Virus record (IMG/VR): IMGVR_UViG_3300041403_001141
Span: 1 to 24,626 of that record
DNA: 24,626 nt
DNA from: a virus
Direction: 5' to 3' (one strand)
Positions within the stretch are counted from its first letter, which is position 1. Each line of letters opens with the position of its first letter. This document shows, piece after piece, positions 1 to 24,626 of the stretch. The position numbers were made by a program, and so were the translations under genes. Under the pieces are notes generated by a model. It saw nothing but the letters and a program-made list of their open reading frames with translations, did not search any database and had not been told where the DNA came from.

Positions 1-1172
1 GAGCTGAACACGCCGTCCACGCGAAGCTCAAACTGCCTCCCGGCCTTGGTGAGAACGACAAGGGTGTTCCGGAACGGCGTGACGTTTTCAATGATGTTGA
101 CGTCGGTCGCGGATATTTGCAGCTCGATTGGGTCCGCCGCGGTCGGCGCGATCGGAGAAGTCAAATAGAACTGATAGACGTCATCACTGCGGGAGAACGC
201 AAGGTACTCATCGCTGGCAAAGCACAGACGATTGCGAAAGAAAGTGATGTCTCGGATTGGGAGGTTGTTCCTGATGAACTGCGGTGCAGGATCTCGTTCG
301 TTTGACCCACGCTCTACAGAATAGGTAGCGGCGTTCGGCTGCTGGCTGATCGCGATCAACTCGTCGACTTCAAGGTCATTCGAGATGTTGATGTAGATGT
401 CTCCCTCTGGCAGCGGCCCGCCTGTGCAAATGACCTTTCCATACGGGAAAGGGTCAAGTCCAAGATTGGTGGAACCACCATCACCCTGTAGAGCAACTTG
501 CACTTCCTCAGCAGATGCGTTGTAGGGGATATTGTCGGTAGTGTAGTTTGTGCTGCCTGGGCTGTACCGAAGTCTGAAGCTTCCATTGATTCCAGAGTTG
601 TCGCTTCCACGAAGGACCTGTTGGTAGAAACTCCGCTGCCCGAAAGGTGTCAGGTCAACAGTGAACTCAAGCGGCGATGTTCCGGTCCGTTGCATTTGGA
701 TCGGCATTGTCGTGGCATCGATCTGAGCACCGCTGGAGTTGGTGGCGGTGGGCTTTTTCGTGTTCACAATGAACGTGGTGTCTGCGACGGTCACAAACCT
801 GAGGTCGTCCACAGTGGCGCCGTTCTCGCCAAGGTAGTCGGTCGCATCGTTCTGGACTACCACCGTTGCGGCGGACCCGTCACTTAGGTCGATGACCTCA
901 AGAAAGAATCCGCCGGCCTTCGGGCCGTACACAACGGCGTACTCTTCATCGTCGTCGCGCTCGATTCGGTGCATTCGGTAGGTGCTGTTGGATTGCACGC
1001 CAGCAATAGACGCGATGGTCCGCCCACCCGGCCGCTTGCGAGCGCCATCGACCACGGTGAAGTCGACATTTTCCGCATCAGCAACCTGAGCCGGGAATCG
1101 AAGAGAGGCCGCTTGCTTGCTGATCCCCTGATTCAGAGAATTCACCTTGAGGACAAGAGGCTGTGTCGTCAT
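1..1172 (-). CDS. Tail tubular protein B (T7 gp12-like), 3' end cut by window edge
   Basis: This is the lower tail-tube (nozzle) protein of short-tailed phages. I translated it by hand. The start ATG at 1172 overlaps the upstream stop as ATGA, and the frame stays open for about 390 codons to the left edge. The N-terminus has the family signature, with QGISKQAASLRFPAQV followed by DAENVDF and DGARKRPGG at about residues 15-50. A second conserved block, LPIRDITFFRNRLCFASDEY followed by AFSRSDD, lies at about residues 300-330. T7 gp12 is about 790 residues, so roughly half should be missing. It directly follows two gp11-like genes, which is the T7 order 11 then 12. The short minus ORF at 884-1084 is out of frame and is a shadow. 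Confidence 0.9.
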   Translation of the reverse strand, partial: MTTQPLVLKVNSLNQGISKQAASLRFPAQVADAENVDFTVVDGARKRPGGRTIASIAGVQSNSTYRMHRIERDDDEEYAVVYGPKAGGFFLEVIDLSDGSAATVVVQNDATDYLGENGATVDDLRFVTVADTTFIVNTKKPTATNSSGAQIDATTMPIQMQRTGTSPLEFTVDLTPFGQRSFYQQVLRGSDNSGINGSFRLRYSPGSTNYTTDNIPYNASAEEVQVALQGDGGSTNLGLDPFPYGKVICTGGPLPEGDIYINISNDLEVDELIAISQQPNAATYSVERGSNERDPAPQFIRNNLPIRDITFFRNRLCFASDEYLAFSRSDDVYQFYLTSPIAPTAADPIELQISATDVNIIENVTPFRNTLVVLTKAGRQFELRVDGVFS

Positions 1173-1807
1173 TGCTGTGAAGTCCGCCGTGGGGCTGGAG
1201 GTTTTGGCGGTGTGCTGTTGAACGCACGCCTTGTCTCGAACGTGTTCCTAGTAGCCAGCATGTCTGCCTTCATCTCATCCACGCTGAGAACCGCGTCGAG
1301 ATTCATGTTGCCTTGGAACATTCGCTGGAAGGACGCCTTGGCCTGCGTGAGAATGACTTCCTGCAGTTCCGGAGTCAGGTCCTCGAACGCAAGCAGTTCG
1401 ACCTGATCGAGAAACACATCGTCTGTCGAACCAAGGTTGAACGAGTTGAGAATGGCGTCGAACACCTTTGGCGTGTCCGAGTCTGTGGTGTCAACCCGGA
1501 GGACAAGAGGCCGCCCCTCGCTTGTTCCGGCGGCCTGAATCTTCAAAACTGTTTCGGCCAGCACGACCACGTTGTCGACGGCATTGACTGTGGCCGGCGT
1601 GTAACTCTTGGAGTACACGGTGTTTTCCGGCCACCCACGAGCCTGCACTCGTTTGTTGTGGCGGTCAATGTGCTTCTCGGCGAGGTAGTAGATCGATGCC
1701 GTGTCTCCTCCAGCGGAGGGTTTGGTCACGCCAGACATCGGGAACTCGCCGACAGTCTCGACAATCTCGTTGATGCCATCAATGAACGTGTAGCCAGGTC
1801 CTGCCAT
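1169..1807 (-). CDS. Tail tubular protein A-like (second gp11-type copy)
   Basis: 212 residues. The start ATG shares one base with the stop of the preceding gene (TGATG). The layout resembles gp11 gatekeeper proteins: an N-terminal helical segment (INEIVETVGEFPMSGV) followed by a helix ending in QARGWPENT, which matches the usual 'GW..NT' position. Near residues 140-160 comes FEDLTPELQEVILTQAKASF, which fits the family's 'F..LP...Q.YI...A...F' helix. It sits between a clearer gp11 homologue and gp12. I infer a diverged paralogue, either a second ring of the tail tube or a specialised adaptor. It ends in a proline/arginine-rich tail. Identity with its neighbour is low by eye, so the assignment is moderate. 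Confidence 0.65.
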   Translation of the reverse strand: MAGPGYTFIDGINEIVETVGEFPMSGVTKPSAGGDTASIYYLAEKHIDRHNKRVQARGWPENTVYSKSYTPATVNAVDNVVVLAETVLKIQAAGTSEGRPLVLRVDTTDSDTPKVFDAILNSFNLGSTDDVFLDQVELLAFEDLTPELQEVILTQAKASFQRMFQGNMNLDAVLSVDEMKADMLATRNTFETRRAFNSTPPKPPAPRRTSQQ

Positions 1808-2403
1808 CAGTACACGCTCCTATCTGGCATCCGTCGGCGGCCGCGGATCTGCACCATTTCGTTGGTCTCAAGCACATTGACATCTGCTCGACGCATCTCG
1901 TCCCGTCGGGCAATGGCTTCCGCCCGGTTGAGTTCCATGCTCAAGAGCTGCAAGTCTGACCGCTCGGCGCCTTCGCTGGTTGCAATTCGGAAGGCCGTGC
2001 GAGCAATCGCCCAGTCTTGGTACGCCTCGGGGATCGACTCGAACGGCAACTGGTACGAGTACAGCACCTTGATGTCACCTGTGAAGGTGTCAGTGTTCTC
2101 GTCAAGGTCGTAGAGAAAGTCGCCTTGCCTGACCAGATTCTTGTTGGAGTCGGTTCCGTAGGTGTCAACGCCGAAGACTGTGGTCGACTCGAGCGTGGTC
2201 ACGTCGTACTTGTTGGACCCGTCGGGGCTAAGAGTCACGTCGTACTTGGTGTTGAAATGCCACCCCTGCCGCTGCATCGCGCGGTCTTCATCTTCAAGCA
2301 CACGCTGGATTCTGGTCGCCACCGGGCCAAGGCCGAGCGCTGACACCGGCATCTTGTTGAGCCGGCGGAGCACGTCGTTGACTGCTTCAAGTGTGGTTTT
2401 CAT
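1807..2403 (-). CDS. Tail tubular protein A (T7 gp11-like gatekeeper)
   Basis: 198 residues. I chose the ATG at 2403, two bases after the upstream stop. The frame is open further upstream, but that part overlaps the previous gene and has no family similarity. The N-terminus (AVNDVLRRLNKMPVSAL, then RVLEDEDRAMQRQGWHFNT) is the characteristic gp11 opening. YQLPFESIPEAYQDWAIART in the C-terminal half matches the conserved 'LPFE.LP...Y...RAA' segment. gp11 forms the dodecameric ring under the portal. The gene is coupled to the next gp11-like gene by a one-base overlap. Confidence 0.85.
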   Translation of the reverse strand: MKTTLEAVNDVLRRLNKMPVSALGLGPVATRIQRVLEDEDRAMQRQGWHFNTKYDVTLSPDGSNKYDVTTLESTTVFGVDTYGTDSNKNLVRQGDFLYDLDENTDTFTGDIKVLYSYQLPFESIPEAYQDWAIARTAFRIATSEGAERSDLQLLSMELNRAEAIARRDEMRRADVNVLETNEMVQIRGRRRMPDRSVY

Positions 2404-2405
2404 GG

Positions 2406-3089
2406 TTACCCAAACATTGCAATTTGAATGTGTTTGACAGACGAGAAGCCAGTGAAGAAATACCACCCACCAAACAAGTCCACTCGCGCGTTGCTGCCGT
2501 GGTTGAACCACGGCTTGATAGGCAGGACGTTGCTGCTCGAGTCAAGATAGTTGACAAAGATGGGGAATCGCCTAGCGAGCAACTGTGGATTTAGGTTCAC
2601 TCGGATTGTGGACTGGAACCCGGTGTCGCCGGTAATTGACACGGACGAGATACCTACAGCGTTGGTCAATGTGAAACCAGGGTCGCCGGTAGTAAACCTG
2701 TATTGGTTTCCGGATGTTTGAATGTCTTTGGCCGTTCCAAGTGTGATCAAGGCGTGAAGCCTGACCCTTTGGTCATACGCCTCGCCGCCGATAGTCAACG
2801 AACCAACAGACGCGCCGCCGCTTACAGACAACGAACCCGAAGAAACAGAGCCAGACGAGCTGACGCCAGTGCAGTTCACTGTTCCAGCGTCGATGATATT
2901 GCCGCCGTTCAGATCAAGACTTTGACCAATCAAGCCGGATCCGGCCGTGACGTTTCCAGTCGCAACGATGTTGCCTTGACCAGTCAACGTGCCAGTCGCC
3001 GTGAGAGTTCCGCTCACTACCGTGTCTTCAGCCAGGGTCACTGATGAAGCAGCGTTGGCTTCGATCGTGTCGACACGGAGCGTGCTCAT
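2406..3089 (-). CDS. Fibre/virion protein with shared N-terminal module (short form)
   Basis: 227 residues. The start overlaps the dockerin-like gene's stop as ATGA. The first 20 residues (MSTLRVDTIEANAASSVTLA) nearly repeat the start of the 505-aa fibre-like protein at 4965-6482. The likeness continues with low-complexity Gly/Ser/Thr-rich beta-like sequence and a matching LDLNGG...NCTG stretch near residues 57-75. The C-terminal part (about 105-227) is ordinary globular sequence ending in WYFFTGFSSVKHIQIAMFG. The shared module probably anchors the protein to the virion. The C-terminal domain is unrecognised and may be a receptor-binding or decoration domain. Confidence 0.7.
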   Translation of the reverse strand: MSTLRVDTIEANAASSVTLAEDTVVSGTLTATGTLTGQGNIVATGNVTAGSGLIGQSLDLNGGNIIDAGTVNCTGVSSSGSVSSGSLSVSGGASVGSLTIGGEAYDQRVRLHALITLGTAKDIQTSGNQYRFTTGDPGFTLTNAVGISSVSITGDTGFQSTIRVNLNPQLLARRFPIFVNYLDSSSNVLPIKPWFNHGSNARVDLFGGWYFFTGFSSVKHIQIAMFG

Positions 3090-3649
3090 GGCTCTTGATC
3101 TCCAGGATCAGGTGAAGGGGCAGTCCAGCCCCATTGCGTGTTCAGAATTCCAAGGTCGCTCCCGTCGACGGTTCCGTTCCAGTCGAGGTCGGATCGCTGG
3201 GCGTCAGTTCCCCAGTCGGCGAACAGGAGGCCGCGATCCTCGCCGTTGACCTTGCCGTCCTCGTTGATGTCACCCACGGGATACAAGCTGATCGCCCAGT
3301 CGATCGGCACGACCTCCGTCTGGAGCGGCCCGACAGCAGTCTTCCACTGGGCGACGATCAGCTTCTGCGACCACTCCCAGCAGACCTCTCCGTCTGTCAC
3401 CACTGGCTTCTTGCCGTCTGGAATCTTCCACCGCATCTGGAACGTGTGAAGCCGGTTCGAGGCCGTCTTGTTTTCGGTGGTGATCTCTCCTTCCATCTGC
3501 CACTCCCAGTCGGTGGTCTCGATGGTGTAGATCACGTCGGTCTTCTTGGTGGCATTATCGTCGTGGGCTTCTACCACCCAGATCCCGTCGAGAAAGAGTC
3601 GGGTGGACTGCATGGCGGTCAGGGCTACTGCGCAGATCGGGACTTGCAT
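3086..3649 (-). CDS. Virion-operon protein with C-terminal dockerin-like (paired EF-hand) domain
   Basis: 187 residues. GGAG lies eight bases before the ATG. Residues 1-120 form a beta-rich unknown domain (WVVEAHDD, YTIETTDWEWQMEGE, WKTAVGPLQTEVVPIDW). Residues 126-175 carry two loops in the dockerin pattern, D.N.DG.VN..D at 127-138 and D.D.NG.VD..D at 154-165, each followed by a helix ending in WG. All five side-chain calcium ligand positions look filled in both loops. Dockerins normally bind cohesins in cellulosomes and related surface proteins. In planctomycetes dockerin-type repeats are common in large secreted proteins. Here the protein sits between fibre-like genes and has no signal peptide, so I infer a calcium-dependent virion or fibre assembly or host-adhesion role. 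A cohesin partner is not visible in the window. Confidence 0.75.
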   Translation of the reverse strand: MQVPICAVALTAMQSTRLFLDGIWVVEAHDDNATKKTDVIYTIETTDWEWQMEGEITTENKTASNRLHTFQMRWKIPDGKKPVVTDGEVCWEWSQKLIVAQWKTAVGPLQTEVVPIDWAISLYPVGDINEDGKVNGEDRGLLFADWGTDAQRSDLDWNGTVDGSDLGILNTQWGWTAPSPDPGDQEP

Positions 3650-3759
3650 TCCTGATTCTCCACACTTTCTCGAACGAGAAACTAGGGCAATTCAAAGTCG
3701 GACTTTCAATCGCCCTTGTGACAAACCGTTGTGCGGCAGGTCTTCTGACCGTCGACTCA
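3650..3759 (-). other. Intergenic segment with two inverted repeats
   Basis: This gap precedes the dockerin-like gene on the minus strand. Positions 3684-3716 form a hairpin, with nine outer pairs (one G-U) and five inner pairs separated by a G/G mismatch. Positions 3666-3681 form a second small hairpin (TTTCTCG AA CGAGAAA). Neither is followed by a clear T-run, so a processing site or weak terminator is as likely as an intrinsic terminator. A TTGAAA-like hexamer lies in the first repeat, but I see no good -10 partner. Confidence 0.4.
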
Positions 3760-3987
3760 TCACGCGGGCGGGGCATCCTGATCAGGCTGCGGGTCGTACT
3801 GAACGGCCTTGAGCGCAGTCGCTGCCGCCTCCAAGGCACCGGCGGTCACGATCAGTTCGTCGATGAGGCCGTCGTCAACTGCGGTCCGAGCCTGCGTCTG
3901 ACTGAAGATATACGCCAGCCGGTTGACTCGCGTGTTGATCGTGTTGAGAGCGGACTCGATGGCCGCGAATTGCTGAAGTCTGTCCAT
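3760..3987 (-). CDS. Small hypothetical helical protein
   Basis: 75 residues. The start is six bases after the preceding stop. The sequence is mostly helix-forming (MDRLQQFAAIESALNTINTR and LIDELIVTAGALEAAATAL) with an acidic, proline-rich end (DPQPDQDAPPA). It lies between an unknown virion-operon protein and the dockerin-like gene. I do not recognise a family. Size and position suggest a small structural or assembly factor, which is inference only. Confidence 0.6.
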   Translation of the reverse strand: MDRLQQFAAIESALNTINTRVNRLAYIFSQTQARTAVDDGLIDELIVTAGALEAAATALKAVQYDPQPDQDAPPA

Positions 3988-3993
3988 GAGAGA

Positions 3994-4968
3994 TCACCAT
4001 TCGAAGATGTGAAGTCGGACAACGTCGCCGACGTTCAGGGTCTGGCCTCCGCCAAGTTGTGTAGCGCAGTTGTTGTACGAAGGCTGCGATCCGCCGATGT
4101 AGAAGTACGGAACCGTGTAAGTGGATCCAACGATCTCTTGGAAGTATGCGTATCGCCGGAAGTACAACTGTGCTTCTGTTGAGGTAGGGAATTCCGCTTG
4201 GTTGGGATCTCCAAATGCGCCAGCGGTTGCACCGTAGTTGACCGCTTCCGTACCACAAACGATTCTTGGGCTGCCCGTACGCCAGAAACCTTGCGGGAAA
4301 CTATTGCCACTCGCCACAATGTTCTTGGCAGCGTAGTTGTTCGTAATCGTGGCAGACCAAGTGCCCGTCGCAGGCTTTGCGGTGATCTCCCAGTCCTGCT
4401 CTTGAACCTTGGTCCACCCGTCAAAGTCTCGCCAGTTCGCAGCATTGCCGTCGTATTCGGTCAACCCTACTTTGACGATGCTCTTGGTTGCCCCAGCAAG
4501 TCCCTCATTCGGTCCATCAATGGAATAGATCACGTTGTATGTGATCGAAGCGGTGTCTCGTGTGTAGAGCGGATCCTCTCTTTGGAGGACAATCCAGCCG
4601 CGAGCAGTGTTGTTCCCTCCGAACTGCCGAAGGTCAGGGAACTCCTGCCAAACAGCGATGAATGGCGGGTAGTCGGCCTCGACTGCCGCAGGCGATGGGT
4701 TGTAGTTGGTGTCCATCGACTCGTCCCGGCTGAGAGTCGCCAAAGGATACTGAGACGAGTAGGTGACCACACGGCTGCGGATCCACTGAGTCGGATCCCA
4801 GGTGACGCTGCCAGACTGAGCCACGATGATCTGCTGGTCTACGTTCTGTGGGAACGTGGTCGGCTCAGGGGCCCGCCCGGTATTGAAGCCCATGTCAAAG
4901 TAGATGCCGTCTGCAAACGTGTCCCAGTCGGATCCACCGGCTGATTGGACCACGCTCACGAAGGTCAT
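3994..4968 (-). CDS. Hypothetical virion/fibre-associated protein
   Basis: 324 residues. The start overlaps the fibre-like gene's stop as ATGA, so translation is probably coupled. The composition is rich in aromatic residues, Thr, Asn and Gly (for example GWIVLQREDPLYTRDTASIT and YFRRYAYFQEIVGSTYTVPY), as expected of a beta-rich receptor-binding or baseplate domain. There is no signal peptide or membrane segment. I recognise no named family. Its place directly after a long fibre-like protein suggests a fibre tip, chaperone or second adhesin. Confidence 0.65.
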   Translation of the reverse strand: MTFVSVVQSAGGSDWDTFADGIYFDMGFNTGRAPEPTTFPQNVDQQIIVAQSGSVTWDPTQWIRSRVVTYSSQYPLATLSRDESMDTNYNPSPAAVEADYPPFIAVWQEFPDLRQFGGNNTARGWIVLQREDPLYTRDTASITYNVIYSIDGPNEGLAGATKSIVKVGLTEYDGNAANWRDFDGWTKVQEQDWEITAKPATGTWSATITNNYAAKNIVASGNSFPQGFWRTGSPRIVCGTEAVNYGATAGAFGDPNQAEFPTSTEAQLYFRRYAYFQEIVGSTYTVPYFYIGGSQPSYNNCATQLGGGQTLNVGDVVRLHIFEW

Positions 4969-6482
4969 TGCGTGTATTCCACCGAGATCTCAAGGTCTTC
5001 TGCACTACTGGTGCTGCTGATAGCGACCGTCAGTCGATCGCCAGCAGAAACAGATGCGTTGAAGATAGACGTGCTTGTCGCCTGGACACTGCTGACAGCA
5101 AGGATGGCCTGCGAGTTAGCACCATTGGCAAGCAGTAAGTTGCAGGTTCCAGCCGAGGTTTTTGCTGTGACTCTTGTCACCGTCCGAGCGGCAGGTGCAT
5201 ACGGTTCAACCGTGTAGGTCTTGTCGCTTGGGGTCTCAATGAACATCGCGTACGAGTCCGAGACCGCAGGCAAGTCGTTGTTGAACTCGGACAGGCCGAT
5301 CGAGTCCCGATCCACGAGCCGGTATTCGATCGATCCGCCGCCGGGCTGGTGCTTGTACAGAAGCGCGCCGTTGCCGGGGCTGCCGGTCGTTGTCGACACG
5401 TCCCCCAAGTCGTTCAGGTCGATCGCGTCTGCGTGCTGGGTGACGCTCGACTCGGAGATGCGAGCGTCGGCGAACGTGCCGCTGGTGATCTTGCTTGTCG
5501 ACAGGTCGGGGATTCGCAGGATCGAGAAAATGCCGCTGGTGATGTCGCCGGCGTCGTGGGTGTGGCTCGAGGCCGCAAAGTTTCCGCGTGTGCCATCTGC
5601 CAGCGCATACTGGGTATGGTCGTCGTCTCCAAGACCCGCCAGCGTTCCGTGGTCACTCGTTGCACCAAGATCGTTGTTGAACTCCGACAGGTTCACCGAC
5701 GACAAGTTGGTCAGTTGCGTGCCGTCGATCGACAGAGCAGACTCGTGCTGGGTCACGTTGGACTGGGCGATTCTTGCATTGTCGAATGTGCCAGACGCGA
5801 TGTCCGTCGCGCTCAGTGAGACGTTTCGCCACTCGATCCCGTTGTAGTACAGGATCTGCTTCGCTGTCGGGGTAGTGATGCTGACATCCGTCAGGTCGTC
5901 AAGCGCAACAACTGGCGGGGTTAGGGTGTCAATCAGCTCGTCGACAAGGATGTCAAGAACGAGAAACGAGCATCCCGCAGATGGAACATTCTCAAGCGTG
6001 ACGGAGGCCGCAGTCTGTGTGCTGACTTCGACTGTGTTGGTTGAGTCGTGTGTGCTGGCGATGACGACGTACTCGTTGTCGTCGACCGCCGTCGTGAACT
6101 CAAAGGTGAAACTTCCGCCACCGTTGTCGGTGTACGCCTCGACGTTCTTGGTCGAACTGAGGGCGGACCCGTCGAACTTTGCGAACGCAACGATGTGCGG
6201 CTGAATCTGCACGCCCTGAACGTACATCGTGTTCGCGTTGACAGCGCCGTCACACGTCAGCGTCCCGCAAGAGAGGTTCCCAGATACGTCCCCGTCGCCG
6301 TTGATGTCGAGCAGAACAGACTCAAGCTCTGAGGTCGACTCGATCTTGCCAAGAGCAGTGATTCCTCCGGTGCTGGTCGTAGACCCTGTGATCGAGGCGC
6401 CAGACTGCAGCCTGGCTTGATCAAGAATCTGGACCGTGCCGGTGGTGTTGGCCGCGATCGTATCGACCTTGAGGGTGCTCAC
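4965..6482 (-). CDS. Tail fibre-like protein (long form)
   Basis: 505 residues. The start overlaps the lipoprotein-like gene's stop as ATGA. The N-terminal module (MSTLKVDTIAANTTGTVQIL) is shared with the 227-aa protein at 2406-3089. The middle carries typical phage-fibre repeat language: DDHTQYALADGTRGNFAASS followed by HTHDAGDITSG. Two internal repeats recur, SGTF.(N/D)ARI..S.VTQH at about 230-246 and 334-350, and LSEFNNDL at about 265-272 and 397-404. This is consistent with a trimeric beta-helical or triple-beta-spiral shaft. Residues 59-66 (DINGDGDV) resemble the start of an EF-hand loop, but position 12 is not acidic. The likely role is host recognition. Confidence 0.8.
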   Translation of the reverse strand: MSTLKVDTIAANTTGTVQILDQARLQSGASITGSTTSTGGITALGKIESTSELESVLLDINGDGDVSGNLSCGTLTCDGAVNANTMYVQGVQIQPHIVAFAKFDGSALSSTKNVEAYTDNGGGSFTFEFTTAVDDNEYVVIASTHDSTNTVEVSTQTAASVTLENVPSAGCSFLVLDILVDELIDTLTPPVVALDDLTDVSITTPTAKQILYYNGIEWRNVSLSATDIASGTFDNARIAQSNVTQHESALSIDGTQLTNLSSVNLSEFNNDLGATSDHGTLAGLGDDDHTQYALADGTRGNFAASSHTHDAGDITSGIFSILRIPDLSTSKITSGTFADARISESSVTQHADAIDLNDLGDVSTTTGSPGNGALLYKHQPGGGSIEYRLVDRDSIGLSEFNNDLPAVSDSYAMFIETPSDKTYTVEPYAPAARTVTRVTAKTSAGTCNLLLANGANSQAILAVSSVQATSTSIFNASVSAGDRLTVAISSTSSAEDLEISVEYTQ

Positions 6483-6952
6483 GCCGGCGCCCCCTTCGCC
6501 GCGTCCTCAACCGCCTTGGCGATGGCTTCTGCCTCACGCTTGCGATCTCCGGGCCGCTTGAGGAACAGCCCGGTCAGGAGCGACATGGCGCCGACCGCGA
6601 TTGCCCCGCCGGGCAGGGTCGAGATCGGACCGCTTGCCGCGGCGATTCCAGTATCCACGATGCTCATCAGAACGGCGGCTCGCTCCCGACCGTTGGTGAT
6701 CTCGGCCTGCAGACGATCCGTGTTCGTCTCCACGAAATGCTCCCAGTCAGTCCAGACCTGATCGGCCTTGCTGACTGGCACGGTCGCCTCAACAGCGATC
6801 GCACCCTGCACACCTTCGGGAGTGCTGAAGCGAACGAGGTCCTCAAGCTGGCAGCCAGCGGCTGTCGCCACGACCAGCACCACAATGATCAGACCTGCGA
6901 CGCTGTAGGTCAGTCCGCGGTTGGTCTTTAGGCAGTCCAGAATTGCGTTCAC
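6479..6952 (-). CDS. Membrane/lipoprotein-like protein, GTG start
   Basis: 157 residues if it starts at the GTG at 6952, which overlaps the previous stop as GTGA and has GGAG seven bases upstream. The frame is open further up, but that part is a shadow of the previous gene. Residues 14-33 are strongly hydrophobic and end in AAGC, a lipobox-like site with Cys34, although the -3 residue is Ala rather than Leu. A second hydrophobic stretch at about 108-131 is followed by a charged helical tail. It may be a lysis accessory (spanin-like) protein or an inner-membrane virion protein. No family is recognised. Confidence 0.6.
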   Translation of the reverse strand: MNAILDCLKTNRGLTYSVAGLIIVVLVVATAAGCQLEDLVRFSTPEGVQGAIAVEATVPVSKADQVWTDWEHFVETNTDRLQAEITNGRERAAVLMSIVDTGIAAASGPISTLPGGAIAVGAMSLLTGLFLKRPGDRKREAEAIAKAVEDAAKGAPA

Positions 6953-7161
6953 GGTGATCTCCAGGTGTTGTCGACAAGATCCTCGACCTTGTTGAGACGC
7001 TCGAGAATGATGTCTTGCCGCGTGCCGATCTTGGTCAGCGCTCGATCGTGGTGCAAGTAGACGCCCATCAAGGCAACCAGCACCGTGGCAACGCTCGCGA
7101 TGATCCCGAACCAATCACGGATCGAGAGGCTGACAGTGTCGCATGATCCGACCCGTGTCAT
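6949..7161 (-). CDS. Small single-span membrane protein (holin-like candidate)
   Basis: 70 residues from the ATG at 7161, which has GGAG six bases upstream. One transmembrane helix (about residues 17-36, WFGIIASVATVLVALMGVYL) is followed by a charged amphipathic helix (DRALTKIGTRQDIILERLNK). It is the first gene after the capsid terminator and is coupled by GTGA to the lipoprotein-like gene. Size and topology would suit a holin or a small virion-associated membrane protein. No endolysin is visible next to it, so the lysis role is only a suggestion. Confidence 0.6.
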   Translation of the reverse strand: MTRVGSCDTVSLSIRDWFGIIASVATVLVALMGVYLHHDRALTKIGTRQDIILERLNKVEDLVDNTWRSP

Positions 7162-7171
7162 GTTTCGCTCC

Positions 7172-7213
7172 AAAACAAAGACCCCCCCCGCCTCACAAGT
7201 GAGGCGAGGGGGG
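7172..7213 (-). terminator. Intrinsic terminator after the capsid gene
   Basis: On the minus strand a GC-rich inverted repeat (CCCCCCTCGCCTCAC / GTGAGGCGGGGGGGG, with one mismatched pair) is followed by TCTTTGTTTT. It lies just downstream of the major capsid gene stop, the same place as the T-phi terminator of T7. It would reduce readthrough into the downstream fibre and tail genes and raise capsid mRNA. Confidence 0.85.
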
Positions 7214-7232
7214 CCGAACCAGTATCAGCGAA

Positions 7233-8438
7233 TCAGGACGAGCGCTGCATCATGATGGCGCCAGAACACCAAGGCGCAAGGACGCCGTAGCCGACGTGCA
7301 TCTGAGCCTTCATGAACTTGACGTTCCGACGCTCATCGTCCTCGATGTGCGTCCGAATGCCCTGCGCCTGAACCATGCCAACAGCAGCCGAACCCATCGA
7401 CGCACCACACAGAGCGATGGCAGCCGGGCGGGCCGTGCCCGAACCAGACGCCGACAGCGAACAGTTGAAGTCATACTTCGCGAAGTTGCTGTCGATGAGC
7501 GCGTACCGGCCGTCGGTCTTGGTCGTCCAGTAGCCGGGAAGGTTGTTGGAGGTAATGAGCTGGAAACCCTCAAGCACACCGATCGCTCGGCTGTTCAGGG
7601 TGCCAGCAAGCGACGCCTCGTTGAAGTCGCGGTTGAACACGTCAGTTTCGTGGCGGAGCAGCTTCCGAACTACCGGGGGGATGAACAGATAGCGGCCCTG
7701 CTCAGGAACATTGTCTTCGTCCATGAGCTTTGCGAGTTCCGCGACGTCGTCTCGGAAGGCGCCAGATCCGGTGGAGTTGTCCTGATACGCCTCGGTTGCA
7801 GCGAACGGGTTGGTGGCATCCGAAACGTCACGGGTGACACTGTTTCCTCCGGGGAAGACACCAGACACCCCACCCTCAAGCGCCGCAGAAAGAGCCACCG
7901 CCGCGATCTTCCGATCGTTGTCGGTCGCCAGGCTTCGAGCAAGCTTCTGGGCGTACGGCCCAAGCACGTCGAAGTGCGACAGGTTGAGATCGGCGAACGG
8001 CACGTCAATCGGCGCGACCAGAATGTCGTCGACGCGGATGACCCGCTCGGACATCTTGATCTTCTTGCCGGTGATGAATTCGCCGGGAGTGTGGTAGCCA
8101 GCGTTGAGTCCGCCCTCGGCGAGGGCCTCATCAAAGGTGCCGTCTGCCGGGCTGTCGGTGTCGTTGAGATCGGTGGCGTTGAAGAGATCGAGGTCGTCCC
8201 CGATCACCGGCCACTGCGCCTCATGCCCACCATCGAGCTGCTTCTGGGCGATGAACTCGCCGGCCCGATCGTAGAAGACGGTGTTGACGTAGAACTGCTC
8301 GAGGACAGTGCCCGAGAAGATCTTGAGCGCGAGCTCACGCTCGTTGGCGCCGAAATCCTTGGAGAGGGTACGGGTAGCACCGAAGGGGACCGCGGTAGGT
8401 CCACCACCAGCGCCGCTGGGAAGGTCGAGAGAAGCCAT
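7233..8438 (-). CDS. Major capsid protein (T7 gp10-like)
   Basis: 401 residues. The ATG at 8438 has AAGGAG eight bases upstream. The N-terminal extension is glycine- and proline-rich, followed by a stretch with ELALKIFSGTVLEQFYVNTV, then RAGEFIAQKQLDGGHEAQWP, as in podovirus HK97-fold capsids. Later parts include PYAQKLARSLATDNDRKIAA (spine-helix region) and PPVVRKLLRHETDVFNRDFN, which are typical of gp10-type capsids. It is preceded by connector and scaffold genes and followed by a strong terminator, matching T7 order. The long plus-strand ORF across this region is its antisense shadow. Confidence 0.92.
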   Translation of the reverse strand: MASLDLPSGAGGGPTAVPFGATRTLSKDFGANERELALKIFSGTVLEQFYVNTVFYDRAGEFIAQKQLDGGHEAQWPVIGDDLDLFNATDLNDTDSPADGTFDEALAEGGLNAGYHTPGEFITGKKIKMSERVIRVDDILVAPIDVPFADLNLSHFDVLGPYAQKLARSLATDNDRKIAAVALSAALEGGVSGVFPGGNSVTRDVSDATNPFAATEAYQDNSTGSGAFRDDVAELAKLMDEDNVPEQGRYLFIPPVVRKLLRHETDVFNRDFNEASLAGTLNSRAIGVLEGFQLITSNNLPGYWTTKTDGRYALIDSNFAKYDFNCSLSASGSGTARPAAIALCGASMGSAAVGMVQAQGIRTHIEDDERRNVKFMKAQMHVGYGVLAPWCSGAIMMQRSS

Positions 8439-8552
8439 GTCTCTGCTCCTTGTTCAGGGGTTGGGTGAGAGAACGCGACCGAGGTGTCTCCGGTTTCAGC
8501 CGGCACGCCGAGGCGTGGTCTCCGGCCTGGCCCGAAGGCTCATAGCGTTGAG
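8439..8552 (-). promoter_or_regulatory. Capsid gene leader
   Basis: This 114-base gap upstream of the capsid ATG is one of the few untranslated stretches in the late region and is where a phage-polymerase promoter would be expected. I can see a small perfect repeat (CACGCC GA GGCGTG, 8504-8517) and the AAGGAG ribosome site. I cannot identify a promoter consensus for this RNA polymerase from one copy. Confidence 0.35.
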
Positions 8553-8930
8553 TTAGAACGTGCCGCTACTTACGGCATCGTCCTTTTGAGAATCTTTCTT
8601 ACGCGAGCCATGCGAAGTCGCATTGTTCGTAGTCGATTTAGTCGCCAGTTCGGACTCGAGATCAGCGAGCCGTTGACGAAGATCCGCGTTGTCCGACTCA
8701 AGCTGCTCGGCCTTGGACTTGCGGGCGACAAACGTCTTGATTGCTGCACGGAACGCATCCTCCTCGGTGCCGCCGACATCAGCGTGCTGAACCTCGCGGG
8801 TCTGAATGTCCTTGAACTCCGCTCGGATCATTCCGGATTCAGCAAGTGTGGTGAAGGCGACCCGCAGGCCGTGCTGCATTTCTAGGAGCGCCGCCTGATT
8901 CGTACACCATTTGTTGGTTCTGAACGTCAT
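8553..8930 (-). CDS. Hypothetical coiled-coil protein between scaffold and capsid
   Basis: 125 residues. The start overlaps the scaffold stop as ATGA. Residues about 70-100 form a leucine-heptad coiled coil (KAEQLESDNADLRQRLADLE), and the tail is rich in Ser, Lys and Asp. The N-terminal half contains HGLRVAFTTLAESGMIRAEF. The position between scaffold and capsid suggests a capsid-assembly or minor capsid role. No family is recognised. Confidence 0.65.
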   Translation of the reverse strand: MTFRTNKWCTNQAALLEMQHGLRVAFTTLAESGMIRAEFKDIQTREVQHADVGGTEEDAFRAAIKTFVARKSKAEQLESDNADLRQRLADLESELATKSTTNNATSHGSRKKDSQKDDAVSSGTF

Positions 8931-9688
8931 CGGTCAATACCTCGAAGGATGTGCTGTGGAGTGTTCGCGAGACGTCGTTGGAACGCCGCATCGAAACCAT
9001 TCTTTCTCGCCTTGCCCATGGCCTCGATGAACTCATGCACACTCTCGAATCCAGACGCCGCATTGGGCATTGCCTGGCCATTGACGAGCTGCGAGGTGAA
9101 ACCCTGTCCGCTGACGTTCTTCCAGTCGAACATCATCTCCTTGACCGCTGCACCTATCTGGCCAGGGTCGTCCGCCATTGTCTGGAATCTCTCGAGTTGA
9201 CTCTCGTCATAGTGGTTGTTTGCCCACGCGAAGAGATTCTCCAACTGCTGTCGGCCGCCAGCCAGTGAGGCCGCCGCTTCTACAGCTTGCTGCACCTGAT
9301 AGTGGTTGTTCTTTGCCATGGCCTGCTGGCCGCGGAGAAAGGTGTCCACCACCTCCTTGCCGAGACCAACCTTCCGCAACGCGGTGTACTGGTCTTCGGT
9401 CAGGGTGCCGTGCTCCTGCCAGTTGGTGGCAAGATCTCCGCCAGTCACGCCGGCGTGCTGGAGCAGGCTCTCCACATCCATCGATGCGAAGTCTGGTCTG
9501 GAGGACTGGCTCTTCTGAAGCTCCGTGTAGCCCCGCTCCAAATCCTCAATGGATTTGTACTTGCCCGCGTACATCCGAGGCTGCGTCTCGGCGGCCTCAG
9601 ACATAGACACATCGGCGGTCATGCCAGGGTCAGGGGGCGTTGTTCCTTGTTGTTGAATGGACTGGGTAGGTGACTCGCCTTCAGGCAT
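8927..9688 (-). CDS. Scaffolding / capsid assembly protein (T7 gp9-like)
   Basis: 253 residues from the ATG at 9688, which has AGGAG eight bases upstream and overlaps the connector stop. The frame extends 13 codons further up, but that part is arginine/cysteine-rich shadow. It is acidic and Gln/Ser-rich at the N-terminus. It contains the family block AGKYKSIEDLERGYTELQKS at about residues 40-60, typical of podovirus capsid assembly proteins. The middle is helical and the C-terminal end is basic (GKARKNGFDAAFQRRLANTP), as expected for a capsid-binding tail. It acts transiently inside the procapsid. Confidence 0.85.
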   Translation of the reverse strand: MPEGESPTQSIQQQGTTPPDPGMTADVSMSEAAETQPRMYAGKYKSIEDLERGYTELQKSQSSRPDFASMDVESLLQHAGVTGGDLATNWQEHGTLTEDQYTALRKVGLGKEVVDTFLRGQQAMAKNNHYQVQQAVEAAASLAGGRQQLENLFAWANNHYDESQLERFQTMADDPGQIGAAVKEMMFDWKNVSGQGFTSQLVNGQAMPNAASGFESVHEFIEAMGKARKNGFDAAFQRRLANTPQHILRGIDR

Positions 9689-11270
9689 TCGGCATCTCCT
9701 GCATCGCGGCCTGCTGAATCGCAGCACCGCCCGCTTGAATTGCTTGCTCGGCGGCCATGCCAGCCATGGCCTGCTGCTGCATCGCAGCCTGCTCCTGCTG
9801 CACCTGCTCCTCGGTCTTCACAAGACCTGGTTCGTAGATGCCGCTGTGACGTACGAGTACGTCGAGAAGCACGCCGCGATCGATGCGGCCAAGCATATCC
9901 GGTCCCATATTAGCAACGGTCTGCAGGAGTTGCAGCAGCTTCTGCTGATCACCCTCGCGGGACAGAGCCGAGATGCCGGTGACAGCCTCGACCTCGACCG
10001 AGTCGTCGGGAAGCGACGGGAGTGACCCGTCGCGAGTGAGCTGGTACTGAAGTCTCTCGATCAGTGGGATCTGCAGGGAGTCCGCAATCGGAGCGTATAC
10101 GCCGCCAAGGGCACCCTCAAGTTCCATCGCCACACGTTCGACATGCAGGCGGCTCGCTCGCTCGTAGGTCGGAAGCTGCTCGGCCTCCATCATCATGACC
10201 TTGGAAATGTCGCTCGCGATCTGGGACCGCACGGTCTGAACAACATTGAAGTCGCCCTGCTTGTCGTTCTTCAGCAGGGCTACATCTGACACCTGACCAC
10301 CTTGCACTCTGCCCTGAATGACGGAGCCGGTGGGGAGGGCAAGGTCCTGAGGCCGGACCTGACTCGAGTAGTCCGTGACAAACATGAACTTCGAGGACAT
10401 TGCCGCGAAGTCGAGCAGCCGCTCGGTCAGCTCGTTCAACGCCCGCACATCGCCAAGGTTGTCTTCGATAATCCCACGCCCGTAGTGGGCGGTGGGCGGC
10501 AACTGGTACGGCACCGGGAAGTACGGGGTGAACTTCTCCTCACTCGTCACAATGATTTTGCGGTTGATCTCCTGCTCGATGACCCAGGCCTTCGAGATGG
10601 GCTGCCACATGATTCGCGTGTACAGCTCCTCCATCCGATCGGTGGTTGGCTTCGCAGCCGCCTCCTCAGCGTTGATGCCGGCAAGCATCATTTGCTCCTC
10701 GGTCAACGTCAGCGGGTCGATGTGCTCACGGGTGATCATGAACCGGACGTCGCCGCCGGTGTCCCGGTTCACGACATAGTTGTCGCGGCGGTGTACCCGG
10801 ATCTGGTACTCGTCCGTCATCTGAATCAAGACGTCGCCGGTCACAAGAAGCTGCGAGATTGCCGTCCGCATGCGGGATCGGAACCCGGCTCGGCGGGCGT
10901 TGGTTCCCCCCTTGGCCTCATCCCGCTCGAGGCGAGACATGATCACCAGCTCGTGAATCCGCAGCCGATCCTCGAATGCCTGCAACATTTCCGGATCGAC
11001 GTCAGGGTCGTACTTGAATCGGGATGCCGCTCTCAATTTGAAGAACGGCATCCCAGGAGGAAAGAGGGCGAGCAGAAGACGCCCCTCGAGGTTGGTGATC
11101 CCGCGAGTCGCCAACGCCGAGAAGGTCTGAGGCAGGAGCTCCCCGTCATCCCACCCTTCAGGCGGCAGAATGTGGGGCTTGCTGAGGGCCGCACAGAGAC
11201 GCGCCCGGTCGAGTGACTCCTGCCGGTCAGCGTCGTGCTGATCGAAGGTCGACCGGATACATCGCTCCAT
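9681..11270 (-). CDS. Head-tail connector / portal protein (T7 gp8-like)
   Basis: 529 residues, with GGAGG upstream of the ATG. It is a full-length podovirus portal. Diagnostic stretches are RGITNLEGRLLLALFPPGMP near residue 60, AHYGRGIIEDNLGDVRALNE near 255, and AEQLPTYERASRLHVERVAM near 365. The C-terminus is rich in Gln and Ala (QQEQAAMQQQAMAGMAAEQA), a common barrel/tail feature in this family. The dodecameric ring forms the DNA entry vertex. It is followed directly by scaffold and capsid genes. Confidence 0.93.
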   Translation of the reverse strand: MERCIRSTFDQHDADRQESLDRARLCAALSKPHILPPEGWDDGELLPQTFSALATRGITNLEGRLLLALFPPGMPFFKLRAASRFKYDPDVDPEMLQAFEDRLRIHELVIMSRLERDEAKGGTNARRAGFRSRMRTAISQLLVTGDVLIQMTDEYQIRVHRRDNYVVNRDTGGDVRFMITREHIDPLTLTEEQMMLAGINAEEAAAKPTTDRMEELYTRIMWQPISKAWVIEQEINRKIIVTSEEKFTPYFPVPYQLPPTAHYGRGIIEDNLGDVRALNELTERLLDFAAMSSKFMFVTDYSSQVRPQDLALPTGSVIQGRVQGGQVSDVALLKNDKQGDFNVVQTVRSQIASDISKVMMMEAEQLPTYERASRLHVERVAMELEGALGGVYAPIADSLQIPLIERLQYQLTRDGSLPSLPDDSVEVEAVTGISALSREGDQQKLLQLLQTVANMGPDMLGRIDRGVLLDVLVRHSGIYEPGLVKTEEQVQQEQAAMQQQAMAGMAAEQAIQAGGAAIQQAAMQEMPNA

Positions 11271-11271
11271 G

Positions 11272-11454
11272 TCAGCCTCCGTAGTTCATGCCGGATCCAG
11301 ACCCGAAGGTAGGGATCCGAAGGCGGGCGCGGCCGGTGCTTCTTCGGCGGGCTTCGTCAAACCGAGCCTCTTCGATGAAGGGCTGCGGGTCATCGGGGAC
11401 CTCAGGCGGCTCTGGGAGTTCCGGCGCAGGCGGAGGCGGGGGGGCGCTACCCAT
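11272..11454 (-). CDS. Small proline-rich protein upstream of the connector
   Basis: 60 residues from the ATG at 11454, with AAGGAG seven bases upstream. The start lies eight bases inside the preceding gene. The N-terminus is nearly all Pro, Ala and Glu (APPPPPAPELPEPPEVPDDP). The C-terminus ends in RLRIPTFGSGSGMNYGG. From memory, a short C-terminal 'G.GLN' type ending recurs in small proteins beside podovirus connectors, but I cannot name the family. One base separates it from the connector start. Confidence 0.7.
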   Translation of the reverse strand: MGSAPPPPPAPELPEPPEVPDDPQPFIEEARFDEARRRSTGRARLRIPTFGSGSGMNYGG

Positions 11455-11653
11455 TCTTCTGACTCCTTTCCTTGAGTCGGACAAGTTCATCCACAATAGA
11501 CCGACGCCCGGCCTCGAACATGAGTTCTTGGATCCGGGCGTCAGGGAGCGGGGGGGCGTCAATGATGGCGATGGGGACCTGCTGGTCGAGCTGGTCAATC
11601 AGCTCGACGACAGTCCTCGGCAGGGAGAGCGGATAGCCGGGGGTGCCAGACAT
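11447..11653 (-). CDS. Small hypothetical protein
   Basis: 68 residues. The ATG at 11653 has GGAGA seven bases upstream, while the first 59 bases lie inside the end of the preceding gene. The sequence is a likely helical adaptor (RTVVELIDQLDQQVPIAIID, then IVDELVRLKERSQKNG). It belongs to the small-gene cluster before the connector. T7 has small genes at this position too. Function is unknown. Confidence 0.6.
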   Translation of the reverse strand: MSGTPGYPLSLPRTVVELIDQLDQQVPIAIIDAPPLPDARIQELMFEAGRRSIVDELVRLKERSQKNG

Positions 11654-12209
11654 GTCCGTTCTCCAGTAGGTATCGGCACAAGGCCGGGGGATTCCACGGT
11701 TCTTTCTCGAAGACTACGCCCACTCGAGCAAGGAACACAAGAGCCACGTCTACGCAGGTCTCAACCCGAAGGGGCCTCCATCTACCGCCTGTACAGAACA
11801 TCGCTAGATGTGATACAAGAGCCTGAGTTGTTGTCGTCTCCTGCACGCAGGCTGATCCTGCAGTCCAGTCGGAAGCCCAAGACCAAGGAATGGGGTTGGC
11901 CGCGAATTCAAAGCAGCCGACGACACCCTTGTAGCCTCTGGCAAATGCCCGCACTGGGTAGATCGTGGTGTGTGTCCACCCGACGTCAAGCACGGTCCCG
12001 CCATGCTCAAGCAAGATGTGTCGGCAGCGAGTGTCAAACCAACGGCCGACCAGCTCTGTCCCGCCAACCTGCGTGAGCCACTCTGGATGTTTCCGCCACC
12101 AGCCTGGTTTCAGGCGTGAGGTGACATGCGACAAACGCACACCCTCAGCGAACCAGACACGAAGTGTTCCATTGTCTGGAACGCTGGCATCAGGAGAAGA
12201 AGTACTCAC
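11595..12209 (-). CDS. Hypothetical protein, possible papain-like (NlpC/P60-type) fold
   Basis: 204 residues from a GTG at 12209 with AAGGA nine bases upstream. An ATG at 12242 would add 11 residues but has no ribosome site and overlaps the RNA polymerase end more. A histidine in RCRHILLEH (about residue 64) precedes a cysteine in ETCVDVALVFL (about 152). This His-then-Cys order is what permuted papain-like proteins of phages show. The C-terminal PPALCRYLLENG fits the helix often seen after it. This is my inference from motif order, and catalysis is unproven. It lies between RNA polymerase and the virion genes. Confidence 0.55.
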   Translation of the reverse strand: MSTSSPDASVPDNGTLRVWFAEGVRLSHVTSRLKPGWWRKHPEWLTQVGGTELVGRWFDTRCRHILLEHGGTVLDVGWTHTTIYPVRAFARGYKGVVGCFEFAANPIPWSWASDWTAGSACVQETTTTQALVSHLAMFCTGGRWRPLRVETCVDVALVFLARVGVVFEKEPWNPPALCRYLLENGHVWHPRLSALPAEDCRRAD

Positions 12210-14595
12210 TGTTGCGGATCCTTTCGAGGTCAAGGTTCCCATACTTAGGAGGCAATGGGATGTCGGCCGCCGGGTAGATGTCAGCCCACCTGGTGCAGAT
12301 CCTTGAGATCTGGTCGGCGCCGTGCATTTGGATCATCGTCTCTGCCAGCACCTGCTTCAATTCATCCGCGTGTTCCGCATGCGTCCACGCTGAATCATGC
12401 ACGCCGGCAAACGCCCGCTGGCGTCGCCGCATCTCAATCGCAGTCATGCCGAGGTGTGCCCCATCCCAAGAGTGAACGATGTTCGGCGGCAAGCCTTGCT
12501 TCTGCTTGGCCTTGTAGACCGGGCAGTCTTCGGTGATCTCTAGAAGGTTGACCTCCTGCAATGCTGTCCGAACCTTGCCAGTCCTTCCTTTGCGGTACGG
12601 CTGCACTGCCGTGAACCCCAGCGGTGTGGGCCACTCAATCGCACGGTTTGGGTATGTCTCGTTGATTGCTTTGGCGGACGCCTCGATCCAACGCATCACC
12701 TGCTGCGGCCCGCTGAAGACATGATCAATGGCAGACCGAACATTCGCTGCCACATATGGCGCCACCAGCCTCGCATCGTCCTTTGCCACTCCTCGTGATC
12801 GGAGTTCGTCGCGGATCTGGTTGCGCATACCGACAAAGGTCACGTTGTAGTTCGAGGTCATCACTGGCTGCTTGACAAGCTTGCGGTCAAGGTGCGGCAT
12901 TGCAAGCCTTGCCACTTCTTGTGTGTCCGCGGCCACGTTCTCAAGCACAGCGCGAAGAACTCTGGAGTAGGCGTCCATCGGCTCTGCGGTTGGGAGCAGG
13001 TTCACCCATTTCCCACCATCCTCGTCGCGGCTGGCCGCACAGTAGTGCTGCATGCCGTTGCAAGTTCCATCGAGCTGGACCGGCAAGCGTTCCCCGTACT
13101 CGTCATCGCACAAGGCGAAGCACGCCGCCAGGAACTGCCACGGCTCATCCGCCTTGCTCCACAGATCGATGGTCCGAATCGGGTCCTCATAGATCCGTCG
13201 AATGTCTGACCGCATCTCAATGATTCTGGCGTCCCGCGCATCAAGGCTCATCTTGTCCAAGCCCCAGCAGTTCGCCGCATGGATGCGAAGCCACCGCCGG
13301 CCAGCCTCGGTCAGCGGAACCGGCTCGGCAAACAGCATGAGCGACCGAGGGACGTCGTGGCCGTGGTGGTTGAGATGCAACGGGATCGGGTAGAACCTCC
13401 CGCGGAAGTCGATCTGGTGCGGTAGATACCACTGCCCAAATCCCCGCATTCGCTCGGCCACGCCAATCGTCTGCACGAACTCGGCTCTCCAGCCGGCGTT
13501 CTTCGAGTTCACAGTGTGGACCGCATGGGCCTCGGACTTCCACGCCTTGAGCACCTCTTCCGATTCGTCAATGCCATCAGGCCTAGGTGGCAGCGGCACC
13601 TTGTCGGCCGGAGGGATCTTGCCAACGCCCCCACCCATCTCAGACCAAACGACCTGCATCACCTCGGCGACTCGGTCATTCACGGTCCACGCCGTCGCAT
13701 TCATCGCGTTCATGGCCTCAAGCAGGCGGCCATGGTCCGACTCTCGAACCTTGCGGGTTTGCTCCTTTGTTGGCTTCGCGATCAGAGGCGTGCGAACCTT
13801 GACGTACCCACCCTCGGCCTTGTCACTCCACGGGTAAGGCTCGACCACCATGGGCAGAAACCTCGGTCGCAACTCAGACCGAAACGCATGCCCGTCTTCG
13901 ATGACCTGATGGGCGGCGTCGGTCAGTTGAATGGCGCCGACTTTCTGATTGTTATGCCAGATCTTGACATGCTGGAAAGCCCGCTCCCACTTCCTGTCGA
14001 CCTCGAGCAGGCACGTCTCGATTGCAAGCCTCGCCATGCAGGAGCCTGTAGCAATGCAGCCTCGGCGATTCCAAACCGGCTCTTCGAGGACCTGCTTCGC
14101 GAACTGGTTCAGGCGGCGAGGCGTCATCCTCCGGTAGCGATTGGCGATGCGGTTCCAGTCGCATTCATCATGTCGCTGCAGTTGCTCGGCGTGGATCTCC
14201 GACACTACCGCATTGCCGATTGCGTAGAACCCACGCACAACCAGGTCCCCGTTCGGTTCCAGCAAGCATCGACCCAGCATGCTGTGCAATGTGATCACCG
14301 CAAGCTTGTCTGCCTTGAGCGACATGACGATCGGGCCGTGAAGACGGCGGCCTCTCGCCGATTGTCCCGCAAGGATCTGCCGCTGCTCCTCTCGGATTGC
14401 CTGCCGCAACGGCTCAAACCAGTAGACCAACAGCCGCTCGACCGGCTTGAGGCTGGCGGCGTCGCCACGCTCGGTCGCTTCACGAACCAGTTTTCGGTAT
14501 CGCTTCACGCCAGCGGAGATCGCGTCGATCTCAAGTTCTACTTGCCGACCAAGGTGTGAGCCGGCGACGATGTCGCCAATTTCAAGGGGTGCCAC
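12190..14595 (-). CDS. T7-type single-subunit DNA-dependent RNA polymerase
   Basis: 801 residues from a GTG at 14595 with GGAG seven bases upstream. The frame is open for 19 more codons, but they overlap the nuclease gene. Key parts are present in order: DFRGRFYPIP (about 396-405); palm motif LDGTCNGMQH with catalytic Asp at about 509; KQPVMTSNYN with Lys at about 575 and the nucleotide-selecting Tyr at about 583; GLPPNIVHSWDGAHL at about 701-715; and HDSAWTH with the second catalytic Asp at about 734. The C-terminus ends in FFS, the hydrophobic 'foot'. T7 polymerase has 883 residues, so the N-terminal domain is shorter or diverged. It would transcribe the late genes. Its own promoters cannot be identified by eye here. 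Confidence 0.95.
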   Translation of the reverse strand: MAPLEIGDIVAGSHLGRQVELEIDAISAGVKRYRKLVREATERGDAASLKPVERLLVYWFEPLRQAIREEQRQILAGQSARGRRLHGPIVMSLKADKLAVITLHSMLGRCLLEPNGDLVVRGFYAIGNAVVSEIHAEQLQRHDECDWNRIANRYRRMTPRRLNQFAKQVLEEPVWNRRGCIATGSCMARLAIETCLLEVDRKWERAFQHVKIWHNNQKVGAIQLTDAAHQVIEDGHAFRSELRPRFLPMVVEPYPWSDKAEGGYVKVRTPLIAKPTKEQTRKVRESDHGRLLEAMNAMNATAWTVNDRVAEVMQVVWSEMGGGVGKIPPADKVPLPPRPDGIDESEEVLKAWKSEAHAVHTVNSKNAGWRAEFVQTIGVAERMRGFGQWYLPHQIDFRGRFYPIPLHLNHHGHDVPRSLMLFAEPVPLTEAGRRWLRIHAANCWGLDKMSLDARDARIIEMRSDIRRIYEDPIRTIDLWSKADEPWQFLAACFALCDDEYGERLPVQLDGTCNGMQHYCAASRDEDGGKWVNLLPTAEPMDAYSRVLRAVLENVAADTQEVARLAMPHLDRKLVKQPVMTSNYNVTFVGMRNQIRDELRSRGVAKDDARLVAPYVAANVRSAIDHVFSGPQQVMRWIEASAKAINETYPNRAIEWPTPLGFTAVQPYRKGRTGKVRTALQEVNLLEITEDCPVYKAKQKQGLPPNIVHSWDGAHLGMTAIEMRRRQRAFAGVHDSAWTHAEHADELKQVLAETMIQMHGADQISRICTRWADIYPAADIPLPPKYGNLDLERIRNSEYFFS

Positions 14596-14953
14596 GCACA
14601 ATCTCCGTAGTGACGAATCGTGTCCCCTTCTTCTTGACGACGTGCAAGTCAAGCCTTGCGTACTTCACCCAGAGTTTCTTGTCCCGTTTGAACTTGGCCG
14701 TCTCGACACCCTTGACGTCTATGTAATACGGCCACTCGTCCCGATGAAACGGAATAATCAGGAAGTCTGGGATGTAGACATTCTCAGGCACGCCCAGCCA
14801 GATTCGAGGCTGACAGACGTACGAGTTGATCTCGCCCATCCCCACCTCAAGTTCAAGTTGCTGGCAATACTCCCGCTCGGCCTTGCTCCCAAAGGTGCGG
14901 CCAAGATACTGCCGCTCATTGGCGGGAGCTACTCGGTACTTCGTTCTTCCCAT
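14582..14953 (-). CDS. DUF1064-like PD-(D/E)XK nuclease
   Basis: 123 residues. The start overlaps the zinc-ribbon gene by 25 bases. It fits the phage DUF1064 pattern: a 'F.SK.E..Y...L' start (FGSKAEREY, Glu27), QPRIWL near residue 48, IPDFLI with Asp63, and YYIDVKGV with Asp79 and Lys81, then basic residues (KFKRDKKLW). These give a complete PD-(D/E)XK-like active site. Members are thought to be small nucleases acting in phage recombination or replication. It may supply nuclease activity to go with the RecT-like protein, though the two are 3 kb apart. Confidence 0.8.
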   Translation of the reverse strand: MGRTKYRVAPANERQYLGRTFGSKAEREYCQQLELEVGMGEINSYVCQPRIWLGVPENVYIPDFLIIPFHRDEWPYYIDVKGVETAKFKRDKKLWVKYARLDLHVVKKKGTRFVTTEIVRGTP

Positions 14954-15123
14954 GGCGTTGTCAACTCCTTGAACAAATGCCCGTTGTCAGTTGATCGAAC
15001 CAGCCGCATCCCTGCGGGCGGCTCGCCGCCTTTCATGCACCAGATCGCTTTGTCACCGATGCTGCACCATTTGACCTTCCCACACACCGGGCAGGGTGAG
15101 GCCTTCGTGACACGAGTCCACAT
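14929..15123 (-). CDS. Free-standing primase-type zinc ribbon protein
   Basis: 64 residues. AAGGA lies about eight bases before the ATG. It has CPVCG (Cys11 and Cys14), then Cys20 and Cys29, in the spacing of the zinc-binding domain at the start of phage primases (CP.CG....C......W.C). No primase catalytic or helicase domain follows. After the ribbon come only about 35 residues (GMRLVRSTDNGHLFKELTTP). It may be a DNA- or template-binding accessory, or the remnant of a primase. The first 71 bases lie inside the preceding gene. Confidence 0.7.
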   Translation of the reverse strand: MWTRVTKASPCPVCGKVKWCSIGDKAIWCMKGGEPPAGMRLVRSTDNGHLFKELTTPWEERSTE

Positions 15124-15514
15124 ATCCGATTTCCTTTGCTAAGGCTAGGCAGAACCTGCCTGCTTGCTCACCTTCCATCTTCAAACACGCTCGGAACAAG
15201 TCTGGGAATTCTTCCTTCATCAACTTGTGCCGACCAAACAACTCAAAGACCATCGATGCGTTCGTGAGGAACATGTCCTCTAAATCCCACCGGTGTCGAA
15301 AGTACCTCTTGTGCAATCGAAGAGTCACGAACTCAAGAACCAACCTCTCTTGTGCAAACCAGTGCTCGTTCTTCCTCCGATGCTTCCAAAATTCGTGAGG
15401 TATTTTGAGGCAATCACACATGCCAGAAAGAAACATGCGGCACGTCCCAGGGATTGGCGGTGACTTGACGCCTGCAACCCCGACGTCGTTATAGAACTTG
15501 CTTCTACTTCGCAT
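15053..15514 (-). CDS. Hypothetical protein with lower-GC codon use
   Basis: 153 residues from the ATG at 15514, two bases after the preceding stop. An ATG at 15535 would add seven residues. It is basic and aromatic (WKHRRKNEHWFAQERLVLEF, LHKRYFRHRWDLEDMFLTNA), with several Cys in the first third (CRMFLSGMCDCLK). More of its codons end in A or T than in neighbouring genes, which suggests separate acquisition. I recognise no family. Its last 24 codons overlap the zinc-ribbon gene. Confidence 0.6.
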   Translation of the reverse strand: MRSRSKFYNDVGVAGVKSPPIPGTCRMFLSGMCDCLKIPHEFWKHRRKNEHWFAQERLVLEFVTLRLHKRYFRHRWDLEDMFLTNASMVFELFGRHKLMKEEFPDLFRACLKMEGEQAGRFCLALAKEIGYVDSCHEGLTLPGVWEGQMVQHR

Positions 15515-15516
15515 GA

Positions 15517-16338
15517 TCAATCCGTGCAGGTGCATGGCACCGAGTCGTCGTCGATGTTGGGGTCTTCAAATAGCCGACCCTGAACGCTGACCTGAGTGAG
15601 AAGCTGTCGATAGGTCGGCCGATCTAGCCTGAACGGCTTGCCAGTCCGCTCCTCGATCGCGGCCCACCACTCGAGGAGTTCTGGGTAGTCATCGGCTATG
15701 ACCTGCAGTCGGGCCGCAGATTTCAGGAAACAGCCACAGCAGTTGCCAAGCCATCGCGGGATCCCCAGACGCCATGACTGTGCCTCCCAGAAAGCCTCGA
15801 CCTCGACGAGTGAATCGCCAGCAAGATACATGGGGCAGACCGGAGTCTCTGCGGCATGATCACCACGGATTCGCTGTGCTCGCCGAGGTTCATCTGCTCG
15901 CAGACCAATCGCTGAATCCCACTCGTCCCACCCGATCGACTTGAGGTAGTGGTAGCCAGTTCGCATCTTCAGGTTGGAGGTGCAGACCCTGGCCACTGGT
16001 GTCGGCAGATACCCTTTCGCTTGCACCAACCGCTCGAACGGCTCGCCGTTTCTTGACGCGGCCTCAAAGTTGACGACCTCGAACTCCTGAGGCGCGACAT
16101 ATTCGAGCCACACGACCGGGATTGCCCACTCGTCCGACACCCGCTGCACGAACTTCAAGGTCTCCTCATGCTCGAGACCTGTGTTGCAGAACAACACGCG
16201 GGCGTCCTCTGGAAGTTTGCCGTCAAATGCGTCGACGATCTTTCGCAGCATGAACGCCGATGTCTCTCCGCCGGAGAACATGACTGCGAAAGGCGGCTTG
16301 ACCCGGTAGTGATTGCGACTTGTGTCATGCGTCGTCAT
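15517..16338 (-). CDS. PP-loop ATPase / PAPS-reductase-like enzyme
   Basis: 273 residues. I start it at the ATG at 16338, which has GGGAG seven bases upstream. The PP-loop SGGETS is at residues 22-27 and CNTGLEHEET at 51-60, typical of the PAPS reductase/adenine nucleotide alpha-hydrolase group. Cysteines at 119 (VCTSNLKMR), 168 (TPVCPMY), 200, 201 and 203 (NCCGC) could hold an iron-sulfur cluster, as in some tRNA- and DNA-modifying relatives. Phage copies are widespread, but their substrate is usually unknown. It directly follows a DNA methyltransferase and overlaps its end by 14 bases, so a role in nucleic-acid modification is a fair guess. Sulfur assimilation is an alternative. Confidence 0.8.
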   Translation of the reverse strand: MTTHDTSRNHYRVKPPFAVMFSGGETSAFMLRKIVDAFDGKLPEDARVLFCNTGLEHEETLKFVQRVSDEWAIPVVWLEYVAPQEFEVVNFEAASRNGEPFERLVQAKGYLPTPVARVCTSNLKMRTGYHYLKSIGWDEWDSAIGLRADEPRRAQRIRGDHAAETPVCPMYLAGDSLVEVEAFWEAQSWRLGIPRWLGNCCGCFLKSAARLQVIADDYPELLEWWAAIEERTGKPFRLDRPTYRQLLTQVSVQGRLFEDPNIDDDSVPCTCTD

Positions 16339-17671
16339 CGTGCAACTCCCACCAGAGTGATGCAAACGCAATGGCCGCCACGTCAGGAACGACCGCGTTC
16401 CCCAAGCACCTCAGCCGATCGACTCGGTCTGCGTGAGCATCGACCAGCCCGTCGGAAATCCCATCAGCTCCTCGACCCACGATGGGTTCAAGAGTCCGAG
16501 GGGACTCCCATCCGGCTTGTGGTTCGCCCGGCCCTGCCGGCCATCGGCGAACACGGCTCGAGGAAGAAGATCCACTCTCCCATTGGGGCCGCGACCCTCC
16601 CGCTCGAAAGACATCCCTGGCGAATCCTTCCAGTCCCTCGATGTCGCTGTCGGCCAATCCTTCTTGCGACTCTTCTTCCCCTTCTCGCGATCCGGGGTTC
16701 CCACCAGATCGGGATGGTTCGAGAGTCCCACGTTCCCGTAGTTCGGAGAGCACGGAATCTTCCCGCCCTCCGCTGCCGTCGGCGTCGGCCACTCCCTCAC
16801 CGCAGAAGTCAGATCGCTTCCACCGCTCGAGGTTCTCCCCAATTCCTGCTTCCTCGTTGCGGACTCCGGCCCCCCGCTCGGCGTCCTCGGCGTCGGCCAG
16901 TCCCTCCGAACCGCAACCCCGAGACTCTTTCCCGGCTTGCCCTTCGCTCTCCCTTCCTCGTAGTCCCTCACCCGCTGCTCGTAGTTCTCCACCGGCTCGT
17001 CGTGATTTCCCCGATCCGCATGGATCCCAGTCGGCGTCGGCCAGATCCTCACCGCATCCACCAATGTGGTCCCAGAGTGCGACACCCCCGTCGTCGTGGT
17101 GTGCCTCGCCGAACTCCGCGAGTCGCCGACCGTCGCTGTCGGCCACTGCAAGAATGAACCAACGCTTCCTTCGGTGTGGTGCGCCGACTTCGCTCGCTGT
17201 AAAGCATGCCGCCGTCGCTCTGTAACCCAGTCTTTCCAAGTCGCTGAGGACATGGTGGAGAACGGAGTGGTAGCCCGGCGACCGAGCGGTAGCGATTCCA
17301 TCGACGTTCTCGAAGAAACAGATTCGAGGTCGAACAACGCTGAGTCCTTCTCGGATGACAGGCCACAAGTGACGCGGGTCCTCAACGCCTTTGCGACTTC
17401 CGGCGTTTGAGAATGGCTGACACGGGAATCCTCCAGTGACGATGTCCACGCGAGATGCGTAGTCAGACCACGGGAATGAGTGAAGGTCCGGGTAGATAGG
17501 CGCCGGATCCAGCTCTCCCGCTTCCATCTTTTCAGCCAGGTTCGCGATGCAGAAGGCTTCCCTCTCCACCATAGCGATCGTGCGAATTCCTCTGACGCAA
17601 GCGCGGAGTCCGAGATCGATTCCCCCGATTCCTGCGCAAAGGGAAAGATGATGAACATGCGATTCCTCCAT
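16325..17671 (-). CDS. DNA (cytosine-5) methyltransferase
   Basis: 448 residues. The start shares one base with the previous stop (TGATG). It transfers methyl from SAM to C5 of cytosine. Motif I is LSLCAGIGGIDLGL (9-22), motif IV is GGFPCQPFSNAG with catalytic Cys84, motif VI is FFENVDG (119-125), motif VIII is HRRKRWFIL (166-174) and motif X is LGNAVVPDVA (423-432). Residues 176-400, the target-recognition region, are unusual. They are Gly/Glu/Arg-rich and low-complexity, with five VADSD/LADAD-like repeats (176, 210, 258, 294, 339). In the same stretch another minus frame is also open and looks more protein-like (see next entry). It may protect phage DNA or modify the host. Confidence 0.88.
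   Translation of the reverse strand: MEESHVHHLSLCAGIGGIDLGLRACVRGIRTIAMVEREAFCIANLAEKMEAGELDPAPIYPDLHSFPWSDYASRVDIVTGGFPCQPFSNAGSRKGVEDPRHLWPVIREGLSVVRPRICFFENVDGIATARSPGYHSVLHHVLSDLERLGYRATAACFTASEVGAPHRRKRWFILAVADSDGRRLAEFGEAHHDDGGVALWDHIGGCGEDLADADWDPCGSGKSRRAGGELRAAGEGLRGRESEGQAGKESRGCGSEGLADAEDAERGAGVRNEEAGIGENLERWKRSDFCGEGVADADGSGGREDSVLSELRERGTLEPSRSGGNPGSREGEEESQEGLADSDIEGLEGFARDVFRAGGSRPQWESGSSSSSRVRRWPAGPGEPQAGWESPRTLEPIVGRGADGISDGLVDAHADRVDRLRCLGNAVVPDVAAIAFASLWWELHDDDA
16411..17151 (-). CDS. Overlapping same-strand frame with WPTPT repeats (methyltransferase C-terminal-like)
   Basis: This frame is open from 17658 to 16411. I mark only the part that looks like protein, from a possible TTG at 17151. 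It reads WPTAT, WPTPT, WPTPR, WPTPT, WPTAT at roughly even spacing. These are the frame-shifted readings of the VADSD/LADAD repeats. It also contains GKPGKSLGVAVR and ends LNPSWVEELMGFPTGWSM. I recognise that ending from many phage cytosine-methyltransferase C-termini ('LNP.WVEWLMG.P.GWT'). In a stretch of about 110 codons that I counted, roughly three quarters end in G or C. In the 448-residue frame the third positions there are about half G/C. It could be an internal gene, a frameshift product or a fossil of an earlier frame. No convincing start site is visible. Confidence 0.4.
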   Translation of the reverse strand: MQWPTATVGDSRSSARHTTTTGVSHSGTTLVDAVRIWPTPTGIHADRGNHDEPVENYEQRVRDYEEGRAKGKPGKSLGVAVRRDWPTPRTPSGGPESATRKQELGRTSSGGSDLTSAVREWPTPTAAEGGKIPCSPNYGNVGLSNHPDLVGTPDREKGKKSRKKDWPTATSRDWKDSPGMSFEREGRGPNGRVDLLPRAVFADGRQGRANHKPDGSPLGLLNPSWVEELMGFPTGWSMLTQTESIG

Positions 17672-17850
17672 CAGAACCCCCGCTTGTTGGGGTCTTCTTT
17701 CTCGGTCTTCGTTGGCAACGGAGGCGGGGGGTTGCGACGCATGAAGTCCTCGACGGCGCCGGGGCCGAGCGCCTCAGCCGCACCGAGTTCCTCCATCCAG
17801 CAGCAGTAGTCGCTCCGCATGAGTTGATCCTTCGCTGGGTCGTAGCTCAC
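17671..17850 (-). CDS. Small hypothetical protein, GTG start
   Basis: 59 residues from a GTG at 17850 that overlaps the RecT-like stop as GTGA, with GAGGAG about eight bases upstream. It reads MSYDPAKDQLMRSDYCCWME and then ends in a proline- and lysine-rich tail (RRNPPPPLPTKTEKEDPNKR). It is tightly coupled to both neighbours. I recognise no family. A later ATG (17820) is possible but has no such coupling. Confidence 0.6.
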   Translation of the reverse strand: MSYDPAKDQLMRSDYCCWMEELGAAEALGPGAVEDFMRRNPPPPLPTKTEKEDPNKRGF

Positions 17851-18827
17851 CAGGAATGCTCCTCGTTGCTGCGATCTTCGACAAACGCGGCCTTGACCGA
17901 CTCGATGTCTTGGAACACTTTGTTGCCGATCTTCTTCGGGAGCCATTTCAAATGGACTTCGGCGTCGGCAGCCGCAGCATCCTTGCACTGCGTTGCGATC
18001 GTCTTGCTGAAAGTCTCGAATGTTTGACCATCGGTTGAGTGAACGAGGTACTTGGTCTTCGTGCCCCGCTTCACAGGCTCAACATCCATCACCTGAATCT
18101 TCGAGTACTGCTCGTCCTGCTCGGACTCGCCGGCGTTCATCGTCTGATCAGCGGGAAGATTCTTCTTCTCAGGCAACGCCTTCGGCGCCGGTCTCGCGGG
18201 CGGCTCCGGCTCGGGCTCAGGCCAAACCACAGGCGCGGGGGCATTGCTGCCCCCACGCCCGCGGGACGAAAGAGATTCAACCTGGCCCCGAACCGGCTCA
18301 TCGGGGATCTCAGACTCGCCGTGCTCCTGAACGTACACGGGAGCGGCCGAGGCACCGAGAGCGTCGGGACAATGCTCACGATAGCCGTTCGAGATGCACC
18401 GTGCAAACAACATGCTCTTCGGGTACTTCCTCCAATTGTCCCCGCCAAGCCCGGCCCGCTTGGCGTCCTCGATCGTGAAGACCGAGGTGCCGATCTTGAA
18501 CGGAACGCCGTTCTCGTCCCGCATGCTCAGGTCGTAGAAAGTGATGCGGCACTCCGTCTCGGTGGTGACCGCGCGGTAGTCGTACTTCCCGCTCCGCTTG
18601 ATCGCGGCGGCCATCGTGTTGGCGGCGAGCACCGCCTTCCCCTTGATGAGGTGGAGTCCGTTCATCGAGTCGTAAGGGGTAAGGCCGAGGCCGTGCCCGA
18701 CGACCAACTTCGCAGCACACTGAGCGGCGTCGCGTGCGTCGGGGAACATCCCGGACTTCGCGAACACGTCAGCGATTCGGAAGAGGTCGAGGTCGGCGCC
18801 GGTGGGCGAAGTGATTGCGTTGTTCAT
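17847..18827 (-). CDS. RecT-like single-strand annealing protein
   Basis: 326 residues from the ATG at 18827, which overlaps the preceding stop as ATGA. The open frame extends far upstream but is a shadow of the integrase there. The recognisable core is residues 35-160: AAKLVVGHGLGLTPYDSMNG, LIKGKAVLAANTMAAAIKRS, GKYDYRAV, then NWRKYPKSMLFARCISNGYR and CPDAL. These are typical of RecT-family phage recombinases. A Pro/Glu-rich linker (about 195-225) leads to a C-terminal domain (about 245-318). RecT proteins anneal single strands and work with a 5' exonuclease. No RecE-type exonuclease is next to it. Confidence 0.82.
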   Translation of the reverse strand: MNNAITSPTGADLDLFRIADVFAKSGMFPDARDAAQCAAKLVVGHGLGLTPYDSMNGLHLIKGKAVLAANTMAAAIKRSGKYDYRAVTTETECRITFYDLSMRDENGVPFKIGTSVFTIEDAKRAGLGGDNWRKYPKSMLFARCISNGYREHCPDALGASAAPVYVQEHGESEIPDEPVRGQVESLSSRGRGGSNAPAPVVWPEPEPEPPARPAPKALPEKKNLPADQTMNAGESEQDEQYSKIQVMDVEPVKRGTKTKYLVHSTDGQTFETFSKTIATQCKDAAAADAEVHLKWLPKKIGNKVFQDIESVKAAFVEDRSNEEHSW

Positions 18828-18958
18828 GACTGCCTTTCGTGGTAACGGCGGGCGGTGTCGCCCTGCCCGAGAATTACAAGAGGGGTCCGCCGGTCCTCCG
18901 CCGACATGCGACGGAGTCCGAGGGCCAGACGAGAGAGGAACAGAATCAGGCGGTGCAT
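18824..18958 (-). CDS. Tiny ORF linking integrase and RecT-like genes
   Basis: 44 residues. GGAGG lies ten bases before the ATG at 18958. The start is inside the last codons of the integrase, and the stop overlaps the RecT ATG as ATGA. It reads MHRLILFLSRLALGLRRMSA, a short amphipathic/hydrophobic basic helix, then a polar tail. The coupling at both ends favours real translation, at least as a leader for the RecT-like gene. No family is recognised. Confidence 0.5.
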   Translation of the reverse strand: MHRLILFLSRLALGLRRMSAEDRRTPLVILGQGDTARRYHERQS

Positions 18959-19959
18959 CGGTAGTAGTCCTCCGACACGGTGAGGTAGTGATCTCGAGCA
19001 ACTTGCTCGGAATGACCGATCCAGGCACATGCAACGTGGGCCGGGAATTGCTGGTGCCACAGGGTGTCGCGAGTCTTCCGCAGGTCCTGCATCGTGAACG
19101 CCTCAACGCGGGTGCGACCGCAGGCGGCGGCGAGAATGCGATGAACCTGTCCCGCCTTTCCTGCCTCGAGCACACCGCACACCGTGAGGTGTCGAGGTGC
19201 CCACCGCTCGAGGCAGGAGGCGAGACCTGGCTCGACCCGGACGACCCGCAGCCGCTGCTTCGTGGTGCGGACGCCCGACCGAGGTTCAACCGTCAAACGT
19301 GCGTCGCTCAGGTGATCCCAGCGGAGGTGGACCGCTTCGCTGGTCCGCAGGCCGGCGTACCAACCGAGCATGATCAGCCGCTCGGCAAGAGGGCAGGCTG
19401 CAGCCACGGCGTTCGCCTCCCCGAGTGAGACCAGCCGACGGTTCCACTGCTCAATCCGGGGGGCCGTGCCGACCAGATGATCGAACGGGTTGGTTCCAGC
19501 CCGCTCCTCTGCAATCGCATGTCGAATGATCACCTTGGCAATTCGGCAATGCTTACAGACCGTTGATTCGCCGAGGCCGCGGTCGGCGGCGAGCCACGCC
19601 CGCCAGTCGGTCGCGAGGCCTCGAGGAATTTCGTCGATTCGCGGGTTGGCGGGGAAGAAGAGGCGGAGCAGATCCGCCGTCCGACGGTGGGCCTTCATGG
19701 TTGCGGGGTCGAGGGCGGTCGATCGCACCTCAAGGTAGCGGACGAGCCAGTCATGAAGGCAAGCTCGAGCGGAGTGCCGGAGTCCGGGCTGGATTCCGTG
19801 CTCGATGGCGATCCGTTGGACCTCCGCCTCCGCCTGCCGGCGGGTGAGATCACGCTTGCGTCCGATGGATCGGCGGCGGCGACGCCCGCTCCCGTCGGTC
19901 CACGAGGCTTGCCAGTACGCACCGTTGGAGTTCAGTCGGTAGGTGGGGGCAGGGGTCAT
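18946..19959 (-). CDS. Tyrosine-family site-specific integrase
   Basis: 337 residues. The start overlaps the previous stop as ATGA. Residues 1-60 form an arm-binding-like basic domain (GSGRRRRRSIGRKRDLTRRQ). Residues 65-165 are the core-binding domain. Residues 180-337 are catalytic, with Arg205 (YAGLRTSEAVHLRW), Lys234 (TTKQRLR), Arg294 (QDLRKTRDT), His316 (WIGHS) and nucleophile Tyr325 (ARDHYLTV). The first residue of the usual H..R box is Gln291 instead of His. It would integrate the phage into the host chromosome, making this a temperate element. No attP could be placed next to it. Confidence 0.9.
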   Translation of the reverse strand: MTPAPTYRLNSNGAYWQASWTDGSGRRRRRSIGRKRDLTRRQAEAEVQRIAIEHGIQPGLRHSARACLHDWLVRYLEVRSTALDPATMKAHRRTADLLRLFFPANPRIDEIPRGLATDWRAWLAADRGLGESTVCKHCRIAKVIIRHAIAEERAGTNPFDHLVGTAPRIEQWNRRLVSLGEANAVAAACPLAERLIMLGWYAGLRTSEAVHLRWDHLSDARLTVEPRSGVRTTKQRLRVVRVEPGLASCLERWAPRHLTVCGVLEAGKAGQVHRILAAACGRTRVEAFTMQDLRKTRDTLWHQQFPAHVACAWIGHSEQVARDHYLTVSEDYYRCTA

Positions 19960-20204
19960 CGATCGACCTCCATGCTCTGGTCTGTAGTGTCCATGGTCCG
20001 CCGGGTGAGCGCCTCGGCGGGGACGGTGTCGGCGTGACGTCGGGCGAGTGCCTCGGTCAGTGCCACATGAATCGCAGCGTACATCGGCACGCGGAGTCCC
20101 GCAACCGATGAGTCTTCTTGGAGTTTTGCGGCGAGTTTCCGGGCCAGGCCCAGCACGGGCGAGGATCGGGGGACGTGGAATGCGGTGTACTTTGAGTCTG
20201 CCAT
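19956..20204 (-). CDS. Small protein upstream of integrase, possible ribbon-helix-helix
   Basis: 82 residues from the ATG at 20204, with GAGGA five bases upstream. The longer frame runs through the hairpin region and is not coding. The layout is a short strand-like start (YTAFHVPRS), a helix (VLGLARKLAAKLQEDS), then VPMYAAIHVALTEALARRHA. This could be a ribbon-helix-helix DNA-binding fold, but no signature residue confirms it. It is coupled to the integrase by ATGA, so an excisionase or regulator role is plausible. The C-terminus is Thr/Met/Asp-rich. Confidence 0.6.
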   Translation of the reverse strand: MADSKYTAFHVPRSSPVLGLARKLAAKLQEDSSVAGLRVPMYAAIHVALTEALARRHADTVPAEALTRRTMDTTDQSMEVDR

Positions 20205-20263
20205 TGATTCCTCGAGGGTTGGGGGGTAAAGTCTTCTCTGGTCTGCTTTGGTAGGTGGGCCTC

Positions 20264-20297
20264 GACGACCCCCGGCGTGAGCGCGCCGGGGGTCGTC
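20264..20297 (-). repeat. Perfect 14-bp hairpin upstream of the integrase operon
   Basis: The arms GACGACCCCCGGCG and CGCCGGGGGTCGTC pair perfectly over 14 bases around a six-base loop. The hairpin sits just after the stop at 20303 and about 60 bases before the next start. No T-run follows on the minus strand, so it is not a textbook intrinsic terminator. It could be an RNase III site, a factor-dependent terminator or an attenuation element between the small-gene block and the integrase block. A variant of the early leader motif (CCCACCTACC) follows immediately. Confidence 0.6.
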
Positions 20298-20302
20298 ATG
20301 TT

Positions 20303-20716
20303 TCACGGAAGGACGGCGGTGCTCACGTTGCCTGTTCCAGGCTTCGACAACATCGTGAGCTTGACCACCACATAGGTCCGACGGGCAGGATCGACCTCGA
20401 TCTGCACCCCATATTCGGCAAGCTGTTCAGCCTCGGCCAGGTCGGCCTCGCTCGCTGCCTCGTTCCGTGCGGCGGCGGCGGCTCGAGCTTCTTTGAGGTT
20501 GGCGAACCTATCGATGTGAGCAGCGTGGTCGGCGGCGAGACGGACTCTGAAGCTTCGGGGGGCTTTGTTCGACTGCATCCGTTCCCTCAGCCCAGCCCGG
20601 CTGATGACGCCGTAGAGGCGGGGTCGGTTCTCTGTCGAGGCGTACGCCCGCACCCTGAACAGCTCGTGAGAGAATCCGGGAATGGTGGCGGTGTAGGTGT
20701 GCTGATCTCTTGGCAT
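20303..20716 (-). CDS. Hypothetical protein
   Basis: 137 residues. The ATG at 20716 lies nine bases after the preceding stop, and its leader has GAGG but not the shared early motif. The N-terminus (TYTATIPGFSHELFRVRAYA) is beta-like. The middle is a helical Ala/Glu-rich stretch (ANLKEARAAAAARNEAASEA), and the C-terminus returns to strands (RRTYVVVKLTML). No family is recognised. It ends the small-gene block ahead of a strong hairpin. Confidence 0.65.
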   Translation of the reverse strand: MPRDQHTYTATIPGFSHELFRVRAYASTENRPRLYGVISRAGLRERMQSNKAPRSFRVRLAADHAAHIDRFANLKEARAAAAARNEAASEADLAEAEQLAEYGVQIEVDPARRTYVVVKLTMLSKPGTGNVSTAVLP

Positions 20717-20725
20717 GGGGAAGCC

Positions 20726-21127
20726 TCAGGCGACAACGTCGATGGCATGGGGGATCCGCGTCGGCAGGCCGTAGCGGGCGAAGCCTCGGGCGATCTCACG
20801 GGTGGCGGTATTGACCTTCGCCTCGCATCGACTGCGGTGTGACTCGATGTACCGCTTCGCATCACGTCCATTGATGGTGCGGCCGAGGATGCCAGCGAGG
20901 GTGAGGTAGTCGCCACGGTCGACGACGGTCAGCCCCCAAGCGTCAGCGAAACGGTGCAGGTGGGTGACAGCGACGGGGTCGAACGTGGGGACGGCGAGGG
21001 TGGAACACCGCTCGAGGTTTGGAAGGTTGAGCAGGTAGTCGCAGGACTCGATCGCGAGGCGGGCGGCGTCGCGGCGGAGGATGTTCTCCTGCTGGCGGGC
21101 AGTGTGGAAGTCGGATGCGTGTGGCAT
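20726..21127 (-). CDS. Hypothetical protein
   Basis: 133 residues from the ATG at 21127. The longer open frame includes low-complexity shadow. Its leader holds ACCACCT with an altered order relative to the shared early leader. The sequence reads HTARQQENILRRDAARLAIE, then LLNLPNLERCSTLAVPTFDP and RYIESHRSRCEAKVNTATRE. It is helical and soluble with no membrane segment. I recognise no domain. Confidence 0.65.
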   Translation of the reverse strand: MPHASDFHTARQQENILRRDAARLAIESCDYLLNLPNLERCSTLAVPTFDPVAVTHLHRFADAWGLTVVDRGDYLTLAGILGRTINGRDAKRYIESHRSRCEAKVNTATREIARGFARYGLPTRIPHAIDVVA

Positions 21128-21155
21128 GGCAGGTGGTTCCGGGTGGGGTGAGGTT

Positions 21156-21193
21156 GGGGGGACGGGGCGGTGGATTGATAACCCCGCCCCCCC
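21156..21193 (-). terminator. G/C-run hairpin after a small early gene
   Basis: On the minus strand GGGGGGGCGGGG pairs with CCCCGTCCCCCC over 12 bases, with one G-U pair, around a loop of about 14 bases. The G-U pair exists only on the minus transcript. It starts five bases after the stop at 21199. There is no T-run, so it may slow or process the transcript rather than end it. Confidence 0.45.
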
Positions 21194-21198
21194 GTGGG

Positions 21199-21726
21199 TC
21201 AGCGGCTGAGGATCGCGAGGTAGTCGTGGCCGGTCTTTTTGACACCGTCGCCGCGGCGGGCGGCCTCTTCGGCCTGAAGGATCCGCCACGCCGCGGCGTG
21301 GAGCGCCGCGAAAATCGCGGTGGCCCGGAAGTCATAGGTGTCCGAGTTGTACATGAATCCGGCACCGAGGCACCAGTCGCCAAGCGCCTGCTTCGCCTGG
21401 AGCAGTGAGAGATCATCGCCGGCCCGGTATCGGTCCGGGTTCAGAAATTCGTCGGCCAGGTCGCCGCCGTCGCCGTAGCGGTCGAAGTGTGCCGCGGCAT
21501 TCACTTCGTCGAGGCAGGCGGCGACGAACTGGTGCGCCTTTGCGTAGGTCGGCGGGGTCGCCTGATCAATGCCCAGTGTGCGGGCTTGCTCAGGGAACGC
21601 GGCGAGCAGTTGCGTGATGATCCGCAGCCGCTGGTGCCCCTTGTCACTTGGGGAGGCGAACTTATCCCAGAGGATGGCGGCTGCGACGATGCGGATTTCT
21701 TTTGGGCTGTATCGAATGATGCTCAT
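21199..21726 (-). CDS. Hypothetical early protein
   Basis: 175 residues. The ATG at 21726 is preceded by the shared leader ACCACCTACCGGAGTC. Residues 1-60 include YSPKEIRIVAAAILWDKFAS. Later come FVAACLDEVNAAAHFDRYGD, LSLLQAKQALGDWCLGAGFM and AALHAAAWRILQAEEAARRG. It is an all-alpha-looking soluble protein. The function is unknown. Confidence 0.7.
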   Translation of the reverse strand: MSIIRYSPKEIRIVAAAILWDKFASPSDKGHQRLRIITQLLAAFPEQARTLGIDQATPPTYAKAHQFVAACLDEVNAAAHFDRYGDGGDLADEFLNPDRYRAGDDLSLLQAKQALGDWCLGAGFMYNSDTYDFRATAIFAALHAAAWRILQAEEAARRGDGVKKTGHDYLAILSR

Positions 21727-21734
21727 GGTCGGGA

Positions 21735-21750
21735 CTCCGGTAGGTGGTCA
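21735..21750 (-). promoter_or_regulatory. Shared early leader, copy before the 175-aa gene
   Basis: The minus strand reads TGACCACCTACCGGAG, where TGA is the stop of the upstream gene and GGAG is the ribosome site eight bases before the ATG. It is the cleanest copy of a motif found before six early genes. The match extends well beyond the ribosome site. Confidence 0.7.
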
Positions 21751-22026
21751 GGCGGTGAGGTGGTCATAGAGGGATGAGGTGGTCCAAGACTCGGCGTCCG
21801 CGGGCACGCGGTCAGCCGTGGCGAGTCCGCGGTTCAGGAGTCGCACCATCCACGCGGCACGGTTGCGGGCGGACTCGTAGCCCATGCAGAAGTCGCCGGT
21901 CAGCGTGCAGAGCACGCGGTCGCGGTCGCGGACCTCGAGGATCTCGGCGGGCAGGCGGCGTCCGGTGGTGGCGCATCGCCAGCCGGAGGGCTTGTCAGTG
22001 GTCTGGGTTCGGTAGGTGAATCGCAC
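21748..22026 (-). CDS. Hypothetical early protein, GTG start
   Basis: 92 residues from a GTG at 22026, chosen because the shared leader with GGAG lies just upstream. It reads MRFTYRTQTTDKPSGWRCAT, then LEVRDRDRVLCTLTGDFCMG and ESARNRAAWMVRLLNRGLAT. The first half is beta-like and the second helical, with three cysteines that show no zinc-site spacing. Function is unknown. Confidence 0.65.
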   Translation of the reverse strand: MRFTYRTQTTDKPSGWRCATTGRRLPAEILEVRDRDRVLCTLTGDFCMGYESARNRAAWMVRLLNRGLATADRVPADAESWTTSSLYDHLTA

Positions 22027-22033
22027 GGGTGGT

Positions 22034-22052
22034 CTCCGGTAGGTGGTGGTCA
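22034..22052 (-). promoter_or_regulatory. Shared early leader, copy before the 92-aa gene
   Basis: The minus strand reads TGACCACCACCTACCGGAG, with an extra ACC compared with the 21735 copy. The TGA is the stop of the 52-aa membrane ORF. Confidence 0.65.
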
Positions 22053-22208
22053 GGATCGGCGGCGGCCGGCAGCGGTGTCAGTGATCGCGGCGAGCGCGAC
22101 GAGGAGGAGGAGGAGGGTGCGGATGCCGACCGGCGCCTCCGGTGCCCCGGCGAACGCCGGGACACCGAAGAGCAGGTAGCCCGCGAACGGGGCGAGGACG
22201 CGCGTCAC
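22050..22208 (-). CDS. Tiny predicted membrane protein, GTG start
   Basis: 52 residues, found by hand. The GTG at 22208 overlaps the preceding stop as GTGA. It reads MTRVLAPFAGYLLFGVPAFA, a short gap, then TLLLLLVALAAITDTAAGRR. There are two hydrophobic stretches (about 4-22 and 30-42), and the end is basic. It fills the gap between two supported genes exactly, ending inside the next leader. The function is unknown. Superinfection exclusion or another membrane role is possible. Confidence 0.5.
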   Translation of the reverse strand: MTRVLAPFAGYLLFGVPAFAGAPEAPVGIRTLLLLLVALAAITDTAAGRRRS

Positions 22209-22627
22209 AGCCGCACGCCCGCCACGGCCGCGAGGATTTCGGGCCGCGTCATGTCGGACAGGAACGGTTCGACGTGGCTACCGGCGGTGACGTGCGGCTC
22301 GGCGACGATCACGAAGTCGCAGCGGGCGGGCGTGCCGGTCGGGTCGCAGTGCTGGCGACGGTGAACACTGAAGACCACGGCGTCGGCGAGGTCGAGCAGC
22401 CCAGCACGTCCAAGGCGGTCCTGAGCTTCGTCGAGGAGGGAGGCGACCGCGGTCGCGACGTAGTGGTGCGGGAATCCGAACGCCTCAGAGTTGCCGACTG
22501 TGGCGTCGGCGACGGCGAGTCCGACGTAGGCGGCGTCGCTGAGTGTGCGGGCGGGCACGTCGGCGGGGTCGATGTCGAGGTGCCGCAGGATCGCGGCGCG
22601 GGCTTCGGTGCGGTCGAGGGTCAGCAT
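22205..22627 (-). CDS. Hypothetical early protein
   Basis: 140 residues. The ATG at 22627 is preceded by the shared leader ACCACCTACCGGAG. It includes TEARAAILRHLDIDPADVPA, then GFPHHYVATAVASLLDEAQD, AVVFSVHRRQHCDPTG and CDFVIVAEPHVTAGSHV. A mixed alpha/beta fold is likely. No catalytic motif or family is recognised. Confidence 0.65.
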   Translation of the reverse strand: MLTLDRTEARAAILRHLDIDPADVPARTLSDAAYVGLAVADATVGNSEAFGFPHHYVATAVASLLDEAQDRLGRAGLLDLADAVVFSVHRRQHCDPTGTPARCDFVIVAEPHVTAGSHVEPFLSDMTRPEILAAVAGVRL

Positions 22628-22634
22628 GTCGGTA

Positions 22635-22648
22635 CTCCGGTAGGTGGT
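22635..22648 (-). promoter_or_regulatory. Shared early leader, copy before the 140-aa gene
   Basis: The minus strand reads ACCACCTACCGGAG, then TACCGAC and the ATG. Unlike the other copies it is not fused to an upstream stop, because a 126-base gap precedes it. Confidence 0.65.
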
Positions 22649-22700
22649 TCTGTGGCGGTTATTGCCACGGTCTGCAGATGGTACATCGGAAGTCGGGCGT

Positions 22701-22743
22701 GCTGACCGGGAACCTTCAGAAATTCCGAAGATTCCCGGTCAGC
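22701..22743 (-). repeat. Perfect 12-bp hairpin after the 242-aa gene
   Basis: GCTGACCGGGAA and TTCCCGGTCAGC pair perfectly, with an inner four-pair CTTC/GAAG stem inside the loop. It starts ten bases after the stop at 22754 on the minus strand. No T-run follows. A TACCAT box lies between it and the next leader, so it may separate two transcripts or mark an RNA-processing site. Confidence 0.55.
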
Positions 22744-22753
22744 CAGTGCGGCG

Positions 22754-23482
22754 TCAGAGGACGCCGCGGCATCGGTCGAGGTCGGCGAGTGTGAACTCGG
22801 TGCGGGTCTCGAAGTCGACGATGATGAATCGACCGGCGCCGGGACCGTTCCGCATCGGCTCGAACGGAATCGCGACCAGCGAGTCGGCAGCGGCAAGGTC
22901 GCGACTGCTAATCAGCATGCGAGCCTCGGCCTCAGTCGGGCAGGAGACGGCGTGGTGCCGGTCGTGGTAGCCGCGGAGGTCGGCGGCGACGGCGAGCATC
23001 AGACCGCAGATGTCCGGAACCTGAGCAGCGACCCGCTCGAAGGTCTCGCCGATCCGGTCACGGTCGAACACTTCGAGCTCGTCCTCCCAATGCCGCGGGA
23101 AGTCGTGCGCCATTGCGTCGTCAGGGTTCAGGTCGAGCCCGAACGCAGCGAGCAGGTACAGCGTTCGGTACGGGTTGCCGCCGGTCGCCGGGAGCATGGC
23201 GAAGAACGCCTGCAGCCGGTCGTGGATCGGCAGCCGCTCGACGGCGAGATCGCAGTAGGCGGCGGCAAGCGTGAAGACGTCGCCGAGTGGCGATTCGTCG
23301 CCGCGGAATCGCCGAACGGAATCGCGGGCGGTGTCGATGCCGAACGTGGCGAGGCAGGCTTCGAGGTCGGCGATCGCCGCGAGCACGGGATCGGAGGTGT
23401 CGGACTCGCCCGACCGAATCGCATCGGCGACGGATCGAAGGCGGGTCCAGAGGGTGGGCAGGTTGCGGGCGTTGCTGGTCAT
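22754..23482 (-). CDS. Hypothetical early protein
   Basis: 242 residues from the ATG at 23482, where the shared leader sets the start. The longer frame is low-complexity shadow. It is acidic and mainly helical: LWTRLRSVADAIRSGESDTS, FTLAAAYCDLAVERLPIHDR, RTLYLLAAFGLDLNPDDAMA, then EAEARMLISSRDLAAADSLV. It ends with a strand-rich segment (RFIIVDFETRTEFTLADLDR). No family is recognised. It is the largest gene of the early block. Confidence 0.7.
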   Translation of the reverse strand: MTSNARNLPTLWTRLRSVADAIRSGESDTSDPVLAAIADLEACLATFGIDTARDSVRRFRGDESPLGDVFTLAAAYCDLAVERLPIHDRLQAFFAMLPATGGNPYRTLYLLAAFGLDLNPDDAMAHDFPRHWEDELEVFDRDRIGETFERVAAQVPDICGLMLAVAADLRGYHDRHHAVSCPTEAEARMLISSRDLAAADSLVAIPFEPMRNGPGAGRFIIVDFETRTEFTLADLDRCRGVL

Positions 23483-23488
23483 CGGTGG

Positions 23489-23507
23489 CTCCGGTGGTAG
23501 GTGGTCA
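23489..23507 (-). promoter_or_regulatory. Shared early leader, copy before the 242-aa gene
   Basis: The minus strand reads TGACCACCTACCACCGGAG, with an ACC insertion, then CCACCG and the ATG. The TGA is the stop of the 58-aa gene. Confidence 0.65.
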
Positions 23508-23681
23508 GGCGGTCGGGGTGTCGGTGTGGACGGTGACGCCGTTGAATCGAGCCTCGCGGATGAGGCGGTCGTCGGACGCGGCGCGGAGTTCACGCCCATA
23601 CTCGCGGGCGACTTGATGCTCACCCTCCGCGCGGTACGGGCGAAGAATGTCGGCGATGATGCGGTCGCGGTCGATGTTCAT
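23505..23681 (-). CDS. Small hypothetical early protein
   Basis: 58 residues from the ATG at 23681, fixed by the shared leader. It reads MNIDRDRIIADILRPYRAEG, then VAREYGRELRAASDDRLIRE and ends VHTDTPTA. It is charged and helical. No family is recognised. Confidence 0.65.
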   Translation of the reverse strand: MNIDRDRIIADILRPYRAEGEHQVAREYGRELRAASDDRLIREARFNGVTVHTDTPTA

Positions 23682-23687
23682 GGTGGA

Positions 23688-23703
23688 CTCCGATAGGTGG
23701 TCA
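23688..23703 (-). promoter_or_regulatory. Shared early leader, copy before the 58-aa gene
   Basis: The minus strand reads TGACCACCTATCGGAG, one base different from the 21735 copy. The TGA is the stop of the 163-aa gene. Confidence 0.65.
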
Positions 23704-24192
23704 GGCGTTCGGGTCGTCGTGGCGGATGACGTCGGTGCGGTCGAGCCAGCCGTGGCGGAGGGCCGCGGGCGTGTCGGCGGGTGCGTTCTGCCACCAGACG
23801 TAGAGGTACTCGCGACCATCGCGGGCCTTCGCCCACGTCTCAGTACCGCCGCACGCGGCGATCCAGCGGGCGTCGTTGACCACGCGGGTCTCGGCGTGGG
23901 CGTCGACCTCGCCGTCGGCAGTCATGACGTCGGCGAGCATGCCTTCCAATTGGGCGAGATCGTCCGACCGGAATTCGGCGTTGTCGATGATCAGCAGGAA
24001 TCGACCCGCCGCACGCGGGAAGGACTCGCGAACCGCGGCGTCGCACGCGGGAACGTCGATGATCGAGTAGGCGTCGTCGACGTCGGCGGGCGTGCCGTCG
24101 GTGACCGGCGAGTAGAGGAAGGCGGCGACGCCGCGGGCGAACCCCGCAGACGACCACGCGAGGTCGGAGTAGTGGTGGCGGTCGGACGGCAT
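23701..24192 (-). CDS. Hypothetical early protein, first gene of the operon
   Basis: 163 residues. The ATG at 24192 follows the shared leader and a sigma70-like promoter about 50 bases upstream. It reads RHHYSDLAWSSAGFARGVAA, then RFLLIIDNAEFRSDDLAQLE and a Trp-rich stretch (YLYVWWQNAPADTPAALRHG). It is acidic overall, which is common for early phage proteins that bind host factors, but nothing identifies a target. Confidence 0.7.
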   Translation of the reverse strand: MPSDRHHYSDLAWSSAGFARGVAAFLYSPVTDGTPADVDDAYSIIDVPACDAAVRESFPRAAGRFLLIIDNAEFRSDDLAQLEGMLADVMTADGEVDAHAETRVVNDARWIAACGGTETWAKARDGREYLYVWWQNAPADTPAALRHGWLDRTDVIRHDDPNA

Positions 24193-24199
24193 CGGTCGG

Positions 24200-24217
24200 C
24201 TCCTGTGGTAGGTGGTC
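24200..24217 (-). promoter_or_regulatory. Shared early leader, copy before the 163-aa gene
   Basis: The minus strand reads GACCACCTACCACAGGAG, then CCGACCG and the ATG. As the first gene of the block it has no upstream stop fused to the motif. Confidence 0.65.
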
Positions 24218-24243
24218 GCCGGGCGACGTGCCGCGGCTCGCTG

Positions 24244-24272
24244 ATGGTACCGTCTCGATCGGTCGATGTCAC
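24244..24272 (-). promoter_or_regulatory. Sigma70-like promoter for the early operon
   Basis: On the minus strand GTGACA (five of six to TTGACA) and TACCAT (four of six to TATAAT) are separated by 17 bases. Transcription would start about 40-45 bases before the first early ATG. A GTACCATC element also occurs at almost the same distance (about 50 bases) before the 140-aa gene, but with a poor -35. Two CTGCAG sites lie just upstream (about 24279-24297) and one near 22672, and they may be operator-like. Confidence 0.5.
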
Positions 24273-24626
24273 GACGTTCTGCAGAGTTTCCTGCAGATTG
24301 CGACCGCCGATCTCGAGCGACCTGGCCCTAAATCCTTTACGTTCCAGGCACTTACGGTCGTCTCGCGTGCCGTCGATCGGCCGACAAAAAAGGCAGGGCC
24401 GCAGGACGGGGCGGCACGAGTTGTGGCACCGCCCGCCGTGCATCGGATGCGACGCGCACGCCCCGCAGCATCCGGCGACCCCGCCGCGGTCGACCCCTCC
24501 CCCCCCCGGTCGTCGTGGTCCACAGAAGACCCCGCCGGTCGCCGCTGCTGGTGCCGCCGCGGGCGATTCGGTGGCGTCCTGTGGCGACGCTGTGGCGGAT
24601 GGCGCCCGCCCGCCCGCCCGCGCGCC
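24273..24626. other. GC-rich right end without a supported gene
   Basis: Two minus frames are open here, but neither has a ribosome site, and one runs deep into the first early gene. The region holds an imperfect inverted repeat at 24326-24357, an A6 tract (T6 on minus) near 24385-24390 and long C/G runs, ending in CCCG repeats at the window edge. I see no tRNA and no clear terminator. Confidence 0.5.
24326..24357. repeat. Imperfect inverted repeat resembling an integrase core site
   Basis: CCCTAAATCCTT and AGGCACTTACGG form 12-base arms (8 of 12 symmetric) around an eight-base centre TACGTTCC. The geometry is like the core of a tyrosine-recombinase site. It is the most AT-rich patch in a very GC-rich end. 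It is more than 4 kb from the integrase gene, so attP is only a possibility. Confidence 0.3.

Follow-up and report, generated by a model that had tools for sequence, protein, structure and literature searches.

Two overlapping reading frames of a phage C5-methyltransferase gene very probably encode the catalytic and recognition chains of one enzyme

The window analysed here, the whole of a 24.6-kb IMG/VR record (positions 1 to 24,626), carries on its minus strand a methyltransferase gene in which, as the first-pass annotation had stated, two same-strand reading frames are present: B, of 448 aa, and A, the WPTPT frame, of 415 aa. Frame A lies in the +1 frame relative to frame B and is open for 1,248 bp, almost the whole of gene B; the openness of the second frame had been noticed correctly, but its length had been put at about 740 bp. 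The stop codon of A is located 86 bp before the end of B. The features of the gene are as follows, with motifs, modules and Shine-Dalgarno-like site read from the letters and the recognition region supported also by module conservation.

16325..17671, minus strand: frame B, 448 aa, putative alpha-like chain of a C5 cytosine methyltransferase with motifs I-VIII and X
16411..17658, minus strand: frame A, 415 aa, putative beta-like chain with WPTP recognition modules and motif IX
17669..17671, minus strand: start codon (ATG) of B, which shares bases with the stop of the ORF upstream (TGATG)
17665..17669, minus strand: GGAGG, Shine-Dalgarno-like, 6 nt ahead of the start codon of A
17656..17658, minus strand: ATG start of A (MFIIFP), corresponding to MWIIP / MWLYVP of relatives
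17621..17647, minus strand: B motif I, LSLCAGIGG
17411..17434, minus strand: B motif IV, GGFPCQPF (catalytic Cys)
17303..17317, minus strand: B motif VI, FFENV
17185..17247, minus strand: A residues 138-158, predicted helix, the only long confident element (block pLDDT 82-96)
17159..17185, minus strand: B motif VIII, GAPHRRKRW
16492..17148, minus strand: putative recognition region of A, five WPT[AP] modules
starts at 17145, 17043, 16899, 16791 and 16656, minus strand: the five WPT[AP] modules of A
16460..17113, minus strand: B residues 187-404, predicted disordered (pLDDT about 33-50 nearly throughout), overlying the A modules
16444..16491, minus strand: A motif IX, LNPSWVEELMGFPTGW, near-invariant in 59 relatives
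16385..16405, minus strand: B motif X, LGNAVVP

The five B repeats VADSD, LADAD, LADAE, VADAD and LADSD occupy the same bases as WPTA, WPTP, WPTP, WPTP and WPTA of frame A, so that the change of one repeat style into the other, described earlier for this gene, holds for all five. The C-terminal end of A, from 16491, reads LNPSWVEELMGFPTGWSM. The stronger third-position G/C bias ascribed to the WPTPT frame was likewise confirmed, with a GC3 in the recognition region of 0.766 for A vs 0.595 for B.

A PAPS-reductase-like gene (15517-16371, minus strand) lies directly downstream and overlaps the end of B by 47 nt; in phage C72C1 (L005) a PAPS reductase is likewise found just downstream of a dual methyltransferase gene. 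A second IMG/VR contig, IMGVR_UViG_3300040960_002895 (L009), contains a 100% identical copy of the methyltransferase gene. Since the window also encodes a T7-type RNA polymerase, a tyrosine integrase and a RecT-like protein (12190-14652, 18946-19959, 17847-19289, minus strand), along with a major capsid protein and a head-tail connector, the virus is probably a podovirus-like, temperate phage. Elsewhere, a 505-aa ORF (4965-6482, minus strand) has a bactofilin-like stretch near its N-terminus, with an E-value of 9e-5 that is below the curated cut-off.

The product of frame B matches PF00145 (E=1.2e-32, residues 9-179; 114 bits vs a curated cut-off of 22) and phrog_363 (E=7.5e-55), and contains motifs I, IV, VI, VIII and X of C5 cytosine DNA methyltransferases. 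A recognition domain and motif IX were looked for within this chain and were not found: motif IX is in A, and residues 187-404, which contain most of the VADSD/LADAD repeats, are predicted to be disordered. In the AF2 model, residues 1-180 and 416-445 are folded with confidence and almost all of 187-404 is disordered. A Foldseek search with this model matched M.HhaI and M.HaeIII over roughly half of the target, a partial coverage that we read as consistent with B providing the large domain only. The description of the 448-aa frame as a complete enzyme was consequently rejected on the missing motif IX, the missing recognition domain and the predicted disorder of its middle, and the idea built on it, that a recognition domain in two frames serves to diversify specificity, is therefore not the favoured reading of the locus.

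The product of frame A matches phrog_1008, annotated as 'DNA methyltransferase' (E=3.6e-16, residues 71-406). Among relatives, 59 of 59 A proteins match this family and 53 of 53 B proteins match phrog_363. Motif IX of A has the sequence LNPSWVEELMGFPTGWS, and a motif IX-X profile built from relatives that carry both motifs in one frame aligns with DRM2 (LEPDEVEMLLGFPKNHT...RYKSLGN) at E=0.0094, which is weak by E-value. With the exception of the helix at residues 138-158 and the motif IX segment, the AF2 model of A is poor (mean pLDDT 55) and could not serve as the query of a fold search; profile comparison of A with the PDB matched nothing and hence no solved relative, and searches of the A proteins against Pfam and NCBIfam returned no NCBIfam match and a single weak, unrelated Pfam hit in one member. 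Because motif IX and the recognition region together make up the small domain of M.HhaI and M.HaeIII (PMC3404938), A would be the counterpart of that domain. From their position, from the adjoining motif IX and from the split relatives described below, we infer that the WPTP modules read the DNA target. One of them, NHDEPVENYEQRVxDY...KGKPGxSLGVAxR (window 16888-17045), recurs in frame A of otherwise different genes (L013, L187, L015-L022, L024, L170 and L181), and frame B is closed over it in L022 and L024; this recurrence suggests module exchange.

Comparison of related loci showed which frame is conserved where. Over the three shared modules and motif IX, amino acid identity was 0.69, 0.64, 0.54 and 0.77 in frame A, as against 0.38, 0.31, 0.35 and 0.48 in frame B and 0.38, 0.33, 0.37 and 0.47 in the unused third frame; judged by these alignments, the recognition modules are conserved only in A, and B there does no better than background. 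In the catalytic part, related loci differ mainly at position 3 of the B codons, and in the recognition part mainly at position 3 of the A codons; there, A position 3 ranked first in two analyses, with position 2 above position 1 in one and the reverse order in the other. The N-terminal half of A, which lies over the catalytic part, is open, yet its similarity is barely above the third-frame background. Sequence conservation of this half had been suggested by a BLOSUM test, and was dropped after a cleaner test without stops showed almost no excess. Each chain therefore consists of one functional part and one part that needs only to be readable.

Whether both frames are kept open was judged against a null in which the synonymous codons of one frame are permuted and the stops in the other are counted. 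In the window alone (permuted on the identical L009 sequence; 62% GC), the probability that A is open given B was 0.15 for the catalytic part and 0.16 for the recognition part, whereas for B given A 6.9 stops were expected, none was seen and fewer than 1 in 500 shuffles were open. The window by itself is thus weak evidence for A given B and strong evidence for B given A, and the homologues are decisive. Across the recognition region of 48 diverse non-redundant loci, stops numbered 0 in A against 101 expected and 0 in B against 225 expected. Over the catalytic region of the 48 loci, A had 47 stops against 195 expected, and 32 loci were fully open where 1.3 would be expected. The viral loci had been found partly through A, which biases them toward openness of A; among loci retrieved by B alone, a set free of that bias, A was free of stops over the catalytic part in 51 of the 58 that could be parsed, and the third frame carried 1-45 stops in the recognition part.

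The position of motif X provided a further comparison. In the 71 loci where it lies in B, the recognition region contains 0 B stops, although 311 would be expected; as the third frame of these loci has 536 against 512 expected, the permutation null is calibrated. In the 7 loci where motif X has moved to A (L052, L065 and Mycobacterium phage Wile among them), 50 B stops were counted and 60 expected, so that B decays at a neutral rate. B is therefore open across the recognition region only to reach motif X, and this joint choice of frame constitutes a natural test of overprinting. Both frames are thus shown to be kept open by selection across very diverse phages, with far fewer stops in homologues than permutation expects. 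Of the options that the first-pass annotation had listed, true dual coding is borne out; stops scattered through the WPTPT frame of homologues, named there as the contrary outcome, were looked for, and the opposite was found.

The same two open frames occur in about 80 viral contigs, more than 60 loci of bacterial genomes, cultured phages and E. coli prophages, nearly always with A in the +1 frame of B. Searches by tblastn with A and with B match the same bases of phage C75C1, and in phages MW202733, RcKeef, RCIP0114 and C72C1 both frames are open, A at least in the recognition part. When viral contigs were scanned with the A motif, nearly all loci had B open through the motif, and GNAV followed in the B frame, mostly 65 nt (or 83-89 nt) downstream. 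Among 80 loci from bacterial genomes, which include records of Alphaproteobacteria, Paenibacillus, Clostridium, Oscillibacter, Pseudomonas, Rubrobacter and Planctomycetes, 61 of the 71 with a parsed B were of the dual type and the offset was +1 in 70 of 71. Homologues at 42-55% GC also keep A open. Cultured carriers include Acinetobacter phage ABMM1 and Salmonella phages S9-5 and SEN5, and the presence of the locus in such phages and in E. coli prophages makes it directly testable.

For the E. coli prophages RefSeq lists B only, whereas the record of Pseudomonas phage phPA-G has A, as a hypothetical protein, and lacks B. In Paenibacillus phage Lily, the cytosine methyltransferase gene is LILY_62, and LILY_63, nested in it, is labelled 'g62 internal gene'. 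The dual locus explains why two unrelated-looking 'DNA methyltransferase' families, phrog_363 and phrog_1008, are found at one locus. Where RefSeq annotates B without A, the gene would specify half an enzyme, which would fail when cloned in codon-optimised form or when assigned a specificity.

Two further layouts were identified. In split relatives (Wile gp75/gp74, L006; Vash gp32/gp33; L052; L065), the modules, motif IX and motif X are all on the A chain; B ends just after motif VIII, A is open across the junction and is the sole open frame in the recognition part. The actinobacteriophage 'two DNA methylase' pairs (Mycobacterium phage Wile, L006; Streptomyces phage Vash, L268) are a split form of the same enzyme. 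In the other layout (L170 and L181; also L015-L021), motifs IX and X are in B, and the NHDEP recognition module is still in A.

In the window, the ATG of A lies 13 bases after that of B. An A start (MW[IL]xxP, MSWLFSQ, MTWLYLPP or MAWCHVPG) was recognisable in 95 of the 114 loci whose A frame is open over the catalytic part. In 50 of the 95 the sequence is RTGTG, with the A start followed two bases on by the GTG of B, and in 27 it is RTGA-ATG or similar, with the B start followed by that of A four bases on. The two start codons are no more than 4 nt apart in 77 of the 95 loci, and a Shine-Dalgarno-like match of at least 3 bases lies upstream in 71. Initiation in both frames has been shown for AUGUG sites of E. 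coli (PMC9841429), and near-fused starts of this kind argue for separate initiation over frameshifting.

We consider it unlikely that a programmed frameshift joins motifs I-VIII of B to the recognition part of A in one chain, with the unshifted product as a by-product. The split relatives, in which B ends just after motif VIII and A is open across the junction, present a place where such a shift could join the two. However, a shift would not need A to be open over the catalytic region, yet that region is free of A stops in 51 of the 58 loci retrieved through B; a conserved start and N-terminal motif (MW[IL]xxP, MSWLFSQ, MTWLYLPP) belong to A itself, with start codons near-fused to those of B; and the dual type would need a second shift back to reach motif X. 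Start-codon and stop-codon evidence alike thus disfavours the frameshifting option of the first-pass annotation.

Less probable again, and to our minds quite improbable, is that B is a complete enzyme with the VADSD region as its recognition domain and that A has a separate role, e.g. as an inhibitor or anti-restriction protein. B does end with a proper motif X, and the predicted TRD of M.EcoHK31I has been assigned to the larger subunit (PMC3404938), but the middle of B is predicted to be disordered, is conserved no more than the third frame and is lost whenever motif X moves to A, and motif IX is in A. There is next to no chance that A is a codon-usage shadow of B at high GC that makes nothing: in the window alone A would be open by chance in about 15% of cases in each part, but A stays open in homologues at 42-55% GC, the third frame calibrates the null, and A is the only open recognition frame in the split relatives; the permutation tests, the B-retrieved loci, the motif X comparison and the module identities together refute it. 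The option of two compensating frameshifts that left the old frame readable is just as negligible, since a relic would fill with stops and the counts were 0 in B over 71 loci and very few in A, even if the frame of motifs IX and X does vary between relatives (IX in B in L170/L181, X in A in L052/L065).

Collectively, these data make it highly probable that the alpha and beta chains of a single C5-methyltransferase are encoded at this locus by two overlapping genes, an organisation like that of M.EcoHK31I but with a more complete overlap and a very wide distribution. B would give the alpha-like chain, with the catalytic core of motifs I-VIII, a disordered linker needing only openness and then motif X, which would complete the SAM-binding domain; A would give the beta-like chain, with a passenger N-terminal half needing only openness, followed by the WPTP modules for target recognition and motif IX. 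As the starts lie only a few nt apart, one transcript would give both chains, which would assemble in trans into the active enzyme. Both proteins are, on this sequence evidence, presumed to be made and to bind each other. The two frames would then supply different parts rather than the alternative C-termini of one enzyme envisaged earlier.

Whether the locus stands for a widespread and old class of phage and prophage methyltransferases, with a separate recognition subunit of exchangeable WPTP modules, a second frame over the whole catalytic gene and near-fused starts, we judge to be about evenly balanced. If so, the proportion of the two subunits would be fixed by a single mRNA, and swapping modules would alter specificity while leaving catalysis as it is. 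DNA genomes rarely contain long, conserved overlaps on the same strand; the present one exceeds 400 codons.

According to Lee, Kam and Shaw, in work of 1995, the smaller chain of EcoHK31I is reportedly encoded in another frame inside the larger-chain gene; the window is alike in this feature, with A (16411-17658) inside B (16325-17671) in the +1 frame. M.EcoHK31I (YGGCCR) has motifs I-VIII and X on the large chain and motif IX on the small chain (PMC3404938), the distribution also seen in the window. In contrast to M.EcoHK31I, A of the window extends over almost all of B, with start codons only a few nt apart, and has several WPTP modules, and phages and prophages from many groups of bacteria carry genes of this type. 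No EcoHK31I sequence was identified in the collections searched, where plasmid and E. coli searches returned other homologues; the likeness described here is one of layout.

M.AquI (CYCGRG) carries the distal recognition part, motif IX and motif X on its small chain (PMC3404938). The window resembles it in having the recognition part (in M.AquI at least its distal half) and motif IX on the second chain, and differs in having motif X on the first chain and chains that overlap almost fully. The M.AquI layout, with motifs I-VIII on one chain and IX and X on the other, is matched by L052, L065, L061, Wile gp75/74 and Vash gp32/33; motif X was located on the second chain in L006, L052, L061 and L065.

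LILY_63 of Paenibacillus phage Lily shares with A the LPTPT and MNPNYCELIMGFPIKW features and its nesting in a methyltransferase gene, but starts internally and is 163 aa long, and its deposited record gives no function or meaning. As at the AUGUG/GUGUG ambiguous starts of E. coli, overlapping start codons would open two frames here; the dual loci have long conserved second products, whereas that of pqiA in E. coli has 15 residues (PMC9841429). A literature search covering few subscription papers found no account of the arrangement in phages. Relative to these systems, the new elements are an overlap that is nearly complete, a recognition chain built of modules, start codons that are nearly fused, layouts that interconvert and a broad distribution.
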